NCBI RefSeq assembly: GCF_030409525.1
Contig: NZ_JAUFQB010000010.1
Coordinates: 1 to 64,000, forward strand
Direction: 5' to 3'
Length of the DNA stretch: 64,000 nt
From: Kaistella yonginensis
GTDB lineage: Bacteria; Bacteroidota; Bacteroidia; Flavobacteriales; Weeksellaceae
Shown here: positions 1-64,000 of the stretch, one piece after another
How positions within the stretch are numbered: position 1 is the stretch's first letter
Layout of the letters: each line of letters opens with the position of its first letter
Program-made: the position numbers and the translations under genes
Notes under the pieces: model-generated
Seen by the model: the letters and a program-made list of their open reading frames with translations, nothing else
What the model was told of the DNA's origin: nothing
Database searches by the model: none

Positions 1-141
1 TTTCCCACTCTCCCTCAAACCCTGGAAATCTCAAATTTGGAAACCCAAAGATTTATGATTTTAAATCTCCAATTTCACGGTTAAATTTTCCCAAATGTTA
101 ATATTCCTAACTTTTGAGATTAATTTAAAAACCAAAAAATT
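1..141. other. left-edge non-coding stretch before the recombinase
   Basis: No convincing reading frame crosses this stretch. A possible promoter -7 element (TAACTTTTG, about 108-116) lies 25 bases before the recombinase start. The window probably begins inside a type I restriction locus, since hsdR lies downstream and no hsdM or hsdS is present; that hsdS lies just left of position 1 is inference only. Confidence 0.4.
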
Positions 142-1071
142 ATGAATTCAAAAAAAACATTAGCAGAAATCGTAATGCTGTGGAAAATCGACAAGAAAAT
201 GTATGTCAAAAAATCGAGTTATTCGGCTTATATTCTTCTGTTGGAGAATCATTTGCTTCCTGTTTTCGGAAATTGCACTGAAGAAATTGAAGAAGCCGAA
301 GTGCAAAAATTTGTCTTCCAAAAACTCGAACAAGGTTTGAGCCAGAAAAGTATTAAAGATATTCTCATTGTGATGAAAATGGTTCTAAAATTCGCCTCAA
401 AAAACAAATGGATGCAATACACACCATTTGACATTCAATATCCAACCGTTCGGGAAAACCCAAGCATCGAAGTGCTCAGTAGAACAAACCAAAAAAAAGT
501 AATGAACTACATTCAGGAACATTTTACTTTTCGCAGTTTGGGCATTTATATCTGTCTCTCATCTGGAATACGAATTGGTGAAATTTGTGCTTTAACTTGG
601 GAAGATATTGATACGGACAACGGTGTAATTCACATCCGAAAAACAATTCAGAGGATCTATATGATTGAAGACGGCAACCGAAGAACAGAATTACTGATCG
701 ATACTCCAAAAACCAAAAATTCCATCCGTGAAATCCCAATAAGTCGAGAATTATTGCGAATGTTGAAACCCTTTAAGAAAATTGTGAATCCATCCTTTTT
801 CGTATTGACAAATGACTCCAAACCGACCGAACCAAGAACCTATCGCAGTTATTACAAAAACCTAATGAAGCAACTTGAAATCCCTGAAATAAAATTCCAC
901 GGATTGCGCCATAGTTTTGCTACAAGATGTATCGAAAGCAAGTGCGATTACAAAACCGTAAGCGTTTTGCTTGGGCATTCCAACATCAGCACAACCTTAA
1001 ATTTATACGTTCATCCCAATCTGGAACAGAAGAAAAAAGCAATTGATCAGATGTTTAAAGCGTTGAAATAA
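142..1071 (+). CDS. tyrosine-type site-specific recombinase (HsdS-shuffling type?)
   Basis: 309-residue phage-integrase-family recombinase. An N-terminal SAM-like core-binding domain occupies roughly residues 5-90; the catalytic domain follows. Visible catalytic landmarks are the first Arg in SSGIRIGEICALTWEDI (about 138-154), the HxxR block in FHGLRHSFATR (about 252-262), and the final GHSNISTTLNLYVHP with His and the nucleophilic Tyr. The core therefore looks intact. It is small, without an arm-binding domain, like recombinases next to hsdS genes in Bacteroidota that invert or swap specificity domains; the hsdR gene two genes downstream supports that reading. An island integrase is the alternative. 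Confidence 0.85.
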   Translation: MNSKKTLAEIVMLWKIDKKMYVKKSSYSAYILLLENHLLPVFGNCTEEIEEAEVQKFVFQKLEQGLSQKSIKDILIVMKMVLKFASKNKWMQYTPFDIQYPTVRENPSIEVLSRTNQKKVMNYIQEHFTFRSLGIYICLSSGIRIGEICALTWEDIDTDNGVIHIRKTIQRIYMIEDGNRRTELLIDTPKTKNSIREIPISRELLRMLKPFKKIVNPSFFVLTNDSKPTEPRTYRSYYKNLMKQLEIPEIKFHGLRHSFATRCIESKCDYKTVSVLLGHSNISTTLNLYVHPNLEQKKKAIDQMFKALK

Positions 1072-1100
1072 ATATTTACTTAAGTTTTTACTGTAATACA

Positions 1101-1133
1101 TTTGTAAGAGATTAAATTAAAATTGTATCTTTG
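1101..1133 (+). promoter_or_regulatory. Bacteroidota promoter for Abi-associated RNA
   Basis: TTTG at 1101-1104 and TATCTTTG at 1126-1133, separated by 21 nt, match the TTTG/TAnnTTTG pattern seen before the tRNA genes of this window. Transcription would begin near 1138-1141, more than 100 nt before the Abi start codon. Confidence 0.6.
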
Positions 1134-1139
1134 CACTAA

Positions 1140-1247
1140 CAGTACACACCGCGCTACCCATAAGAACAGCGTCCCAGGGTGTGTCTTTTGCTTTTATAGC
1201 CATAATTCTTGCGAAACTTTTTGTAGTTTTACAAGAATTATTTTTTT
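1140..1247 (+). ncRNA. putative structured small RNA paired with Abi_2 protein
   Basis: About 108 nt lie between a promoter-like element (1101-1133) and a terminator-like hairpin ending at the Abi start codon. The 5' part folds as ACACACC (1144-1150) with GGTGTGT (1178-1184), enclosing GCGCT (1151-1155) with AGCGT (1168-1172, one G-U). ACCC at 1156-1159 could alternatively pair with GGGT at 1177-1180. The 3' part is a stem of about 17 pairs with minor mismatches (1202-1218 with 1225-1241) followed by seven T. No open frame of note is present. The layout (promoter, RNA, terminator, toxin-like gene) resembles type III toxin-antitoxin loci. Function as an RNA antitoxin is inference; a plain 5' UTR attenuator is the alternative. 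Confidence 0.5.
1202..1247 (+). terminator. intrinsic terminator directly before the Abi start codon
   Basis: ATAATTCTTG (1202-1211) pairs perfectly with 1232-1241 and the stem continues inward through AAACT/AGTTT to a six-base loop. Seven T follow (1241-1247). The Abi ATG is at 1250, so expression of the protein needs read-through. Confidence 0.65.
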
Positions 1248-1249
1248 AT

Positions 1250-2155
1250 ATGTTCGAAAAGAAACCGACAACACTTCCGGAACAAATTGAGATTTTAAAG
1301 TCTAGAGGATTAAATGTAGAAGATGAAGACTTTGCAGAACATTACCTTTCTCATGTAAGTTATTATCGACTGGGAGAATATTGGTATTCAATGCAATCGG
1401 ATAAAGAAAATCACCTTTTTAAAGATGGAAGTAAATTTTCAGATGTCATTCATCTCTATGAATTTGACAGGGAATTGAAAATATTACTTTTTGATGTTAT
1501 TGAAAGAATAGAGATCAGTCTTCGTACAAAAATGATTTTTCATTTGTCTCATGAATTTGATGCTTGGTGGTTTCAGGATTTTGGTATTTTCAATGATAGT
1601 TTAGCACTAACAAAAACCTTGTCATCTATTGAAGAAGAAGTTTCGAGAACCAAAGAAAAATACATCAAAGAACATTTCAAAAAGCACAAAGATGACCAGA
1701 GATTTCCACCTGCATGGAAAACATTGGAACAAACGAGTTTCGGGTCTTTGTCAAAATTATATGGCAACCTCAAAAATAATGTAGAATCAAAAGACATTAT
1801 TGCAGTAGAGTTTGGTGCAGTGAATCACACCTATTTACCAAGTTGGTTGCAGTCTATTGCCCAAATCAGAAATTATTGCGCGCATCATTCCAGATTGTGG
1901 AATAAGAATTTACCAGGAAGTCCCAAACTTTTATCCAAGCCACCTTTTGATTGGATTGAGGATGTTCCAAAACAGCATGAATCCATTCATATCTATATTC
2001 ATCTTTGTTTAATGAAATATCTTATAAATATTATCCATCCAACAAATGATTTTACAAACCGACTATCCGAGTTATTGAAAAAATATCCTTCTGTAGATCC
2101 CAATGCTCTCGGAATGAAACCCAATTGGGAAAGTGAAAAACTTTGGAAAAAATAA
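1250..2155 (+). CDS. Abi_2 (AbiD/AbiF-like) HEPN abortive-infection protein
   Basis: 301 residues from the ATG at 1250. An in-frame GTG at 1181 would extend it but lies inside the predicted upstream RNA, so ATG is preferred. The family signature is clear: LPEQIEILKSRGL near the N-terminus, then VSYYRLGEYWY, then FDRELKILLFDVIERIEIS, and near residue 207 a QIRNYCAHHSRLWN block in which R207-x4-H212 matches the catalytic HEPN ribonuclease motif. Abi_2 proteins give phage resistance by abortive infection, probably through RNA cleavage. It sits 17 bp before hsdR, so the two are probably co-transcribed. The structured RNA upstream is probably its partner. Confidence 0.85.
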   Translation: MFEKKPTTLPEQIEILKSRGLNVEDEDFAEHYLSHVSYYRLGEYWYSMQSDKENHLFKDGSKFSDVIHLYEFDRELKILLFDVIERIEISLRTKMIFHLSHEFDAWWFQDFGIFNDSLALTKTLSSIEEEVSRTKEKYIKEHFKKHKDDQRFPPAWKTLEQTSFGSLSKLYGNLKNNVESKDIIAVEFGAVNHTYLPSWLQSIAQIRNYCAHHSRLWNKNLPGSPKLLSKPPFDWIEDVPKQHESIHIYIHLCLMKYLINIIHPTNDFTNRLSELLKKYPSVDPNALGMKPNWESEKLWKK

Positions 2156-2172
2156 CTTTTGAATATTTAATA

Positions 2173-5037
2173 ATGTCAAGCCAACCCGAATATATTTTAG
2201 AACAGAAATTAATTGAACAATTGCATGCTTTAGGTCATAAAGCAGTGAAAATCAGCGATGAATCTGAACTTATTAAAAACCTAAAATCTCAACTTGAAAT
2301 TCACAACAAAAAAAAGTTTTCGGAGAAGGAGTTTGAAAAAATTTTAAATCATCTTTCAAAAGGAAATGTTTTTGAAAAAGCGAAAATACTTCGTGATCGT
2401 TTTCAGTTTACAAAAGATGACGGAACATCAGAGTGGATTGAATTTATTAATCAAGACCATTGGTGCCAAAATCAGTTTCAAGTAACGAATCAAATTTCGC
2501 AAGAAGGAGAATACAAAAACAGATATGATGTTACCGTTTTAATTAACGGACTTCCTTTGGTTCAAATAGAATTAAAACGCCGAGGTTTGGAGATGAAAGA
2601 AGCGTTTAACCAGATCAATCGATACCATCATCAGTCTTTCACTTCGGGAATTGGTTTGTTTAATTATGTTCAACTTTTTGTGATCAGTAATGGAGTGAAT
2701 ACAAAATATTATTCCAATAATGCAAAGCAATCTTTTAAACAGACTTTTTTCTGGTCCGATGAACACAACAATAATATTACGCAGTTAGATAAGTTTGCAC
2801 AGGCATTTTTAGAGCCTTGTCATATTGCAAAAATGATTACCAAATATATTGTACTCAATCAAACGTATAAAATATTAATGGTTCTTCGTCCATACCAATA
2901 TTATGCGGTGGAGAAAATTGTGGAAAGAGTAAGAAATTCAGATAATAATGGATTTATTTGGCATACTACAGGATCAGGCAAAACATTAACTTCTTTCAAA
3001 GCCAGCCAGATTCTGAAAGAAATTCCTAAAGTAGAAAAGGTTGTTTTTGTTGTAGATAGAAAGGATTTGGATTATCAAACCCAAAAAGAATTTGATGCTT
3101 TTGAAAAAGGCAGCGTAGATGCGACTGAAAATACCAAGCATTTGGTGAAGCAACTTTCAGACAATACCAAATTAATTGTGACTACTTTGCAGAAACTAAA
3201 TACCGCTATTACTAAAGAAAAACATGGTAAAAAATTGGTTCATTTGAAAGATAAAAAAGTAGTTTTTATTTTTGATGAATGCCATAGAAGTCAGTTCGGA
3301 GAAACACATCAGAATATTAAAAGATATTTTGAAAAAGCACAAATGATCGGCTTCACAGGAACTCCGATTTCTGAAACAAATTCAGTCGGAAAAATTGAAG
3401 GACAAGCTGCAACTACAAATATGCTTTTCGGTGAATGTCTGCATAAATACGTTATTACAGACGCAATACGAGATGATAATGTGTTAAAATTTTCCGTAGA
3501 ATATGTTGGTCGTTACAAAGAAAAAGAAGGAAGTAATACTTATATCGATACAGAAGTAGAAGGTATTGATACTCAAGAATTGTTAGAAAGTCCTAAAAGA
3601 TTAGAGAAAATCACCGATTATATTATCGCAGAATATGGTAGAAAAACCCATCAAAAAACATTTAATGCTATGTTTTGTGTAAGCAGAATCGATGTTTTGC
3701 AGAAATACTATGATCTTTTTCAAAAGAAAAAGGAAGAAGGAAAGCACAACCTGAAAATCGGCACCATTTTTAGTTACGGTGGAAATGAAGATAATGAAGA
3801 TGCCAATGGAATTATTGAAGAAGTAGAATTAGGAATGGTTGCAGAACCTCGTGCAGAATATGGCTTTAATCATAGCAGAAATGTTCTAGATCGGTATATT
3901 TGCAATTATAATGAAATGTTTGGGTCTAATTACTCTACCAAAGACAGTCAAGATTTCTACAGATATTATAATGATATTGCAAAAAGAGTTCGCAATAAAG
4001 AAGTGGATTTAATCATTGTCGTGAATATGTTTCTTACCGGTTTTGATAGTCCACAACTCAATACCTTGTTCCTAGATAAAAACCTAAAATATCATGGGTT
4101 AATTCAGGCGTTTTCTCGAACTAATAGAATTATTGGCGAAAAAAAATCTCAGGGAAATATCGTTTGTTTTCGAAACCTGAAATCTGCAACCGACGATGCT
4201 GTAACTTTGTTTTCAAATAAAGAAAGTATTACTGAAATTATCATTCAGCCAATCGAAGATTACATTGAGTTATTTAATGCTGCTCTGCTGAAATTGAAAA
4301 TTGTGGCTCCAGAAATTGGAAGTGTAGATCATTATCAAACTGAACAGGAAAAATTTGAATTTGTACAAGTATTCCGCGAATTAATGCGTGTTTTGAATAT
4401 ATTGAAATCTTTTGCTGATTTTAATTTTGCAGATTTAGAAATGCAGGAATTTGAGTTTGACGGTTACAAAAGCAAATACCTTGATATCTGGACTTCATTA
4501 AAAAAAACCGGAGAAGGTGGAGAAGGAAAAGTAAGTATTTTAGATGATGTGGATTTTGAATTGGAACTCATTCACCGCGATGAAATTAATGTAAGTTATA
4601 TTCTTTCTCTTCTCGCAAATTTAAAAGATTCTAATTTGAAAGGTGATAAACGAGAGCAAAAAATCAAAGAAATTCGGGAAATTCTATCTGGCGATGCTCA
4701 ACTGCGTAACAAGAAAGAATTAATTGAAAAGTTCATTGAAGAAAATCTTGCTTCTATTTCGGATGGTGATTCTGTAACCGATGGGTTTGAAACCTTTTGG
4801 AATAAAGAAAAAACCGCCGCTTTTGAAAAAATCGCACTTGAGGAATCTCTCAATAAAGTCAAATTTCAGGAAACCATAAATCAATTTTTATTTACCTCTA
4901 AAACTCCTAAATTAAGCGAAGCGTTGCAATTATTGGAAGTGAAACCTAAACTCACTGAACGAAACAATATTGGCAAAAGAATTATACAGAAAGTACAAGA
5001 TTTCGTGGAAGTGTTTATTGAGGGTGTGGAAGGTTAA
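2173..5037 (+). CDS. hsdR: type I restriction enzyme endonuclease/translocase subunit R
   Basis: 954 residues from the ATG at 2173; an in-frame TTG at 2143 overlapping the Abi stop is less likely. The N-terminal nuclease domain shows RYDVTVLI and QIELKRRG (about 117-137), giving the D...ExK core. The SF2 motor follows with Walker A TTGSGKT (about 264), FDECH (about 368) and GFTGTP, then the SRTNR motif of the second RecA domain and a helical C-terminus. It translocates and cuts unmethylated DNA in complex with HsdM and HsdS, neither of which is in the window. All catalytic motifs look intact. Its neighbours (recombinase, Abi_2, AbiTii protein) are typical of a defence island. Confidence 0.93.
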   Translation: MSSQPEYILEQKLIEQLHALGHKAVKISDESELIKNLKSQLEIHNKKKFSEKEFEKILNHLSKGNVFEKAKILRDRFQFTKDDGTSEWIEFINQDHWCQNQFQVTNQISQEGEYKNRYDVTVLINGLPLVQIELKRRGLEMKEAFNQINRYHHQSFTSGIGLFNYVQLFVISNGVNTKYYSNNAKQSFKQTFFWSDEHNNNITQLDKFAQAFLEPCHIAKMITKYIVLNQTYKILMVLRPYQYYAVEKIVERVRNSDNNGFIWHTTGSGKTLTSFKASQILKEIPKVEKVVFVVDRKDLDYQTQKEFDAFEKGSVDATENTKHLVKQLSDNTKLIVTTLQKLNTAITKEKHGKKLVHLKDKKVVFIFDECHRSQFGETHQNIKRYFEKAQMIGFTGTPISETNSVGKIEGQAATTNMLFGECLHKYVITDAIRDDNVLKFSVEYVGRYKEKEGSNTYIDTEVEGIDTQELLESPKRLEKITDYIIAEYGRKTHQKTFNAMFCVSRIDVLQKYYDLFQKKKEEGKHNLKIGTIFSYGGNEDNEDANGIIEEVELGMVAEPRAEYGFNHSRNVLDRYICNYNEMFGSNYSTKDSQDFYRYYNDIAKRVRNKEVDLIIVVNMFLTGFDSPQLNTLFLDKNLKYHGLIQAFSRTNRIIGEKKSQGNIVCFRNLKSATDDAVTLFSNKESITEIIIQPIEDYIELFNAALLKLKIVAPEIGSVDHYQTEQEKFEFVQVFRELMRVLNILKSFADFNFADLEMQEFEFDGYKSKYLDIWTSLKKTGEGGEGKVSILDDVDFELELIHRDEINVSYILSLLANLKDSNLKGDKREQKIKEIREILSGDAQLRNKKELIEKFIEENLASISDGDSVTDGFETFWNKEKTAAFEKIALEESLNKVKFQETINQFLFTSKTPKLSEALQLLEVKPKLTERNNIGKRIIQKVQDFVEVFIEGVEG

Positions 5038-5102
5038 TTCAGAAGAATATTCGAAAACATTATATAATAGAGAAAAGTGTATATAAAACAAAATTTTTAT
5101 AA

Positions 5103-5981
5103 ATGATTAATGACCTGATAAAAAATATTATTAATGATACAATCCCTTTGAGCCGAGCATTAACTACGGCCAAAGTAATTGCCTATAAAGTCAAAAGCGA
5201 AGAATTGAAAAGTTGGCTTTCAAATGAGATAAATGGCTATTCGACCCAAGAACTACCTTCATATCGCAAATTGCATTGCGATCTTTATGCAGAATTTTAT
5301 AATTCACATGGAGTTCTTGAAACAATTCCTTGTGACATGAGTGAAGTGATTGATTTAGAAGAAACAGAATATTCATTTAATGAAATGAGAGTTGTTCAAG
5401 ATATTAAAACCATAGAATTTGGTTTAGAACAAAGTAAAGGCGAAATGTTCGGATTTGAGTATCTTCCTGATAAATTGGTCAAGCAATTACAAATTGTAAA
5501 TAATGCAGTAGTAACGAAAATTAAACGGAGAATACAATTCAGTCAGTTAAAATACATTATTGAGATTACTAAACAAAAGCTATTAGATACTCTTTTAGAA
5601 TTGAATGACACTTTTCCCAATCTTGAAAATGAATATATTATGAATAAAGAAAATAATGAAAAGGTAAATAATATCGTTACAACATATATAACTGGAAATA
5701 ACAATCCTTTGAATATTTCTACAGGATTAAATGTCGAAATCAAATCTACCTCTGTTTTCAATTTTTCTGATAGTGATAGTAAATATTTAGAAAGTATAGG
5801 TGTACATGAGAAAGAAATAGCAGAATTTAAAGACATTGTTTCAGATGAAAATGAAGATCAAAATAGTAAAAAATCAAGAATAATGAAATGGCTTGGAAAT
5901 GTTTCAGCTTCTATTGCAAGCAGAGGCTTATATGAAAGTATTCCACAACTTACAGATTATATTCATCGAATGTTTCCATAA
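5103..5981 (+). CDS. AbiTii-domain protein, probable defence gene
   Basis: 292 residues. The first 170 or so look like an AbiTii domain: an amphipathic helix, then SLSRALTTAKVIAYK-like helix, the diagnostic ELKSWLSNEINGY, and ELPSYRKLHCDLYAEF followed by a short beta-rich part. The remainder has no family I recognise; it contains a low-complexity NITTYITGNNNPLN-like stretch (about 195-215) and a helical C-terminus. AbiTii domains occur in phage-resistance proteins and are often fused to variable effector parts; the mechanism is unknown. It follows hsdR by 65 bp in the same direction and closes the defence island. Confidence 0.7.
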   Translation: MINDLIKNIINDTIPLSRALTTAKVIAYKVKSEELKSWLSNEINGYSTQELPSYRKLHCDLYAEFYNSHGVLETIPCDMSEVIDLEETEYSFNEMRVVQDIKTIEFGLEQSKGEMFGFEYLPDKLVKQLQIVNNAVVTKIKRRIQFSQLKYIIEITKQKLLDTLLELNDTFPNLENEYIMNKENNEKVNNIVTTYITGNNNPLNISTGLNVEIKSTSVFNFSDSDSKYLESIGVHEKEIAEFKDIVSDENEDQNSKKSRIMKWLGNVSASIASRGLYESIPQLTDYIHRMFP

Positions 5982-6148
5982 AATATTTTTTCTATTTACC
6001 ATCAATTAGCAATTGTATTCTGACTATTGTTAATTGAAAAAAGGTTAAAATACTTGAAAAAAACTATTAACAAACACCTAAAAAGAACTTTGGGGAATTT
6101 TTAGGAAAGAGTAAAGAATGAAAAATACGCCACCCTTTTGACCACCCT
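5982..6148. other. intergenic region between defence island and tRNA terminator
   Basis: A/T-rich, no reading frame. It separates the AbiTii gene from the terminator of the minus-strand tRNA cluster. If the island inserted at the tRNA-Leu gene, a boundary would be expected here or at 6195, but no direct repeat of the tRNA end is visible in the left part of the window. Confidence 0.35.
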
Positions 6149-6190
6149 AAAAACAAAAAACCCTCTGATAACTTGCGTTTCAGAGGGTTT
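6149..6190 (-). terminator. intrinsic terminator of the tRNA cluster
   Basis: Perfect 10-bp stem AACCCTCTGA (6159-6168) with TCAGAGGGTT (6180-6189); on the minus strand it is followed by a T-rich run. It lies 5 bp past the 3' end of tRNA-Leu. Confidence 0.85.
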
Positions 6191-6194
6191 AAAG

Positions 6195-6278
6195 TACCTC
6201 GGACGGGACTTGAACCCGTACATCCTTACGGACACAGGATTTTAAGTCCTGCGTGTCTACCAATTCCACCACCAAGGC
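6195..6278 (-). tRNA. tRNA-Leu (anticodon TAA)
   Basis: 84 nt. Acceptor GCCTTGG pairs with CCGAGGT, the anticodon loop carries TAA inside CAGGACTTAAAATCCTG, a long variable arm of class II type is present, and the T arm reads GGGTTCAAGTCCC. No encoded CCA. Last gene of a Leu-Gly-Leu cluster. Confidence 0.95.
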
Positions 6279-6284
6279 AAAAAG

Positions 6285-6360
<76 letters not shown>

Positions 6361-6391
6361 AATTTCTTGAAAAAATCCTCAGAAATTTTCG

Positions 6392-6473
6392 TGCGGATGA
6401 AGGGACTCGAACCCCCACGCCTCACAGCACCAGATCCTAAGTCTGGCATGGCTACCAATTACATCACATCCGC
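6392..6473 (-). tRNA. tRNA-Leu (anticodon TAG)
   Basis: 82 nt, class II with a long variable arm. Acceptor GCGGATG pairs with CATCCGC; anticodon stem-loop CCAGACTTAGGATCTGG gives TAG. First gene of the cluster, with a promoter 30 bases upstream at 6503-6535. Confidence 0.95.
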
Positions 6474-6502
6474 GAATGAACTCTGTTCTTTTTTTGTGAG
6501 TG

Positions 6503-6535
6503 CAAATATAAAAGATTTTTTTCAACTAATCCAAA
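6503..6535 (-). promoter_or_regulatory. promoter of the tRNA-Leu/Gly/Leu cluster
   Basis: On the minus strand TTTG (6532-6535) and TATATTTG (6503-6510) are separated by 21 nt. This is one of the cleanest matches in the window to the Bacteroidota primary sigma consensus and a useful yardstick for the others. Confidence 0.75.
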
Positions 6536-6631
6536 CTATTTTTTTAATTTTTAATTTTTTTCGAAAATAGACCCAGAACTTTCTTTTTAAATTCCTTTTT
6601 ATTACTTTTACACCTTTAACGAATTTATATC

Positions 6632-7006
6632 ATGGAATTACAAGGAATAATTAAGAAAGTAGGTGAGGTTCAGACTTTTCCAAGCGGTTTTCAAAAAAGA
6701 GAAATGGTTATTGTAACCGAAGAACAGTACCCGCAACCGATTAGTATCGAATTTTTAAAAGATAAGGGAGATTTACTTAACCCACTAAAAGAAGGTGATA
6801 AAGTGAAGGTTTCCATCAATATTGGTGGTAGAGAATGGACTTCGCCGCAAGGAGAAGTGAAATATTTCAACTCGATCACCGGTTGGAAAGTAGAGAGTTT
6901 AGAAGCAGGCATCAGTGTTGAGCCTACGCAAGCCACTCCTTCTGCTACAAAACCAGCCGATGGAAAAGGCGTCTTTGAAGAAGATGAAGACGATCTACCG
7001 TTCTAA
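6632..7006 (+). CDS. DUF3127 family protein, small OB-fold-like
   Basis: 124 residues. The first 90 residues form a compact beta-rich domain (MELQGIIKKVGEVQTF, then REMVIVTEEQYPQPISIEF, then GDKVKVSINIGGREW) that I recognise as DUF3127, widespread in Bacteroidota. The tail is Pro/Thr/Ala-rich and ends in an acidic EEDEDDLPF, the same layout as SSB proteins with an acidic tip, so nucleic-acid binding is plausible but unproven. A hairpin after the stop separates it from aat. Confidence 0.75.
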   Translation: MELQGIIKKVGEVQTFPSGFQKREMVIVTEEQYPQPISIEFLKDKGDLLNPLKEGDKVKVSINIGGREWTSPQGEVKYFNSITGWKVESLEAGISVEPTQATPSATKPADGKGVFEEDEDDLPF

Positions 7007-7026
7007 AATCAAATTTTAAAATTTAT

Positions 7027-7056
7027 AAATCCTGCTTTTACAGCAGGATTTAATTT
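7027..7056 (+). terminator. terminator after DUF3127 gene
   Basis: AAATCCTGCT (7027-7036) pairs with AGCAGGATTT (7042-7051), followed by a short T-rich run. It is weak in T content, so partial read-through into aat is possible. Confidence 0.55.
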
Positions 7057-7060
7057 TCAA

Positions 7061-7711
7061 ATGATACTTTTAAATCCCAATGAAATTTCTTTTCCTGATC
7101 CCGCCTTGTTGGAGTCAGAATCGGGAGTCATGGCCATGGGTGGGGATTTGTCGCCGCAACGATTGTATTTTGCTTATCAGCTCGGTATTTTTCCCTGGTA
7201 CAACCCAGGTGAAGAAATTCTGTGGTGGTGTCCTGATCCTCGATTCGTTCTTTTTCCTAAAGATTTGAAAATTTCTAAATCAATGCGGAAAATTATGCGT
7301 GATGAGGTTTTTACTTTTACTGAAAACAAGGATTTTAGGGAAGTGATCGAAGCATGTAAAAATACTTTCAGAAAAGACCAAGAAGGTACATGGCTGTCTG
7401 AAGAATTGGTGAGCTCAATTATGCAACTTCACGAAGCGGGAATCGCAAAAAGTATTGAAGTATGGCAAAATGAAAAATTAGTCGGTGGTTTTTACGGCAT
7501 GCAAATCGGGAAAGTTTTCTGTGGTGAAAGTATGTTTACAAAAGTGAGCAACGCTTCAAAAGCTGGTTTCATTCATTTTATTCAAAGTCAAAAGGAAAAC
7601 CTTGATTTGATCGATTGTCAGATCCATTCAGAGCATTTAGAAAGTTTGGGTGCTGCCATGATTTCCAAAAAGGATTATTTAAAAATCTTAAAACAACAAA
7701 ATGAATCCTGA
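7061..7711 (+). CDS. aat: leucyl/phenylalanyl-tRNA-protein transferase
   Basis: 216 residues. Aat moves Leu or Phe from aminoacyl-tRNA to the N-terminal Arg or Lys of proteins, creating N-degrons for ClpS/ClpAP. The family signatures are evident: VMAMGGDLSPQRLYFAYQLG, GIFPWYNPGEEILWWCPDPR, then GTWLSEELVSSIMQLHEAG, GGFYGMQIGKVFCGESMF and a C-terminal IDCQIHSEHLESLGA. Length is normal. The stop overlaps the start of the following EamA gene by 11 bp, so they are translationally coupled. Confidence 0.95.
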   Translation: MILLNPNEISFPDPALLESESGVMAMGGDLSPQRLYFAYQLGIFPWYNPGEEILWWCPDPRFVLFPKDLKISKSMRKIMRDEVFTFTENKDFREVIEACKNTFRKDQEGTWLSEELVSSIMQLHEAGIAKSIEVWQNEKLVGGFYGMQIGKVFCGESMFTKVSNASKAGFIHFIQSQKENLDLIDCQIHSEHLESLGAAMISKKDYLKILKQQNES

Positions 7712-8615
7712 TAAAGAAAAATGGGTTTTACTGATCGTGCTCTCCATCATTTGGGGTTCTTCATTTATTTTAATAAAGAAGTCACTGGAACATTTTAATC
7801 CTTATGAAGTTGGCGCTTTGCGTGTTTTAATTGCAGGAATCCTTTTGCTGCCTATGGCAATTTCAAATATTAAAAAATTTCCACGGAAAAACTTAAAATG
7901 GTTATTGTTAGCGGCAATCTCCGGAAATTTCATCCCGATGTTTCTTTTCCCAATCGCAGAAACCAATATCAGCAGTAGTATTGCAGGAATTGTCAATTCG
8001 ATGATGCCTATTTTTGTGATTATTGTGGGCTTTCTTTTTTGGCAATTTTCAACCACGAAAAGGCAATTAGTAGGGGTTGCGATTAGTTTTGCAGGCGCCT
8101 GTATATTGGCAATTTCGGGTGGAGAAGGCGGAGAATTAAAGCTAATTCCCATTATTTTGCTGTTGGTCGCAACTTTGGGATATGCCATATCAATGACCAC
8201 CGTGAAATCTAAACTTAGTGATGTTCCTGCGAAAATACTTTCTGGATTCGTGTTTTCCTTCGTTTTATTTATTCCTTCTCTTATCGCTTTGGTCTTTGCT
8301 GGATTTTTTACTGAGCTGCATCCCAACAAAGATCTATTCATCGGATTGGGATTTGTAAGCTTACTTTCGATCTTCGGAACGGGCTTAGCGATGATGCTCA
8401 ATTATCGGTTGCTTAATATCTCAACGCCGCTGTTTGCTTCAACGGTAACTTTATTAATGCCCGTTGTTGCCGTAATATGGGGAATATTGGATGGTGAAAC
8501 ATTAACACCCATGCAATTTGTAGGTGCTTTTATTATTCTTGCAGGACTGATTTTTCTAAGAGCGAAAGTCGATAAAAAAGAAAAACCGCAAGACCCGAAA
8601 GTCGTGCGGTTTTAA
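7701..8615 (+). CDS. EamA/DMT-superfamily permease
   Basis: 304 residues with about ten hydrophobic segments arranged as two EamA repeats: the first starts at IVLSIIWGSSFILIKKSL, the second after the charged gap near residue 150. The family exports amino acids, nucleobases or other metabolites across the inner membrane; the substrate cannot be read from the sequence. It overlaps aat. The final 10 codons are read from a terminator-like hairpin (8583-8613), giving the KEKPQDPKVVRF tail. Confidence 0.85.
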   Translation: MNPDKEKWVLLIVLSIIWGSSFILIKKSLEHFNPYEVGALRVLIAGILLLPMAISNIKKFPRKNLKWLLLAAISGNFIPMFLFPIAETNISSSIAGIVNSMMPIFVIIVGFLFWQFSTTKRQLVGVAISFAGACILAISGGEGGELKLIPIILLLVATLGYAISMTTVKSKLSDVPAKILSGFVFSFVLFIPSLIALVFAGFFTELHPNKDLFIGLGFVSLLSIFGTGLAMMLNYRLLNISTPLFASTVTLLMPVVAVIWGILDGETLTPMQFVGAFIILAGLIFLRAKVDKKEKPQDPKVVRF

Positions 8616-8616
8616 A
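8583..8616 (+). terminator. terminator overlapping the EamA stop codon
   Basis: AAACCGCA and TGCGGTTT, with AGAC/GTC continuing inward past a bulge, form a hairpin around CCCGAAA; the second arm runs into TTTT of the stop region. The last codons of the gene are thus part of the hairpin. Confidence 0.55.
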
Positions 8617-8751
8617 TAAATCTAATAAAAAGTAAAAATGAAAGGCCACAAAGATATATAAAAATTTTTATACCATCCAAATCTTTATTTGTAAATTTTA
8701 AATTCCGCTAAAAAGACCCGTTCTTTTTTAATATTTTGCTAAATTTGGCTC

Positions 8752-9405
8752 ATGTTTATCAAAGACTACATTTCTAAAGATTATCCCGCCTTTAATACCA
8801 GCGATTCCATCGAAGTGGCAAATGAAGTAGCTAAAGAATTTGGCTATTCCCATATTTTCATCAAAAAGAAAAGCTTTTATCAGGGAGCCCTGAGTCAGCA
8901 GTTCTTAGAGGAAAGCGCGGAAGGAACGTTGGCAACCTTAGAACATCATTTTGAAAAATTTGCCCTGTTTGATGATGGAAATATTTTAGACTCGATCAAA
9001 CTTTTTCATACTTTCAACAGTAATGTGGTGCCCATTATTAATAAACTAGAAAAATACCAAGGTTATCTTTCTTGTGACGATGTGTTTTCTGAGTTTGCAA
9101 AATATCCGTTGTTTTCAGAAAATGGTGCACTGCTGGTAGTTCAGATCAATAAAAGAAGCTATTCTATGACCGATGTCTGCAAGATTGTAGAATCTAATAA
9201 TGGAAAAATTTACGGATGTTATATCAGTGCTTTTGAAGATGATGAGGTGCAGATTACCTTGAAAGTAAGCAGTGAAAATCTAAGTTCAATTGATGAAACA
9301 TTTGAGCGATATGGCTACACAGTGGTCCTTAAATATTATGATGACGAGAAAGAAGAATTGTTGAAAGACCGATTTGGATTTTTTCAAAAATATATGGAAT
9401 TTTAA
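8752..9405 (+). CDS. CBS-domain-containing protein upstream of nadK
   Basis: 217 residues. The N-terminal 130 residues have a CBS-pair layout (FIKDYISKDYPAFNTSDSIEVAN as the first sheet-helix, KYQGYLSCDDVFSEFAKYP as the second), although the repeats are divergent. The C-terminal part (GALLVVQINKRSYSMTDVCKIVESNNGKI) looks ACT-like. Such proteins bind adenine nucleotides and regulate partners; no partner is known here. A TAAATTTG box (8740-8747) ends only four bases before the ATG, implying a nearly leaderless transcript. nadK follows 76 bp downstream. Confidence 0.7.
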   Translation: MFIKDYISKDYPAFNTSDSIEVANEVAKEFGYSHIFIKKKSFYQGALSQQFLEESAEGTLATLEHHFEKFALFDDGNILDSIKLFHTFNSNVVPIINKLEKYQGYLSCDDVFSEFAKYPLFSENGALLVVQINKRSYSMTDVCKIVESNNGKIYGCYISAFEDDEVQITLKVSSENLSSIDETFERYGYTVVLKYYDDEKEELLKDRFGFFQKYMEF

Positions 9406-9410
9406 AACAG

Positions 9411-9485
9411 ATGAAGCACGATAACCATTTATTGAAGAGAAATAAAAACCTGTTGGTGCTTCAGACAGATAAAATAAGAAGATGA
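9411..9485 (+). CDS. possible 24-residue ORF overlapping nadK start
   Basis: ATG at 9411 opens a frame of 24 residues (starts MKHDNHLLKRNKN, ends DKIRR), rich in Lys/Arg, whose TGA overlaps the nadK ATG as ATGA. It could be a leader peptide coupling translation into nadK, or chance. GAAGCAC near 9413 and GTGCTTC near 9457 are complementary, so the stretch may fold instead. Confidence 0.25.
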   Translation: MKHDNHLLKRNKNLLVLQTDKIRR

Positions 9486-10348
9486 AAGCAGCCATTTATT
9501 CTCAAAAAAATGATTTAGATACCTTTTTGTATCTGAGCAAATTTGTATCTGAGCTCGAGAAAAGAGGGGTTCAAGCTATTCTTTATGAGGAAATGGCCAA
9601 TGCAATGCAGTTCTCGAAAATCTTCGAAACCTTTGCAGGAAAACAAGACTTAAAAGAAAAAAAAGTCGATTTGTTTTTCACCTTCGGTGGTGATGGAACC
9701 ATTGTAAATTCACTCCTATTTGTTCAGGATTTGCAAATTCCTGTCGTTGGGGTTAATACAGGGCGACTCGGTTTCTTGGCAAGTTTTACCAAGGAAGAGG
9801 TCTTTTTGGAACTTGATGGAATCATCAAAGGAGATATGAAAACCAGCGAACGCTCCGTTATTGAAATTATTTCACCAAATAATTCAATGTTTTTTCCTTT
9901 TGCTTTAAATGATATTACCATTTCCCGTAAAGAAACCACAGCCATGATTACCGTGGAATCTTATATTAATGGTGAATTTTTAAATACTTTTTGGGGAGAC
10001 GGCATTATTATTTCTACCCCAACTGGCTCAACCGCATACTCATTAAGTTGTGGCGGTCCAATTATAACACCAAGCAACAATACCTTTGTTATTACGCCAA
10101 TTGCACCACATAATTTGAATGTTCGTCCACTCATCGTTAATGATGATGTTGAAATTCATTTAAAGGTAAAAAGTCGCGTACCACAATATTCGCTGTCACT
10201 TGATTCCCGCTTGATCCACATGGAAACCGATGTGGAAATCATCTTGCGAAAAGCACGGTTTAAAATACTTTTAATTCATCCCACAAATCTAAGTTTCTAC
10301 GAAACCATCCGGCAAAAACTACTTTGGGGCAATGATAAAAGAAACTAA
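9482..10348 (+). CDS. nadK: NAD kinase
   Basis: 288 residues. Phosphorylates NAD+ to NADP+ using ATP. Key motifs are the GGDGT block in FFTFGGDGTIVNSLL (about 63-77), the NDITISRKETTAMI region (the NE/D motif), GDGIIISTPTGSTAYSLSCGGP with the substrate-binding glycine-rich loop, and ITPIAPHNLNVRPLIV. Length is normal for the family. It follows the CBS protein in the same direction and is probably in one operon with it, which suggests, without proof, that the CBS protein senses adenylate state. Confidence 0.95.
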   Translation: MKAAIYSQKNDLDTFLYLSKFVSELEKRGVQAILYEEMANAMQFSKIFETFAGKQDLKEKKVDLFFTFGGDGTIVNSLLFVQDLQIPVVGVNTGRLGFLASFTKEEVFLELDGIIKGDMKTSERSVIEIISPNNSMFFPFALNDITISRKETTAMITVESYINGEFLNTFWGDGIIISTPTGSTAYSLSCGGPIITPSNNTFVITPIAPHNLNVRPLIVNDDVEIHLKVKSRVPQYSLSLDSRLIHMETDVEIILRKARFKILLIHPTNLSFYETIRQKLLWGNDKRN

Positions 10349-10397
10349 AGTATGGTTTAGCTTTTTATTATCGAAAATCTCCTATATATTAAAAGCG

Positions 10398-10405
10398 TAT
10401 TTTTG
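10398..10405 (+). promoter_or_regulatory. -7 element before glycosyltransferase gene
   Basis: TATTTTTG at 10398-10405, 16 bases before the ATG at 10422. No convincing TTTG is seen at the expected upstream distance. Confidence 0.4.
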
Positions 10406-10421
10406 TGTATTAAGTTGATTG

Positions 10422-11543
10422 ATGCGTTACAAAATTCTTTTTATTTCATCTTGGTTTCCCAATAAATTAGAACCGACCAACGGAAATTTTGTGCAGCGAC
10501 ATGCAGAAGCGGTTTCTCAGCTGCACGATGTAGAAATTCTCCACTCGATTGGAGATTCTATGCAGAAGGAAACCTACCTTTTCGATGATAAAATCATCAA
10601 TCGAATCCGCACTGTAATTGTCTATTATAAAAATTCTAAAAACCCAGTTTTAAATTTTATCCGTCGGATGACCGCTTATAAGAAGGGTTTTTCAAGATTG
10701 CAGCAGCCGGACTTGGTGCACGCCAATGTTCTTCACAACTCGATGTTATTCGCTGTTTATTTAAAAAAGAAATTTGAAATTCCGTTTGTAATTACAGAAC
10801 ATTGGTCTGGCTTTTTGAAAATTAATAGCGCGCAACTTTCGAAATTGCAAGTTTTTACCGCGAAAACTATCGCTAACCAAGCATCTTACGTTTTACCGGT
10901 GAGCCAATATCTTTTAAATGATGTAAGGGGATTAGGCTGGAAATGTAATTTTCAAGTGGTTGGAAATGTGGTTGATACTGAATTGTTTCGGGTCAAATCA
11001 CAAACGAATCGCCCTTTTACTTTTTTACATATCTCAAATTTAATCCCACTTAAAAATCCAGAAAAAATCATCGCAGCAGCACTAAAGTTACGGCTAGATT
11101 TTAATCATTTTGAACTGCATATTGGCGGAGATGGCGATGTACAAAAACTCGATAAACTCGTTCAAGATCACAAGGCTGAGGGTTTTATTAAAACCTTTTC
11201 GTTATTACCCTTAACCGAAGTTGCCGAAAAAATGAAACATAGTGATTGCTTTATTCTGTTGAGTGATTATGAAAATTTCCCATGCGTTTTGTTAGAGTCG
11301 CTTTCCACCGGAACGCCTGCTATTGCTACAAAAGTTGGTGGGATACCAGAAATTATAAATGATAAAAACGGGATCCTCATTTCTAATTCAGCAGATGAAT
11401 TATATAGCGCAATGAAAAATATCTTGGAAAAGAATGTTATTTTTGATGAACCTGAAGAATTGCATGACTATATTCAAAAGCATTTTTCGATCAACATCAT
11501 CGCTCAAAAATTTGATGAAATTTATCAGCAGATTTTACGTTGA
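10422..11543 (+). CDS. glycosyltransferase family 4 protein
   Basis: 373 residues from the ATG at 10422 (a TTG one codon earlier is unlikely). A GT-B enzyme: N-terminal Rossmann half starts ILFISSWFPNKLEPTNGNFV, the middle carries HVLHN-like and VITEHWSGF, and the C-terminal half has the donor-binding region FILLSDYENFPCVLLESLSTGTPAIATKVGGIPEII with the EX7E glutamates. It transfers an activated sugar, presumably in surface glycan synthesis, as the flippase gene follows. The sugar and acceptor are unknown. Confidence 0.88.
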   Translation: MRYKILFISSWFPNKLEPTNGNFVQRHAEAVSQLHDVEILHSIGDSMQKETYLFDDKIINRIRTVIVYYKNSKNPVLNFIRRMTAYKKGFSRLQQPDLVHANVLHNSMLFAVYLKKKFEIPFVITEHWSGFLKINSAQLSKLQVFTAKTIANQASYVLPVSQYLLNDVRGLGWKCNFQVVGNVVDTELFRVKSQTNRPFTFLHISNLIPLKNPEKIIAAALKLRLDFNHFELHIGGDGDVQKLDKLVQDHKAEGFIKTFSLLPLTEVAEKMKHSDCFILLSDYENFPCVLLESLSTGTPAIATKVGGIPEIINDKNGILISNSADELYSAMKNILEKNVIFDEPEELHDYIQKHFSINIIAQKFDEIYQQILR

Positions 11544-11702
11544 TGAATCATGGTTTTGGGTAAAATAGCAGTAATTTGAACGGTGCATTTTCAGGGATAG
11601 GTTGGCTGCAAATGAGGTAATTATTTTTAAATACGTTCTTGAAAAACACAGATGATGTTCATATATTTTAGTTTAATGCAGCCAAATAAGATTCTTAACT
11701 AA

Positions 11703-12950
11703 GTGAAAGGATTATATATATTTCTTAATGATTTTTTTAAAAATAAAGGACATCATGTTTTTTTAGCACTTTTGATTGCTAAAATTTGTGGGTTTATTGG
11801 TTCACTCTCAATCATTAGAATTTTGCCAGAAAGTGAATTTGGGACGGTTAGTATTGTGGCTTCTTTATTTTATATCGCAGTATCCATGAATGGTTTTGGC
11901 AGCAACCAAAGCTTATTAAGATATGGTTCGCTTACTCAAAATAACGATGAAAAGAAATCCCTGTCTGCTTATTTATTTAAGCAGGGTTTTTTTTATCAGT
12001 TGATAATTAGCGTGGTTTTTCTCTTCATCAGTGTGTTTTATATCAATACCTATCAAGATATTTTCTTCATTTTCGTATTGTTTACGATTCGCCTCATCGG
12101 ATATTATTTTTTAAATCACATTCAGGCTGAATTCAGAATTTCCGGGAACAACCGGTCTTTTGCAAGGGTAAATAATGTGGTTAATATTTCAGGCGTTCTT
12201 CTTTTAATATTTCTAACGTATTCGTTTGGTTTGCGTGGCTATCTATATGCAATTGCCTTTACGCCATTCCTCTCTTTATTTTGGTTTAAAAAAGAGCACC
12301 TGAATTCCGTTCGCGATGCGTTCACTTTCACCAAAAAAGAGCTATGGAATTTTGGCCTTCACGCAACCGGAACAGCAATTTTATCAGATGTCTTGTTTTC
12401 TGCTGATATTTTGATGTTAAGTTATTTGATGAATGAAACGGCGGTTGCCAACTATAAAGTGGGTTTGTTAATCCCTTTCAATATAACTTTTTTGGCTTCT
12501 ACATTTATGCAAAGCGATTATGTAGTGTTAGCAAAAAACAGTACGAATAAAATGTATTTAAAAAACTATATTTTAAATTATTTTAAATTATTTATACCGA
12601 TTTCAACGGTCATTTTCCTATTTGGACTCGTATTCAAAACCGAAATTTTATCTTTCTTTTTTGGCGAAAAATATTTGGGAACTCATCTTGTTTTTATTAT
12701 TCTCCTAGGAACATTTTCCTTCAATATGCTGCTGCGGAATCTTTTTGGCAATTTGCTTTCTGCCGTGGGAATGATGAAGATGAATACCAGCATATCCGTT
12801 TTAACCCTCATCATGTTGCTCTTATTTTCGCTCATTTTTGTAAAAAGATTTGGGATAGAGGGCATGGCCATTAGTTTATCTTTAAGCTTGTTGATTGCTG
12901 GTTTTTTACTGTTGTTTTCCTTTTATCTTTATTGGAAAGATTTAAAATAA
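11703..12950 (+). CDS. polysaccharide flippase (Wzx/MurJ-like, MATE/MOP fold)
   Basis: 415 residues starting at GTG; no better ATG exists. About twelve hydrophobic segments; the N-terminus LLIAKICGFIGSLSIIRILPESEFG is the standard opening of the polysaccharide biosynthesis/flippase family. It would flip lipid-linked oligosaccharides to the periplasm. Together with the glycosyltransferase it suggests a small surface-glycan unit. An odd point is a hairpin plus eight T inside the gene at 11963-11996, read as SAYLFKQGFFYQ, which could cause early termination or frameshifting. Confidence 0.82.
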   Translation: MKGLYIFLNDFFKNKGHHVFLALLIAKICGFIGSLSIIRILPESEFGTVSIVASLFYIAVSMNGFGSNQSLLRYGSLTQNNDEKKSLSAYLFKQGFFYQLIISVVFLFISVFYINTYQDIFFIFVLFTIRLIGYYFLNHIQAEFRISGNNRSFARVNNVVNISGVLLLIFLTYSFGLRGYLYAIAFTPFLSLFWFKKEHLNSVRDAFTFTKKELWNFGLHATGTAILSDVLFSADILMLSYLMNETAVANYKVGLLIPFNITFLASTFMQSDYVVLAKNSTNKMYLKNYILNYFKLFIPISTVIFLFGLVFKTEILSFFFGEKYLGTHLVFIILLGTFSFNMLLRNLFGNLLSAVGMMKMNTSISVLTLIMLLLFSLIFVKRFGIEGMAISLSLSLLIAGFLLLFSFYLYWKDLK

Positions 12951-12960
12951 ATTATCTTTG
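12932..12960 (+). promoter_or_regulatory. promoter overlapping the flippase stop, leaderless start
   Basis: TTG at 12932-12934 and TATCTTTG at 12953-12960, 18 nt apart, partly inside the 3' end of the flippase gene. The next ATG is at 12966, so the predicted mRNA starts at or just before the start codon. Confidence 0.6.
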
Positions 12961-12965
12961 CATCA

Positions 12966-13460
12966 ATGAAAAATGTGTTTTTTTTACTTCTGGCGGTATT
13001 CGTTGCTTTTCTCTCTTGCAGAAGCGATGAGGATTCCGTGCAGAAAATAGATCAGGTCATCAACTTGTACATCGATTCATTGGGTCAGGATATGTTGAAT
13101 ACCAAACTGACTGGCTCTTATATTTCTTCAACCATGAATGATGTTTATGGCTTGACGGACAATGCGCCGATTTCCATTTCTATTAAAAAAGATGCAGATA
13201 CCATCAATTATATTGAATATTTGGCAGGGGCTAAAAGAATTGCAATAGACTCCACGGCAAACTCTAAAACGTATGAGTCTAAAATAGCCTTAAATCTTAC
13301 TAAAAAAATTGCTGATGCCAATCGGATTACCAATGATACCATGACGATTCAATACTTATCGACCCCGAATTTTTTCCAAGTTTCCAAAATTTGGTACAAT
13401 GGCGTACTTCAATTTACCAAAGTTGAAGGTCAGCCAAATACGGTTAAAATCGTCAAATAA
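12966..13460 (+). CDS. hypothetical lipoprotein
   Basis: 164 residues. A lipoprotein signal peptide ends in AFLSC (Cys18), followed by RSDEDSVQK. The rest is a beta-rich soluble domain I do not recognise, with a conserved-looking DTINYIEYLAGAKRIAID centre. It has its own promoter and stands between the flippase and serS. Likely anchored to the inner face of the outer membrane; function unknown. Confidence 0.7.
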   Translation: MKNVFFLLLAVFVAFLSCRSDEDSVQKIDQVINLYIDSLGQDMLNTKLTGSYISSTMNDVYGLTDNAPISISIKKDADTINYIEYLAGAKRIAIDSTANSKTYESKIALNLTKKIADANRITNDTMTIQYLSTPNFFQVSKIWYNGVLQFTKVEGQPNTVKIVK

Positions 13461-13464
13461 TCAC

Positions 13465-13472
13465 TAAATTTG
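13465..13472 (+). promoter_or_regulatory. -7 element for serS
   Basis: TAAATTTG at 13465-13472, about 57 bases before the serS ATG; the upstream TTG element is not clear. Confidence 0.4.
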
Positions 13473-13528
13473 CAATTCATTCTTCTACGATTTAGAAGAA
13501 ATTTACAGAAATATACATCAATTAGGAT

Positions 13529-14797
13529 ATGTTACAAGTTCAGTTTTTACGCGAAAACAAAAATCGCGTGTTAGAAGGTTTACAAAAAAGAAATTTCCAG
13601 CAAACAGAATTGGTCGAAGAGGCGATTTCCGTAGATGATCAAAGGAAAAAATTACAGTTCGATCTTGATCAGAATCTAGCAGAAATGAATTCTATTTCTA
13701 AGGAAATTGGTCTTTTGATGAGGGATGGTAAAAAAGAGGAAGCCGAATCTGCCAAGTCTAAAACTGCTGAATTTAAAGAAAATGCACAGGATCTTCAACA
13801 AAAGTTGAAAACTGCAGAAGCACGTCTTTTAGAAATTCTTTATCTAATTCCTAATATTCCGTACACGAAAGTTGTGGCTGGAATTGGCGCAGATGACAAT
13901 GAAATTATATACCAGTCGCATGATGTAGAAGGTTTGGGAGAAGGTGCGATTCCACATTGGGAATTGGCAAAAAAATATAATATTATCGACTTTGAATTGG
14001 GTGTGAAAATCGCTGGTGCAGGTTTTCCGGTTTATTTGGGAAAAGGTGCTAGATTGCAGCGTGCCTTGGTTCAATATTTTTTAGATAAAAATGTAGAGGC
14101 CGGTTATTTGGAAGTGAATCCGCCACATGTGGTGAATGAAGCCTCTGGATACGGTACCGGACAGTTACCCGATAAGGAAGGGCAGATGTACTACATCAAT
14201 GAAGATAATTTATACTTGATCCCAACTGCCGAAGTTCCAGTGACCAACATTTACCGCGATGTGATTGTGGATGAAAAAGATTTACCAATAAGAAATACCG
14301 CATTCTCCCAATGTTACAGACGAGAAGCTGGTAGTTATGGGGCTCATGTTCGTGGGTTAAACAGATTGCATCAGTTTGAAAAAGTAGAGATCGTACGGAT
14401 CGAAAAGCCAGAAAATTCGTACGCAGCTTTAGAAGGTATGGTGGAACATGTAAAATCAATTTTGGTTGATTTAGAATTGCCGTTTAGAATTCTTAGGTTA
14501 TGCGGTGGCGATACTGGTTTTGCGGCAGCCATGACCTATGATTTTGAGGTTTGGAGTGCAGCCCAAGAGAAATGGTTAGAAGTTTCTTCTGTCTCTAATT
14601 TCGAAACTTTTCAGGCAAACCGCTTGAAATGTAGATATAAAATTGAAGGGAAAACACAACTTGTTCATACGCTGAATGGCTCTGCCATGGCGTTGCCGCG
14701 AGTGATGGCGGCGTTATTAGAAAATAACCAAAATGAAAACGGAATTAAACTGCCCGCAATCGTTGCAGAATATGCAAAATTTGATGTTATTAATTAA
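13529..14797 (+). CDS. serS: seryl-tRNA synthetase
   Basis: 422 residues. Charges tRNA-Ser with serine. The N-terminal antiparallel coiled coil that grips the tRNA long arm spans about 30-100 (DDQRKKLQFDLDQNLAEM, then KSKTAEFKENAQDLQQKL). The class II catalytic core shows motif 2 in FSQCYRREAGSYGAHVRGL and motif 3 in LNGSAMALPRVMAALLEN; SNFETFQANRLKCRYK precedes motif 3. Length is typical. A strong bidirectional terminator follows. Confidence 0.97.
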   Translation: MLQVQFLRENKNRVLEGLQKRNFQQTELVEEAISVDDQRKKLQFDLDQNLAEMNSISKEIGLLMRDGKKEEAESAKSKTAEFKENAQDLQQKLKTAEARLLEILYLIPNIPYTKVVAGIGADDNEIIYQSHDVEGLGEGAIPHWELAKKYNIIDFELGVKIAGAGFPVYLGKGARLQRALVQYFLDKNVEAGYLEVNPPHVVNEASGYGTGQLPDKEGQMYYINEDNLYLIPTAEVPVTNIYRDVIVDEKDLPIRNTAFSQCYRREAGSYGAHVRGLNRLHQFEKVEIVRIEKPENSYAALEGMVEHVKSILVDLELPFRILRLCGGDTGFAAAMTYDFEVWSAAQEKWLEVSSVSNFETFQANRLKCRYKIEGKTQLVHTLNGSAMALPRVMAALLENNQNENGIKLPAIVAEYAKFDVIN

Positions 14798-14821
14798 AAT
14801 AAATAAGATCGTTTATACCGT

Positions 14822-14848
14822 AAAACCACCGAAAGTTCGGTGGTTTTT
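14822..14848. terminator. bidirectional terminator between serS and a convergent lipoprotein gene
   Basis: AAAACCACCG pairs with CGGTGGTTTT around a short loop, with A-rich and T-rich flanks on the two sides, so it can stop transcription from both convergent genes. Confidence 0.85.
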
Positions 14849-14850
14849 GT

Positions 14851-15639
14851 TTACTCCGTGGTGATGATGATTTGGTTGTCTTTATCTTTTAAGGAATGAT
14901 TTTCATCCAGAAGATCATTGCTGCGCAGATTGATTTGGATCGTTTTTTTGTCGATTTGCTTTACATAATCATGTTTTCCCACTATTGAATGTATGGGTTT
15001 CTGAAATTTAATGGTATTGGAAAAATTCACCGGAAACATTTTCATCATTCCCATAATTCCTTCAGCCATCTTTTTCCCATAGACCTCGATAGAATCACCT
15101 TTGGTCATTGGGTTCTTAAGCTCTTTCTTGTCTGCATGATCTTCAATCTTATTTAAAAATGAAGAAGCATTAAATTGATCTGTATTAATTGTTAAAGTTT
15201 TCCCATCCCACTTTCCTACACTTTGAAGCGGAAGGTTTTTCAGCTCCTTACTTTGAGATAGCAGAGAGGTGATTTCGTGTGGAAATAATTTATCATATTT
15301 TAAAGAAAGACCATAAATCTCACCTTTGTCTTTGTTAATTTTCATAAACATTTTGTGCAGTACTTTTACAGAATCTTTGTTGAGGTTGACCAATCCATCT
15401 TTTTGAATTTCGTATAAACTTTTCCAGTCGGTGCTTAGTTTTGAGAGATCTTGGGCGGGAGAATTATCAGTGCCGTTTCCCATCATATTCATCATGGATA
15501 GCATTCCTTTGTCCATCAAAATATTAGATTTCATACTGCTGGCAGAATCTTTAAAGTAGGTGGTTTCAGTATTTACAGAACATGATTGTAACGTGATGAA
15601 TGCAATTCCTGAAATCCAAAGTCCAATTTTTTTGATCAT
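14851..15639 (-). CDS. hypothetical lipoprotein at the end of the cbb3 locus
   Basis: 262 residues from the ATG at 15639; an upstream in-frame start would put 16 odd residues ahead of the signal peptide. The signal ends in ITLQSC, so Cys20 should be lipidated. The mature part is Lys- and Met-rich (SMKSNILMDKGMLSMMNMMG) and otherwise unfamiliar. It lies 80 bp after the SafE-like gene in the same direction and may be its last operon member. Methionine clusters could bind copper, but this is a guess. Confidence 0.65.
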   Translation of the reverse strand: MIKKIGLWISGIAFITLQSCSVNTETTYFKDSASSMKSNILMDKGMLSMMNMMGNGTDNSPAQDLSKLSTDWKSLYEIQKDGLVNLNKDSVKVLHKMFMKINKDKGEIYGLSLKYDKLFPHEITSLLSQSKELKNLPLQSVGKWDGKTLTINTDQFNASSFLNKIEDHADKKELKNPMTKGDSIEVYGKKMAEGIMGMMKMFPVNFSNTIKFQKPIHSIVGKHDYVKQIDKKTIQINLRSNDLLDENHSLKDKDNQIIITTE

Positions 15640-15719
15640 TTTATTTTTTTTTAGGGAGAAGTCATTGATATTCAAAATGGATACCAAATAAAATTTTGAA
15701 CAATTTTGAAATGGAAGTA

Positions 15720-16463
15720 TTAATGGCAGCTTTCGTGGTTCCCTTCTTGATGATCTGGTGAATCGTTATGAATTACCTTCATGGCTTCTTGTTTAGGGGA
15801 AAGGTACGGGATTCCAACTTCGAGTCCACGAAGAATAAAAAGACCTCCCAGAATAATCATCATTATAGGTACAAACTTTAGGATTTCAATCCGAAAAGCA
15901 GTGGTCATCATGTTACCTAGTAACACAACCATAAACATAAATGGGAGCGTTCCCAATCCAAATAAGGCCATAAATAAGGCACTTTGCCAAATACCACCAG
16001 AAGCTAAACTTGCAGTTAAAGCCATATAGACCATGCCGCAAGGTAATAACCCGTTGAGAAGTCCGGTGGCGAAACGGGATCTATAATCTGCCTTTTGAAG
16101 CAGTTTTGACAACTTGAATTTAACCTTTAATAAAGATGAAGTTAGAAAAGGAATTTTGGAAGCAAAATCATTCCCTCCAAAGGAGAATACGGCCATCAGA
16201 ATGAGTAGAATACCAACTCCGATGGTTAAGTATTGTTGAAAGCCTGCCATTTGAAAACCTTGGCCAATAATTCCTAAAATCGCACCTAAAATCGAGTAGG
16301 TGACAATACGTCCAAATTGGTAGGTAAGGTTCTGGAGGTAGAAATTAGTTGCTTGTTTCTTGGTTAATCCCAGCGATAATGCGATTGGTCCACACATTCC
16401 GATGCAATGAAAGCCAGATGCAAATCCTAAACCCAAAGCCGAAATGATGAGGGCTATTTCCAT
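15720..16463 (-). CDS. UreH/SafE-like membrane protein of the cbb3 locus
   Basis: 247 residues with six or so membrane segments. The opening LGFASGFHCIGMCGPIALSLG has the Cys-x3-Cys pair typical of the DsbD_2/UreH-like (TauE/SafE superfamily) proteins found beside fixGHI/ccoGHIS genes, and NGLLPCGMVYMALTASLASG is the matching second half. The C-terminus is His/Cys-rich (HNDSPDHQEGNHESCH), suggesting metal handling. It overlaps ccoH by 10 bp. A role in copper supply or maturation of the cbb3 oxidase is inferred from this neighbourhood. Confidence 0.82.
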   Translation of the reverse strand: MEIALIISALGLGFASGFHCIGMCGPIALSLGLTKKQATNFYLQNLTYQFGRIVTYSILGAILGIIGQGFQMAGFQQYLTIGVGILLILMAVFSFGGNDFASKIPFLTSSLLKVKFKLSKLLQKADYRSRFATGLLNGLLPCGMVYMALTASLASGGIWQSALFMALFGLGTLPFMFMVVLLGNMMTTAFRIEILKFVPIMMIILGGLFILRGLEVGIPYLSPKQEAMKVIHNDSPDHQEGNHESCH

Positions 16464-16909
16464 AAAACATCGTAATCTACTTGGTAAGGTTTTTTATTGT
16501 GCGACCATTTTATTTTTAAGGTGTAGGGTCCTTTAAAAATCACTTGTCTAGGAATAATAATTTCATTTTTCTGGTCTAAATGTACTTCTTTTTTAACATC
16601 TAAGTTGGCATCATCAGTCCGGAAAAGCTCAAATTTTAAATTTTTGCTTTCAGGAGTAATTTCAGCGGGGAAAGTGATTTTCATTCCTTCGGCAATTTCT
16701 TGATATTTTGGGATTTCTGCGAGTTTTTCTGCATTTCTTTTAGCGTCAATCACATCTTGGTAAACCAATTCATCTCGGTAGTAATCATCTGAAACGAGTT
16801 CAGAGTTTTGCTGGCCATAGGTGAATCCGAAAACCATAAATAATATAAATGCGATAAATGAGCCCAAGGCTAGAATAACACCGTGCCCCCACGAAAAATT
16901 TTTGAACAT
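16454..16909 (-). CDS. ccoH: FixH/CcoH family assembly protein
   Basis: 151 residues. A single N-terminal membrane helix (GVILALGSFIAFILFMVFGFT) is followed by YYRDELVYQDVIDAKRNAEKL, the usual FixH signature, and a periplasmic immunoglobulin-like domain ending PYTLKIKWSHNKKPYQVDY. CcoH is needed for stable assembly of the cbb3 oxidase. It sits between ccoG (8 bp away) and the SafE-like gene, with which it overlaps. Confidence 0.88.
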   Translation of the reverse strand: MFKNFSWGHGVILALGSFIAFILFMVFGFTYGQQNSELVSDDYYRDELVYQDVIDAKRNAEKLAEIPKYQEIAEGMKITFPAEITPESKNLKFELFRTDDANLDVKKEVHLDQKNEIIIPRQVIFKGPYTLKIKWSHNKKPYQVDYDVLWK

Positions 16910-16917
16910 AATTTTAA

Positions 16918-18366
16918 TTAAAATTGAATTTTAAATGGCCCTTCAAAACTGGTGTCAAAAGAATCTAACAATTCTCCGCTTTGATTATAAACGCCAATTT
17001 TCACTTTTTGTTTTGAGAGTTTAATTTCTTTTTCAGGAAAACTTAAATTAACCGTTCCTTTTGTAATCTGATCTCTTTTCAGAAGAATTTTTTCATCACC
17101 ACTTAAGGTAATTTTACCATGTTCTGGTTCGATTACTTTGATGGTCACCAATTGATCTTTTGTAGATTTGTTTAAGAAGGTATAATTATAAATGTTGGTA
17201 ATGTTACCATCTCTTAAGAAGTACGTTGAGCCGGCGGGTTTAATGAATTTGGCTTCCATTGCACCTCTGTTGCTCAAAAGGAATCCCAGGAACCCAATCA
17301 TCAACAGTAAAACGGCGGTGTAGGCTTTCATTCTGTTGGTGAATTTGAACGGAACTTCTTTTTCAATCTCATCTTCAGTTGCATAACGAATGAGTCCTTT
17401 TGGTAAACCAACCTTTACCATGACCTCGTCGCAAGCATCGATACAAGCCGTACAGTTGACGCATTCTAATTGCTGTCCATCACGAATATCGATTCCTGTA
17501 GGACAAACCACTACGCATTGGTTACAGTCGATACAGTCGCCTTTGTCTTCGGCGGCGCGGTCTTCACCTTTTCTCCATTTCGCGCGGTTTTCTCCTCTTT
17601 TGAAATCATAATAAACATTGATGGTCTGTTTGTCTATAAGTACGCCTTGTAATCTTCCGTACGGGCAAACCAAGGTGCAGACCTGCTCTCTAAACCAAGC
17701 AAACGTGAAATAAAAGGCTGCCGTAAATATAATCATGACCATGAAATTAGAGATGTTCTCTAAGGGGCCTTGTTGCATGATATTAAAAACTTCTTTGTAT
17801 CCGACGATGTACATATACATCCAATGCGTAATTACAAGGGAAATAAGCAGGAATATAAGATATTTTAAAGAACGTTTCCAGATTTTTTCGGTATTCCACT
17901 TTTGGCGGTCAAGCTTCATTTGCTTATTACGGTCACCTTCAATCAGATAATCGATTTTACGGAAAATCATTTCTAAGAAAATGGTTTGCGGGCAAATCCA
18001 ACCGCAGAATATTCGTCCGAAAACAACGGTAAAAAGGATAACGAATATTATCGAAGTAATTGCTCCCAAAGCCAAGATGAAGAAATCCTGTAAAAAGAAA
18101 GGTTGACCGAAAATAAAAAATTGCCGGTCCAGAATATTAATAAGTAAAAATGGGTTGCCATTGATTTTAATAAAGGGAATCGCAAAGAAAAGAGCAAGGA
18201 GAATAGTGGCCACAAGGGTTCTGTAATTGGTGTATTTTCCTTGGGGCTTTTTTGGAAAAACCCATTTGCGTTTTCCAGATTGTTCCATGGTTCCAACTGA
18301 ATCTCTGAAAGTCTCGGCTTCGATAACCTGCCCTTGTCCGCCTTTAAAAATTTTATCTTCTGACAT
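16918..18366 (-). CDS. ccoG: cytochrome c oxidase accessory protein CcoG (RdxA/FixG)
   Basis: 482 residues. A polyferredoxin-like membrane protein with several membrane helices; CGWICPQTIFLEMIFRKIDY and CTLVCPYGRLQG are the NapH-like Cys motifs, and CIDCNQCVVVCPTGIDIR with CVNCTACIDACDEVM supplies two 4Fe-4S clusters. A C-terminal Ig-like domain (about 370-482) is typical. CcoG is implicated in copper(II) reduction for the cbb3 centre. A strong terminator-like hairpin lies just ahead of its start, so its expression may be lower than that of the structural genes. Confidence 0.95.
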   Translation of the reverse strand: MSEDKIFKGGQGQVIEAETFRDSVGTMEQSGKRKWVFPKKPQGKYTNYRTLVATILLALFFAIPFIKINGNPFLLINILDRQFFIFGQPFFLQDFFILALGAITSIIFVILFTVVFGRIFCGWICPQTIFLEMIFRKIDYLIEGDRNKQMKLDRQKWNTEKIWKRSLKYLIFLLISLVITHWMYMYIVGYKEVFNIMQQGPLENISNFMVMIIFTAAFYFTFAWFREQVCTLVCPYGRLQGVLIDKQTINVYYDFKRGENRAKWRKGEDRAAEDKGDCIDCNQCVVVCPTGIDIRDGQQLECVNCTACIDACDEVMVKVGLPKGLIRYATEDEIEKEVPFKFTNRMKAYTAVLLLMIGFLGFLLSNRGAMEAKFIKPAGSTYFLRDGNITNIYNYTFLNKSTKDQLVTIKVIEPEHGKITLSGDEKILLKRDQITKGTVNLSFPEKEIKLSKQKVKIGVYNQSGELLDSFDTSFEGPFKIQF

Positions 18367-18378
18367 TATTATATAATT

Positions 18379-18431
18379 AAAAAAAACATAATCCGTTATC
18401 TCTTTGATGTTAAAGATAACGAATTATGTTT
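18379..18431 (-). terminator. strong hairpin terminator between ccoP and ccoG
   Basis: On the minus strand an arm AACATAATTCGTTATCT pairs, with G-U wobbles, with AGATAACGGATTATGTT around a short loop, followed by eight T. It ends about 13 bases before the ccoG ATG with no room for a separate promoter, so ccoGH would depend on read-through. Confidence 0.75.
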
Positions 18432-18456
18432 TCATAGTAAAGTTTGTTTTTATTTC

Positions 18457-19335
18457 TTATTTCTCCCAATTCGCAGGTGTGCCTTGTGGCGCAGCACCTC
18501 CTTTAGCTGGGGTAATAGGTTCTTGTTCCTGATTGATATGGTAGATATAAGAGGCTACTTTTTCTATATCGAAACCGCTAAGCACTCCATTCTTGCCAAA
18601 CCCTTGCATGGTAGGATTGTTCTTACTTCCATTTTCAACCATAGAAAATACATTTTTAAACAAGGTTTTTTCATCTTGATTAATCCACGTATTATCAGTT
18701 AAATTTGGACCTATTCCTCCTTTACCGCCTTCGCTGTGGCAAGATACACAGTTGGTTTTAAAGATTTCTTGTCCTTCTTCAATATTGTCTGGAGAATAAA
18801 CTGCGTTTTCTATGGTTGGTGGCGGTGTGTTTTTTAGGTATTCTGCGATACTTGCAGTCTGTGCTTTGTACTCTTGATCATACTCAACAAACTGGTCTGC
18901 AAAATCGGTAGTCCAGTAGGATACCATATAAACGATGCAATAGGCAACACCAAACCAGAAAAGACCTAACCACCAACCTGGTAATTTATTATCTAACTCC
19001 ATAATCCCATCAAAACCATGATCGATGATAATGTCTTTCTCCTCCGTACTCGATTGCTTTTTGAAGGCACTAGCATAGAGTGCTTTGAAGTAAGGCACTT
19101 TTTTAGCTTCTAGGTATTCAGCTTTTTCAGCGTCGGTTAATTTTTTGAATTGATCGTTTTCAATTAAATCTCCAATGGCATGGTGGATCATCGCCAAGAT
19201 TACACTGATCACTACCGTACCCCAAAAATAAGGAGACGCCAAGAATGATGCTTCTTGTACAAACATATAGTAAACGACTAATAAAATCGTAAGTATTGAA
19301 GCGATGCTTACATATACGGGGCTTCTTTGTTTCAT
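18457..19335 (-). CDS. ccoP: cbb3 cytochrome oxidase subunit III (monoheme CcoP)
   Basis: 292 residues. Two N-terminal membrane segments (VYVSIASILTILLVVYYMFV and FWGTVVISVILAMIHHAIG) and a third near residue 120 are followed by a periplasmic cytochrome c domain with one heme site CVSCH in NCVSCHSEGGKGGIGPNL and a distal Met candidate in TMQGFGKNGVLSG. Proteobacterial CcoP has two heme c domains; this one has a single one. C-terminus is Pro/Ala-rich. It lies 19 bp after ccoQ. Confidence 0.92.
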   Translation of the reverse strand: MKQRSPVYVSIASILTILLVVYYMFVQEASFLASPYFWGTVVISVILAMIHHAIGDLIENDQFKKLTDAEKAEYLEAKKVPYFKALYASAFKKQSSTEEKDIIIDHGFDGIMELDNKLPGWWLGLFWFGVAYCIVYMVSYWTTDFADQFVEYDQEYKAQTASIAEYLKNTPPPTIENAVYSPDNIEEGQEIFKTNCVSCHSEGGKGGIGPNLTDNTWINQDEKTLFKNVFSMVENGSKNNPTMQGFGKNGVLSGFDIEKVASYIYHINQEQEPITPAKGGAAPQGTPANWEK

Positions 19336-19354
19336 AATAGTTTAATTTTTTAAA

Positions 19355-19546
19355 TTAAAGATTTTGATCTTCAATATCATCATCTAAAGGTGCATTTGCT
19401 GCCTCGTCGTAGTGCTTTTTTGGTCGAGAAAAGACATAGAAAATGATTCCTAAAAAAAAGATAATAAATAATATCAGGGCTAAGGTCTGCATTAAACCAA
19501 CATTTTCGCCGTTAGATATGATGTCTTTTACACTTTGAGGTATCAT
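19355..19546 (-). CDS. ccoQ: cbb3 oxidase small subunit CcoQ
   Basis: 63 residues, one membrane helix (TLALILFIIFFLGIIFYVF) followed by SRPKKHYDEAANAPL and an acidic tail. This is the standard CcoQ/FixQ layout, and the position between ccoNO and ccoP is diagnostic. CcoQ stabilises the oxidase complex. Confidence 0.9.
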   Translation of the reverse strand: MIPQSVKDIISNGENVGLMQTLALILFIIFFLGIIFYVFSRPKKHYDEAANAPLDDDIEDQNL

Positions 19547-19567
19547 TTTAGCTCCTTTTAAGATGAA

Positions 19568-21847
19568 TTATTTTGTACTCGCTGTTTGAATTTCAGTTGT
19601 TTTGATATCGGTTCCAAGTCGCTGTAGGTAAGCAATCAATGCGATGATTTCCTTTTTCTCTAGAGGAACGAAGTTCGCACCATCAGCTTCTTTTTTAGCT
19701 GCATAAGCGCTTTTTACGTCAGCTGCTTCTGCGAAGATATCTTTTACAATAGCGGCGGCTTGATTGTCGGCCCAAACGTCAGCAGAATCAACCTGTGCTT
19801 GGGTGTAAGGAACATCAAAGGTATTCTTCATCAGTTCAACTTTAGCTACCATTTGGCTTCGGTCTAAATCTCTGGCGATTAACCATGGGTAACGTGGCAT
19901 GATAGATCCTGCCGAAGTCACACGTGGATTCAACATGTGTTTGTAATGCCAAGAGCTTGGGTTTTTACCACCTTGTCGATGTAAATCTGGTCCTGTTCTT
20001 TTGGAACCCCAAAGGAATGGTCGATCATAAATAAACTCACCAGCTTTAGAATACTGTCCATTTTTCCCGTTAAAACGAACCACTTCATCACGGAATGGTC
20101 GAATCATTTGCGTATGACAAGAGTTACAACCTTCGCGGATATATAAATCTCTACCTTCTAGTTCTAATGGCGTATATGGTTTTACTGCGGCAATGGTAGG
20201 TACATTCTCTTTAATTAATAATGTTGGTACGATCTCTGCAAAACCTCCAATAGCTACCGCAACAAATGAAAGTACGGTAAGAACAGTAGGCATACGCTCG
20301 ATCCAAAGGTGAAGACCTTCTCCTTCTTTTCTTTGATTTGAAATTTTAGCCAAAGCAGGAGCTTCCGCAGGTACATTCTTTTGGAACGAACCTCTTCTTA
20401 CGGTTGCAATAACGTTTACACACATTAAAGTTGCTCCCGTAATATACAATAGACCACCTACGAATCTCATTTCGTAATAAGGAATAATTGCTGTTACCGT
20501 ATCTAACCAGTTTTTGTATAATAAAGTTCCATCTGGATTAAATTGTTTCCACATTAATCCTTGGGTAAATCCAGCGATGTATAATGGAACCGCATAGAAA
20601 ATAATTCCCAAAGTTCCTAACCAGAAGTGCCAGTTGGCTAATTTAACAGACCATAATTTTGTTCTCCACATAATCGGAATTAGATAGTAAATCATCCCAA
20701 AAGTGATGAAACCATTCCAGCCCAATGCGCCAATATGAACGTGTCCAATTACCCAGTCCGTGTAATGTCCAATTTTATTTAAAGTTTTCGTTGCTAAGAT
20801 TGGTCCTTCAAAAGTTGCCATCCCATAGCAGGTAATTGCAACTACAAAGAACTTAAGTATCGGGTTTTCCCGCACTTTATCCCAAGCTCCACGAAGGGTT
20901 AATAATCCGTTGAGCATTCCTCCCCAAGATGGAGCGATCAACATAATAGAGAATCCTGTTCCTAAAGCCTGTGCCCAACCGGGAATCGCAGTGTACTGCA
21001 AGTGGTGAGGTCCTGCCCAAATATACACGAAGATCAAAGACCAAAAGTGAATAATCGATAATTTATAAGAAAAGATTGGCCGATCTGCTGCTTTCGGCAA
21101 GAAGTAATACATTAATCCCAATACTGGTGTGGTTAATACGAATGCTACCGCATTGTGACCGTACCACCATTGTACCAAGGCATCTTTAACACCAGCATAA
21201 GCCGAGTAAGATTTCCAGCCGGTAAATGATAAAGGAACTTCTAAATTATTGAAGATATGAAGCATCGCAATAGCAACCCATGTTCCTAAGTAGAACCAGA
21301 TCGCCACATAAAGGTGACGAACTCTCCTTTTCAGGATGGTTACAAACATGTTGATTCCAAAAATTACCCAAATGACTGTTATCAAAATGTCAATTGGCCA
21401 CTCGTGCTCTGCGTATTCTTTTGAGGTGTTAATCCCCATAGTGAAAGTGATAACAACCGCTACAATCATTAATTGCCAGCCCCAGAAGTGAATCCAAGAA
21501 AGGGTGTCGCTATACATTCTTGTTTTAAGGAGGCGCTGCAATGAGTAATAAGCTCCTGCGAAGAAACCATTACAAACGAATGCAAAGATTACCGCACTGG
21601 TGTGCAACATTCTTATACGACCAAAGCCAAGCGTACCGTGGCTATTGATTAGACCTTGTAGATTTCCACTTTGCAAACTCACAATTGTTGCATCATCTGT
21701 TCCGAAAATATATTCCGGAAGTTCTGGGTAGAAAAGCATTGCTGCGGCCGTAAGTCCTACCAAAAACCCAACCATCCCGAAAACGATGGTTGCATAGAGG
21801 AATGCCCGCACAATGTTGTTGTCATAACTAAACTTCTGTGTTTCCAT
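19568..21847 (-). CDS. ccoNO: cbb3 cytochrome oxidase subunits I and II, fused (CcoN-CcoO)
   Basis: 759 residues. Residues 1 to about 490 are CcoN, the heme-copper subunit with twelve or more membrane helices; its conserved His ligands are seen in IRMLHTSAVIFAF, WWYGHNAVAFVLTTP, GPHHLQYTAIP and DWVIGHVHIGALGWNGF. The C-terminal 230 residues are CcoO, with one anchor helix (VLSFVAVAIGGFAEIVPTLL) and heme c site CNSCHTQMIRPF, then GPDLHRQGGK and PRYPWLI. The enzyme reduces O2 to water with high affinity and pumps protons. The fusion is common in Bacteroidota. Confidence 0.96.
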   Translation of the reverse strand: METQKFSYDNNIVRAFLYATIVFGMVGFLVGLTAAAMLFYPELPEYIFGTDDATIVSLQSGNLQGLINSHGTLGFGRIRMLHTSAVIFAFVCNGFFAGAYYSLQRLLKTRMYSDTLSWIHFWGWQLMIVAVVITFTMGINTSKEYAEHEWPIDILITVIWVIFGINMFVTILKRRVRHLYVAIWFYLGTWVAIAMLHIFNNLEVPLSFTGWKSYSAYAGVKDALVQWWYGHNAVAFVLTTPVLGLMYYFLPKAADRPIFSYKLSIIHFWSLIFVYIWAGPHHLQYTAIPGWAQALGTGFSIMLIAPSWGGMLNGLLTLRGAWDKVRENPILKFFVVAITCYGMATFEGPILATKTLNKIGHYTDWVIGHVHIGALGWNGFITFGMIYYLIPIMWRTKLWSVKLANWHFWLGTLGIIFYAVPLYIAGFTQGLMWKQFNPDGTLLYKNWLDTVTAIIPYYEMRFVGGLLYITGATLMCVNVIATVRRGSFQKNVPAEAPALAKISNQRKEGEGLHLWIERMPTVLTVLSFVAVAIGGFAEIVPTLLIKENVPTIAAVKPYTPLELEGRDLYIREGCNSCHTQMIRPFRDEVVRFNGKNGQYSKAGEFIYDRPFLWGSKRTGPDLHRQGGKNPSSWHYKHMLNPRVTSAGSIMPRYPWLIARDLDRSQMVAKVELMKNTFDVPYTQAQVDSADVWADNQAAAIVKDIFAEAADVKSAYAAKKEADGANFVPLEKKEIIALIAYLQRLGTDIKTTEIQTASTK

Positions 21848-21852
21848 ATTTA

Positions 21853-22074
21853 CTAATCACTTTTTTCTTCTGTTCTTTTTTTTAATATCTCTGTTGATTC
21901 GGGTTCTTTTGAAACTTTTGAATCTTCCTTTATGATTTCTGAGTCCAGCAGTATTCTAACTGCGGGTGATTCATCATCTTCAAACTGTCCATTTCTTGCG
22001 TTTATTATAAAAATGATCAAGAAAATTACCGCTAAAGAGACGCTGCAAAGTATCATTAAATATAATATATCCAT
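21853..22074 (-). CDS. ccoS: cbb3 oxidase assembly protein CcoS
   Basis: 73 residues from the ATG at 22074 (an upstream frame extension is less likely). One membrane helix (MILCSVSLAVIFLIIFIINA) then NGQFEDDESPAVRILLDSE, the CcoS hallmark of a helix followed by GQFDDxxxPAxRIL. CcoS is required for insertion of heme b and copper into CcoN. ccoNO starts 5 bp downstream. The promoter region carries a palindromic operator (22118-22141). Confidence 0.88.
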   Translation of the reverse strand: MDILYLMILCSVSLAVIFLIIFIINARNGQFEDDESPAVRILLDSEIIKEDSKVSKEPESTEILKKRTEEKSD

Positions 22075-22082
22075 ATCATTTG

Positions 22083-22112
22083 CAAATTTAGTTTTTAACC
22101 GGTTCAAATTTA
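22083..22112 (-). promoter_or_regulatory. candidate promoters of the ccoS-NOQP operon
   Basis: On the minus strand two TAAATTTG boxes occur, at 22105-22112 and 22083-22090. The proximal one would start transcription almost at the ccoS ATG (22074); the distal one gives a leader of about 25 nt. Confidence 0.5.
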
Positions 22113-22117
22113 GTTAA

Positions 22118-22141
22118 AATTTATGATATTCATCATAAATT
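22118..22141. promoter_or_regulatory. perfect palindrome with FNR-box geometry before ccoS
   Basis: Left arm AATTTATGAT (22118-22127), spacer ATTC, right arm the exact reverse complement (22132-22141). The core TGAT-N4-ATCA has the same spacing as the FNR/FixK box TTGAT-N4-ATCAA. It lies directly upstream of the -7 boxes of the ccoS operon, and a Crp/Fnr-family gene is encoded next door at 24674. Binding by that regulator is inferred. Confidence 0.65.
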
Positions 22142-22191
22142 GTTAAATATCGTTAATTTAAAATATTTCTAAATAACTGGCTGTAGTTCCT

Positions 22192-24603
22192 TTACTTATT
22201 GATTTTAAAATATTTAGCCGATCGAATCCAGGTCGCAAGTGAGGTGAATATAACCACACTAATAGAGCTAATCGGCATTAAAATCGCTGCGACCAATGGT
22301 GATAAATGTCCTGTAACAGCGAATGAAAGCCCAATTACATTGTAAAATAAGCTTATTCCAAAAGTAAACTTCACGATTTTTATAGCATCTTTGGAAAGGT
22401 CAAAATATTTTTTCAACTCATTGATATGATCGCCCGCCATGATGACATCAGAAGAGGGTGTGAATGAGTGCGTGTCGTCTGCAACGGCAATTCCGACGTT
22501 GCTCTGTTTTAAGGCGCCTGCATCATTTAAACCGTCACCAAGCATGGCTACTTTTTTGTGATTATCCTGTAATAATTTTATAAAATTAAGCTTGTCTTCT
22601 GGGCTTTGGCTGAACTTCATTTTATCTACATTCGGAATCAATGCTTTTAATGAGCTTTCTTCTGAAGAGTTATCTCCACTTAGTATATGTAGGTTATAAT
22701 CACTAAGTTCCGAAAACATTTTTGCCATAAGCTCGCGGTACTCATTGGTGAAAATATATTTGCCCAAATATTCATCATCTTTTGAAATATAAACAGCGGT
22801 TTCAAGATTACGAGAGGTTTGCCCCACAAATGCGGCGGAACCAATTTTATATGTTTTACCGCGAACGTTTCCTACATAGCCTTTGCCAGGCGTTTCTAGA
22901 AAATGCTGGATGGGAAAATATTCTTCCTGGATTTCCAGGAAATGGTATAAACTTTTGGATAAGGGATGATTGGAGTTTTTTAGTAAACTCTTTAGATTTT
23001 TTAAATCAAATTCAGAACTTTCTTCACCTTCGAAAACGATATTTGCTTTTTTATTGTGCGTAATGGTCCCCGTTTTATCAAAAACCAGGGTGTCTATTCT
23101 TGCTAATTTCTCGATGGTTAAAGTATCTTTTACATAGAACTTATTTCGGCCCATAATCCGCATAATGTGTCCTAAAGTAAATGGTGCAGAAAGAGCCAAG
23201 GCACAAGGGCAAGCTACAATTAAAATTGCTGCAACCACCTGAAACATTTTTTCGAAATCATGTTGACCCCAATAAATTCCTGCAATTAAGGTAATTCCCA
23301 GAATGATTATCGTAAAATATTTACTGATATCATTGGTCATGGTATCTAAGCCAGTTTCGAATTTTTTGAAAGCCTCCTTATTCCACAATTGGGTGAGGTA
23401 ACTTTGGTTTACATTCTTAATCACCTCTAGTTCCAACACAGAACCAATTTGTTTTCCACCTGCAAATATTTTATCGCCTGGTTTTTTAGGGATTGAGGCG
23501 CTTTCGCCGGTGATAAAGCTGTTGTCAATATTTCCTTCTCCTTGAATTAGGATGGCATCTACTGGAATAATCTCCTGATTGCGAACCATAATTCGGTCAC
23601 CGATATTGAGCTCATTCAACAGAATATTTTGTTGTTTTCCCTCGAAATCAACCTTCGTGACTGCAATTGGATAAAAGGATTTGTAATCCCTGTCATAAGA
23701 TAAAGCGTTGTACGTTCTTTTCTGAAAGAGTTTCCCCAAAAGCATAAAAAACAAGAGACCACATAAGGTGTCAAAATAGCCAGGCCCATAATCGGTTACC
23801 ACTTCATAAATACTACGACCGTACAACATTAAAATTCCTAATACAATCGGAACATCAATATTGATGATTTTATTTTTCAAGCCGTACCATGCGGAGGTAA
23901 AGTAATCGGAAGCCGAATAAAAAACGACGGGTGTTGCCAATAGAAACATAATGAACCGAAACATATTTTTATAAGTTTCCATCCAAAAATCGGTTGTGCC
24001 CATCAATTGCTCGGCATATTCGGGATAAGAAAAAAACATTCCATTGCCAAAAGCGAATCCGGCAATTGCTAATTTTATAATTAAGGTTTTATCATACAGT
24101 TCTTCCTTTTTTTCGCCAGTTTCTAGATTAATTACTGGTTTGTAGCCTAAATTCATCAAAAATTTAGCGAGTTCACTCAGTCGTAATTCATGATGATTAA
24201 ATGAAATCTGCACATTTTTCCTCGTAAAATTAACCTGTGAGTAATTGATGTTTTTATTTAAAGTTTGTAAGCTTTCTAATAGCCAAATACAGGAAGAGCA
24301 ATGAATTACCGGGATTTTGAATGTTACTAAAGTAGTGTTTCCTTCGGAGAAATCGGTCACCTTGGTGAAAATATCTGGCGTATCTAAATAATCAAACTGT
24401 GAGGTGTTATCTTCATTGGGTCTTATTCCAGAATTCTTGTTTAATTCATAGAAATTACCCAAATCATTCATGTTTAAAATCTCATACACCGACTTGCATC
24501 CGTTACAACAAAAGGATTTTTGATCAAAGGTAATACGCTCTTTATCTATGGTTTGCCCACAGTGGAAACAGTTTTCTGACAATTTATTTAAAGTTAAACG
24601 CAC
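22192..24603 (-). CDS. ccoI: cbb3-type copper-translocating P-type ATPase (CcoI/FixI)
   Basis: 803 residues, starting at GTG (24603); no nearer ATG fits. Order: an N-terminal Cys-rich zinc-finger-like part (CFHCGQ, CCNGCKSVYEIL), an HMA domain with HCSSC near residue 102, eight membrane helices with the CPC motif in CPCALALSAPFTLGH, the DKTGTITHNK phosphorylation site and GDGLNDAGALKQS hinge. FixI-type ATPases export copper to the periplasm for the binuclear centre of cbb3 oxidase. A gap of 117 bp, with the palindrome, separates it from ccoS. Confidence 0.95.
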   Translation of the reverse strand: MRLTLNKLSENCFHCGQTIDKERITFDQKSFCCNGCKSVYEILNMNDLGNFYELNKNSGIRPNEDNTSQFDYLDTPDIFTKVTDFSEGNTTLVTFKIPVIHCSSCIWLLESLQTLNKNINYSQVNFTRKNVQISFNHHELRLSELAKFLMNLGYKPVINLETGEKKEELYDKTLIIKLAIAGFAFGNGMFFSYPEYAEQLMGTTDFWMETYKNMFRFIMFLLATPVVFYSASDYFTSAWYGLKNKIINIDVPIVLGILMLYGRSIYEVVTDYGPGYFDTLCGLLFFMLLGKLFQKRTYNALSYDRDYKSFYPIAVTKVDFEGKQQNILLNELNIGDRIMVRNQEIIPVDAILIQGEGNIDNSFITGESASIPKKPGDKIFAGGKQIGSVLELEVIKNVNQSYLTQLWNKEAFKKFETGLDTMTNDISKYFTIIILGITLIAGIYWGQHDFEKMFQVVAAILIVACPCALALSAPFTLGHIMRIMGRNKFYVKDTLTIEKLARIDTLVFDKTGTITHNKKANIVFEGEESSEFDLKNLKSLLKNSNHPLSKSLYHFLEIQEEYFPIQHFLETPGKGYVGNVRGKTYKIGSAAFVGQTSRNLETAVYISKDDEYLGKYIFTNEYRELMAKMFSELSDYNLHILSGDNSSEESSLKALIPNVDKMKFSQSPEDKLNFIKLLQDNHKKVAMLGDGLNDAGALKQSNVGIAVADDTHSFTPSSDVIMAGDHINELKKYFDLSKDAIKIVKFTFGISLFYNVIGLSFAVTGHLSPLVAAILMPISSISVVIFTSLATWIRSAKYFKINK

Positions 24604-24621
24604 AAAATTATGATAAATATA

Positions 24622-24653
24622 TTTGTGTTAGGGTTTTAATTATCCTATTTTTG
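24622..24653 (+). promoter_or_regulatory. promoter of the Crp/Fnr regulator gene
   Basis: TTTG at 24622-24625 and TATTTTTG at 24646-24653, 20 nt apart; start near 24659, about 15 nt before the ATG. It lies in the 70-bp space between this gene and the divergent ccoI. Confidence 0.65.
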
Positions 24654-24673
24654 CTGATAAATGTCATGCAATT

Positions 24674-25387
24674 ATGTCGTTAGAGAAACAAACCCTCATC
24701 GAAGAGAATTTACAGAAAGTTTTTAATGATGCATCTTTTAAAGAAATGCTATCGCCCGAAGATTTTGAAAAATACATCTCGGCCAAACAAATTTTAAAAT
24801 TTAACAAAGGCGGAGTAATTTTCGAAGATGGTGAGGTCCCCAATGGAGTCTATTTTTTGAACCGAGGGACCGCTAAATTATCCAAACAAGGCGTTTATGG
24901 TAAAGATCAAATTCTTCGATTTATTAAAGAAGGAGATTTAATTGGTTATCGTTCTTTGCTCTGCGGCGAAGACTTTCAGGCTAAAGCTGAAGCGATGACC
25001 GAAGTGGAAGCCACTTTTCTGCCTTCCGATTTATTCCTCCAACTTTTAGAAGTGGCTCCTAAGTTTTCATTCGTAATGTTACAGAAGATTGCTTTTGAAT
25101 TGGGTGAATCATCAAATACCGTAACATTTTTAGCACAAAAAACCGTTCGCGAAAGGCTGGCGGAAATTCTGCTATTATTAGAGCAAAAATTGGGCACCGA
25201 TCCAGAAGGTTTTATCAAGATTTCTTTAACACGAGAAGAAATTGCGAACATCATCGGAACTGCCACAGAAAGTGCAATACGACTAATATCTGAGTTTAAG
25301 CAGGATAAACTCATCGAAGTTGAAGGTCGAAATATCAAAATCCTCAACCACGAAAAATTGATCAGACTAGGTCATGTGATTATGTAA
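24674..25387 (+). CDS. Crp/Fnr family transcriptional regulator next to the cbb3 locus
   Basis: 237 residues. N-terminal cyclic-nucleotide-binding fold (FNKGGVIFEDGEVPNGVYFLNRGTAKL), a long dimer helix, and a C-terminal winged helix with LTREEIANIIGTATESAIRLISEF. Only one cysteine (C97) is present, so it cannot carry the FNR 4Fe-4S cluster; it must sense something else or respond by abundance. In the recognition helix the Glu and Arg of the E-x3-R pattern that read the TGA core are kept. Divergent orientation to the ccoI gene suggests that it controls microaerobic respiration. Confidence 0.88.
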   Translation: MSLEKQTLIEENLQKVFNDASFKEMLSPEDFEKYISAKQILKFNKGGVIFEDGEVPNGVYFLNRGTAKLSKQGVYGKDQILRFIKEGDLIGYRSLLCGEDFQAKAEAMTEVEATFLPSDLFLQLLEVAPKFSFVMLQKIAFELGESSNTVTFLAQKTVRERLAEILLLLEQKLGTDPEGFIKISLTREEIANIIGTATESAIRLISEFKQDKLIEVEGRNIKILNHEKLIRLGHVIM

Positions 25388-25390
25388 TAC

Positions 25391-25427
25391 AAAATGATGA
25401 TCGATTGTTGATCATTGTGTTTTTTTC
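25391..25427 (+). terminator. terminator after the Crp/Fnr gene
   Basis: ATGATC pairs with GATCAT around a seven-base loop, extended by wobble pairs, and GTG plus seven T follow. Confidence 0.6.
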
Positions 25428-25479
25428 TCTTGACTTTAACTTAGATCGCAGTCTTATACAACCAACACCTTACTTTATT

Positions 25480-26295
25480 ATGTCTGTACATTCAGAAATA
25501 AAAAAAATCACCACTGAAACTTTGCGAAAAATGAAATTCGACAAAGAGAAAATTACCATGCTTACGGCATACGATTTTACCACGGCAAAAATGGTGGATG
25601 CCGGTGGGATTGATGCAATCCTCATTGGTGATTCAGCAGCAAATGTTATGGCAGGACATGAGACTACGCTTCCTATTACTTTGGATCAAATGATTTATCA
25701 TACGCAATGTGTGGTTCGTGGTGTAGATCGTGCTTTGATCGTGGCAGATTTACCGTTTGGCTCGTACCAAAGTAATTCTGAAAAAGCCTTGGAATCTGCG
25801 GTGAGAATGATGAAAGAAGGTGGCGCACATTCCATCAAAATTGAAGGAGGAAAAGAAATTGAAAAGTCGATTACGAAAATCATCAATGCGGGGATTCCGG
25901 TGATGGGGCATTTGGGCTTAACACCACAGTCGATTTATCAATTCGGGACCTATAAAGTGAGAGCAAAAGAAGAGGAGGAGGCCGAGAAATTAATGAATGA
26001 TGCCAAATTGCTAGAACAACTAGGTTGCTTTGCATTGGTTTTAGAAAAGATTCCAGCTGATTTGGCAAAAAGAGTTTCGGATAGTATTTCTATTCCAACT
26101 ATTGGGATCGGAGCAGGCGCAGGTTGTGATGGGCAAGTATTGGTGTATCACGATATGGTCGGAATGAACCAAGGTTTTTCTCCCAAATTTTTAAGAAGAT
26201 ATTTAGATTTATACACCGAGATAACTGGAGCAGTTTCTAGTTTTGTAAAAGATGTAAAAACCGGGGATTTCCCCAATGAAAACGAAAGTTATTAA
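25480..26295 (+). CDS. panB: 3-methyl-2-oxobutanoate hydroxymethyltransferase
   Basis: 271 residues from the ATG at 25480; the frame is open further upstream but the family starts here. It makes ketopantoate from 2-oxoisovalerate and methylene-THF, the first step of pantothenate synthesis. Motifs: KITMLTAYDFTTAKMVDAGGID, LIGDSAANVMAGHETTLPIT with the metal-binding Asp, VMGHLGLTPQSI and IPTIGIGAGAGCDGQVLVYHDM. The stop overlaps the next ATG by one base. Confidence 0.96.
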   Translation: MSVHSEIKKITTETLRKMKFDKEKITMLTAYDFTTAKMVDAGGIDAILIGDSAANVMAGHETTLPITLDQMIYHTQCVVRGVDRALIVADLPFGSYQSNSEKALESAVRMMKEGGAHSIKIEGGKEIEKSITKIINAGIPVMGHLGLTPQSIYQFGTYKVRAKEEEEAEKLMNDAKLLEQLGCFALVLEKIPADLAKRVSDSISIPTIGIGAGAGCDGQVLVYHDMVGMNQGFSPKFLRRYLDLYTEITGAVSSFVKDVKTGDFPNENESY

Positions 26296-26624
26296 TGAAA
26301 ACAAATACAACAACTATTCAAGGGATTTTATCCATCGGTGCCTTAGTGTGCATCTTGATAGGATTTTTTAATCTACTATCCCCAGAAATTAATGAATTTC
26401 TATACCAACGATTATTTTATATTTTGATTGGTGCAAGTTTCTTTGTTCAAGCGCCAACCTTGACCAATAAGAATTTTATTTATCCCATGTATGCCGCAGC
26501 AGGCCTTTGCATTATCGGTGCATTTATGAAACCCGATTCCCAATTGGAAGTTATCAAAACGATAGGGCTTTTCGCTGGGGTATTGCTGTCGATTTTCAGC
26601 AGACCGAGAGTCGTAAGAAAATAA
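26295..26624 (+). CDS. hypothetical four-helix membrane protein
   Basis: 109 residues with four hydrophobic segments: ILSIGALVCILIGFFNLL, LFYILIGASFFVQ, FIYPMYAAAGLCIIGAFM and TIGLFAGVLLSIF, ending in the basic SRPRVVRK. No family recognised. The one-base overlap with panB indicates coupled translation, but no link to pantothenate synthesis can be read from the sequence. Confidence 0.65.
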   Translation: MKTNTTTIQGILSIGALVCILIGFFNLLSPEINEFLYQRLFYILIGASFFVQAPTLTNKNFIYPMYAAAGLCIIGAFMKPDSQLEVIKTIGLFAGVLLSIFSRPRVVRK

Positions 26625-26656
26625 AAAGCTTCTACAGCTCTTACCATATTTTATAA

Positions 26657-26690
26657 ATAAAAACCATTTTTTTGAATTTGGTTTTTTTTC
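26657..26690 (+). terminator. terminator of the panB operon
   Basis: AAAAACCA and TGGTTTTT form a stem around an A/T-rich loop and the second arm runs into eight T. Confidence 0.65.
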
Positions 26691-26821
26691 ATTTTAAGGA
26701 TGACCGTAATGAATCATTTATATCCCACCAAAAGCTATTTGAGTCCAAAATAAAAATCATTAATGTATAACCACCTGGTTGGACGCGTGTATATGCGGAT
26801 TTAAAAGATAATGGAATAACC

Positions 26822-27088
26822 ATGATTACAAATGCTTTTAGAAATTATAATAATGATGAATTGATTGTGCAAGTGATCAGGACCTATAAAGAAATAAAAT
26901 ATGAAAGCGACCTTTCTGCGGATGAACGCTATTTTCTAAATGATGCGGTGAGTTATAAGAAATATAGTTTAATATTATTTCGGGTACATTACTGCAGTTG
27001 TTTCACGCCTTTTCATAGTACAAAATCTTTGACACCAATAATAATTTCCTGTTTTCATCATATTTTCAAAGGTGCTCTATTTTCATGA
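26822..27088 (+). pseudogene. possible decayed small gene
   Basis: 88-codon frame. The first 47 residues (MITNAFRNYNNDELIVQVI, then YESDLSADERYFLNDAVSY) have the composition of a soluble helical protein; the rest (YCSCFTPFHSTKSLTPIIIS) does not and probably reflects a frameshift. No family recognised. Equally it may be a chance frame. Confidence 0.25.
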
Positions 27089-27232
27089 ATTTTCAATTCC
27101 ACCAAAAAATTTAGTAAAATGGTTTCCAAGAAGCATGTTTTACCTTCTGCTATTAAAAGTAGAGGAGAAATTTAGCCCGTTTGAATTACGATACAACCGC
27201 TTTTTTCAAGTATCTGATTCTTTGTTATAATG

Positions 27233-27262
27233 CCCCACTTGTAGCTATAGTGGCTTTTTTTT
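27233..27262 (+). terminator. terminator-like hairpin
   Basis: GCCCCACT pairs imperfectly with AGTGGC and is followed by eight T; it would end any transcript coming from the decayed stretch. Confidence 0.4.
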
Positions 27263-27272
27263 GGACCTAAAA

Positions 27273-27306
27273 TACACAAAAAAACCACCACATTTCTGTG
27301 ATGGTT
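27273..27306 (-). terminator. terminator of tRNA-Asn
   Basis: On the minus strand AACCATCACA pairs with TGTGGTGGTT (one wobble) around GAAA, followed by a run of T. It begins a few bases after the tRNA 3' end. Confidence 0.8.
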
Positions 27307-27309
27307 TTG

Positions 27310-27383
27310 CTCCTCTTCTTGGGCTCGAACCAAGGACCCTCTGATTAACAGTCAGATGCTCTAACCAACTGAGCTAAAGAGGA
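27310..27383 (-). tRNA. tRNA-Asn (anticodon GTT)
   Basis: 74 nt. Acceptor TCCTCTT pairs with AAGAGGA, D arm AGCTCAGTTGGTTAGAGC, anticodon stem-loop CTGACTGTTAATCAG, T loop GGTTCGAGCC. No encoded CCA. Confidence 0.96.
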
Positions 27384-27409
27384 GTGTTGCTCTTTGCGCT
27401 AAGCGTTTG

Positions 27410-27440
27410 CAAATATAAAAACTTTTTTAGAATTGCCAAA
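27410..27440 (-). promoter_or_regulatory. promoter of tRNA-Asn
   Basis: On the minus strand TTTG (27437-27440) and TATATTTG (27410-27417), 19 nt apart; the -7 box is identical to that of the tRNA-Leu/Gly/Leu cluster. It lies just after the 3' end of rseP. Confidence 0.75.
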
Positions 27441-27457
27441 ACTTTTTAGTGATATTT

Positions 27458-28795
27458 TTAAAACTTTCCGGTAATCCATTTCAAAATATCGTTTCCGAAA
27501 ATTAAAACCATGAGTCCCATTAGGAAAATAACGCCAATCATCTGTGCATTTTCTAAAACTTTCTGCGGAACGGGTTTTCCAGTAATCATTTCCCAAAGCG
27601 TGAAAACTACGTGTCCACCGTCTAAACCAGGAATCGGAATTAAATTAAGGAAAGCCAACCAGACGGAAAACATCGCTGTAAAACTCCAGAAAAACTCCCA
27701 ATTGATGGTCTCAGGCATCTGTTTTATAATTCCAATGGGTCCAGATACCTTTTTATACCCTTGTGTTTTGGTATTGAAGACAATCTTAAATTGCTTGATC
27801 TGCATGGTCAAAACATCAATCGTTCTGGTTAATCCTCTTGGAATTGATCCCGCAAGAGAATATTTTTTTGTCACTTCTGTTTTTTCAAACTCTTTTAGTG
27901 CAAGATTCCCATCAGTAGCAAAACCGAGTTTCCCTTCTTGATCAACTTTCACATTAATTTTCTGAAGGGTATTATTTCGTTCAATATTTAAAATAATCTC
28001 CTGATCTTTATGTTGAGAGAGTTGTGGGCTTAATTCATCAAAAAATTGAACTGAATTTCCATTTATCCCTACAATCTTATCCCCTTTCAATAATCCTGCA
28101 GCTTGAGCCGCTCCTTTCGGAAAAAGACTATCAATTACAACGGGATATCGTGGGCCGAAATACAATTTCACTTCATTTTCTGCCAATACTTCAGCAACAC
28201 CATCTTCATTTACAGGGAAGGTTACTTCTTTCCCGTCTCGTAGAACCGTTACATCATTGGCAAACAGCATATTGATGGTGGAGGTTTCCATTCTTTCAGC
28301 AATTTTTCCGTCAATTTTCAGAATTTTATCACCATTCTTTAAACCCATTTTTTGGCCGGCAGTTGAAACGGCGATTCCATTTTCAAACTTCGCATTGTCG
28401 TGGAATTTTTCTCCTTTAAAATAACTCAGCGAAGAATAGATTACCCAAGCCAAAAAAAAGTTAACGGTAACACCACCCATCATGATGATGAGTCTCTGCC
28501 ACGCGGGTTTACTGCGAAACTCCCAAGGTTCGGCAGGTTTCTTTAACTGCTCCGTATCCATGCTTTCATCAACCATTCCGGCAATTTTTACATATCCACC
28601 GAGAGGCAACCAGCCTATTCCGTATTCTGTACCGCCAATTTTGGTTTTAAACAGGGAAAACCAAGGATCGAAGAAAAGATAAAATTTCTCAACTTTGGTT
28701 TTAAAGTATTTTGCGGGAATAAAATGCCCCAATTCATGAAGAACCACTAGAATTGAGATGCTCAATATAAATTGAAATAACTGTATAAATGTCAT
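27458..28795 (-). CDS. rseP: RIP site-2 zinc metalloprotease RseP
   Basis: 445 residues. M50 intramembrane protease that cuts anti-sigma factors inside the membrane. The zinc motif HELGH is at residues 20-24 in the first helix, and the third ligand lies in NLIPIPGLDGGHVVF near the C-terminus. Two PDZ domains occupy the periplasmic middle (NGIAVSTAGQKMGLKNGDKIL and LFPKGAAQAAGLLKGDKIVGING). Length is typical. No anti-sigma gene is adjacent. Confidence 0.95.
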   Translation of the reverse strand: MTFIQLFQFILSISILVVLHELGHFIPAKYFKTKVEKFYLFFDPWFSLFKTKIGGTEYGIGWLPLGGYVKIAGMVDESMDTEQLKKPAEPWEFRSKPAWQRLIIMMGGVTVNFFLAWVIYSSLSYFKGEKFHDNAKFENGIAVSTAGQKMGLKNGDKILKIDGKIAERMETSTINMLFANDVTVLRDGKEVTFPVNEDGVAEVLAENEVKLYFGPRYPVVIDSLFPKGAAQAAGLLKGDKIVGINGNSVQFFDELSPQLSQHKDQEIILNIERNNTLQKINVKVDQEGKLGFATDGNLALKEFEKTEVTKKYSLAGSIPRGLTRTIDVLTMQIKQFKIVFNTKTQGYKKVSGPIGIIKQMPETINWEFFWSFTAMFSVWLAFLNLIPIPGLDGGHVVFTLWEMITGKPVPQKVLENAQMIGVIFLMGLMVLIFGNDILKWITGKF

Positions 28796-28852
28796 TGAAT
28801 ATTTTTAAATTATTTTAAGGATTTGCGAAGATACGAATTCTCAAAAGCATGC

Positions 28853-28890
28853 CAAATAAAAAAGGCTCTCAAAATGAGAACCTTTAGATT
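28853..28890 (-). terminator. terminator of the beta-barrel protein gene
   Basis: AAAGG-TCTCA pairs with TGAGA-CCTTT (one mismatch); on the minus strand a T-rich run follows. Confidence 0.6.
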
Positions 28891-28907
28891 TATAATTTTT
28901 TAATTTC

Positions 28908-29351
28908 TTACAGGTTGAAAGAAACACCTATGCTACCGTTATTACCAGCTTCAAGGAAAATACCAACATTATTGTTGAAGAAATATCTTACCCCTAAGTG
29001 CGCACCAAAATAGGTTCCACTTTTTCCTAAAAGGCCTAAATCAACACCAGGATAAATATCCCACTGTGAAGGAAGTCCTAATGGCTCTTGTAAGTGAAAA
29101 TTTAATCTACCGAAAACTCCAAAGTCATCATCTTCATACTTTTTGTCGCTATGGTCAAAGAAGAAGTTAGCTCCAGCACCAACTGAAATCAGTTTGGATA
29201 AACCATAATCGTACGTTGCAGTAATACCAGTACCATAACCCCAACCATTAAGGCCGACTTGAATTTTTTGGTCACCTTTACCTTGCCATGCTTGTGCAAA
29301 TGCCATTTGTCCTAAAAAGAACATAGAACATACTAAGAGTAGCTTTTTCAT
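28908..29351 (-). CDS. small outer-membrane beta-barrel-like protein (DUF6646-like)
   Basis: 147 residues from the ATG at 29351. A classical signal peptide (LLLVCSMFFLGQMAFAQ) is followed by alternating hydrophobic strands rich in Gly and aromatic residues (QVGLNGWGYGTGITATYDYG, VGAGANFFF, FGAHLGVRYFFNNN) and a C-terminal SIGVSFNL, typical of an eight-stranded outer-membrane barrel. I associate it with the DUF6646 family of flavobacteria. Function unknown. Confidence 0.7.
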   Translation of the reverse strand: MKKLLLVCSMFFLGQMAFAQAWQGKGDQKIQVGLNGWGYGTGITATYDYGLSKLISVGAGANFFFDHSDKKYEDDDFGVFGRLNFHLQEPLGLPSQWDIYPGVDLGLLGKSGTYFGAHLGVRYFFNNNVGIFLEAGNNGSIGVSFNL

Positions 29352-29479
29352 AATGTTAAAATTTTTAATGTTATTTATTAAATGATACAATTCACCATTC
29401 AAATATGAGACCACTTTAAGAATATTTTAACAATTAAACCGAAATTTGTACATTTAGTGCCCTCTTAAATAAACGCGAA

Positions 29480-30238
29480 ATGAAGGATTTAAAAATTGCT
29501 GGGCTCCATTTAGATATTATTTGGAAAAATAAATTGAAGAACTATAATAAAATTGAAGAATCTTTTAAAAGTTGTAAAGCTGATATAATAGTACTGCCTG
29601 AAATGTTTTCGACCGGGTTTTATATGGAGCCAGCGGAAATTGCAGACCGCAATGAGGAATCATTGGAATGGATGAAAAAGTTTGCAAAGGAAAAAAATAC
29701 CGCTATTTGTGGTAGCGCTTCTATTTGTGAAGGAGAAAAATTTTTCAATCGTTTTTATTTTGTGGAACCGACTGGGAAATACGCTTATTACGACAAAAGA
29801 CATCTCTTTTCCTATTCGGGGGAAAATAAAAAATACAGTGCAGGTAAAGATCGGGTGATTGTAAATTATAAAGGATGGCGAATTTTACTTCAGGTATGTT
29901 ACGATTTGCGTTTTCCAGTATTTTCCAGAAATAAACAAGATTACGATCTTATTTTTTTCGTTGCGAACTGGCCTAAAAGTAGAATTGAGGCTTGGCAAAC
30001 TTTATTAAAAGCGCGCGCTATTGAAAATCAAGCCTATGTCTTTGGCTTAAACAGAATCGGAATTGATGGCAATAAGTTGGAATATCCAGAAAGTTCTTAT
30101 TGCCATTTCGCTGATGGTTCTGTGATTTCAAATACAGAAAACAAAATCGTTACCGCACATTTAGAAATCGAAAAACTGCAGGAGTTTAGATCTAAATTTC
30201 CGTTTTTAAGTGATGGTGATGCGTTTTTAATCAAGTAA
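29480..30238 (+). CDS. nitrilase-family omega-amidase
   Basis: 252 residues. Carbon-nitrogen hydrolase with the Glu-Lys-Cys triad: Glu in DIIVLPEMFSTGFYM, Lys in YDKRHLFSY and Cys in LLQVCYDLRFPVFSR; NWPKSRIEAWQTLLKARAIEN is the conserved following block. The YDKRHLFSY and FSTGFYM variants are those of omega-amidases (YafV/Nit2), which hydrolyse 2-oxoglutaramate and 2-oxosuccinamate. Isolated gene between a beta-barrel and the sulfur operon, which converges on it. Confidence 0.88.
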   Translation: MKDLKIAGLHLDIIWKNKLKNYNKIEESFKSCKADIIVLPEMFSTGFYMEPAEIADRNEESLEWMKKFAKEKNTAICGSASICEGEKFFNRFYFVEPTGKYAYYDKRHLFSYSGENKKYSAGKDRVIVNYKGWRILLQVCYDLRFPVFSRNKQDYDLIFFVANWPKSRIEAWQTLLKARAIENQAYVFGLNRIGIDGNKLEYPESSYCHFADGSVISNTENKIVTAHLEIEKLQEFRSKFPFLSDGDAFLIK

Positions 30239-30240
30239 TT

Positions 30241-30540
30241 TTAGGCAAATCTTTTCAAAAGATCTGTTAATCGGTTGACATCGTGCACGCCACTTTCTTT
30301 ATAAAGCAATTCACCTTTTTTGAAAACTGCTAAGGTTGGAACCCCGCGTACACCGTACTCTGATGCGATTGAAGGAAACTGATCAATATCTATTTTTACA
30401 ATTCTGGCCAAATCACCAATATTTTCTTTTACAGTGTTTAAAACTGAAGACTGCACTTTACATGGTCCACACCAAGTCGCATAAAAGTCGATTAATACTG
30501 GTCTTTCTGAATCAATAAGCTCTTTAAATTTTTGTGACAT
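30241..30540 (-). CDS. trxA: thioredoxin
   Basis: 99 residues, cytoplasmic. The active site WCGPCK has cysteines at 24 and 27; cis-Pro is in VRGVPTLAVFKKGEL. Normal length for a single-domain thioredoxin. It lies downstream of the sulfurtransferase operon in the same direction, separated by 50 bp, and could reduce the persulfides carried by the rhodaneses; this link is inferred from position. Confidence 0.93.
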   Translation of the reverse strand: MSQKFKELIDSERPVLIDFYATWCGPCKVQSSVLNTVKENIGDLARIVKIDIDQFPSIASEYGVRGVPTLAVFKKGELLYKESGVHDVNRLTDLLKRFA

Positions 30541-30590
30541 AATTTTAAAATTAATTGTATTACTTTAATAATATTCTCTTAACGATATCT

Positions 30591-30797
30591 TTAGTTCAAA
30601 GGTTCTTTATCTTCATTTTGAGAAATTTCGCAGGTGCCACCCGCACAACCAAATTTGAATAGAGCCATTGCCATAAAATACAATCCAAAAGGAATCATAA
30701 ACCAAACTCGGTCATTTATTGCGATAAGCACAAAAAACAGGCCAGCTAACAAATAAAGCCATCTGCTTATAGTCCAGCTTTGTGTTAAGTTTTTCAT
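30591..30797 (-). CDS. small membrane protein of the sulfur operon (DUF2892-like)
   Basis: 68 residues with two hydrophobic segments (WLYLLAGLFFVLIAIN and VWFMIPFGLYFMAMALFKFGC) and a Cys pair in FGCAGGTCEISQ near the C-terminus. Such two-helix proteins often lie beside rhodanese genes. The ATG overlaps the stop of the preceding rhodanese gene (ATGA), so it belongs to the operon. Function unknown. Confidence 0.65.
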   Translation of the reverse strand: MKNLTQSWTISRWLYLLAGLFFVLIAINDRVWFMIPFGLYFMAMALFKFGCAGGTCEISQNEDKEPLN

Positions 30798-31105
30798 TTG
30801 CTCAATTTATTTTGAAGCGCACTCCAGCCGCCTCCATTATACACTTCGAAACCATGTTGCTGCAGGATTGATTTGGCCGAAGCGCTTCTCATCCCACTGG
30901 CGCAACAGGTAATAATCGGTTTTTTCAGGTCCAATTTTTTTAGTTCGCTTTGCAATTGCTGCAACGGGATATTTTTCGACTGTCGGATGTGACCTATTTT
31001 AAATTCAGCAGGTGTACGCACATCAATAATTTGTGCGCCACTGATCCAAAGTTGTTTGTAATCAACAGATTTTAATCCCAAAAGATTTTTAATAAAATCA
31101 AACAT
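30794..31105 (-). CDS. single-domain rhodanese
   Basis: 103 residues. Sulfurtransferase domain: IIDVRTPAEFKIGHIRQSKNIPL followed by the active-site loop ITCCASGMRSASAK, in which Cys of CASGMR is the persulfide carrier, preceded by a second Cys. Cytoplasmic. It overlaps both neighbours in the operon. It probably passes sulfane sulfur between the MBL-rhodanese enzyme and thiols. Confidence 0.9.
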   Translation of the reverse strand: MFDFIKNLLGLKSVDYKQLWISGAQIIDVRTPAEFKIGHIRQSKNIPLQQLQSELKKLDLKKPIITCCASGMRSASAKSILQQHGFEVYNGGGWSALQNKLSK

Positions 31106-31313
31106 TCTCTTTTATTTTAGATTTTTGAAAGACTGAAAACATCAAATAGCCCATCACCATTCCATAGGCTGTTGAATTAAGCGGTTTGGAGGTGATTGCG
31201 CAACTGCCTGTGTTACAGCCAATAAAATAATAATAAGCGTATCCTAAAACCCCACCGACAACAAGGCCAAGTATACCTAGTTTATATTTGTGTAAAAAAG
31301 TCATCTTATTCAT
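31098..31313 (-). CDS. DUF6132-like small membrane protein
   Basis: 71 residues, two membrane segments (LGILGLVVGGVLGYAYYYF and GMVMGYLMFSVF) joined by IGCNTGSCAITSKPLNS, with a Cys pair facing one side of the membrane. I recognise the GCxTGxCxIxS loop as that of DUF6132/YtxH-like proteins found with sulfurtransferase genes in Bacteroidota. Overlaps both neighbours. It may shuttle or import sulfur species, which is speculative. Confidence 0.65.
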   Translation of the reverse strand: MNKMTFLHKYKLGILGLVVGGVLGYAYYYFIGCNTGSCAITSKPLNSTAYGMVMGYLMFSVFQKSKIKENV

Positions 31314-31933
31314 TTCATTTTTTTGAGGTTAATAAAAACTTCGCTACCTTTTCTCGGTTGGATGCTGTTGTAGCATTCTTCCATCTTTTTAATTTCAAAA
31401 TACTTTTCAAATATAGATTGGTATTCCTGCATATTTCCACCAAAAGGCGGCCCATTCTTTTCAAAACTTCTGTTGAACACGAGCCCAATGATTCTACCGT
31501 TCTCATTTAATAATTCATGCATTTTTTCAGCATATTTTGGCCGTAGAATTGGTGACAGCGCACAGAAAAAAGTTTGTTCTATAATCAAATCATACTTTTC
31601 GGCATGTGTGAAAAAGTCTTCACAAAGTATAGAAACTCCGACCTTTTCTTTATATTTTTCTTTTAATATTTGTACCGCTTCTGAGGCGATATCTAAAACC
31701 GTCAAATTTTTAAAACCGAGATTCCAGAGAAACGCTACTTCATATGCATTGCCACAGCCAGGAATTAAAATTTTCGCGTCTTTGTTTTGATATTGCCGCA
31801 TATATTCTTCAATGGCGGGCGAAGAATATCCAATATCCCAACCTGTTTTTTTATTATGCCACTGCGTTTCCCAATAGTTCTTATCGAGTTCAACTGGGTC
31901 AGAAGATTGGTTTGGTGGTGAATCTGTACGCAT
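31310..31933 (-). CDS. TPMT-family SAM-dependent thiol methyltransferase
   Basis: 207 residues. Thiopurine-methyltransferase-like fold: NYWETQWHNKKTGWDIGYSS at the start, SAM-binding ILIPGCGNAYEVAFLWNLG (motif I) with LTVLDIA, then EQTFFCALSP and GPPFGG. Family members methylate thiols, sulfide, or halide/selenium compounds. Within an operon for persulfide handling, methylation of sulfide or a low-molecular thiol is the attractive hypothesis. It overlaps both neighbours by 1-4 bp. Confidence 0.85.
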   Translation of the reverse strand: MRTDSPPNQSSDPVELDKNYWETQWHNKKTGWDIGYSSPAIEEYMRQYQNKDAKILIPGCGNAYEVAFLWNLGFKNLTVLDIASEAVQILKEKYKEKVGVSILCEDFFTHAEKYDLIIEQTFFCALSPILRPKYAEKMHELLNENGRIIGLVFNRSFEKNGPPFGGNMQEYQSIFEKYFEIKKMEECYNSIQPRKGSEVFINLKKMK

Positions 31934-32232
31934 TACAATTCCTGAGCGACAGAGAAGAGGTTTTCCTCTGCAAGTCCTACAACTTCATGCGCTACGTTCA
32001 CCGGAATTTCATAAACATCAAATTGCTTCATCCTGATTTCTTGGTTTTCAATTAAGAAATTGATTTCACCTTTTAAGACCACTAACGTAGCAGGAACAGG
32101 TGCAGTATGTTTTTTCAAAATGCCACCTTTGCCCAGGGCAACAGCAAAATATTTAAGATTATCACTTTTCTTAATCGAGAAAACATTGGCTTTCTCGGTA
32201 CTAAATTCTATATTTTCAACAATGTTTTTCAT
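31933..32232 (-). CDS. cupin-domain protein
   Basis: 99 residues, a single small cupin barrel: KYFAVALGKGGILKKHTAPVPATLVVLKGEINFL then QFDVYEIPVNVAHEVVGL. The two His residues HT.. and AHEV could bind a metal, but the motif is short of the full cupin set. Overlaps the rhodanese lipoprotein and methyltransferase genes. Cupins near sulfur genes include thiol dioxygenases, but this one is too short for a confident assignment. Confidence 0.7.
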   Translation of the reverse strand: MKNIVENIEFSTEKANVFSIKKSDNLKYFAVALGKGGILKKHTAPVPATLVVLKGEINFLIENQEIRMKQFDVYEIPVNVAHEVVGLAEENLFSVAQEL

Positions 32233-32603
32233 TTCTTTTCTGCTTTAATTGCGTTCATGTTTCGAACGGATATTCCTGTGTATACTTTGGTAATGCCCTT
32301 CATTTTTAATACTTCTACTGCTTCTCTTGATTGTCTGCCTGTATTGCAAAACACGATCACTTGCTTTTGCTTCCGGAAAAAATCAAGATTCTGGGTGATT
32401 TCTGCCAAAGGAATATTAATTGCTCCATCGACTGTCTTTTCTGAATATTCTTCGGGAATACGCACATCAACCAAAGTAGTTTCGGGATTGGTAACCATAC
32501 TTTTTGTTTCTGCCCGGGAAATTTCTGGAGCGATTTGTGCGGTTTTACAAGACCATAAAGCCAACGAAATCATAGCCAGAACAACCAGATCTTTTATTTT
32601 CAT
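32229..32603 (-). CDS. rhodanese-domain lipoprotein
   Basis: 124 residues from the ATG at 32603. The signal peptide ends in LALWSC, so the Cys near residue 20 is lipidated. The mature part is a rhodanese: TTLVDVRIPEEYSEKTVDGAINIPL and the active loop VIVFCNTGRQSREAVEVL with the catalytic Cys. It would transfer sulfane sulfur on the periplasmic side. Its ATG overlaps the MBL-rhodanese stop by 4 bp. Confidence 0.88.
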   Translation of the reverse strand: MKIKDLVVLAMISLALWSCKTAQIAPEISRAETKSMVTNPETTLVDVRIPEEYSEKTVDGAINIPLAEITQNLDFFRKQKQVIVFCNTGRQSREAVEVLKMKGITKVYTGISVRNMNAIKAEKK

Positions 32604-34012
32604 AAATCTAAGGTCTTGCTTTGGCAAACAAAGTTGCTTGTAGGAACATTGGTTTCTTTAATTGCTCCAAAACCTCCGTCAACTTCGGTAAAATTTCTAA
32701 TTCCTCTTGAATTTAAAATACTGGCAGCAATCATACTTCGGTAGCCACCTGCGCAATGCAAGAAGAAATGGTCATCAGAATTTAGATTTTTTGCCCATTC
32801 GTTGATATCTACCAAAGGTCTGCTGTAAGCATCATTAACATGTTCGGCAGCGTACTCGGTTTCAGTACGCACATCGATGATTTTCGCTTTCTCATTATAT
32901 TGGTCTGAAAAGGCTTTTACAGAAATCCGCTGTACAGAATCCACTTCTTTTCCTGCATTTCTCCAGGTTTCAAAACCTCCTTCCAAATATCCAAGTACGT
33001 GATCGAATCCTACCCTGGCTAAACGTGTGATTGCTTCTTCGTGCTGGCCAGGATCGGTAACCAGTAAAATAGGTTGTTGCACATCAACAATCATCGCCCC
33101 AACCCAAGGAGCAAAATCTCCTTGTAAGCCAATATTAATGGAGTTAGGTACAAATCCCTGATGAAAGTCGGTCGCATTTCTGGTGTCTAAAATAAGCGCT
33201 CCGGAACCTTCTACGATCGCTTCAAAATCTGAAGCTTCTACTGGTCGTGATCCTTTTTTAAGAATCTTTTCAAAATCTTCATAACCTCCTTTATTCATCG
33301 CGACATTCATACCGAAATATTTAGGTGGTGCCGACAAGCCATCTAAAACCTCTTTCACAAAAGATTCCTTATTGGGTTGATTCAGTGCGTAATTGGATTT
33401 TTTTTGATTTCCTAAAGTATCTACCGTTTCTTTCTGCATGTTTTTACCACAGGCAGAACCGGCGCCATGTGCGGGGTAAACGGTAATGTCATCAGCCAAA
33501 GGCATTATTTTAGTTTGTAAACTTTCATATAAAATTCCTGCTAATTCTTCCTGGGTCATATTGGCGGCTTTTTGAGCCAAGTCTGGTCTGCCAACATCGC
33601 CTAAAAAAAGAGTGTCGCCACTAAAAATGGCCGTTTCTTTTCCATTTTCATCAATTAAAAGATAGGTACAACTTTCCATGGTATGACCTGGGGTGTACAA
33701 GACTTTAATCTTAATGTTGCCAATTTCAAAAACTTGGTCATCTTCTGCGATAATTGCATCGAAATCAGGGTTTGCCGTAGGTCCGAAGACAATTGGTGCC
33801 CCCGTTTTTTTGGATAAGTCCATATGCCCTGAGACAAAATCTGCATGGAAATGAGTTTCAAAAATATATTTCAACTGAACCCCATCTTTTTTTAATCGAT
33901 CGATATAAGGTTTTGTTTCTCGTAATGGATCAATAATAAAGGCTTCATTTTCAGAAACGACATAGTAGGCTCCTTGTGCGAGACATCCTGTATAAATTTG
34001 TTCAATTTTCAT
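32600..34012 (-). CDS. MBL-fold persulfide dioxygenase-like enzyme with rhodanese domains
   Basis: 470 residues. The N-terminal 240 residues are a metallo-beta-lactamase domain of the ETHE1 type: ETHFHADFVSGH (HxHxDH-like metal motif), TPGHTMESCTYLL and FSGDTLFLGDVGRPDL, then YPAHGAGSACG. Two rhodanese domains follow: one around 265-350 that seems to lack a catalytic Cys (LLVTDPGQHEEAI), and a C-terminal one with FFLHCAGGYRSMIAASIL. The layout matches CstB/persulfide dioxygenase fusions, which oxidise persulfide to sulfite and thiosulfate. A TauE exporter upstream could remove the sulfite. Confidence 0.9.
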   Translation of the reverse strand: MKIEQIYTGCLAQGAYYVVSENEAFIIDPLRETKPYIDRLKKDGVQLKYIFETHFHADFVSGHMDLSKKTGAPIVFGPTANPDFDAIIAEDDQVFEIGNIKIKVLYTPGHTMESCTYLLIDENGKETAIFSGDTLFLGDVGRPDLAQKAANMTQEELAGILYESLQTKIMPLADDITVYPAHGAGSACGKNMQKETVDTLGNQKKSNYALNQPNKESFVKEVLDGLSAPPKYFGMNVAMNKGGYEDFEKILKKGSRPVEASDFEAIVEGSGALILDTRNATDFHQGFVPNSINIGLQGDFAPWVGAMIVDVQQPILLVTDPGQHEEAITRLARVGFDHVLGYLEGGFETWRNAGKEVDSVQRISVKAFSDQYNEKAKIIDVRTETEYAAEHVNDAYSRPLVDINEWAKNLNSDDHFFLHCAGGYRSMIAASILNSRGIRNFTEVDGGFGAIKETNVPTSNFVCQSKTLDL

Positions 34013-34094
34013 TTTCTTTCAATATTTCGCTTCATCCTTTTTAAAATAATAAAGGATTAAGTTTGTGGCATCTCAGAACCTTTAGTACTAAGAT

Positions 34095-34481
34095 TTACTT
34101 ACTTTCTTCTATCTCTCTGTATTGTACTACGTTCCCTTGACCATCAGTTGTTTTACCACCTGAACCAAGAGCACCTTCCCACATTATTTTTTCATTGGCA
34201 AAAACGGGTTCACCTTTGGTATTAATCTTTTTGGCAATCAGTACTTCTTCAGGCTTACCGTTTTGTTCTAATTTTACTGCAATATTTTCTCCTTGAGCAA
34301 AATAAGTAACGCTGATTATTTCTCCTTTTTCATTTTCTAACTTGCTTGTTTCCTGAACCAGGCTAATTTCATTTGGATCTTTAGCAGCACCAGTGGTTGA
34401 TGTGCTTGTGTCTGTTGTGTTGTCTTTTGTACATGCAGTTAGCATAAACAATGCTAATGCTGCAATGAATAAGTTCTTCAT
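34095..34481 (-). CDS. hypothetical lipoprotein of the sulfur operon
   Basis: 128 residues. Signal peptide with lipobox LTACTK (Cys17), then a Thr/Ser/Asp-rich linker and a small beta-rich domain (EKGEIISVTYFAQGENIAVKLEQ). I associate the latter pattern with small flavobacterial lipoproteins of unknown role. It overlaps the TauE gene by 4 bp and is followed by an 82-bp gap before the MBL-rhodanese gene. Confidence 0.7.
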   Translation of the reverse strand: MKNLFIAALALFMLTACTKDNTTDTSTSTTGAAKDPNEISLVQETSKLENEKGEIISVTYFAQGENIAVKLEQNGKPEEVLIAKKINTKGEPVFANEKIMWEGALGSGGKTTDGQGNVVQYREIEESK

Positions 34482-35284
34482 ATTGCTATTTGTTGTTTAA
34501 AAAATATTTCTTTAATAATGATAAATAAGCCCATAACGAGTACAAGCCACCCAAAAGCGGGTTTCAATTTTCTGCCATCGATGTTTTTTGCTAAAGCTAT
34601 TCCTAAAAAAATACCAACCACCGACAGTGCAGTAAAAATGATCAGAAAAGTCCAATCATGTGCCACCATTTTCATGGTACTTAAAAAACCAAGAATAGAA
34701 TTCATGGCAATGATAAAAAGAGAAGTTGCTACGGCTCTTTTCATCGGCAAACCAATAAGCATAACGAGTGCTGGGACAATTAAAAAGCCACCACCTGCTC
34801 CTATTAAACCAGTGATGATTCCTACTAAAAGTCCCTGTGAAACCAAAATAGTATAGTTATTTCCGTTTTGTTTTCTTCCTGAAGGTCGTTCGGTTTTCCT
34901 AATCATTTTAATAGAGGCAATAAGCATCAGTATCGCGAATAAGAAAAGCAAAAACATATCTTTGGTCATGGTAATTCCCCAACGATTGATAATGTATTCA
35001 GGCAAATGTGGCAAAATCAGTCTTCGTGAAAACAAGACCCCTAAAATAGACGGAATACCGAAAATCAAGGCGGTTTGAAAATCAATCAGTTTCTCTTTAA
35101 CAAAACCTGCAGATCCCACCAAACTTGTAACACCGACGACAAAAAGCGACAATGTTGTTGCTGTAACGGGATCAAAACCGAAGACATATACGAAAATTGG
35201 TACGCTTAAAATACTTCCACCACCACCTATTAACCCCATAACGAGACCAATAATGATTGCTGAAAAATATCCCACTAACTCCAT
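34478..35284 (-). CDS. TauE/SafE-family sulfite/organosulfonate exporter
   Basis: 268 residues with about eight membrane helices in two TSUP repeats: GLVMGLIGGGGSILSVPIFVYV and GLLVGIITGLIGAGGGFLIVPALV, the repeated GGGGS/GAGGG loops being diagnostic. TauE-type proteins move sulfite or sulfonates. As the first gene of an operon with persulfide dioxygenase and rhodaneses, sulfite export fits the pathway. A TATTTTTG box lies just before its ATG. Confidence 0.88.
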   Translation of the reverse strand: MELVGYFSAIIIGLVMGLIGGGGSILSVPIFVYVFGFDPVTATTLSLFVVGVTSLVGSAGFVKEKLIDFQTALIFGIPSILGVLFSRRLILPHLPEYIINRWGITMTKDMFLLFLFAILMLIASIKMIRKTERPSGRKQNGNNYTILVSQGLLVGIITGLIGAGGGFLIVPALVMLIGLPMKRAVATSLFIIAMNSILGFLSTMKMVAHDWTFLIIFTALSVVGIFLGIALAKNIDGRKLKPAFGWLVLVMGLFIIIKEIFFKQQIAI

Positions 35285-35298
35285 TTATATAATTTCAG

Positions 35299-35306
35299 CA
35301 AAAATA
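35299..35306 (-). promoter_or_regulatory. -7 element of the sulfur operon
   Basis: On the minus strand TATTTTTG (35299-35306), 14 bases before the TauE ATG at 35284. No clear TTTG at the expected distance and no CsoR-type gene in the window. Confidence 0.5.
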
Positions 35307-35360
35307 CTGTTTAATTTTTTCATAAAGAGTAACCGAAGTCACAGAACACAAATTACTCTT

Positions 35361-35804
35361 TTAATTAATATCTATTATTTGAAGTACGTTCGGACCCACT
35401 TCTACCGTTTGGCCTTTGTTTTTACCTTTGATGTTTTGAAAAACAGGAGCCTGATCAGAAAAAGCAATTACTTCTTTATTTTCAAACTTAAAAACAGGTA
35501 CGGAAATTCCGACGAATAAGAAGTTCTTATCAGTTTCTACAAGTGTTCCTTTTTCAATTTTATCATGGGTGAGCTTAAGTTCACCTTCTAAAAAAGAAAG
35601 GTTTCTTTCTGCTTCTTTCAGCATTTTTTCGTACCGAAGTTGCATATCTTTGGCTTGGGTCTGCTGCGAAAAATCCTCTGGGTCATGCGTGCTTTCTTCG
35701 TCTAAATCTGAGGCGATCTTATACCGATCGACCGACTGTTTTAGACTATCAATTACTACGTTTTGTTCTTCAATTATGATGTGGATGATATCTGTTCTTT
35801 TCAT
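35361..35804 (-). CDS. GreA/GreB-like protein
   Basis: 147 residues. An N-terminal antiparallel coiled coil (IIIEEQNVVIDSLKQSVDRY to about residue 80, with SLSFLEGEL-like return helix) and a C-terminal FKBP-like half (GTLVETDKNFLFVGISVPVF, GPNVLQIIDIN). The outline is that of transcription factor GreA but the acidic tip residues are not clearly kept (DLDEESTHDPEDF). In flavobacteria such proteins are sometimes mislabelled as acyl-carrier-protein synthases. Binding to RNA polymerase is plausible but unproven. Confidence 0.6.
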   Translation of the reverse strand: MKRTDIIHIIIEEQNVVIDSLKQSVDRYKIASDLDEESTHDPEDFSQQTQAKDMQLRYEKMLKEAERNLSFLEGELKLTHDKIEKGTLVETDKNFLFVGISVPVFKFENKEVIAFSDQAPVFQNIKGKNKGQTVEVGPNVLQIIDIN

Positions 35805-35900
35805 GATTCTTCATTTTGTTATCTACCAAATTTACTGATTTTTTTTGGCAATTGGTTTTTTAAAATAGCCAACATTTGGCAGGTCTATAATTTTGCATTC

Positions 35901-37892
35901 CTACCAATTAAAATTCATATTGATAAAGAAATTTCTTCCTGGTCGCGGGATTTTATTCCAATCGGAGTAGGTGGTATAATAGTGGTCGAACAAATTTTCT
36001 ACACCAATTTTGGTATAAATTTTTGTTTGCCCAAGAGGAAATAAATATCCTACGTTCGCATTTACGATGGTGTAATCAGGGGTTTCTGCTTCACCATATT
36101 GTGCTGCGAACTCCTGATGTTTGGCATTTCCAAAAACAGAAACTTCGGTCGCGAAGTTATTCTTATCATATCTTAAAGCGGTTTGATAAGAAAAAGGACT
36201 CATAAAAGGTAAGTTTTCACCTTGATGGTCTTTCCCGTGGGTATAAACCAATTGAACGATCCATTTTAAGGGGTCCGCAATCTGCAGTTCTGTCGTCAAA
36301 CTCATATTAAATAAAGTTGCATAATCCAAGGCGGTATATTTTTTCACTCCGTTTGCGCCAATGGTCATCGGAACAAGATTGTGAATGATTTTTCCGACGA
36401 TATAATCTGACATATGAAAATAAGATGCAGACACTTTAGCGCTGTATTTTTCTTTTTTTACACCGATGAAAGCATTTGCTTCTAAAGAGGATTCATTTTT
36501 AAGCTTGGGATTCCCAATGTAATCATATTTTTCAAAACTGTTAAACAAATAAAACCCATAGCCTTCCGAAACAGATGGTGCGCGATCTCCATATCCTAAA
36601 CCGAAACCTGCCTGAAATCTGTTTTTATCAAATTGATAATTGGCTGCAAAACTTTTTAGCATTCTGGTTTTTTCTGGATTCATTTCAGGATAAAAAATCT
36701 GCAAACTGTTTAATCCAAATTCACTTTCGATCTTATTTTGATGCATGGTTACCGAGGCAGATAATCTTAAGCTGGAATTATCATTAACTTTGATTTGGTC
36801 TTCAAGGTAAATGGATTGTGCCAGCGTTCGCACATCTGGCCAAGTTAACATAAACATTAGCTTTTCATTTATATCAACGGGATACATGGTCATTTCTGCG
36901 GATGATTTATTCATAAAACCATTGATATTGAATAAGACATTATGGTTCTTGAAAACAGATTTTAAATGGGAATAATAGCCATAGGTTTTACTCCAACCTG
37001 GCATATCCATGTGAATGGGAACATTGGGTCTTTTGGTATCATCCATTCGGTGCATGATCGTATTAAAATAAATTTTGGTTTCCCAACTTTTTAGAAAATC
37101 ACTTCCTGGGAGCATTTGAAACTTCAAAGAAGTGATCAGCGCTTCTGCAATAGAAACATCCATGGGTAAAGCGGGATAACCTACATCATTTGCTTTGTCG
37201 TAAATTACCGACACTTCAACTAATTTATTCGCTCCAATTTTCAACCCAGAAATACCTGACACATTTATCTTTTGAAATTGTGAGAATGGAATTTCTATAT
37301 TTCCGCCGGCTTTGTAATTCTCAGCATCACGCATCATAAAATTAACATCAGTATAGAATTTCTCTGTTTTAAGGTTGGTTCCTGCGCCAAAAATCTTTTG
37401 TTGATTCACTGATTCATAACCGCTATTGAGATTAAAGTTCCATTTCTTTTGGCCAAACCCCATTTTATTTCTTTTCAAATCAATGGCTCCGCCGATGGTA
37501 TTTCCGTGGCAAGAACCCTCCTGGCCTGAACTAATGCTGGCTTCCATTAAATTAGAAACTTCAATGTAAGAAGTTATCGGATCCATTTTATCGGTACATG
37601 CGCCAAAAATCCGCATCCCATCGATTGTGACCAACGTCCTTTCGGTTGGCAGACCATTGATGAGCGGCTCCCACGCATAGGCACCACGCTTAATCATCTC
37701 TACTTTCGCAGATCTCTGCAGGTATTCATCGATTGAGCCTAATGGTTTGTTTTCTTTACTGGAGATTTTAGTCGTTCCAATAACAATAACCTCTTGAATA
37801 TGTTGTGGTTGAATAGTGTCAGTTGAATATTTCTGGGCAAAACTGTTGGTAAACAGAAGTACAAGAATATTCACAAGTACATATCTTTTCAT
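35901..37892 (-). CDS. TonB-dependent copper receptor (OprC/NosA-like)
   Basis: 663 residues from the ATG at 37892. Signal peptide VNILVLLFTNSFAQ, plug domain (about 30-150) and a 22-strand barrel ending RPGRNFFINMNFNW. In the plug, GACTDKMDP gives C99-x3-M103, and HRM at 281-283 gives an H-x-M pair; this CxxxM plus HxM set is what coordinates copper in OprC of Pseudomonas. Import of copper across the outer membrane is therefore likely. A metal-binding lipoprotein and a Cys-rich secreted protein are encoded upstream in the same direction. Confidence 0.83.
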   Translation of the reverse strand: MKRYVLVNILVLLFTNSFAQKYSTDTIQPQHIQEVIVIGTTKISSKENKPLGSIDEYLQRSAKVEMIKRGAYAWEPLINGLPTERTLVTIDGMRIFGACTDKMDPITSYIEVSNLMEASISSGQEGSCHGNTIGGAIDLKRNKMGFGQKKWNFNLNSGYESVNQQKIFGAGTNLKTEKFYTDVNFMMRDAENYKAGGNIEIPFSQFQKINVSGISGLKIGANKLVEVSVIYDKANDVGYPALPMDVSIAEALITSLKFQMLPGSDFLKSWETKIYFNTIMHRMDDTKRPNVPIHMDMPGWSKTYGYYSHLKSVFKNHNVLFNINGFMNKSSAEMTMYPVDINEKLMFMLTWPDVRTLAQSIYLEDQIKVNDNSSLRLSASVTMHQNKIESEFGLNSLQIFYPEMNPEKTRMLKSFAANYQFDKNRFQAGFGLGYGDRAPSVSEGYGFYLFNSFEKYDYIGNPKLKNESSLEANAFIGVKKEKYSAKVSASYFHMSDYIVGKIIHNLVPMTIGANGVKKYTALDYATLFNMSLTTELQIADPLKWIVQLVYTHGKDHQGENLPFMSPFSYQTALRYDKNNFATEVSVFGNAKHQEFAAQYGEAETPDYTIVNANVGYLFPLGQTKIYTKIGVENLFDHYYTTYSDWNKIPRPGRNFFINMNFNW

Positions 37893-37964
37893 GATAAAAA
37901 TTTTGATTATTAAGACGCTCATCAAAATTTAACAAAATGGTTGAGCATCAAAAAAAATAGGGAA

Positions 37965-38004
37965 AATCAAGACTAACCAAAAACATTGCAGCTAGTCTTG
38001 AGGA
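37965..38004 (-). terminator. possible terminator between lipoprotein and copper receptor genes
   Basis: AAGACTA and TAGTCTT pair around a 17-base loop; the minus-strand sequence after it is only partly T-rich, so this call is weak. Confidence 0.35.
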
Positions 38005-38019
38005 TTTTTTTAGAACGAA

Positions 38020-38883
38020 TTAGAAATCGATTTCGAAAAAGATGGTACTCGCCAAATTGGTATCGGTAACTTCTTGCCCTGCCAGAACGGTTCCTTCAGC
38101 ATTAGCCAGTTGCAAATTGATTTTCCAATAACCGGTCATGGTCAACGATAGTTTTCCGTTATACAATTTCCCTGCGCCAGATTGCGTTGCATGTACATTA
38201 TTGGGTGAACTGTGATTTCCCATGCCCGGCATTCTTGGATCAACTTTTACAGTGTTTCCATCAACCATCGGAAAATTCATCATATCCTGCATTTTCCAAA
38301 CACCAATTGTTAAATCATTGATGGCGACTTTTGGAGATTTCGGTTCCACAAAAGCGACGATATATCTCACATTATCGCTACCCAAAAAAGAGTTGACTGT
38401 TTTTTTCGTTTCAACCGGAACATCAACAACCGTTGTTGCCGTGTAGGTATTTACACCAATGGTATAATCGATTTTTAAATCCCAATATTCCGTTGCATTG
38501 CCTGGCATTTGAAATACGATATACCCTGAATATAACGAACCGTCCGAGGTGACTTTCTGTACGGCTGAATTCGGACAAGAGTGTGTCTTGTCTGTCATAT
38601 GCATTAAGGGTTTCCAGGAAATATTCGCATTTTTTTCGTACTGATTGGTCGATTTATTTTTAATTCGAAGTTTAAGATCATTGTATCCTAATTGGGTTAT
38701 GCCAGATTTAGAATACAGTTCGATAACATGCGTATCGTTACTAAGTTCTTTAATTTTTAATAATCCTTCAATTTCAGAATTGGGGTTTATTGGTTCCAAC
38801 GCATCATCATCAGTGTTTCTGCACGAGATTATAAGAAATGCCATTGCCAATAAGGCAAATATAGTTTTGAATGAAAATTTCAT
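38020..38883 (-). CDS. lipoprotein with two FixH/YtkA-like repeats, probable copper binder
   Basis: 287 residues. Signal peptide with lipobox LIISC. Two Ig-like repeats follow: the first (about 60-150) contains WKPLMHMTDKTHSCPNS and the second (about 185-280) MNFPMVDGNTVKVDPRMPGM with GMGNHSSPNNVHATQ. The matching positions are rich in Met, His and Cys, and both repeats end in a GYI/GYWKINLQL-type strand. This resembles periplasmic or surface copper chaperone domains. It is upstream of the OprC-like receptor and may capture copper for it or receive copper from it. Confidence 0.7.
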   Translation of the reverse strand: MKFSFKTIFALLAMAFLIISCRNTDDDALEPINPNSEIEGLLKIKELSNDTHVIELYSKSGITQLGYNDLKLRIKNKSTNQYEKNANISWKPLMHMTDKTHSCPNSAVQKVTSDGSLYSGYIVFQMPGNATEYWDLKIDYTIGVNTYTATTVVDVPVETKKTVNSFLGSDNVRYIVAFVEPKSPKVAINDLTIGVWKMQDMMNFPMVDGNTVKVDPRMPGMGNHSSPNNVHATQSGAGKLYNGKLSLTMTGYWKINLQLANAEGTVLAGQEVTDTNLASTIFFEIDF

Positions 38884-38995
38884 TTTTTTGAATTTTAAGT
38901 ATAAATTGATTGTTAATTTTTCTCTTCTAAAAAGAGATGGTTAAACTGCTTCAGTTTCAAATGAAAAAGAAGAATTTGCGTTGCGAAAAATCAAA

Positions 38996-39358
38996 TTATA
39001 CCCGTGGTGGCTGCGGCAGAATATTGAGGAAAACTTCAGGAATAAAAACTTCCTGAAAAGTAAAATTTGCAGATTTATGGTCATCGAAATTCTGTTCTCT
39101 AATAAAAAACTCAGCAGGTGCAGTGGGTAAAATATTGAACTCAAAGGCATACTTTACCAAATTAAAAGGATTCGTGGACTTCTCACTTTCTTTTTTCATC
39201 TGACATTTACCGTGGCATTCCATTTCTGGTTTTTCCTTATTAACACAATGAATTTCATAAAAATCTTGATTAATCTTATAATCAATCATAAAGAGCGAAT
39301 TTTGAAAACTTGCTCCAAAAATAAGGATTGATAATAGAATTGTTACTGATGATTTCAT
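38996..39358 (-). CDS. small secreted protein with CxxxC metal-type motif
   Basis: 120 residues. A signal-like helix (VTILLSILIFGASFQNSLF) then YKINQDFYEIHCVNKEKPEMECHGKCQMKKESE with three cysteines including a C-x3-C, then a hydrophobic part and a C-terminal FLNILPQPPRV. The overall form (signal, short Cys motif, aromatic tail ending QPP plus basic residue) recurs in the 124-residue protein at 63104, which also precedes a metal TonB receptor. Function unknown; a metal-responsive accessory role is inferred. Confidence 0.6.
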   Translation of the reverse strand: MKSSVTILLSILIFGASFQNSLFMIDYKINQDFYEIHCVNKEKPEMECHGKCQMKKESEKSTNPFNLVKYAFEFNILPTAPAEFFIREQNFDDHKSANFTFQEVFIPEVFLNILPQPPRV

Positions 39359-39489
39359 GACCGTTCAAAATTAAGACTTTTTAATCTGAATTGAAAATGA
39401 TTTTCATCAGTAAAAATTTTAATATTTTACCACAGATAATTTATAATCTTTATTATTTTTTATCTTTAACACTTCAAATAAAATACACA

Positions 39490-41010
39490 ATGGCAGACAA
39501 AGAAAAATTTGTACAGGAACTTACGACAAGATATACTCCAAAAGGAGGATTCATCACCTTAGGAAAAGCCATGCTCGATGGAGAAGTGGTCACAGATGTT
39601 GATGTAACCATACCCCTAAAAACACTTAACCGTCATGGTTTGATTGCAGGAGCAACCGGAACGGGGAAAACCAAAACCGTTCAGGTTTTTGCCGAGCAGC
39701 TTTCGCACGCCGGAATTCCGTCTTTGGTTTTGGACATCAAAGGTGATTTCTCCGGAATTGCAGAAGCAGGAACGGAAAACGCCATTATTTCTGATCGATA
39801 TTCCAAGACAAAACTGCCTTATCAAGCCCAAGCTTTTCCGGTAGAACTGATGTCGATTTCTGGTGAAAAAGGCATAAAACTTCGTGCGACCGTTACTGAA
39901 TTTGGCCCTTTGCTTTTAAGTAAAATTTTAAGCCTTAATGATACACAAAGCAGCATCATGTCGATTGTTTTTAAATATTCAGACGATAAAGGATTGCCGT
40001 TGATTGACTTGGAAGATTTAAAAAAATTATTGCAATATCTGACCGATAACGATCAAGGAAAGGCAGATTTGAAAGGAAGTTATGGCTCCATTTCGCCGGC
40101 TTCGTTAGGCGCTATTCTACGCTCAATCGTAGCTTTAGAACAACAAGGTGCAACAGGGTTTTTTGGCGAAACGAGTTTTGACGTAAATGATCTATTGCAA
40201 ACCCGCGATGGAAAAGGAGTTGTAAATATTTTAAGAGTTCAAAATATCCAAAGTCAGCCACAACTTTTCTCTACCTTTATGCTTTCACTTTTTGCGGAAA
40301 TTTATATGACGTTCCCAGAAGAAGGCGATACGGGAAAACCGAAATTTGTTCTTTTTATTGATGAAGCGCATCTTATTTTTAATGAAGCGAGCAAAACTTT
40401 ACTAGCACAAATTGAAACAATGGTAAAACTGATCCGTTCCAAAGGGGTGGGAATTTATTTTATTACGCAAATTCCGGGTGATGTTCCAGAAAATGTACTT
40501 TCTCAATTGGGTTTAAAAATCCAACATGCACTGCGTGGTTTTACCGCAAAAGACCGAAAAGAAATTTCGAAAGCGGTAGAAAACTATCCGATTACAGAAT
40601 ATTACGATGCAGGACAACTGATACAAAACCTGGGAATTGGTGAAGCATTTATTACCGTCTTAGACGAAAAAGGCATTCCAACTCCGTTGGTTCATACTTT
40701 TTTAATTTCCCCAGAAAGTAGAATGGATGTGTTATCCGATGCAGAAGTATCCGATCTAACAAGCAAATCTGCATTGGTGAAAAAATACGAGCAAACTGTC
40801 AATAAAGACTCTGCCTATGAAATGTTGACAAGCAGAATGGAACAAGCCGTACAAGACGCCGCACCAACGATGAAAAAATCGGTAACGAAAGAGCAACCAA
40901 ATGTTTTTCAAGAAGTGATTGGTAGTAGAGCAGGAAAAACTTTCATGAATACCTTTGCCAGAGAACTGGGCAAGTTTGCTTTAGGAATGATCACCGGGAA
41001 AAGACGATAA
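39490..41010 (+). CDS. HerA-like ATPase (DUF853)
   Basis: 506 residues from the ATG at 39490; an upstream in-frame ATG would add a non-conserved hydrophobic stretch. Walker A GATGTGKTKTVQVFAEQL (about 48-65), VLDIKGDFSGIAE, and Walker B VLFIDEAHLIFNEA, followed by RSKGVGIYFITQIPGDVP. The DUF853 group are hexameric helicase-like ATPases related to HerA/FtsK, with no settled role; they lack the N-terminal HAS barrel of true HerA. It stands alone, with no nuclease neighbour that would suggest a defence pair. Confidence 0.88.
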   Translation: MADKEKFVQELTTRYTPKGGFITLGKAMLDGEVVTDVDVTIPLKTLNRHGLIAGATGTGKTKTVQVFAEQLSHAGIPSLVLDIKGDFSGIAEAGTENAIISDRYSKTKLPYQAQAFPVELMSISGEKGIKLRATVTEFGPLLLSKILSLNDTQSSIMSIVFKYSDDKGLPLIDLEDLKKLLQYLTDNDQGKADLKGSYGSISPASLGAILRSIVALEQQGATGFFGETSFDVNDLLQTRDGKGVVNILRVQNIQSQPQLFSTFMLSLFAEIYMTFPEEGDTGKPKFVLFIDEAHLIFNEASKTLLAQIETMVKLIRSKGVGIYFITQIPGDVPENVLSQLGLKIQHALRGFTAKDRKEISKAVENYPITEYYDAGQLIQNLGIGEAFITVLDEKGIPTPLVHTFLISPESRMDVLSDAEVSDLTSKSALVKKYEQTVNKDSAYEMLTSRMEQAVQDAAPTMKKSVTKEQPNVFQEVIGSRAGKTFMNTFARELGKFALGMITGKRR

Positions 41011-41042
41011 ACAAGTTTTAACATTGATGTAAACAAAAAATA

Positions 41043-41420
41043 ATGAAAGAAAACGAAGTGTCCTATAAAATTCGTGGTTGCATTTTTAAGGTTTACAACA
41101 AACTTGGACCTGGACTTTTAGAAAGCGCATACGAAGCAGCATTGGTTTATGAACTAAAAAAAGAAAATTTGGAGGTAAATAACCAAATTGCCTTACCCAT
41201 GATTTATGAATAAATAAAAATGGAAATCGGCTACCGATTGGATATTTTGGTCGAGAGCAAAGTAATTATTGAACTGAAATCTGTGGAAAATTTGTTAGAT
41301 CTACATCACAAACAAGTAATCACTTACCTGAATCTTTCTGGTTTAAAATTGGGTTTATTGGTAAATTTTAATTCTGATGATATTTCAAAAAGTATTTTTA
41401 GAAAAGTCAATAATTTATAA
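41043..41420 (+). pseudogene. GxxExxY protein gene, frameshifted
   Basis: The product can be followed across two lesions. The first frame gives MKENEVSYKIRGCIFKVY and GPGLLESAYEAAL, the GxxExxY signature, up to a run of eight A at about 41156-41163. One extra A there shifts the frame and gives a stop at 41181. The continuation (ENLEVNNQIALPMIYE) is in the +1 frame and meets TAA at 41212. The last part (MEIGYRLDILVESKVI) is back in the first frame from 41220 to the stop at 41420. The family is nuclease-like and often sits beside repeats, as here. Confidence 0.8.
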
Positions 41421-41429
41421 TTAGCAGAT

Positions 41430-41610
41430 ATTTCCCCCGCTGATTTCCGCTGATTGTTTCCGCTGATTTCCGCCGTTTTTCTTTAATACTTCTGCGCTAT
41501 CTGCGGTGTTTTAGATCTGCGCTAATCTGCGGGAAAATTCAATAATTCCCCGCTGATTTCCGGCAATTTTCTTTTATACTTCTGCGCTAATCTGCGGGAA
41601 AATTCAAAAT
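41430..41610. repeat. 90-bp imperfect tandem repeat of CTGATTTCCG / TCTGCGC units
   Basis: The block starting CGCTGATTTCCG at 41461 recurs at 41551, and TCTGCGCTAATCTGCGGG followed by AAAATTCAA at 41516-41542 recurs exactly at 41581-41607. Shorter CCGCTGATT units pack the start of the region. It lies between the broken GxxExxY gene and the exonuclease gene, holds no reading frame, and resembles the dispersed CTGATTTCCGC/CTGCGGA repeats often beside GxxExxY genes in Bacteroidota. Confidence 0.75.
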
Positions 41611-41682
41611 TTACTTAAGTTGATTTTTTTATATTTGAAGATTAAAGACCATTTCTTGGTTTACGTGAAAAATTAGAATAAA

Positions 41683-42909
41683 ATGTATTCAGTAATCGAT
41701 ATAGAAAGTAACGGTGCGCCTTTCCGCAAAGAAAGCATCATCGAAATCGCCGTGTATAAATATGACGGTCATAGAATCATGGATCAATTTATCTCTTTGG
41801 TCAACCCTGAAAGTGAGATTACCCCATTTGTACAAAAACTCACCAAAATTTCACCAAAAATGGTGAGAACTGCACCGAAATTTCATGAAATTGCGAAAAG
41901 AGTTGTTGAAATAACTGAAAATACGACTTTGGTGGGGCATAATATTGAGTTTGATTACAGGATGCTCAGGCAAGAATTTAAAAAATTAGGTTATGAATTC
42001 AAAATCAACACGATAGACACGATTCCTTTAGCTAAAAAATTAATACCAACCGCTGAAAGTTATAATTTAGGCAAATTGGTAAAATCGCTAGGAATCCCGT
42101 TGGTTGATCAACATCGAGCATCAGGCGATGCGAAAGCGACCTTAGATTTGTTTAAATTATTAATGATAAAAGACAAGGATTCCGAAATCATTCAGCAACA
42201 CCACGATGAGGTGAATGGGAAATCGTACTTAAATAAAATTCGCGACCTAACCCAGGATTTACCCGCAGAGAAGGGCATTCTTTATTTTCAGGATCAAGAG
42301 GGGAAAATTATTTTCTCTGATTTTGTTGATGATTTAAATAAATTTTCAAAAGGGGTTTTTCACGCTAAATCAAAACGCTGGAAAAATATTCAAGAAGACG
42401 TGGAGCAAATTCAATATGAATTAACAGGCAATGATCTTTTGGCAAAATTGATGATGAAAAGTAAAGGTTTGAAAAAGAAAGAATCTTTACCATTTGGACT
42501 GTATCATAAAAACAATAAATATTTCGTAGATAAAATTCAAAATCAGCAAGTTGACCTTCCTTTTGTGAAATTTAAAGCTTTTACGCAAGGAATAAAAGCA
42601 GTGAGTTTCATCAACAGCCAACCAAATTTAAAAGAGATAAAAAATCTAAAACAACTCCTAACGATTGCTAAAGAAGATGAGTTATGGCTCTCAACTGGTA
42701 GGGTTTTAGGTGAGAAATCATTTTTAATTTTAGAAAAAGGAGTATTGGCAGCTTACGGATTTTATGAATTATACACTCAAATTGAATCTTTGAAAAAATT
42801 ATCAAACTTAAAAATTGACCTTAATTCCCCTACTTCAGATTTAGAAAACGATTTAAAACTAGGACTTTTGCGCGGAGATTTTGAAAGAATAGCAACTCCT
42901 TTAAAATAA
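41683..42909 (+). CDS. DnaQ-type 3'-5' exonuclease with degenerate GIY-YIG-like domain
   Basis: 408 residues. Residues 1-165 are a DEDDh exonuclease domain with all metal ligands: D6 and E8 in VIDIESNG, D91 in GHNIEFDYRML, H144 and D149 in QHRASGDAKATLDLF. Residues 193-285 follow the pattern of the GIY-YIG/UvrC N-terminal domain (LPAEKGILYFQDQEGKIIF, then IEYELTG-like QIQYELTGNDLLAKLM), but GIY has become GIL-Y, YIG has become IIF and the catalytic Arg/Glu are not visible. It thus resembles a polymerase III epsilon-Cho fusion that has lost the second nuclease. Confidence 0.82.
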   Translation: MYSVIDIESNGAPFRKESIIEIAVYKYDGHRIMDQFISLVNPESEITPFVQKLTKISPKMVRTAPKFHEIAKRVVEITENTTLVGHNIEFDYRMLRQEFKKLGYEFKINTIDTIPLAKKLIPTAESYNLGKLVKSLGIPLVDQHRASGDAKATLDLFKLLMIKDKDSEIIQQHHDEVNGKSYLNKIRDLTQDLPAEKGILYFQDQEGKIIFSDFVDDLNKFSKGVFHAKSKRWKNIQEDVEQIQYELTGNDLLAKLMMKSKGLKKKESLPFGLYHKNNKYFVDKIQNQQVDLPFVKFKAFTQGIKAVSFINSQPNLKEIKNLKQLLTIAKEDELWLSTGRVLGEKSFLILEKGVLAAYGFYELYTQIESLKKLSNLKIDLNSPTSDLENDLKLGLLRGDFERIATPLK

Positions 42910-42935
42910 ATAGCAGAAAATTGAATAAAAAATTT

Positions 42936-42943
42936 TATTTTTG
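42936..42943 (+). promoter_or_regulatory. -7 element of a tiny transcription unit
   Basis: TATTTTTG at 42936-42943, 25 bases before a 25-codon ORF; transcription would start near 42949. Confidence 0.5.
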
Positions 42944-42967
42944 AAAAAAATTTAGCAAAGTAAATCA

Positions 42968-43045
42968 ATGAACGTTCTGAAATCTATAAAAAAGGTAGCT
43001 TCTAAGGGGAAAAAGTTTTTCTCTAAAGAAAACTCCGTGGATTAA
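42968..43045 (+). CDS. 25-residue cationic peptide ORF
   Basis: ATG at 42968, stop at 43043-43045. The peptide MNVLKSIKKVASKGKKFFSK, then ENSVD, carries eight Lys and would form a cationic amphipathic helix. It is flanked by a promoter-like box 25 bases upstream and a good terminator 26 bases downstream, so it is the only possible product of a transcript of about 150 nt. It might be a real small protein, or the transcript may act as an sRNA. Confidence 0.5.
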   Translation: MNVLKSIKKVASKGKKFFSKENSVD

Positions 43046-43070
43046 GGGCGAATATGTTAATAATATTATG

Positions 43071-43101
43071 AAGCAGGCTCTTTTGGGGTCTGCTTTTTTT
43101 A
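43071..43101 (+). terminator. terminator of the tiny transcription unit
   Basis: AGCAGGCTC pairs with GGGGTCTGCT (wobbles) around a TTTTG-type loop and runs into seven T. Confidence 0.75.
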
Positions 43102-43122
43102 ATGAAATAAAACCAAAATCAT

Positions 43123-44322
43123 ATGACCGACAAAAATTTAATGAAAATTGCCGAGGAGTTCGGAACACCAACTTATGTTTATGACGCAGAAAGTATCAAA
43201 AATCATTACGAAAAACTAACTTCTTCTTTCCACAAAAGTACCCGATTTTTCTACGCTGCAAAAGCACTTACCAACATTAATATTTTAAAATATATTAAAA
43301 ATTTAGGCGCTGGTTTAGATTGTGTCTCCATCAATGAGGTGAAGCTAGGCTTAAAAGCAGGGTTTACCCACAAGCACATTCTGTTCACACCCAACTGTGT
43401 TGATTTGTTAGAAATTGAAGAAGCCATGCAGCTGAAAGTTCATATCAACATTGATAACATCTCGATTTTGGAACAATTTGGGAATAAATTCGGGAACACT
43501 TATCCTATTTTCGTGCGAATCAATCCGCATATTTACGCAGGTGGAAATCATAAAATCTCCACCGGCCATATCGATTCCAAATTCGGAATTTCTATTCATC
43601 AGCTCCGCCATATCGAAAGGGTAATGAAGTCGACCAACCTTTTAATAGAAGGGCTTCACATGCACACAGGCAGCGAAATTAAAGATGCAGACGTTTTCCT
43701 TCAAGGGCTTGAAATCATGTTTGAACTGGCGGAACATTTCCCAGATTTAAAATATATCGATATGGGAAGTGGATTCAAAGTGCCTTATCAAGAGGGTGAT
43801 TTGGAAACCGATGTAAAAACTTTGGGTAAAAAAGTAGAAAAAGCGTTGACTGATTATCATAAAGAAAGCGGCAGAAAATTCGAATTGTGGTTTGAACCTG
43901 GCAAATACCTGGTGAGTAGCAGCGGTCATTTTTTGGTCAAATCAAACGTTATTAAGCAAACAACCGCTACTGTTTTCGTGGGAATTAATTCGGGCTTCAA
44001 TCACTTAATTCGTCCGATGTTTTACGATTCCCATCATATAATTGATAATCTTTCGAATCCAAAAGGTGCAGAAAGAATTTATACGGTTGTTGGAAATATC
44101 TGTGAAACTGATACTTTTGCCTGGGATCGCAAATTAAATGAAGTTCGTGAAGGTGATGTTTTGGTTTTCAGAAATGCCGGCGCCTACGGATTTGAAATGA
44201 GTTCTAACTTTAACTCACGGTTGAAACCTGCCGAAGTTCTTTTTCTGGATGGCAAAGCACATTTAATCAGAAGAAGAGAAGAATTCGATGATTTGCTGAA
44301 AAATCAGATTGAAGTACTATAA
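43123..44322 (+). CDS. lysA: diaminopimelate decarboxylase
   Basis: 399 residues. PLP enzyme that turns meso-diaminopimelate into L-lysine. The PLP lysine is in FFYAAKALTN, followed by GLDCVSINEV, HTGSEIKDADVF, FEPGKYLVSSSGHFLV and the C-terminal catalytic Cys in GNICETDTFAWDR. Barrel plus Greek-key C-domain, normal length. It follows the small transcription unit and starts just past its terminator. Confidence 0.95.
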   Translation: MTDKNLMKIAEEFGTPTYVYDAESIKNHYEKLTSSFHKSTRFFYAAKALTNINILKYIKNLGAGLDCVSINEVKLGLKAGFTHKHILFTPNCVDLLEIEEAMQLKVHINIDNISILEQFGNKFGNTYPIFVRINPHIYAGGNHKISTGHIDSKFGISIHQLRHIERVMKSTNLLIEGLHMHTGSEIKDADVFLQGLEIMFELAEHFPDLKYIDMGSGFKVPYQEGDLETDVKTLGKKVEKALTDYHKESGRKFELWFEPGKYLVSSSGHFLVKSNVIKQTTATVFVGINSGFNHLIRPMFYDSHHIIDNLSNPKGAERIYTVVGNICETDTFAWDRKLNEVREGDVLVFRNAGAYGFEMSSNFNSRLKPAEVLFLDGKAHLIRRREEFDDLLKNQIEVL

Positions 44323-44387
44323 ATGTCATCTTTTAAATCGCTGTTATCAAAAGGTTTTTCGTAAATTTACTTATTAAATATACCGTT

Positions 44388-44879
44388 ATGAAACGATTAG
44401 TATTTCTAATGATTTTTACATCTGTTTTCTTCCAGGCTCAGGAGATTGAAGATTTGCAAGAAGGTTATTTTTTCTCTGAAAGCAGTAAAAATTTTTTTAG
44501 AGTTGATATTAAAAAACCTTATGACTATTACAAAGTATCCTCTTGCGCGGAAGATTCCCCATTTATAAGAGCGCAGTTTGAAGGTGGTGATGCTGCCTTT
44601 AACAGAGAATTGTTCCGGTATATTTCAGCGTATGTAGATAAAGAGATTTATGTAGTGAATGGAACGTTCTTTCTTCAGATGGAAATTGATAAAGAAGGAA
44701 GAGTCACCAGCCTCAACATAATTCCAAAAGTTGAAAACAGCGATGGATTCTTGAGGGATTTAAAATTCGCTGTCCGGAAAATCAAAAAAAACTGGACCCC
44801 CTCAAAATGTAATAATGTGCCGGTGGATTCTAAAATACGCATTCGACTCAATTTTGTTACAGAAAGCATTGACGTTTAA
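44388..44879 (+). CDS. secreted TonB_C-like protein, short type, copy 1
   Basis: 163 residues. Signal peptide RLVFLMIFTSVFFQAQ, then a domain with the TonB C-terminal pattern: NGTFFLQMEIDKEGRVTSLNIIP, LRDLKFAVRKIKKNWTPSKC and VPVDSKIRIRLNF. It lacks a membrane anchor and the Pro-rich spacer of true TonB. It is paralogous to the protein at 45672 and starts a four-gene series short-long-short-long. Likely periplasmic; function unknown. Confidence 0.65.
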   Translation: MKRLVFLMIFTSVFFQAQEIEDLQEGYFFSESSKNFFRVDIKKPYDYYKVSSCAEDSPFIRAQFEGGDAAFNRELFRYISAYVDKEIYVVNGTFFLQMEIDKEGRVTSLNIIPKVENSDGFLRDLKFAVRKIKKNWTPSKCNNVPVDSKIRIRLNFVTESIDV

Positions 44880-44950
44880 ATAGAAAATATTTATATTTCA
44901 AAAACTCTGTGAGTAATCGCAGAGTTTTCTTATTTTTAACAAAAATAGAG

Positions 44951-45658
44951 ATGCAAAAATATTTACTCTTTTTACTATGCAGTTCAAGCATGTTTTCCCA
45001 AACAATCCATGAAAAATATCCTGATAATCAAACAGATTACATTGGTGGGAATGTTCAATTCTATAAAGATTTTCAGCAGGTTTTAAAAGATAAAAATCTG
45101 GAACCTTGTGCAGATAAAGCTGAAAACTTACACTTTCGACTGGTGGTTTATCCTGATAAAAGTATAAAATATGTAAAGTCAGAAGACCCTACTGTAGAGA
45201 CTTACAAATGTACTTTTGAACTTTCAAAACAAGTGGTAAAATATCTAAAAGGCTGGAATCCGGCAGAAGTAAATGGTGAAAAAGTAGCTGCAGCAACAAC
45301 CTTTCTTATCATTCCTAGTGAACTTTTTGGTGAAATAAAAGAAGGCTACGATCCGATTAACGATTTAGAAATGGCGATGTATGAAGGTGGAATACAAAAA
45401 TTTAGAAAAAAAGTTTTTCAAGGAATTGATATTAGTGGTTATAATTTTACCGGAACTTTTAGAATGGAAGCCACCTTTTATATCGAAAGAGATGGCAGCA
45501 TGAGCAATATCGAGCTGGCACAATCTTCTGGTTTAAAAGTTTTCGATGACATGATCATCACCTCCCTATCTAAAATTAAAAATAAATGGAAACCTGGAAC
45601 TATTCATGGAATTCCCGTTCGATACAAATTCAGACTCCCCATTGCTTTTGCAAATTAA
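44951..45658 (+). CDS. secreted TonB_C-domain protein, long type, copy 1
   Basis: 235 residues from the ATG at 44951. Signal peptide YLLFLLCSSSMFSQ; an N-terminal half with KYPDNQTDYIGGNVQFYKDF, a Cys pair (EPCADKAENLHF, YKCTFELSKQ) and GWNPAEVNGEKV, and a C-terminal TonB_C domain (GGIQKFRKKVFQGIDISGY, ATFYIERDGSMSNIELAQSSG, KWKPGTIHGIPVRYKFRLPI). The N-half repeats the TonB_C logic in weaker form. Close paralog of the protein at 46096. Confidence 0.7.
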   Translation: MQKYLLFLLCSSSMFSQTIHEKYPDNQTDYIGGNVQFYKDFQQVLKDKNLEPCADKAENLHFRLVVYPDKSIKYVKSEDPTVETYKCTFELSKQVVKYLKGWNPAEVNGEKVAAATTFLIIPSELFGEIKEGYDPINDLEMAMYEGGIQKFRKKVFQGIDISGYNFTGTFRMEATFYIERDGSMSNIELAQSSGLKVFDDMIITSLSKIKNKWKPGTIHGIPVRYKFRLPIAFAN

Positions 45659-45671
45659 ACTAAAAAGAATC

Positions 45672-46076
45672 ATGAAAAACGCCATCTCTTTCCTCTTAAT
45701 GTTGGTTGGTTTACTTTTTTCTGCGCAACAAATTCCAAACCCAGTCCCGAAAGAATGGGATAAAGATGCTTTTTACAAACTTGGAAAAGAAAAACTGCAT
45801 AAAGATTTCAAGCGTGCCCTCACGTATACCGTAGCTGAAAATTATGTCATTAATGGCATCATTACTTTTGCAATTTATGTAGATGAGAAAGGCTTTGCAA
45901 AAATTATAGACATGAAACCAAAATTCAAAAATGATCAACTCCTGCTGGATGATTTGAATTATGTTCTAAGAAAAACACATAAAAACTGGCAAGCCGCCCA
46001 AAAAGAAAACAAACCTGTAAAGTCTATTTACTACTATAAAATAAATTTTAACACCGAGGTTTATGATCATGATTAA
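45672..46076 (+). CDS. secreted TonB_C-like protein, short type, copy 2
   Basis: 134 residues from the ATG at 45672. Signal peptide SFLLMLVGLLFSAQ and a TonB_C-like domain (NGIITFAIYVDEKGFAKIID, LLLDDLNYVLRKTHKNWQA, KSIYYYKINFN). It aligns in pattern with the 163-residue copy 1, lacking part of its N-terminal region. The gene follows the first long copy by 13 bp. Confidence 0.65.
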   Translation: MKNAISFLLMLVGLLFSAQQIPNPVPKEWDKDAFYKLGKEKLHKDFKRALTYTVAENYVINGIITFAIYVDEKGFAKIIDMKPKFKNDQLLLDDLNYVLRKTHKNWQAAQKENKPVKSIYYYKINFNTEVYDHD

Positions 46077-46095
46077 TTGGTAAAACAGAAACAAT

Positions 46096-46812
46096 ATGAG
46101 ACTATTTTATTTGCTTTTCTTACTGTTCTCTACACGCAATCATACCCAAATTTTGGAGCGATATCCTACGGATCAACTTCCGTATACCGGTGGCGAAGTT
46201 GCCTTTTACCAAGATTTTTATCAACTATTAAAAAAGCAAAACATAAAACCTTGCGAGAATAAGCAGGAGCTGTATGAACTTAAATTGGTTGTTTATGAAG
46301 ACGCGTCTGTAAAATTGGTAAAAGAACAAAATGCCGAAAAACTGGCAAATAATAAGTGCACCTATGAAATCATCAAAAAAGTTTTACCCGAAATGACGGG
46401 CTGGAACCCTGCGATCTACCAAGACAAAAAAATGCCCGCTGTTGCAGACTATCTGATCTACTTAGATGATTTATTTGAAAATTTTCCAGCGGCGTATGCA
46501 GCCTCTCATTATATAAAACAACCTGAATTCCCTGGCGGTCTGCAGAAGTTCCGAAACAAGTTTACGGGAGCTATCCGAATTCCAAAACTGGATCATACCG
46601 ATGGCGAATTTACCCTTAGAATTGCATTTGAAGTCAATGACAAAGGTAAAATGCAAAATGTACGACTCTTAGAAAAAACAGGCTATGATCGTTTTGATGA
46701 AAGCATCATCAAAGGAATCCAATACATGAAATACCAATGGCAACCCGCAAGTTTTCATGGCATTCCAATCAAGACGACCCTCACAGTTCCGATTCATTTT
46801 ACTTTTCATTAA
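46096..46812 (+). CDS. secreted TonB_C-domain protein, long type, copy 2
   Basis: 238 residues. Signal-like start MRLFYLLFLLFSTRNHTQ; N-half RYPTDQLPYTGGEVAFYQDF with the same Cys pair (KPCENKQELYEL, NKCTYEIIKKV) and TGWNPAIYQDKKM as copy 1; C-terminal TonB_C with the classic PEFPGGLQKFRNKF, RIAFEVNDKGKMQNVRLLEKTG and QWQPASFHGIPIKTTLTVPI. 19 bp after the second short copy. The set arose by duplication of a two-gene unit. Confidence 0.7.
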   Translation: MRLFYLLFLLFSTRNHTQILERYPTDQLPYTGGEVAFYQDFYQLLKKQNIKPCENKQELYELKLVVYEDASVKLVKEQNAEKLANNKCTYEIIKKVLPEMTGWNPAIYQDKKMPAVADYLIYLDDLFENFPAAYAASHYIKQPEFPGGLQKFRNKFTGAIRIPKLDHTDGEFTLRIAFEVNDKGKMQNVRLLEKTGYDRFDESIIKGIQYMKYQWQPASFHGIPIKTTLTVPIHFTFH

Positions 46813-46837
46813 TCTGCCATTCTGTCATAGAAATTTG

Positions 46838-46845
46838 TATATTTG
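46838..46845 (+). promoter_or_regulatory. -7 element before miaB
   Basis: TATATTTG at 46838-46845, identical to the tRNA -7 boxes, about 62 bases before the GTG start of miaB. Confidence 0.5.
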
Positions 46846-46907
46846 CTCCATAATTTTTTAGAGGATGGTGTATTACCGAACATCTAATTTTTAATATCTA
46901 CAAAAAC

Positions 46908-48341
46908 GTGCAAGAAAAATATATAGACGAAACCAAACAGGGCGAAGCTTTTGCCATCGCAGAAAAACCACAGAATAGTAAAAAATTATTTCTAGAAAGC
47001 TATGGCTGTCAAATGAATTTCTCTGATTCGGAAATTGTAGCTTCAATTTTAAATGAACAAGGCTACAATACAACTTTGGTTCCCGAAGAGGCAGATTTAA
47101 TTTTATTAAATACCTGTTCTATTCGTGACAAAGCAGAACAAACGGTCAGAATGCGACTTTCGCAATTCAAAAATTTGAAGAAAGAAAAACCCAATTTAAC
47201 CGTCGGCGTTTTAGGTTGTATGGCAGAACGTTTAAAAACCAAGTTTTTAGAAGAAGAACACTTGGTTGATTTAGTGGTTGGCCCCGATGCTTACAGAGAT
47301 TTACCCAATTTATTAAAAGAAACAGAAGGCGGCCGCGATGCCATCAATGTTATTTTATCCAAAGATGAAACCTACGCAGACATCAGTCCTATTCGCTTGG
47401 GTGGAAACGGCGTTACCGCTTTCGTCACCATTACCCGTGGTTGTGATAATATGTGTACTTTTTGCGTGGTTCCATTTACCCGTGGTCGGGAGCGAAGCCG
47501 TGATCCACACTCAATTATTGAAGAATGTAAAGAATTATGGGAAAACGGTTACAAAGAAATTACCCTCTTGGGTCAAAATGTAGACTCTTACCTGTGGTTC
47601 GGTGGCGGCGCGAAAAAAGACTTTAAAAAAGCCACTGAAATTCAGCAATTAACCGCCGTAAATTTTGCCCAGTTAATGGAAATGGTGGCGATTGCAGTTC
47701 CCAATATGAGAATTAGATTCTCAACCTCTAACCCGCACGACATGAGCACCGATGTTTTCAAAATCATGGCGAAGTACAATAACATCTGCAAATATGTTCA
47801 CCTTCCGGTTCAAAGTGGAAGCGATAGAATTTTGGCAAAAATGAACCGTCAACATACCCGTGCAGAATATTTGGCTTTAATAAAGAATGCAAAAGAACTG
47901 ATTCCAGAAGTCTCCTTTTCTCAAGATATGATCATCGGATTCTGTGGCGAAACCGAAGAAGATCATCAAATGACATTGTCGCTGATGCGCGAAGTAGAAT
48001 ATGATTATGGTTACATGTTCTCTTATTCTGAACGCCCAGGAACACCAGCAGAAAAGAAAATGGAGGATGATGTACCCGCAGAGGTCAAACAAAGAAGACT
48101 CTCAGAAGTAATCGCTTTACAAGGGGAACTTTCCCGCAAAAGAATGCAAGGTTATGTCGGCAGAACACATGAAATATTAATTGAAGGAACCTCCCGAAAA
48201 AATCAAAACCAATGGAAAGGTAGAAATTCCCAAAATGCAGTCTGCGTTTTCGATAAATTAGAGGGTCAGAAACTAGGCGACATTGTGACTGTTTTTGTCC
48301 ACGGCAATACGCAGGGAACGCTTTTGGGGGAAACGGTTTAA
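46908..48341 (+). CDS. miaB: tRNA-2-methylthio-N6-dimethylallyladenosine synthase
   Basis: 477 residues, starting at GTG. Radical-SAM methylthiotransferase acting on i6A37 of tRNA. The N-terminal UPF0004 domain carries the auxiliary cluster cysteines ([37 protein letters not shown]); the radical SAM cluster is in [24 protein letters not shown]; a TRAM domain lies at the end ([14 protein letters not shown]). Length is normal. Confidence 0.96.
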
Positions 48342-48545
48342 GGTCATTGCGAGAAATGTGAAGATGTCATTGCGAGGAACGAAGCAATCTTTTTTGGTAG
48401 ACATTTCCGCCTTCCACTCCCGCTTTTTTTATTGCCAGCTTAGTTACGACAGGCTCAATTGCCAAGACAAGTTCAGCTACCAATAAAAAAAGAGCTCCGT
48501 TCAAGTCGGGCTGCAATGATCGCATAAAACAAGAGTTGCTAAAAA
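48342..48545. repeat. dispersed-repeat patch (GTCATTGCGAG element with large inverted repeat)
   Basis: GTCATTGCGAG occurs at 48343-48353 and again, longer (extended with GAACGAAGCAATC), at 48366-48389; this is a well-known intergenic repeat type in Bacteroidota genomes. Then CTTTTTTTATTG (48423-48434) and its complement CAATAAAAAAAG (48481-48492) bracket a 46-base loop, giving a cruciform-prone element. No reading frame is supported. Confidence 0.6.
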
Positions 48546-48683
48546 ATGAAAGATTTACAGAACACACTAATTATCAATAACATTTCCGAACTGCTGGAAA
48601 ACGCGCGGAAGAAAGTTGTGGTGGCTGTAAATCAAACCATCGTTCTCACTTGTTTTAAAGAAGATTTTATAAAAATCTTATAA
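48546..48683 (+). pseudogene. N-terminal remnant of a DUF1016/YhcG-like nuclease gene
   Basis: 45 codons. LIINNISELLENARKKVVVAVNQTIVLT matches the opening helix of the DUF1016 N-terminal domain (pattern I-x2-L-I-x2-A-R-x-K-V-x2-A-V-N-x2-x-V-x-x-Y-W), after which the sequence breaks into CFKEDFIKIL and a stop. The PD-(D/E)xK nuclease part is missing. It lies directly against the repeat patch, so deletion or recombination at the repeats probably destroyed the gene. Confidence 0.6.
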
Positions 48684-48738
48684 AATAATTAAATAACACA
48701 TTGTAAATTTTACATTGTAAATTATTCAAAGAAAAAAT

Positions 48739-50010
48739 ATGACAGACTTACAATCCATAAAAACGCGTTTCGGAATTATCGGGAATTATCCAGTTCTCAA
48801 TAGGGCTTTGCAAAAAGCAATTCAAGTGGCGCCAACTGATATTTCGGTTTTGGTAATGGGAGAATCTGGTGTTGGGAAAGAATATATCCCGAAAATTATT
48901 CATGGAGAATCTCGTAGAAAACACCAACCGTACATTGTGGTAAATTGTGGTGCAATTCCAGAAGGGACCATCGATTCAGAATTATTTGGTCATGAAAAAG
49001 GAGCCTTTACCGGTGCAACTTCCACGCGAAAAGGCTATTTTGAAGTGGCAGATGGTGGAACTATTTTTCTGGATGAAGTGGGCGAATTACCCGTACAAAC
49101 ACAGGTTCGTTTGCTTCGGGTCTTAGAAAGTGGCGAGTTTATGAAAGTCGGCTCCTCTCAAGTTCAAAAAACCAATGTAAGAATTGTTGCGGCAACCAAC
49201 GTAAATATGCTCAATGCCATTAATAATGGCAGATTTCGTGAAGATTTATATTACCGGTTAAATACCGTACAGATTGATATGCCCGCACTGCGTGATAGAA
49301 AAGGCGATATTCACTTGCTCTTCAGAAAATTTGCGATTGATTTTGCAGAAAAATACAGGATGCCAGAATTGGTTCTTACCGACGATGCCATAAATTATTT
49401 AGAAAATTATCCTTTCCCCGGAAATGTTCGTCAGCTCAGAAATTTGGTGGAGCAAGTAACGGTTGTCGAACAAGAACGAACCGTTAACTCTGTGAAGTTA
49501 GCCGAATATATTCCGATGCAAACCCAACTCCCCGCAGTGATTCAAAAAGGAAGCGGGATCTCTTCAAACGAATTTAATTCGGAAAGAGAGATTATGTACA
49601 AAATTCTTTTTGACATGAGAAATGACCTTAATGATTTAAAATCCTTAACTTCGGAATTGATAAAAAACCGAGAGGACAGCGATTTTAGTCATCAGGAAAA
49701 AAATCTGATCAACCGCGTTTTTACCCCTGAGACTCAGAGTCAAAATCCGAGCTCTATGCTTTATTTTGAAAAACAGAATCAGTATCAAAATCCGATCATT
49801 TCAAAAGCAGATGAAGATTATGATGATGTAGAAGATATTGAAATTGAAGAAACGAAAACAGATTCTTTATCGCTTCAAAACAATGAAAGAGAGCTGATTG
49901 TGAAAGCGTTGGAAAAACACAAAGGCAGAAGAAATAAAGCAGCAGATGAATTGGGAATTTCCCAAAGAACGCTGTACAGAAAAATTAAACAATATAATTT
50001 AGAAGATTAA
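48739..50010 (+). CDS. sigma-54-interacting AAA+ transcriptional activator
   Basis: 423 residues. AAA+ domain with Walker A GESGVGKEYIPKIIH, the sigma-54-contact loop GAFTGA in GHEKGAFTGATSTRKG, and Walker B GGTIFLDEVGELP, then NPGNVRQLRN-like NYPFPGNVRQLRNLVEQ. A Fis-type helix-turn-helix lies at the C-terminus (KGRRNKAADELGISQRTLYRKI). No receiver or sensor domain precedes it. A charged linker (about 335-385) joins the two. Its stop overlaps the lptE ATG. Confidence 0.92.
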   Translation: MTDLQSIKTRFGIIGNYPVLNRALQKAIQVAPTDISVLVMGESGVGKEYIPKIIHGESRRKHQPYIVVNCGAIPEGTIDSELFGHEKGAFTGATSTRKGYFEVADGGTIFLDEVGELPVQTQVRLLRVLESGEFMKVGSSQVQKTNVRIVAATNVNMLNAINNGRFREDLYYRLNTVQIDMPALRDRKGDIHLLFRKFAIDFAEKYRMPELVLTDDAINYLENYPFPGNVRQLRNLVEQVTVVEQERTVNSVKLAEYIPMQTQLPAVIQKGSGISSNEFNSEREIMYKILFDMRNDLNDLKSLTSELIKNREDSDFSHQEKNLINRVFTPETQSQNPSSMLYFEKQNQYQNPIISKADEDYDDVEDIEIEETKTDSLSLQNNERELIVKALEKHKGRRNKAADELGISQRTLYRKIKQYNLED

Positions 50011-50582
50011 TGAAGACATTTCAGCGCGCAAAATCCACTTTGCAGACCAGGAAATTTAGTTTTATCTCGCTCTTTTTTCTTGGCTCTTTCTCTTTGGCTC
50101 TTTTAGCAAATTGTTACAGTTTCACCGGATCTTCTTTAAGTCCAGAAACGAAAACAATCGAGATCCGCGACTTTCCGAATAACGCACCCTTGATGAACGC
50201 CAGTTTATCCCAGGAATTTTCAACTGCCATACAAAACAGGTTCTTGCAGCGGACCACTTTAAAAGGGACAAAAGAAAATCCAGATATTTTAATTGAAGGT
50301 GAAATAACCGATTACGCAATTACACCCACCACCATTTCGACCTCGGTAAATGCACCAGGCGGAAATATTCAGGCTGCACAAAATAAATTGACGATAACCG
50401 TAAAAGTACACTATGAAAATCGTGTTCCCAATGAAGAAAGCAAAAGCTTTGACCGTGTGTATTCTGACGAAGCGGTGTTCAGCAGCGATTTAGATATCAA
50501 TACCATCGAGACTTCGCAAGTAAAAGTGGTGAACGAGAGAATCATCAATAAAATTTTTAATGATATTGTAGCCAATTGGTAA
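50010..50582 (+). CDS. lptE: LptE-family LPS-assembly lipoprotein
   Basis: 190 residues. Long basic N-terminus, signal helix FISLFFLGSFSLALLANC with lipobox LANC (Cys35), then YSFTGSSLSPETKTIEIRDFPN and ITDYAITPTTISTS, the LptE fold of Bacteroidota. LptE plugs the LptD barrel at the outer membrane. The gene overlaps both neighbours by 1-3 bp, an operon seen in many flavobacteria with the sigma-54 activator. Confidence 0.85.
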   Translation: MKTFQRAKSTLQTRKFSFISLFFLGSFSLALLANCYSFTGSSLSPETKTIEIRDFPNNAPLMNASLSQEFSTAIQNRFLQRTTLKGTKENPDILIEGEITDYAITPTTISTSVNAPGGNIQAAQNKLTITVKVHYENRVPNEESKSFDRVYSDEAVFSSDLDINTIETSQVKVVNERIINKIFNDIVANW

Positions 50583-52246
50583 TGAACGGAAGAATTTTAG
50601 AATTAGTAAAAAACCCAGACTTATTTCAAATCAATGATTTGGAATTGCTGACCAGTGAAATTAACAAACACCCGTATATTCAAAGTTTGCGAGCGTTGCA
50701 CCTTTTGGGTACACATCGGTTACAGCCAGAAAATTATGCCAATGAACTTTCTGTAACCGCCGCATACACCACAGATAAAAAAATTATTTATCAGTTGATT
50801 AATGCAGTGGAAGACGCAAAACCTTTTTTAGAAAGTGTTACTCAAGTAAGTGGTGCAAAAGAAAACAATACAGAACCTCTAAATAAGTTTACAGCGATCA
50901 AAGCAAAGACCACTGAAACTCCTGCGGCAGTTTACGTAAATGGCGCATTAAATCGTATTTTGTTTAAAGGCGAAGAAGATTTCCTTGAAAGAGAAACCGA
51001 GACCATTGATTTAGAATCCACCTTAGAATCGGGGCAACTTGTGATTCTGAAAACAGAAGAAGCTACTCATCAACGCAACGAAACAGCAATAGCCGAAGCC
51101 AAGAAGGCTGAAAATTCTGGCAAAGAAAATTTCATTAAAAACGAAGAAATTGTAGCTGAAAAGTCTATTGTTGAAGATTCCAGTAAGTTAAGTTTTCATG
51201 CTACGGCTGAATTTCTACCTGATGTAAAATTCACTTCAAGCTCACCGGAAGAACTTGTAAATGAAGTTGCAAAACCACCTTTGAATAAACATGAAGAAGA
51301 AATGAAACGTCTTATTGCTGAAGTGGAAGCAAAAATGAAAGCGTCGAAAAAAGACAAAACATTGCCTGAAGCAAAAGAAGACTTTTCAAAAATCGCAGAG
51401 GTTAATTTTTCTGAAACACAAACCTTCGATCTTACCAAAACCGAAAATAGTAATGAGAAAACGGTTGAGCTCGAAAAAACGGCAGCAACAAAAATCATTG
51501 AAAAACAAGATCCTTTAATTGAACAAAATACAATAAAGCTACCCATTTTGATTCCGGAAATAACGGTCGAAATCAAAACAGAATCTGCGCCAGAAGATAA
51601 ACCAGTTTGGAAGCCAATGTCTTTCGCAACCCATATTCCCGATGCTCTAATAGGTGAAAAAACAAAAGAAACATCACCCCTAAAAGAAGCAGTTCAATTC
51701 AAGGAGACCATAGGTAAAACGGAAGAAAAACCCGAAACTGGGCAAGATGCCGAATTGACCAACCGACCAGTTTTCAATGTGTCATTTTTTACGCAAAGTG
51801 TTTCAGCCCTCGAAAAACCAAATAAAGTCGAAGAAATTACACCGGATCAAACAGGACAAATTCCTGCAGAAACCCTAGAGGAAAGCAATGTTCCCACGTT
51901 CATCAACACGTGGCAAAGTTGGTTGAAAATAGATCGGAATAAAGAAGAAGTAAAAGAGAAAATTGAAATTTCGATTACGGAAATTAAAAATAAAGTCATC
52001 GAAAACTTTATTGAAAAAGAACCGAAAATTTCGAAATTAAAAGAAGAATCTGATTTCGTTATTAAAGAAAGAAATGATGATATTTCCCACTTAATGACTG
52101 AGACTTTAGCCAACCTTTACATCCAGCAAAAACTGTATGCAAAAGCAATTAGAGCCTACGGAGTTTTGTCCGAAAAACATCCCGAAAAGAAATCTTATTT
52201 CGAGGCTAAAATCAATTTAATAAAGGAATTACGTCAGAATAAATAG
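50582..52246 (+). CDS. large Glu/Lys-rich protein of the lptE operon
   Basis: 554 residues from the ATG at 50582 (TAATG overlap with lptE). The first 100 residues (MNGRILELVKNPDLFQINDL, SEINKHPYIQSLRALHLLG) and the last 60 (MTETLANLYIQQKLYAKAIRAYGVLSEKHPEKKSYFEAKI) are conserved-looking, the latter a TPR-like helix pair. About 350 residues between them are low-complexity Glu/Lys/Thr linker. No signal peptide is seen. Function unknown; in related bacteria it sits in the same lptE cluster. Confidence 0.7.
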   Translation: MNGRILELVKNPDLFQINDLELLTSEINKHPYIQSLRALHLLGTHRLQPENYANELSVTAAYTTDKKIIYQLINAVEDAKPFLESVTQVSGAKENNTEPLNKFTAIKAKTTETPAAVYVNGALNRILFKGEEDFLERETETIDLESTLESGQLVILKTEEATHQRNETAIAEAKKAENSGKENFIKNEEIVAEKSIVEDSSKLSFHATAEFLPDVKFTSSSPEELVNEVAKPPLNKHEEEMKRLIAEVEAKMKASKKDKTLPEAKEDFSKIAEVNFSETQTFDLTKTENSNEKTVELEKTAATKIIEKQDPLIEQNTIKLPILIPEITVEIKTESAPEDKPVWKPMSFATHIPDALIGEKTKETSPLKEAVQFKETIGKTEEKPETGQDAELTNRPVFNVSFFTQSVSALEKPNKVEEITPDQTGQIPAETLEESNVPTFINTWQSWLKIDRNKEEVKEKIEISITEIKNKVIENFIEKEPKISKLKEESDFVIKERNDDISHLMTETLANLYIQQKLYAKAIRAYGVLSEKHPEKKSYFEAKINLIKELRQNK

Positions 52247-52252
52247 ACAGGC

Positions 52253-52280
52253 AGCCCGCTCAATGGAGTGGGCTCATTTT
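52253..52280. terminator. terminator between convergent genes
   Basis: AGCCCGCTC (52253-52261) pairs with GAGTGGGCT (52266-52274) around AATG, followed by a T-rich run; serves the plus-strand operon and perhaps the convergent gene. Confidence 0.75.
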
Positions 52281-52926
52281 ATTCTAAATTTTTTCGGTCG
52301 ACCGCTTCTATGTTGATTGTTTTCGCATTTTGATCCGACTTAAAGTTTCTAAATTTTCGCCATAATTTCCTACCTAAAACCAAGACGATTACGATCAAAA
52401 TAATGGTTACAATAAAGGCGATAATTGGGGCGGCCATGGCCAAAATCGACATTAATCCGGCACCAGCCGTTTCTGTAGTTGCAACGACTGAATTTCCTAA
52501 ACCTCCAGTTGTAGCCGTCGAGGCAGCGCGCGTTCCGGCAAAACCAGAACTGATTGCGGCCGCTGTACCACCACCGGCAATTAAGGCTAAAGTCCATTGC
52601 GGAAATGTTCCTATATCTGCGAACTGACTCGCGAACATGACCGAACCTGCTAGGGTCGCCATTGGCACCGACATGGTGTCTAAAAGATGATCGATAACGG
52701 GGATGTAATAGGCTAAAATCTCAACTACGGTCGCGATTCCTGTCGTTATTAAAACGGGTAAGCCGGCAAGCCACTGAAAACTTTCGTTCATCGGAATCCA
52801 GCCCATGTAGGAAGCTAGACTCACGGCAAACATCGGCAAAAAAACCCTGAAGCCCGTTGCTGCAGCTAACCCAATTCCCATGAAAGCACTGAGAATATAA
52901 GGTAAATATGGAATATTATCAAACAT
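52279..52926 (-). CDS. DUF4126 membrane protein
   Basis: 215 residues with about six membrane segments: YILSAFMGIGLAAATGFRVFLPMFAVSLA, LPVLITTGIATVVEILAYYIPVIDHLLD, a Gly/Ala/Thr-rich loop (ISSGFAGTRAASTATTGGLGNS) and a long hydrophobic helix near the C-terminus. The start matches the DUF4126 family. No known function. Monocistronic by position. Confidence 0.8.
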   Translation of the reverse strand: MFDNIPYLPYILSAFMGIGLAAATGFRVFLPMFAVSLASYMGWIPMNESFQWLAGLPVLITTGIATVVEILAYYIPVIDHLLDTMSVPMATLAGSVMFASQFADIGTFPQWTLALIAGGGTAAAISSGFAGTRAASTATTGGLGNSVVATTETAGAGLMSILAMAAPIIAFIVTIILIVIVLVLGRKLWRKFRNFKSDQNAKTINIEAVDRKNLE

Positions 52927-52991
52927 TGGTGTGGTGTTTTTAATTTGTTTCTTTTACCAAATTTATAAAAATATTGCGTTGAATTCAAACA

Positions 52992-53372
52992 TTACTTTCT
53001 TGATTCACAAAGTTTTAAGAAATTTTCTTCTACATTTTTAAAATGAACAGGCATTTCTTTAGAAATCCAAAAAACCATGGATAGCGAGTTTCTGCCAAAT
53101 TTTTCTGCAAAAAGCGATTTGTTTAATCGGTAACTTTCCCGCAGTAACCTTTTTATTCTATTGCGGTCGTGTGCTTTTTTAAAAATTTTTTTAGAAACAG
53201 AGACACCGACTTTTTGATTGTTGATTATAAAATCTTCCTGCGGTTTTTGATCCAAATTAAGGGTAATAATTCTTAAATTATCACAGGTAATCCATTTGCC
53301 TTTTTCAAAAAGCACGCCGATTTCTTTTTTGTGTTTTAGCTTTTCCTTCTTCGGAAGTTTAAAATCAGTCAT
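52992..53372 (-). CDS. rnpA: ribonuclease P protein component
   Basis: 126 residues, basic. Helps the RNase P RNA process pre-tRNA 5' ends. The conserved RNR motif is in KAHDRNRIKRLLRESYRLN; VGVSVSKKIFKKA precedes it. It is not next to rpmH or yidC as in many bacteria; instead it overlaps tcdA by 8 bp, an arrangement I believe is usual for flavobacteria. Confidence 0.92.
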   Translation of the reverse strand: MTDFKLPKKEKLKHKKEIGVLFEKGKWITCDNLRIITLNLDQKPQEDFIINNQKVGVSVSKKIFKKAHDRNRIKRLLRESYRLNKSLFAEKFGRNSLSMVFWISKEMPVHFKNVEENFLKLCESRK

Positions 53373-54093
53373 CTTTTTTTATTAAATAATTAATGACTTC
53401 GGCTGCAGCATAAAGTCCGAATATCGCTGGAATATAACTGATCGTTCCGTAAAAAGATCTTTTAAAATTGGTGCCGTCGGTCATTTTTAAACTTTCTTCA
53501 TTCTGAATTTCTGTAGAAAAAACACATCGGATTCCTTTATCAATATTTTCTTTTTTTAACCGCTTTCGAACCTGTTTTGCGAGATGGCAACTTTGGGTTT
53601 TATGAATATCACGAACCAGTACTTTTGAAGGGTCCATTTTCCCGCCGGCTCCCATACAACTTACAATTTTCACTTTTCGGCGGCGGGCATTCATAATTAA
53701 AGTCACTTTTGGGGATACACTATCGATACAATCTAAAACATAATCGTAGGTTTGATCATCAAATACGGTTTCCATATCCTCGGGATTTAAAAACTGATTC
53801 AATTGCGTAAGTTTTAATTCGGGATTAATATCCAGAAGACGCGCTCCTACGACCTCAACTTTCGCTTTACCAACGGTGGATGTTAAGGCGGGAAGTTGGC
53901 GGTTGATATTGGTAAGATCCACTGTGTCGCCATCAACAATCGTCATTTTTCCGATACCAGCTCGGGCTAAAAACTCTGCTGCAAACGAACCTACGCCGCC
54001 CAAACCAACCACCAGTAGGTTTGCTTTATGCAACTTTTCTAGAGCTTGGTCTTTAATCAGTAATTCAGTTCTTTCGAGCCAGTTGTTTTTCAT
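53365..54093 (-). CDS. tcdA: tRNA threonylcarbamoyladenosine dehydratase
   Basis: 242 residues, E1/ThiF-like. Cyclises t6A37 to ct6A in tRNA with ATP. Nucleotide-binding loop LLVVGLGGVGSFAAEFLARAGIG, DGDTVDLTNINRQ, and DCIDSVSPKVTLI are typical; MGAGGKMDPSKV and YGTISYIPAIFGL follow. It overlaps the TatD-family gene by 4 bp and rnpA by 8 bp, making a three-gene tRNA-related operon. Confidence 0.92.
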   Translation of the reverse strand: MKNNWLERTELLIKDQALEKLHKANLLVVGLGGVGSFAAEFLARAGIGKMTIVDGDTVDLTNINRQLPALTSTVGKAKVEVVGARLLDINPELKLTQLNQFLNPEDMETVFDDQTYDYVLDCIDSVSPKVTLIMNARRRKVKIVSCMGAGGKMDPSKVLVRDIHKTQSCHLAKQVRKRLKKENIDKGIRCVFSTEIQNEESLKMTDGTNFKRSFYGTISYIPAIFGLYAAAEVINYLIKKDD

Positions 54094-54725
54094 TTTAAAA
54101 GGGGAATATTAAAAACTTTCAGATTTTCTTCAATTTGCAAAGTGAGTTTTTCCACTTTAATCTTCTTTAAATCAGCTACTTTTTGATAGAGCGTGTGAAG
54201 ATCAAATGGTGTGTCATCGGTTTCCAGAAAAAGTTTTTCGGTCGGGAAATCTTTTACAAATTCCTGCAAATTTACATTTTGCAAAACAGATTTTCCAAAA
54301 CTTAGATAAAAATCGTGCTTTTGCAATTCGTTACCAATCGTTTTTCTTTTGTTAAAGCCGTGTACAACCATAGGGACTTTTGCTTTTTTTTGAAAATGAA
54401 TGACTTGTGAAAATCTTCTAACACAATGAACTATTAGAGGTTTCTTCAACTCGTTTGCCAAATGAATCTGCTTTTCAAAAACTTCTTCTTGTAACCCATC
54501 ATCTATATTAATAAGTCCGTCTAAACCGCATTCGCCAATAGCCACACAATATTTATTATTTGCGATTTCTTGCAACCAATGAAACTGATTTTCAGTTGTT
54601 TTCGCACTCAAATTGGGATGAATACCGGCAGAAAAAAAACCAATTGGCGGTGTTTCATAGAGCACCAAATTATAAATCCCAGAAAAATTTTTTGAATCAT
54701 GATGGTGAAAATCAAAGTAAGCCAT
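54090..54725 (-). CDS. TatD-family hydrolase
   Basis: 211 residues from the ATG at 54725; a TTG two codons upstream is unlikely. TIM-barrel metal hydrolase: DFHHHD in place of the usual DxHxHL, AGIHPNLS, AIGECGLDGL, LIVHCVRRF and FLETDDTPFDLHTLY with the metal ligands. It is shorter than E. coli TatD (about 260 residues). TatD proteins are DNases or have nuclease-like roles. First gene of the tatD-tcdA-rnpA operon, divergent from a TetR gene. Confidence 0.85.
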   Translation of the reverse strand: MAYFDFHHHDSKNFSGIYNLVLYETPPIGFFSAGIHPNLSAKTTENQFHWLQEIANNKYCVAIGECGLDGLINIDDGLQEEVFEKQIHLANELKKPLIVHCVRRFSQVIHFQKKAKVPMVVHGFNKRKTIGNELQKHDFYLSFGKSVLQNVNLQEFVKDFPTEKLFLETDDTPFDLHTLYQKVADLKKIKVEKLTLQIEENLKVFNIPLLK

Positions 54726-54819
54726 GCTCAAAAATAACTAAAAAGTGATTATGAAGGCTAAAAAATTAGTTTTAAATTATGTGATATTTTCTTTAACTTT
54801 ACTCAAAACTAAAAACCCG

Positions 54820-55446
54820 ATGAAAAAAAAATTTACTGAAAAGCAAATTCATATTTTAAATGTTGCCGAAAAGCTCATTGCAAAAAAGGGATTTGAAGGA
54901 ACTTCCGTTCGGGATATTTCAACAAATGCCAATATTAATGTAGCCATGATTAGTTATTATTTTGGCTCCAAGGAAAAAATGATGTCTTACCTCTACCGCT
55001 ACCGTGTGCAAAAAACCAGAGATAGCTTTGCGGAGTTTGCCCAAATAATCAGAGACGGAAAACCAGAAATGCAGATGAAGGAACTGATTAAATACGTGGT
55101 TAGCCAACTGTTTAAATTCAATTATTTTCATGGTTTTGTTACGCAGGAACTACGACACACCGAGCATTTGAAAGAAGATCTATTGGAATTTTACACTACA
55201 TTTACTTCTAAAATAGATGACGTAATTAAAAAAGGGGTTTCTTCGGGAGTTTTCAGTAATGCACCAAAGCCGGAAGATATCTTGACTTTAATCGTTGGAT
55301 CGTCGTTGTTCGTTATTAGAAATAAAAATTTTTACGAATTATACGTTTCGGGTAAAGAAGAAAATTACCTGGAAGAAGCTGAGAAAAAAACGATGGCCAA
55401 TCTTTTAGTTACCGTTTTTTCACTTTTAGGGTATCAATCTGATTAA
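54820..55446 (+). CDS. TetR/AcrR-family regulator
   Basis: 208 residues from the ATG at 54820. N-terminal helix-turn-helix: QIHILNVAEKLIAKKGFEGTSVRDISTNANINVAMISYYFGSKEKMM; the C-terminal ligand domain contains HGFVTQELRHTEHLKEDLLEF. The C-domain resembles the TetR_C group of fatty-acid or efflux regulators, but no ligand can be named. It is flanked by tatD (divergent) and bamD and has no obvious target operon beside it. Confidence 0.88.
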   Translation: MKKKFTEKQIHILNVAEKLIAKKGFEGTSVRDISTNANINVAMISYYFGSKEKMMSYLYRYRVQKTRDSFAEFAQIIRDGKPEMQMKELIKYVVSQLFKFNYFHGFVTQELRHTEHLKEDLLEFYTTFTSKIDDVIKKGVSSGVFSNAPKPEDILTLIVGSSLFVIRNKNFYELYVSGKEENYLEEAEKKTMANLLVTVFSLLGYQSD

Positions 55447-55494
55447 AATATTAGTTAAATAATCATAAAAAAAAATCTATTGATAAAAAAGTTA

Positions 55495-55502
55495 TATTTT
55501 TG
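55495..55502 (+). promoter_or_regulatory. -7 element for bamD
   Basis: TATTTTTG at 55495-55502, 53 bases before the bamD ATG. Confidence 0.45.
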
Positions 55503-55554
55503 CACCCTGAACCGCGGAAATTAAATCTCCTATAATTTCTGCTATATTTTATTT

Positions 55555-56529
55555 ATGAAAAAGTATTTGATTATTACATTTGCATTCTTTGCATTATCTG
55601 CCTGCAACAGGCAACAGGATTTAGCCTTGAAAAGTGCAGATAAAGATTATATCTTAAAAGTAGCCAACGAAAAATTTGAAAAGAAAAAATGGACGGATGC
55701 TTTGGCATTGTACGAACGACTTTCAAACTTGGTTGCCGGCACTGATGACGCACCCAATGTGGTTTATAACTCAGCGTACGCAAACTACTACGATAAAAAT
55801 TACAAATTGGCTGGTCACCAGTTTAAAAATTTCTCGGTAACATTCCCACAGGATAAACGTGCGGAAGATGCTGCCTACATGTCGGCATTGTGTTATTATG
55901 AAGGTAGTATGGATTATAACCTGGATCAAAGCAGCACTGAGTTGGCCATTAATGAGATGCAAAATTTCCTTAATAACTATCCAAATTCTGAACGGTCAAA
56001 AAATATCGATCAGCTTATTGATGAATTAACCTATAAATTAGAATTTAAAGCCTACGAAAACGCGAAGCAATACTATAAAATGGCTGATTATAAAGCTGCA
56101 AGTACTGCTTTTGAAAACGTGTTGGATGATTTCCCCAGCACAAAGTTGCGTTCAAAAATCTACGACTATCTGTTGAAATCTAAGTATGAATTGGCTGTTA
56201 ACTCTGTGTATAGTTTAAAGAAAGACCGTATCGAAAGCGCTTTGGGCTTCACCAAGCAGATCGAACGTGAAGTTCCTGGAACCGATAATGCGAAAACAGC
56301 AACCGATTTAAAAAATAAATTATCCAAAGAAAAAGAGGGTTTTGCAGAGCTTGAGAAAAAAGTTGAAGCCAGAAATAAAGAATTAAAAGATAAGCAAATA
56401 GAAGAGGAAGCAAGAATCAATTTAGAAAAAGATCAGAGAGACGCTGAAAAGAAAGCTGAAAAAATTCAAAGAGACAGCGCGGCTTTGGCAACGCCACCTC
56501 CAGCGGCTACTTTCAAAATCAAAAAGTAA
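55555..56529 (+). CDS. bamD: outer-membrane assembly lipoprotein BamD
   Basis: 324 residues. Lipobox ALSAC (Cys17). Then five or so TPR-like helix pairs: ILKVANEKFEKKKWTDALALYERL, DKRAEDAAYMSALCYYEGS, NEMQNFLNNYPNSERSKNIDQLI. BamD helps BamA insert outer-membrane proteins. The last 70 residues form a charged coiled coil (KEKEGFAELEKKVEARNKEL) and a Pro/Ala tail absent from E. coli BamD. The omega subunit gene follows 42 bp downstream. Confidence 0.92.
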   Translation: MKKYLIITFAFFALSACNRQQDLALKSADKDYILKVANEKFEKKKWTDALALYERLSNLVAGTDDAPNVVYNSAYANYYDKNYKLAGHQFKNFSVTFPQDKRAEDAAYMSALCYYEGSMDYNLDQSSTELAINEMQNFLNNYPNSERSKNIDQLIDELTYKLEFKAYENAKQYYKMADYKAASTAFENVLDDFPSTKLRSKIYDYLLKSKYELAVNSVYSLKKDRIESALGFTKQIEREVPGTDNAKTATDLKNKLSKEKEGFAELEKKVEARNKELKDKQIEEEARINLEKDQRDAEKKAEKIQRDSAALATPPPAATFKIKK

Positions 56530-56533
56530 TCCG

Positions 56534-56541
56534 TACATTTG
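56534..56541 (+). promoter_or_regulatory. -7 element for the omega-subunit gene
   Basis: TACATTTG at 56534-56541, immediately after the bamD stop and 30 bases before the next ATG. Confidence 0.45.
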
Positions 56542-56570
56542 CAAACTCCAAATATAACAATCCACTGAAA

Positions 56571-56894
56571 ATGAGCGTAAAAGATTCTAAAGCCGAATTA
56601 AGCACAATAACTTACGATAGAGATAAAATCGAAGAAAATGTAGGTTCTATCTACGAAGCAATCGTAGTGATGGGAAAAAGAGCTGAGCAAATCAATGCGG
56701 AAATTCGCACTGAGCTTCACAATAAATTAGATGAATTTGCAGTGCACAATTCAACTCTTGAAGAAGTTTTTGAAAACAAAGAACAAATCGAGATTTCTAA
56801 ACATTACGAAAAACTTCCAAAACCAACTTCAATTGCAATTCAAGAATGGTTAGACGGAGAAATCTACTACAGAAAAACCGACGAAAAGAATTAA
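56571..56894 (+). CDS. rpoZ: DNA-directed RNA polymerase omega subunit
   Basis: 107 residues. Bacteroidota-type omega: ITYDRDKIEENVGSIYEAIVVMGKRAEQI, then the long helix INAEIRTELHNKLDEFAVH. It stabilises beta' in the polymerase. The position after bamD is conserved in flavobacteria. A terminator follows. Confidence 0.85.
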   Translation: MSVKDSKAELSTITYDRDKIEENVGSIYEAIVVMGKRAEQINAEIRTELHNKLDEFAVHNSTLEEVFENKEQIEISKHYEKLPKPTSIAIQEWLDGEIYYRKTDEKN

Positions 56895-56922
56895 TATTCT
56901 ATTTCTTTGCAACTTATAAAAT

Positions 56923-56955
56923 AAAACCGCTTCGATATCGAGGTGGTTTTTTATT
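56923..56955 (+). terminator. terminator after the omega-subunit gene
   Basis: AAACCGCTTCGA pairs with TCGAGGTGGTTT (wobbles) and is followed by TTTTATTTT. Confidence 0.75.
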
Positions 56956-57258
56956 TTAATGGAGTGTTTTATTTTTAACCTTCGGTAAATAATGAGATAG
57001 ATGTTAAGATAAATGGATTAAGGTCAACAGGAACATCGGATCACACCATCGCTAAGAATATAGATTGTAAAACCTTAAAAATAAGAAAAACCCCACCTGC
57101 TATTTTTTGTTGAGACGACTTCTTTGTTGGTTCTATTTCAAATTTTCACATGATTGTAAATTAACACAAAATTACAAGTTTGTTTATTTTTAAGTTGTCC
57201 ATATTTTAGTAACTTTACAGTTCTAAATTTTTAGTAGAAATCTATAAAAATATCAATT
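56956..57258. other. long leader/intergenic region before fbaA
   Basis: About 300 bases without a credible reading frame, A/T-rich. A possible -7 element TAACTTTA (57210-57217) lies near the fbaA end. I see no riboswitch fold. In most flavobacteria other genes follow the omega subunit here, so a gene loss is possible. Confidence 0.35.
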
Positions 57259-58326
57259 ATGAGCAAGAAATTTCCGGCAGGAGTTGCCACTGGGCAAATG
57301 GTTACCGACATTTTTCAATACGCAAAAGAAAATAAATTTGCACTTCCAGCAGTAAATGTTATCGGTTCTAGCAACGTAAATGCAACCATCGAAACTGCTG
57401 CAAAACTAAATTCACCAGTAATTATTCAGTTTTCAAATGGCGGGGCTGCTTTCAACGCAGGAAAAGGTTTAAGCAATGAGGGACAAAAAGCCGCTATTCT
57501 AGGTGGTATTGCCGGTGCTAAACATATTCATACTTTAGCAGAAGCATACGGAGCAACCGTTATTTTACATACCGACCACTGTGCTAAAAAATTATTGCCA
57601 TGGATTGATGGATTATTAGATGCAAGCGAAGAGTTTTACGCTCAAACAGGCAAACCTCTTTATTCTTCTCATATGCTTGATTTATCAGAAGAGTCAATTG
57701 AAGAAAATCTTGATATTTCTTGTAGATATTTTGAACGTATGGCCAAAATGGGAATGACCCTAGAAATAGAATTAGGCATCACCGGTGGTGAGGAAGATGG
57801 AGTGGATAATTCTGGGGTAGATTCTTCAAAATTATATACCCAACCTGATGAAGTGGCTTACGCATACGAAAGATTAAATGCGATTTCGCCAAACTTTACC
57901 ATTGCGGCGGCTTTTGGAAATGTTCACGGGGTTTACAAGCCAGGTAATGTGAAATTAACGCCTAAAATTTTAGATAATTCTCAAAAATTTGTCGAAGAAA
58001 AATACGACTTAGGTGCAAAACCGATTAACTTTGTCTTTCATGGTGGCTCAGGATCTTCATTAGAAGAAATAAGAGAAGCAATTGATTATGGCGTTATTAA
58101 AATGAATATTGATACCGATCTACAGTTTGCTTACACCGAAGGAATCAGAGATTTCATGGTAGAAAAAATAGAATATTTAAAAACACAAGTTGGCAATCCA
58201 GATGGTGCTGATTTACCAAACAAAAAATATTACGACCCTAGAGGGTGGGTAAGAAAAGGAGAGGACACTTTCTCCAAAAGATTGGTTCAAGCTTTTGAAG
58301 ATTTGAACAACGTAAACACACTTTAA
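57259..58326 (+). CDS. fbaA: class II fructose-bisphosphate aldolase
   Basis: 355 residues. Zinc-dependent glycolysis/gluconeogenesis enzyme. ALPAVNVIGSSNVNATIETA opens the barrel; zinc ligands are in ATVILHTDHCAKKLLPW, AFGNVHGVYKPGNVKL and FVFHGGSGSSLEEI; INIDTDLQFA-like MNIDTDLQFAYTEG closes the site. Length (about 355) is that of the long E. coli-type class IIA aldolases. Confidence 0.97.
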   Translation: MSKKFPAGVATGQMVTDIFQYAKENKFALPAVNVIGSSNVNATIETAAKLNSPVIIQFSNGGAAFNAGKGLSNEGQKAAILGGIAGAKHIHTLAEAYGATVILHTDHCAKKLLPWIDGLLDASEEFYAQTGKPLYSSHMLDLSEESIEENLDISCRYFERMAKMGMTLEIELGITGGEEDGVDNSGVDSSKLYTQPDEVAYAYERLNAISPNFTIAAAFGNVHGVYKPGNVKLTPKILDNSQKFVEEKYDLGAKPINFVFHGGSGSSLEEIREAIDYGVIKMNIDTDLQFAYTEGIRDFMVEKIEYLKTQVGNPDGADLPNKKYYDPRGWVRKGEDTFSKRLVQAFEDLNNVNTL

Positions 58327-58407
58327 ATTTTTTGCACAAAGTATAATGTAGAAAGTGATAGTTACCGACTACATTGTATATTGTAATTTATACATAAATT
58401 CAAAAAT

Positions 58408-59259
58408 ATGGCATTCGACTGGTTTAAAAGGAAAACACAAAATATCACCACTTCTACGGAAGATAAAAAGGATGTTCCCAAAGGACTTTGGCATCAAACA
58501 CCGAGTGGGAAAATTGTAGAGCACGAAGAGTTAAAAGCAAACAATTACGTTTCTCCAGAAGATGGTTTCCACGTGAGAATAGGAAGTAAAGAGTTCTTTT
58601 CGATTCTTTTTGATGACAATAAGTTTACGGAGCTCGACGCTAATGTGGAAAGTGTAGACATGTTGAATTTTAAAGATACCAAGTCTTATACCGACCGTTT
58701 AAAAGAAGTGAAAGCCAAAACCAAGCTAACAGATTCGATCCGAAATGCGGTAGGAAGTGTTAATGGAGAACAAATGGTAATTTCCTGTATGGATTTTAGT
58801 TTTATAGGCGGTTCACTCGGATCGGTGATGGGCGAAAAAATCCGCCGAGCAGTGGATTATTGTATCGAAAACAAACTGCCTTATATGATCATTTGTCAAT
58901 CGGGTGGTGCGAGAATGCAGGAAGCTACTTATTCCTTGATGCAGTTGGCAAAAGTACAATCCAAATTGGCGCAACTCTCGGAAGCGGGCTTGCTGTATAT
59001 TGCCTATTTATGTGACCCGACTTTTGGTGGGATTACCGCTTCTTTTGCAATGACTGCCGATATTATTATGGCAGAGCCGGGAGCTTTAATTGGTTTTGCT
59101 GGTCCACGGGTAATTCGTGAAACCATAGGTAAAGATTTGCCAGAAGGTTTCCAAACTTCGGAATTTTTACAAGAAAAAGGATTCGTAGATTTCATTGTGA
59201 AAAGAACAGAAATTAAGGATAAAGTATCTAAAACAGTTCGATTATTAGCGGACGCTTAA
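58408..59259 (+). CDS. accD: acetyl-CoA carboxylase carboxyltransferase subunit beta, zinc-less
   Basis: 283 residues. Makes malonyl-CoA with AccA. The carboxyltransferase core is clear: [68 protein letters not shown]. The N-terminal four-Cys zinc finger of E. coli AccD is absent: [20 protein letters not shown] and [12 protein letters not shown] stand where the CxxC pairs should be. This loss appears usual for flavobacterial AccD. Confidence 0.95.
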
Positions 59260-59277
59260 CAAATTGAAATTATTTTT

Positions 59278-59312
59278 AAAATCTCACCTCAATGGAGGTG
59301 GGATTTCTTTTT
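59278..59312 (+). terminator. terminator of accD
   Basis: AAATCTCACCTC pairs with GAGGTGGGATTT around AATG, followed by CTTTTTT; the ATG of the next gene begins immediately afterwards. Confidence 0.8.
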
Positions 59313-59313
59313 T

Positions 59314-59820
59314 ATGAGAAACATCAAAATCATATTTAATGCTTTACGATCGTTAAGTTTTACCAAAATTATGAAACTTCTACGATTGACGCTTCCACAT
59401 CCTCTATTTTCTATTCTGGGATTATATGCAACGGTACGAAGTTTTTCTTTGGCTCAAAAACATTTTCCTAAAACACATTCCAATGATGGTGTTGGTAATG
59501 CTTTCCGTCATTCGCTGTGGACTTGCCTTATCATGATGTATTGCTGCAAGATTTCTTCGCCCAAAAAATCATTGGACTACTGCAAAAAAATGACCGATTT
59601 ACACGAAGAGCTTTTCCCAAATAAACCGCTGCAAACCAAAATGGATCTTCACAATAACCAAGTTGGGATGGATTATTTTATGTCTCTACTTCCTGGCGTT
59701 CATCGGCAGTTTTTTGAAACGAGTTTCTTCGTTAAAGATCTTATTGACAAAACAAAAACCGCGAAAATTCTGAAAAGTTTAGATGATGATTTCAGTGGGG
59801 AGTTGGTTTACCTAAAATAA
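59314..59820 (+). CDS. DUF6973-like protein
   Basis: 168 residues. NDGVGNAFRHSLWTCLIMMYCC, then LHEELFPNKPLQTKMDLHNNQVGMDYFMSL form the core: conserved GNAFRH, W and the DxHNNxxG motif. These match the DUF6973 group, which occurs alone or in toxin-like proteins. It has His/Asp/Asn residues that could make a catalytic site, but no activity is known. It starts 1 base after the accD terminator. Confidence 0.7.
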   Translation: MRNIKIIFNALRSLSFTKIMKLLRLTLPHPLFSILGLYATVRSFSLAQKHFPKTHSNDGVGNAFRHSLWTCLIMMYCCKISSPKKSLDYCKKMTDLHEELFPNKPLQTKMDLHNNQVGMDYFMSLLPGVHRQFFETSFFVKDLIDKTKTAKILKSLDDDFSGELVYLK

Positions 59821-59850
59821 AAACCCCGACCTAAGCCGAGGTTTAATTCT
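59821..59850 (+). terminator. terminator after the DUF6973-like gene
   Basis: AAACC-CG and CG-GGTTT arms (one mismatch) around ACCTAAGC, then TTAATTCTTT; weak. Confidence 0.5.
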
Positions 59851-59878
59851 TTGTTGACCTTATTGCTATCCTGATTTT

Positions 59879-60340
59879 TTAGGGCAATGGTGCGCCCACT
59901 TCTAAATCACATCGGTGATGCGGTTGTCCGTGTGCTGGATTATTAGCTGGTTTCGGACCAGTCGCTTGAACTGGTGCAGAAGGTGCTGGTGCAACTGATG
60001 GCGAAATAGGATTGGTATTAAAATTATTTGGCGATGCATTTTGTTGTGGTATAACTTGTGGTGCTGCACTTTGCTGTGGTGCGCTGTCAATAGGTGCTCC
60101 TACAGGAATTTCACACCGGTGATAAGGTTGGCCATGCTCCGGATTCAAAGCTGGTTTTTTGCTGTCGCTATCAGTGACCACTGTATTAGCACCTTCAGTA
60201 GTTACTTGCTCATTGGCTTCCACTACGTTCATTGTAGTTGCGGAATCTGCAGCTGTTACCGTAGTTGCATCCACGGTTGCTTTTTTATCACACGAATAAA
60301 GTAGGGCCGCAACCGCTATTAATAAAGATAATATTCTCAT
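59879..60340 (-). CDS. lipoprotein with duplicated HGQPxHRC motif
   Basis: 153 residues from the ATG at 60340. Lipobox LLYSC, then a Thr/Ala-rich spacer. Two copies of a short module follow: NPEHGQPYHRCEIPVGAPI (about 90-108) and NPAHGQPHHRCDLEVGAPLP at the C-terminus, joined by a Pro/Gln/Ser-rich linker. Each module has His and Cys (H-x4-HRC) spaced for metal binding. I know this HGQPHHRC motif from other Bacteroidota surface proteins; its function is not established. It ends the operon of the HMA-TonB receptor. Confidence 0.65.
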   Translation of the reverse strand: MRILSLLIAVAALLYSCDKKATVDATTVTAADSATTMNVVEANEQVTTEGANTVVTDSDSKKPALNPEHGQPYHRCEIPVGAPIDSAPQQSAAPQVIPQQNASPNNFNTNPISPSVAPAPSAPVQATGPKPANNPAHGQPHHRCDLEVGAPLP

Positions 60341-60368
60341 GTTTTCTATTTTTTTCAAAAGTAAGAAA

Positions 60369-63035
60369 TTAAAACTTAAAATCTAAGCCGAGATATACAT
60401 TTGCGCCCATAATAGGAGCATACACCATTCCCGCATCAAAGTAATTTCCAAAAGGATTTTGCACGTCTAAGATTGGGTGGTCTTGAGTGTATCCAGTCAG
60501 ATTTTCTCCGCCGAGGTAAGCACGAATGTTTTTGTTAAAGTTTCTGGCAATCTGCCCATTCAGCGTTGCATAGCTTTTCGAGAACTCAGGCAATCGATAT
60601 TCCAAAGGATTAGAATTTAAGTTGGGTAATTTCTGCTTTCCAATTAACTGAAGTGTTGTATCGAAACTCCAGTAAGCGCCATTATCTGTTTTGCCGGTAG
60701 CATAGGAAGTATTAAAAAAACCTCTGTTCTTTGCCATAAAAGGTATTTCTCTTTTTCCGCCCATGAAATCTGCTTGTACATCATAATATTTATAAGCCAA
60801 TCTCATTTCTAAATTTTTTGCCGGGGTAAAATCCAATTGTGTTTGAAAACTGTTTGCAAATGACTCTCCTTGTAAATTGTAAAAAATGATTTTCTGTGGA
60901 GAAATATCTAAATCAGTAAGTACCTGATTTTGAAAATCTGTTCTAAAGAAATCTGCTACTAAAGTTGCTTTTCTGTTAAATAATTTAAATTCCTGTTGAA
61001 CACTAGCACCATAATTCCAGGCGATTTCAGGCTTCAAATCATAGATTTTCCCTCCGTTTCCTAAAATTTCAATCTGCCTGTTGGACCCGAAATACTGCTG
61101 ACTTTCTGCAAAGATATTCGCTGTTCTAAATCCTCTTCCAGCAGAGAGCCGCAGAATCGTTTTAGGTGTTACATCATACTTAAAGTTAAGTCGTGGGGTA
61201 AATTGTGTTGCAGCTAAATTATGAAAATCCGTTCGAGCCCCCGCAACCAAAGTATATTTGAGTCCGGTTAAAGTATATTCGAAGAATAACCCAGGCACGG
61301 TTTCAGTCCTTTTATATTTTTGAGTCAGATAATCTTCCTCATATTGATCATATAAAAAACTTGCTCCGGTTTTGAATTTATTGTTGGTATTTCCGATAAT
61401 ACTTTCAAAAACTAAATTGGAATAAAAAGTATTTTGGTTTCCCCAGTAATTTCTGTTTCCGAAGAAACTATCCTGTTGGTGAGTGGTAAATTGATTCATC
61501 CAACCAATGCTTTGATAAGGTTTACCTTTGAACATATAACCTGTTTTGTTCCAGATTTCGAAACGCGATAGGTCAATCCCGACCCCATAAGCAGCTTGCT
61601 GAGAGCGGTCGATCTTTTTATCAAAAGCAGTTTGACCACCAAACCTTTCATCTTTCACAAAACTAATTCCGAAATGAGTACCTAAACCGGAATGATCCAA
61701 ATCGTTATAATTTAAAAGATAGGTCGCATTAATTTGATTGCCAGTCGGTTGATCCAGGAAACCGTCATCATTAGAATCAATTTTTCCTAAAGTTGCGTTT
61801 CCATGAAGAAGTACCGATTGATTCCAATGCGAGTTTAGTTGCGTGGTAGAGGTAATATTGGTTTCAACTCTTCCGTTGACATCAGTAAAAAAGTTGACCG
61901 CCGTTTCTGGCTCTTCATGAACTTTCAAAAGTTCGGTGTTAATTTGTCCTGTAATGCTTTCGTAACCATTGACCACCGTGCTTCCACCTTTCGTTAGTTG
62001 GATTCCGCCAATCCATCTTCCAGGAATTAAATTTAATCCGTAAGGAGCTGCTATGCCACGAATCGAGGGTAAAAGTTCTTTTGTTAAGGAAGTGTATTTC
62101 TGATCCAAACCTAACATTTTCAATTGCTTTGTACCGGTTACTGCATTTGTAAATGATACATCAACAGTCGCATTGGTTTCAAAACTTTCAGATAAATTAC
62201 AACATGCGGCTTTCAATAGCTCTTTGCTGCCAATATTATATGTTAAGCCTGTTTCTTTTTTATTTAAAGCGGTTGCGTCTGTTAATTTTATTAAGCGAAC
62301 TTCTTCAATCGACTTATCGAAATGATCAGCGTGATCTGAAAAATCCTTTTTTTGCGTTGGAGCCTCATCGTCATGAACCAAATCGCTTTTCAAACCCAAT
62401 GCTAATTCGCGGTCATACAAGCAACAATCCGGAAGGTTTTTGTAGGTGTCGTCTTTTGATGTATACTTTTCATTATCGTGGCCAACTTCCGCAATTTTCT
62501 TTAAAATAACATCTGAAGAAGTTTTTGCAGAATCAAAGTTTAGCGTTACAGTCTGCGTTTCTGCGTCCCAAATAGCCGAATTTGCACCAGCGTTTTTGGC
62601 GGCTTTCTCGATTCTGGCTTTACAGGAACCACAATTTCCTCGAACAAAAAATTGATTGTCATTTTTTGTAGATGGTGCGGTAGCCTCTTTCTTTAGAAAA
62701 GAAGGTTCTCTTTTATAATGACAGCAAGAAGGCAGCTCCTCGTAAACAGATGAAGTGGTGTTGTATTTTTCATTGTCATGACCTACAGCAGCAATGTTTT
62801 TTAGGATTTCATCTGCTGAGGTTTTTGTTGAATCAAATTCAAGGTCGAGTTTTTGCGTGTCTGCATTCCAGTTTGCAACCGTAGCACCCGATTTTTTTGC
62901 GGAATTCTCAATTCTATCCTTACACATTCCACACTCGCCTTTCACCAAGAAAGTTGATTTTGTTATGGTCTGAGCGAATAGAAAGGAAGAAAATAGTAGT
63001 AATAGTGCGAAAAGACTTTTAAACAAAGTTTTCAT
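60369..63035 (-). CDS. TonB-dependent receptor with two N-terminal HMA domains
   Basis: 888 residues. Signal peptide (1-22), then two modules repeating at exactly 100 residues: HMA-type VKGECGMCKDRIE (C35, C38) and VRGNCGSCKARIE (C135, C138), each followed by VGHDNEKY and by LPxCCxYxRE (CC at 104-105 and 204-205). A TonB plug follows (about 245-380, with ACCNLSESFETNATVDVSF and IPGRWIGGIQLTKG), and a 22-strand barrel ends in VYLGLDFKF. The usual carboxypeptidase-like N-terminal domain is replaced by metal-binding modules. Likely import of copper or another soft metal. A Cys-rich secreted protein lies upstream and the HGQPHHRC lipoprotein downstream. Confidence 0.87.
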   Translation of the reverse strand: MKTLFKSLFALLLLFSSFLFAQTITKSTFLVKGECGMCKDRIENSAKKSGATVANWNADTQKLDLEFDSTKTSADEILKNIAAVGHDNEKYNTTSSVYEELPSCCHYKREPSFLKKEATAPSTKNDNQFFVRGNCGSCKARIEKAAKNAGANSAIWDAETQTVTLNFDSAKTSSDVILKKIAEVGHDNEKYTSKDDTYKNLPDCCLYDRELALGLKSDLVHDDEAPTQKKDFSDHADHFDKSIEEVRLIKLTDATALNKKETGLTYNIGSKELLKAACCNLSESFETNATVDVSFTNAVTGTKQLKMLGLDQKYTSLTKELLPSIRGIAAPYGLNLIPGRWIGGIQLTKGGSTVVNGYESITGQINTELLKVHEEPETAVNFFTDVNGRVETNITSTTQLNSHWNQSVLLHGNATLGKIDSNDDGFLDQPTGNQINATYLLNYNDLDHSGLGTHFGISFVKDERFGGQTAFDKKIDRSQQAAYGVGIDLSRFEIWNKTGYMFKGKPYQSIGWMNQFTTHQQDSFFGNRNYWGNQNTFYSNLVFESIIGNTNNKFKTGASFLYDQYEEDYLTQKYKRTETVPGLFFEYTLTGLKYTLVAGARTDFHNLAATQFTPRLNFKYDVTPKTILRLSAGRGFRTANIFAESQQYFGSNRQIEILGNGGKIYDLKPEIAWNYGASVQQEFKLFNRKATLVADFFRTDFQNQVLTDLDISPQKIIFYNLQGESFANSFQTQLDFTPAKNLEMRLAYKYYDVQADFMGGKREIPFMAKNRGFFNTSYATGKTDNGAYWSFDTTLQLIGKQKLPNLNSNPLEYRLPEFSKSYATLNGQIARNFNKNIRAYLGGENLTGYTQDHPILDVQNPFGNYFDAGMVYAPIMGANVYLGLDFKF

Positions 63036-63068
63036 TTTTTTAAATAAGTTTAATTAATAAAAAGGTCA

Positions 63069-63088
63069 CCAAAAGAACGGTCTTTTGG
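63069..63088. repeat. inverted repeat between Cys-rich protein and HMA-TonB genes
   Basis: CCAAAAGA (63069-63076) and TCTTTTGG (63081-63088) around four bases. It could be a weak terminator or an operator; a short T run on the minus strand follows. Confidence 0.4.
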
Positions 63089-63103
63089 CGTAATTCTCAT
63101 AAA

Positions 63104-63478
63104 TTAACTTAATTTAGGCGGCTGCCAAATATTTTGAATCGTAGTTGAAAAATAAGAATTTCCGTACGCAAAATTAAATTTCTGAATAAAGAAATGCGGT
63201 TGTAAAGGTGAATTAAATTCTGCTGAAAGATAGTTCATCACAAAATGAACAGTGCAGGAATGACATTGTGTGCAATCCTCGCCACAGTGATCTTTTTCGG
63301 AATTGTTTTTTCCATGATCAGCATGACATGATTTGGTCGTATCGATTTTGCAGCAATTTTCTACACTTAATTTCTCATCACAACATTCCTTCGGATTTTG
63401 TGCAGAAATCATTTGTTTGGGCAAAACAAAAATGCTCAAGCCCAAAAGCATAAAAAATATTTTCAAAGTTCTCGACAT
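63104..63478 (-). CDS. small secreted Cys/His-rich protein
   Basis: 124 residues. Signal peptide FFMLLGLSIFVLPKQMISAQ, then a segment of about 50 residues with eleven cysteines (KECCDEKLSVENCCK, SCHADHG, DHCGEDCTQCHSCTVH) and an aromatic tail ending IWQPPKLS. The Cys pairs and His suggest soft-metal or Fe-S binding. It resembles the 120-residue protein before the OprC-like receptor in layout and tail. First gene of the metal operon. Confidence 0.65.
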   Translation of the reverse strand: MSRTLKIFFMLLGLSIFVLPKQMISAQNPKECCDEKLSVENCCKIDTTKSCHADHGKNNSEKDHCGEDCTQCHSCTVHFVMNYLSAEFNSPLQPHFFIQKFNFAYGNSYFSTTIQNIWQPPKLS

Positions 63479-63562
63479 GCGTTTGCAAAATTAATAAATT
63501 TAATCGAGTTAACCTGATAATCGTTAAATCTTCTTAATTAAAGTTAAAAAACATGCGTTCAA

Positions 63563-63592
63563 TTGGTTGATAGTTAATTAATTGTATTTTTG
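63563..63592 (+). promoter_or_regulatory. promoter of the L,D-transpeptidase gene
   Basis: TTG at 63563-63565 and TATTTTTG at 63585-63592, 19 nt apart; 26 bases before the ATG. Confidence 0.65.
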
Positions 63593-63617
63593 CCAAGTCA
63601 AAATTATTTAACATAAT

Positions 63618-64000
63618 ATGAAGAAAATCCTCTTATCATTAGTAACTGTTTTATTTTTCGCAACCTCTTTTTATACTATTGAAGAATCAAATAGATTATT
63701 AGAAAAAAGCCCATTACAAAATCACTTACAAAAATCAATTATAAATAGTGAACCGAAATCATCAGCAAAATATGCTGAAGAAATCTATTCGACGATCAGG
63801 TTTGACCAAATAAATCAGCTCCAACCCGAGGTGTTTTATAAAGCCTATTTAGGTTTTTCCAATCTAAAGAAGGAAGGGAAACTAGATAGTGATGCCCATT
63901 TGTTAACCATTTGCGATTTTTCACTATCCTCGGTGGAGAAAAGACTTTGGGTTATTGATTTAAATGAAAAAAAAGTATTGTATAATTCCTTGGTTGCTCA
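63618..64000 (+). CDS. murein L,D-transpeptidase catalytic-domain protein, partial
   Basis: First 127 codons only; the gene runs off the right edge. Signal peptide LLSLVTVLFFATSFYT, then FYKAYLGFSNLKKEGKL, LLTICDFSLSSVEKRLWVIDL and KVLYNSLVAH, the opening of the YkuD_2 group of L,D-transpeptidase-like proteins. The catalytic Cys/His would lie beyond the window. Such enzymes act on peptidoglycan in the periplasm. Confidence 0.8.
   Translation, partial: MKKILLSLVTVLFFATSFYTIEESNRLLEKSPLQNHLQKSIINSEPKSSAKYAEEIYSTIRFDQINQLQPEVFYKAYLGFSNLKKEGKLDSDAHLLTICDFSLSSVEKRLWVIDLNEKKVLYNSLVA

Follow-up and report, generated by a model that had tools for sequence, protein, structure and literature searches.

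A divergent abiF-type RNA in front of a predicted AbiF ribonuclease gene in Kaistella yonginensis

The DNA analyzed was a stretch of 64,000 nucleotides (hereafter, the window), comprising positions 1 to 64,000 of contig NZ_JAUFQB010000010.1 from Kaistella yonginensis (RefSeq assembly GCF_030409525.1). Near its start, the + strand carries a gene for a tyrosine recombinase (142–1071; PF00589), a small RNA gene, a gene for an AbiF-type protein (abiF), and a gene for the type I restriction subunit HsdR (hsdR, 2176–5037; TIGR00348, 500 bits) that begins 20 bases past the abiF stop codon. Across 1250–5037, abiF sits between the recombinase gene and hsdR. The recombinase probably belongs to an hsdS inversion system, as suggested by the gene order at locus L097, which is hsdM, hsdS, an inverted piece of hsdS, recombinase, RNA and hsdR. 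At the window's edge (1–43), bases 15–43 match, in inverted orientation, a stretch of the L097 hsdS at 28 of 29 positions; an invertible segment of hsdS is the probable point of the assembly break. A further defense gene of the block, for AbiTii (5103–5981; PF18864, 96 bits), is found just past hsdR, and three tRNA genes (6195–6473, minus strand) adjoin the block. Among 60 AbiF loci (defined below), abiF is directly followed by hsdR in at least seven (the window, L026, L030, L034, L072, L114, and L115), which fall in three clades of the protein tree; the count is a lower bound because the flanks are short.

The product of abiF (1250–2155, + strand; 301 aa) is a predicted AbiF/Abi_2 HEPN ribonuclease toxin. 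It scored 183.4 bits against PF07751 (Abi_2; curated cut-off, 25.6 bits) and 197 bits, over nearly its full length, against PDB entry 8vz6, being 37% identical to PbAbiF (8VZ6); PADLOC called it AbiD (250 bits). The HEPN motif RNxxxH occurs as RNYCAH at residues 207–212, and the original prediction of an Abi_2/AbiF-type HEPN protein is thus borne out by profile and motif alike. At E 0.001, no Pfam family besides Abi_2 was detected in the protein. Cas13-like proteins have two HEPN domains per chain; one Abi_2 domain and one RNxxxH motif were seen in these 301 aa. Matches to the protein were found in 84 phage and 419 plasmid records, all at less than 60% identity, and neither the window protein nor the 8vz6 sequence retrieved a relative from viral contigs.

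Upstream of abiF, a Bacteroidota-type promoter was read from the sequence at 1101–1133 (+ strand). It consists of TTTG (1101–1104), a 21-nt spacer, and TATCTTTG (1126–1133), located just as had been proposed; TTTG and TAnnTTTG are taken here to be Bacteroidota promoter elements. The RNA core that follows (AACAGUACACACC...CUUUUGCUUU, 1138–1194, +) is supported by conservation among homologs and by a covariance model, R1, against which it scored 79.3 bits, the window itself being in the training set of R1. Within the core, a compact two-stem fold occupies exactly the predicted positions, 1144–1184 (+), and reads ACACACC-G-CGCU-ACCCAUAAGAAC-AGCG-UCCCAG-GGUGUGU. The 5' strand of stem 1 (1144–1150) pairs with its 3' strand (1178–1184); a single G (1151) separates it from stem 2 and its 12-nt loop (1152–1171, with 1152–1155 pairing with 1168–1171); and a 6-nt single-stranded bulge, UCCCAG (1172–1177), takes the position of CAAAUC in the Rfam abiF RNA, RF03085. 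Both stems were assigned from folding and covariation. Farther downstream, an A+T-rich hairpin (1202–1241) and T run form a terminator-like attenuator (1202–1247, +), assigned from its folding z-score and from comparison across loci. Its run of seven T residues spans 1241–1247, and the abiF ATG at 1250 stands two bases beyond; the hairpin and T run had been correctly described, except that the gap had been given as three bases.

Folding of the whole region 1139–1247 gave z = -4.8, and that of the hairpin part (1185–1247) gave z = -5.7. For the small fold taken alone (1144–1184), z was -2.5, and six of 200 shuffled sequences were equally stable; folding energy by itself was accordingly rejected as proof of this structure. 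Its conservation does prove it. A scan of species genomes for relatives of the window protein yielded 12 homologous loci (ten at 65–83% identity, L036 at 55%, and L037 at 64% over 73 residues), making 13 with the window. The RNA core is present and nearly invariant in all 12 homologs, and TAnnTTTG is located exactly 12 bases 5' of it at every one of the 13 loci. The sequences of the spacer between the RNA and the ATG differ among these loci; nine have a spacer hairpin at or below z = -2.8, and in the other four (L028, L034, L035, and L036) it is absent or weak. The apical loop is longer in eight of the 13, mostly as a third hairpin of varying sequence, and its length ranges from 11 to 26 nt.

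For covariation, 16 sequences were aligned (the 13 close loci plus L005, L022, and L045). Standard pairs filled 97.1% of the 208 pair cells. Six of the 13 base pairs had changed on both sides, as compared to a mean of 1.1 in shuffled alignments (none of 500 shuffles reached as high) and to at most one in slid versions of the alignment; helix 1 accounted for five such pairs out of nine. These values should be read with the caveat that the stems are nearly identical in most rows, the 11 changed cells stemming from few sequences. A conserved fold upstream of homologous Abi_2 genes, which the original prediction had proposed as its own check, was thus recovered both by comparison of homologs and with R1.

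The relation of this RNA to RF03085 has two sides. At the Rfam gathering threshold, only tRNAs were found in the window; E-value matches to rteR, mir-219, and a trypanosome rRNA were all far below their cut-offs and were taken as chance. RF03085 did not match the window at E values up to 10, nor did it match any of the 12 close homologs, and by Rfam score (cut-off, 37 bits) the window RNA falls outside the family. In a wider sense, it has the features of an abiF RNA: two stems and single strands of 1 nt and 5–6 nt, directly 5' of an AbiF gene. The printed RF03085 consensus comprises a 6-bp stem, one nucleotide, a 3-bp stem, an 11-nt loop, a 6-nt bulge, and the returning stem. The plan common to both is a first stem of 6–7 bp, one nucleotide, a second stem of 3–4 bp, a loop, a 3' bulge of 5–6 nt, and the closing strand of stem 1, placed before AbiF. 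The two differ in the loop (ACCCAUAAGAAC in the window, CUCU-type in RF03085), in the bulge (UCCCAG versus CAAAUC), and in the optional third hairpin, which occurs in the relatives of the window RNA, unlike in RF03085.

Before cousin genes, the corresponding position did yield RF03085 matches: L043 (59.1 bits), L040 (40.1), and L044 (37.6), the last being the locus of C. difficile phage phiC2, as well as L038 (57.4), L102 (59.8), L101 (53.9), L100 (52.7), and L121 (41.0). Scores just below the cut-off were obtained for L006 and L007 (35.0 bits each) and L115 (36.3 bits). Conversely, R1, at E values up to 1, missed the canonical abiF RNAs of L006, L007, L038, L043, L044, L100–L103, and L115. 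Some loci bridge the two models: L040 (R1, 30.2 bits; RF03085, 40.1 bits), L121 (27.1 and 41.0 bits), and L039 (38.7 and 34.0 bits, the latter below the Rfam cut-off). In L040, which is above that cut-off, stem 2 is CGC/GCG and the bulge UACCAG, near those of the window. We conclude that the window RNA is a divergent branch of the abiF RNA class and, by the strict Rfam test, not a member of the family.

A protein tree was made from 73 distinct Abi_2 proteins from the collected loci. A branch with 100/100 support divides them into 60 proteins, here called the AbiF clade, and a sister clade of 13 (L009–L020 and L023). In the AbiF clade, the R and N of the HEPN motif are present in 60 of 60 proteins and the H in 59 (one gap). 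The sister clade also has an intact HEPN motif, and the upstream RNA sign is absent from it. A two-stem descriptor, deemed significant at p of 0.05 or less against 40 shuffles, was significant at 53 of the 60 AbiF-clade loci (the match at L027 being its terminator, although the RNA is present there) and at none of the 13 sister-clade loci. Seven AbiF loci were missed (L004, L041, L042, L056, L100, L116, and L118); L100 is matched by RF03085, and L004, L042, L056, and L118 by R1 (L118 weakly, E 0.09). The type of RNA tracks the protein clade, with 11 changes on the tree versus a mean of 39.9 for shuffled types (none of 200 shuffles as low), a pattern that common descent alone can produce. These types had been assigned by regular expression after the RNAs had been seen; the type given to L060 was wrong, and L123 was counted as lacking an RNA although the descriptor finds the fold there.

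Genome-scale searches with R1 and RF03085 were both carried out with stricter filters. R1 matched 34 of 395 genomes of the phylum, 29 of them from a single family (f17), and five of 296 genomes of the family sample; RF03085 matched two of 296 genomes in another sample of the phylum, one of them above the cut-off. The 51 distinct R1 places from the phylum and family searches were then traced downstream for Abi_2. An intact Abi_2 was found at 20, with the profile match beginning 29–101 nt downstream. At 11 places, Abi_2 was broken or partial by our rule. Two of the latter, G454 and G513, carry tandem RNAs of which the matched one comes first, and an intact abi gene begins about 620 nt farther on. 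By the same rule, Abi_2 was cut by the contig end at four places (in G033 the missing portion is the front and middle, and the end of the gene remains), and at three the contig ended early and Abi_2 was not seen. For the other 13, the 1.3 kb downstream contained no Abi_2; the tie between RNA and toxin is therefore not a strict one.

Solitary abiF-type RNAs of this kind include those at L097 (6924–6974), L098, L070, and L073. PF07751 was searched for in 34 RNA-bearing genomes (the 33 phylum matches other than the window's own, plus G174), and at E 0.001 there was no match in 11 of them. Listed completeness is 98–100% for eight of the 11, and two (G618 and G633) hold abi remnants; when six were searched again with R1, the match was kept in all six. 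Nine of the 13 solitary RNAs are preceded by a promoter-like site located as far upstream as in cognate loci, as compared to 13 of the 20 intact loci; shuffled upstream sequence gave expectations of 0.1 of 13 and 0.28 of 20, respectively. The site is TAnnTTTG at -12/-13 in G347, G405, and G572 and TTG...TA at -35/-36 in G338, G607, G450, G505, G478, and G388, of which G338, G607, G505, and G478 are not independent, since their flanks are similar. No such site was detected at G174, G434, G490, or one of the RNAs of G584. Stem mismatches occur in the solitary RNAs of G450, G478, G434, and G584, so part of the solitary set may be decaying; the set is also biased toward intact RNAs, having been found with a model that demands the fold. 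Over its 51 bases, the G174 RNA is identical to the L026 RNA; the flanking genes share 87–91% identity, and at G174 the toxin gene is missing. Tandem pairs of unlike abiF RNA types stand before a single abiF gene or before hsdR. Two unlike RNAs in tandem were noted by eye at L114 (1311–1500) and L115 (1291–1480), and at L098 an R1-type RNA is followed by an RF03085-like one (30.4 bits, below the cut-off).

Taken together, the locus is, with high confidence, a two-part unit resembling type III systems, in which an AbiF toxin is paired with an RNA antitoxin of a divergent kind. What is present in the sequence is a promoter-like site, a conserved and covarying fold, its placement before AbiF, a HEPN motif, and a plan common with RF03085. 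By analogy to published relatives, the folded RNA very probably keeps the AbiF toxin off. The promoter at 1101–1133 would give rise to an RNA of roughly 55–110 nt. Most transcripts would end at the hairpin and T run, so that the RNA would be in excess of the toxin mRNA, and read-through would yield AbiF. The protein, judging from its relatives, would act as a dimeric HEPN RNase; the folded RNA would bind it, with the 6-nt bulge and the loop blocking the RNase. If the RNA ran short, as might happen in the course of a phage infection, unbound AbiF would be expected to cut RNA and growth to stop.

In C. difficile, AbiF and its RNA have been published as a toxin-antitoxin system (PMC12373285). The RNA, RCd22, and abiF are under one promoter, and a terminator stops most transcription; deletion of RCd22 raised abiF expression 17-fold. 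RCd22 binds AbiF and neutralizes its toxicity both in cis and in trans, and this neutralization was abolished by stem-breaking, not by stem-keeping, mutations. The window has the sequence parts that regulation of the RCd22 kind would need, and transcription, binding, and toxicity are presumed here on that analogy; inhibition of the toxin by the RNA, as the type III mechanism, is likewise extrapolated from PMC12373285.

It could be asked whether the RNA is a cis leader only, that is, a transcription attenuator or riboswitch-like element for abiF (and hsdR) that has no effect on the protein. A hairpin and T run do precede the abiF ATG, attenuation could set both genes given that hsdR starts 20 bases past the abiF stop, and RNAs with no abiF precede hsdR in L097 and L098. 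However, attenuation requires a terminator and not an invariant two-stem RNA, and at four of the 13 loci the RNA is kept although no clear terminator is present. RNAs also occur in the 11 of 34 genomes that gave no Abi_2 match, and RCd22 binds AbiF and acts in trans (PMC12373285). We regard this explanation as improbable. A guide RNA that aims AbiF at a target, in the manner of crRNA and Cas13, with the apical loop as the guide, is more improbable still. The apical loop is indeed the variable part (11–26 nt, longer in eight of the 13 close loci), but it is mostly a hairpin or else one kept motif, WCCCRUNAGAAC, which is shared by the window, the distant family f17 of the phylum, and a gammaproteobacterial plasmid (L045); moreover, a review portrays AbiF as an RNase that cuts single strands non-specifically and is kept in check by its RNA (PMC12737573). 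A ToxIN/CptIN/TenpIN-like system, the classical type III form, has the same order of RNA, terminator, and toxin but can be practically dismissed, since no tandem repeat array was found in 1060–1260 and the toxin is an Abi_2 protein with a HEPN fold that gave no ToxN, CptN, or TenpN match (Pfam, E 0.001).

The antitoxin reading retains the type III layout, in that the RNA gene is upstream and a terminator-like hairpin stands between RNA and toxin (at nine of the 13 loci). Of the type III likeness originally drawn, the order and the terminator stood; the tandem RNA repeats and the toxin fold did not, and a clear terminator is missing at four of the 13 loci. The suggestion that the RNA and its fold were undescribed was right insofar as the Rfam model misses it, but it is built like the abiF RNA RF03085, which belongs to a published kind of toxin-antitoxin system. 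The AbiF-RNA system itself is already known, and the RNA here is a divergent type of it. Neither this RNA type nor solitary abiF RNAs were found described in the literature searched, which is weak evidence of novelty.

The solitary antitoxin RNAs constitute a lead beyond what was originally predicted. Tentatively, and at somewhat less than an even chance, abiF RNAs may outlive their toxins and persist apart from them: single copies that have promoters of their own, and different types stacked in twos, could be standing antidotes to AbiF brought in by incoming elements, or independent small RNAs, and in type I restriction operons the site before hsdR could be a reused AbiF slot that gathers old antitoxins. 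PMC12373285 and PMC12737573 regard AbiF as the Cas13 ancestor, which agrees with the original statement that AbiF proteins are linked to Cas13 and to small RNA partners; the evolution of its RNA accordingly bears on the transition from a non-guided antitoxin to a guide. From a second RNA type, not seen by Rfam and built on the same plan with a different loop, one can tell where change is tolerated, and the solitary RNAs make it simple to test if RNA antitoxins persist as immunity to toxins.

Among known systems, guards of type I restriction of the PrrC/EcoprrI type comprise an RNA-cutting toxin that is held by Hsd proteins. As in the window, the toxin is beside type I restriction genes; restraint is by Hsd proteins in PrrC and would be by RNA in AbiF. 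A role of AbiF as a guard of restriction is a conjecture. Phage sk1 is said, from the title of a report by Rince in 2000, to protect from AbiF. A decoy abiF RNA was sought in its whole record with RF03085 (E up to 3) and R1 (E up to 5); neither matched, and the idea was rejected within the reach of these models. A Prevotellaceae AbiF with its RNA, PbAbiF-AbiFr, was reportedly presented as a toxin-antitoxin pair by Zilberzwige-Tal in 2025.

The RCd22-AbiF pair of phage phi027, as given in PMC12373285, has the window's order of RNA, terminator, and abiF under one promoter and a HEPN motif, RNQCAH, close in form to the window's RNYCAH. It differs in having two abiF motifs where the window has one, and in its setting, a prophage lysis module in another phylum versus type I restriction genes. 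The PbAbiF-RNA complex (8VZ6, which a figure legend in PMC12737573 labels PbAbiF-ncRNA) is the structural relative, its protein matching that of the window at 197 bits. The nearest relatives of PbAbiF in our collection (L100–L103 and L043; 48–60% identity) carry RF03085 RNAs of 52.7–59.8 bits, whereas the window RNA does not match RF03085; the RNA of PbAbiF itself is judged here through these relatives only. According to that review, AbiF is a single-strand RNase, and it is inhibited by nucleotides of a single-stranded bulge in its RNA (PMC12737573); that inhibitory bulge has a single-stranded counterpart in the window RNA.
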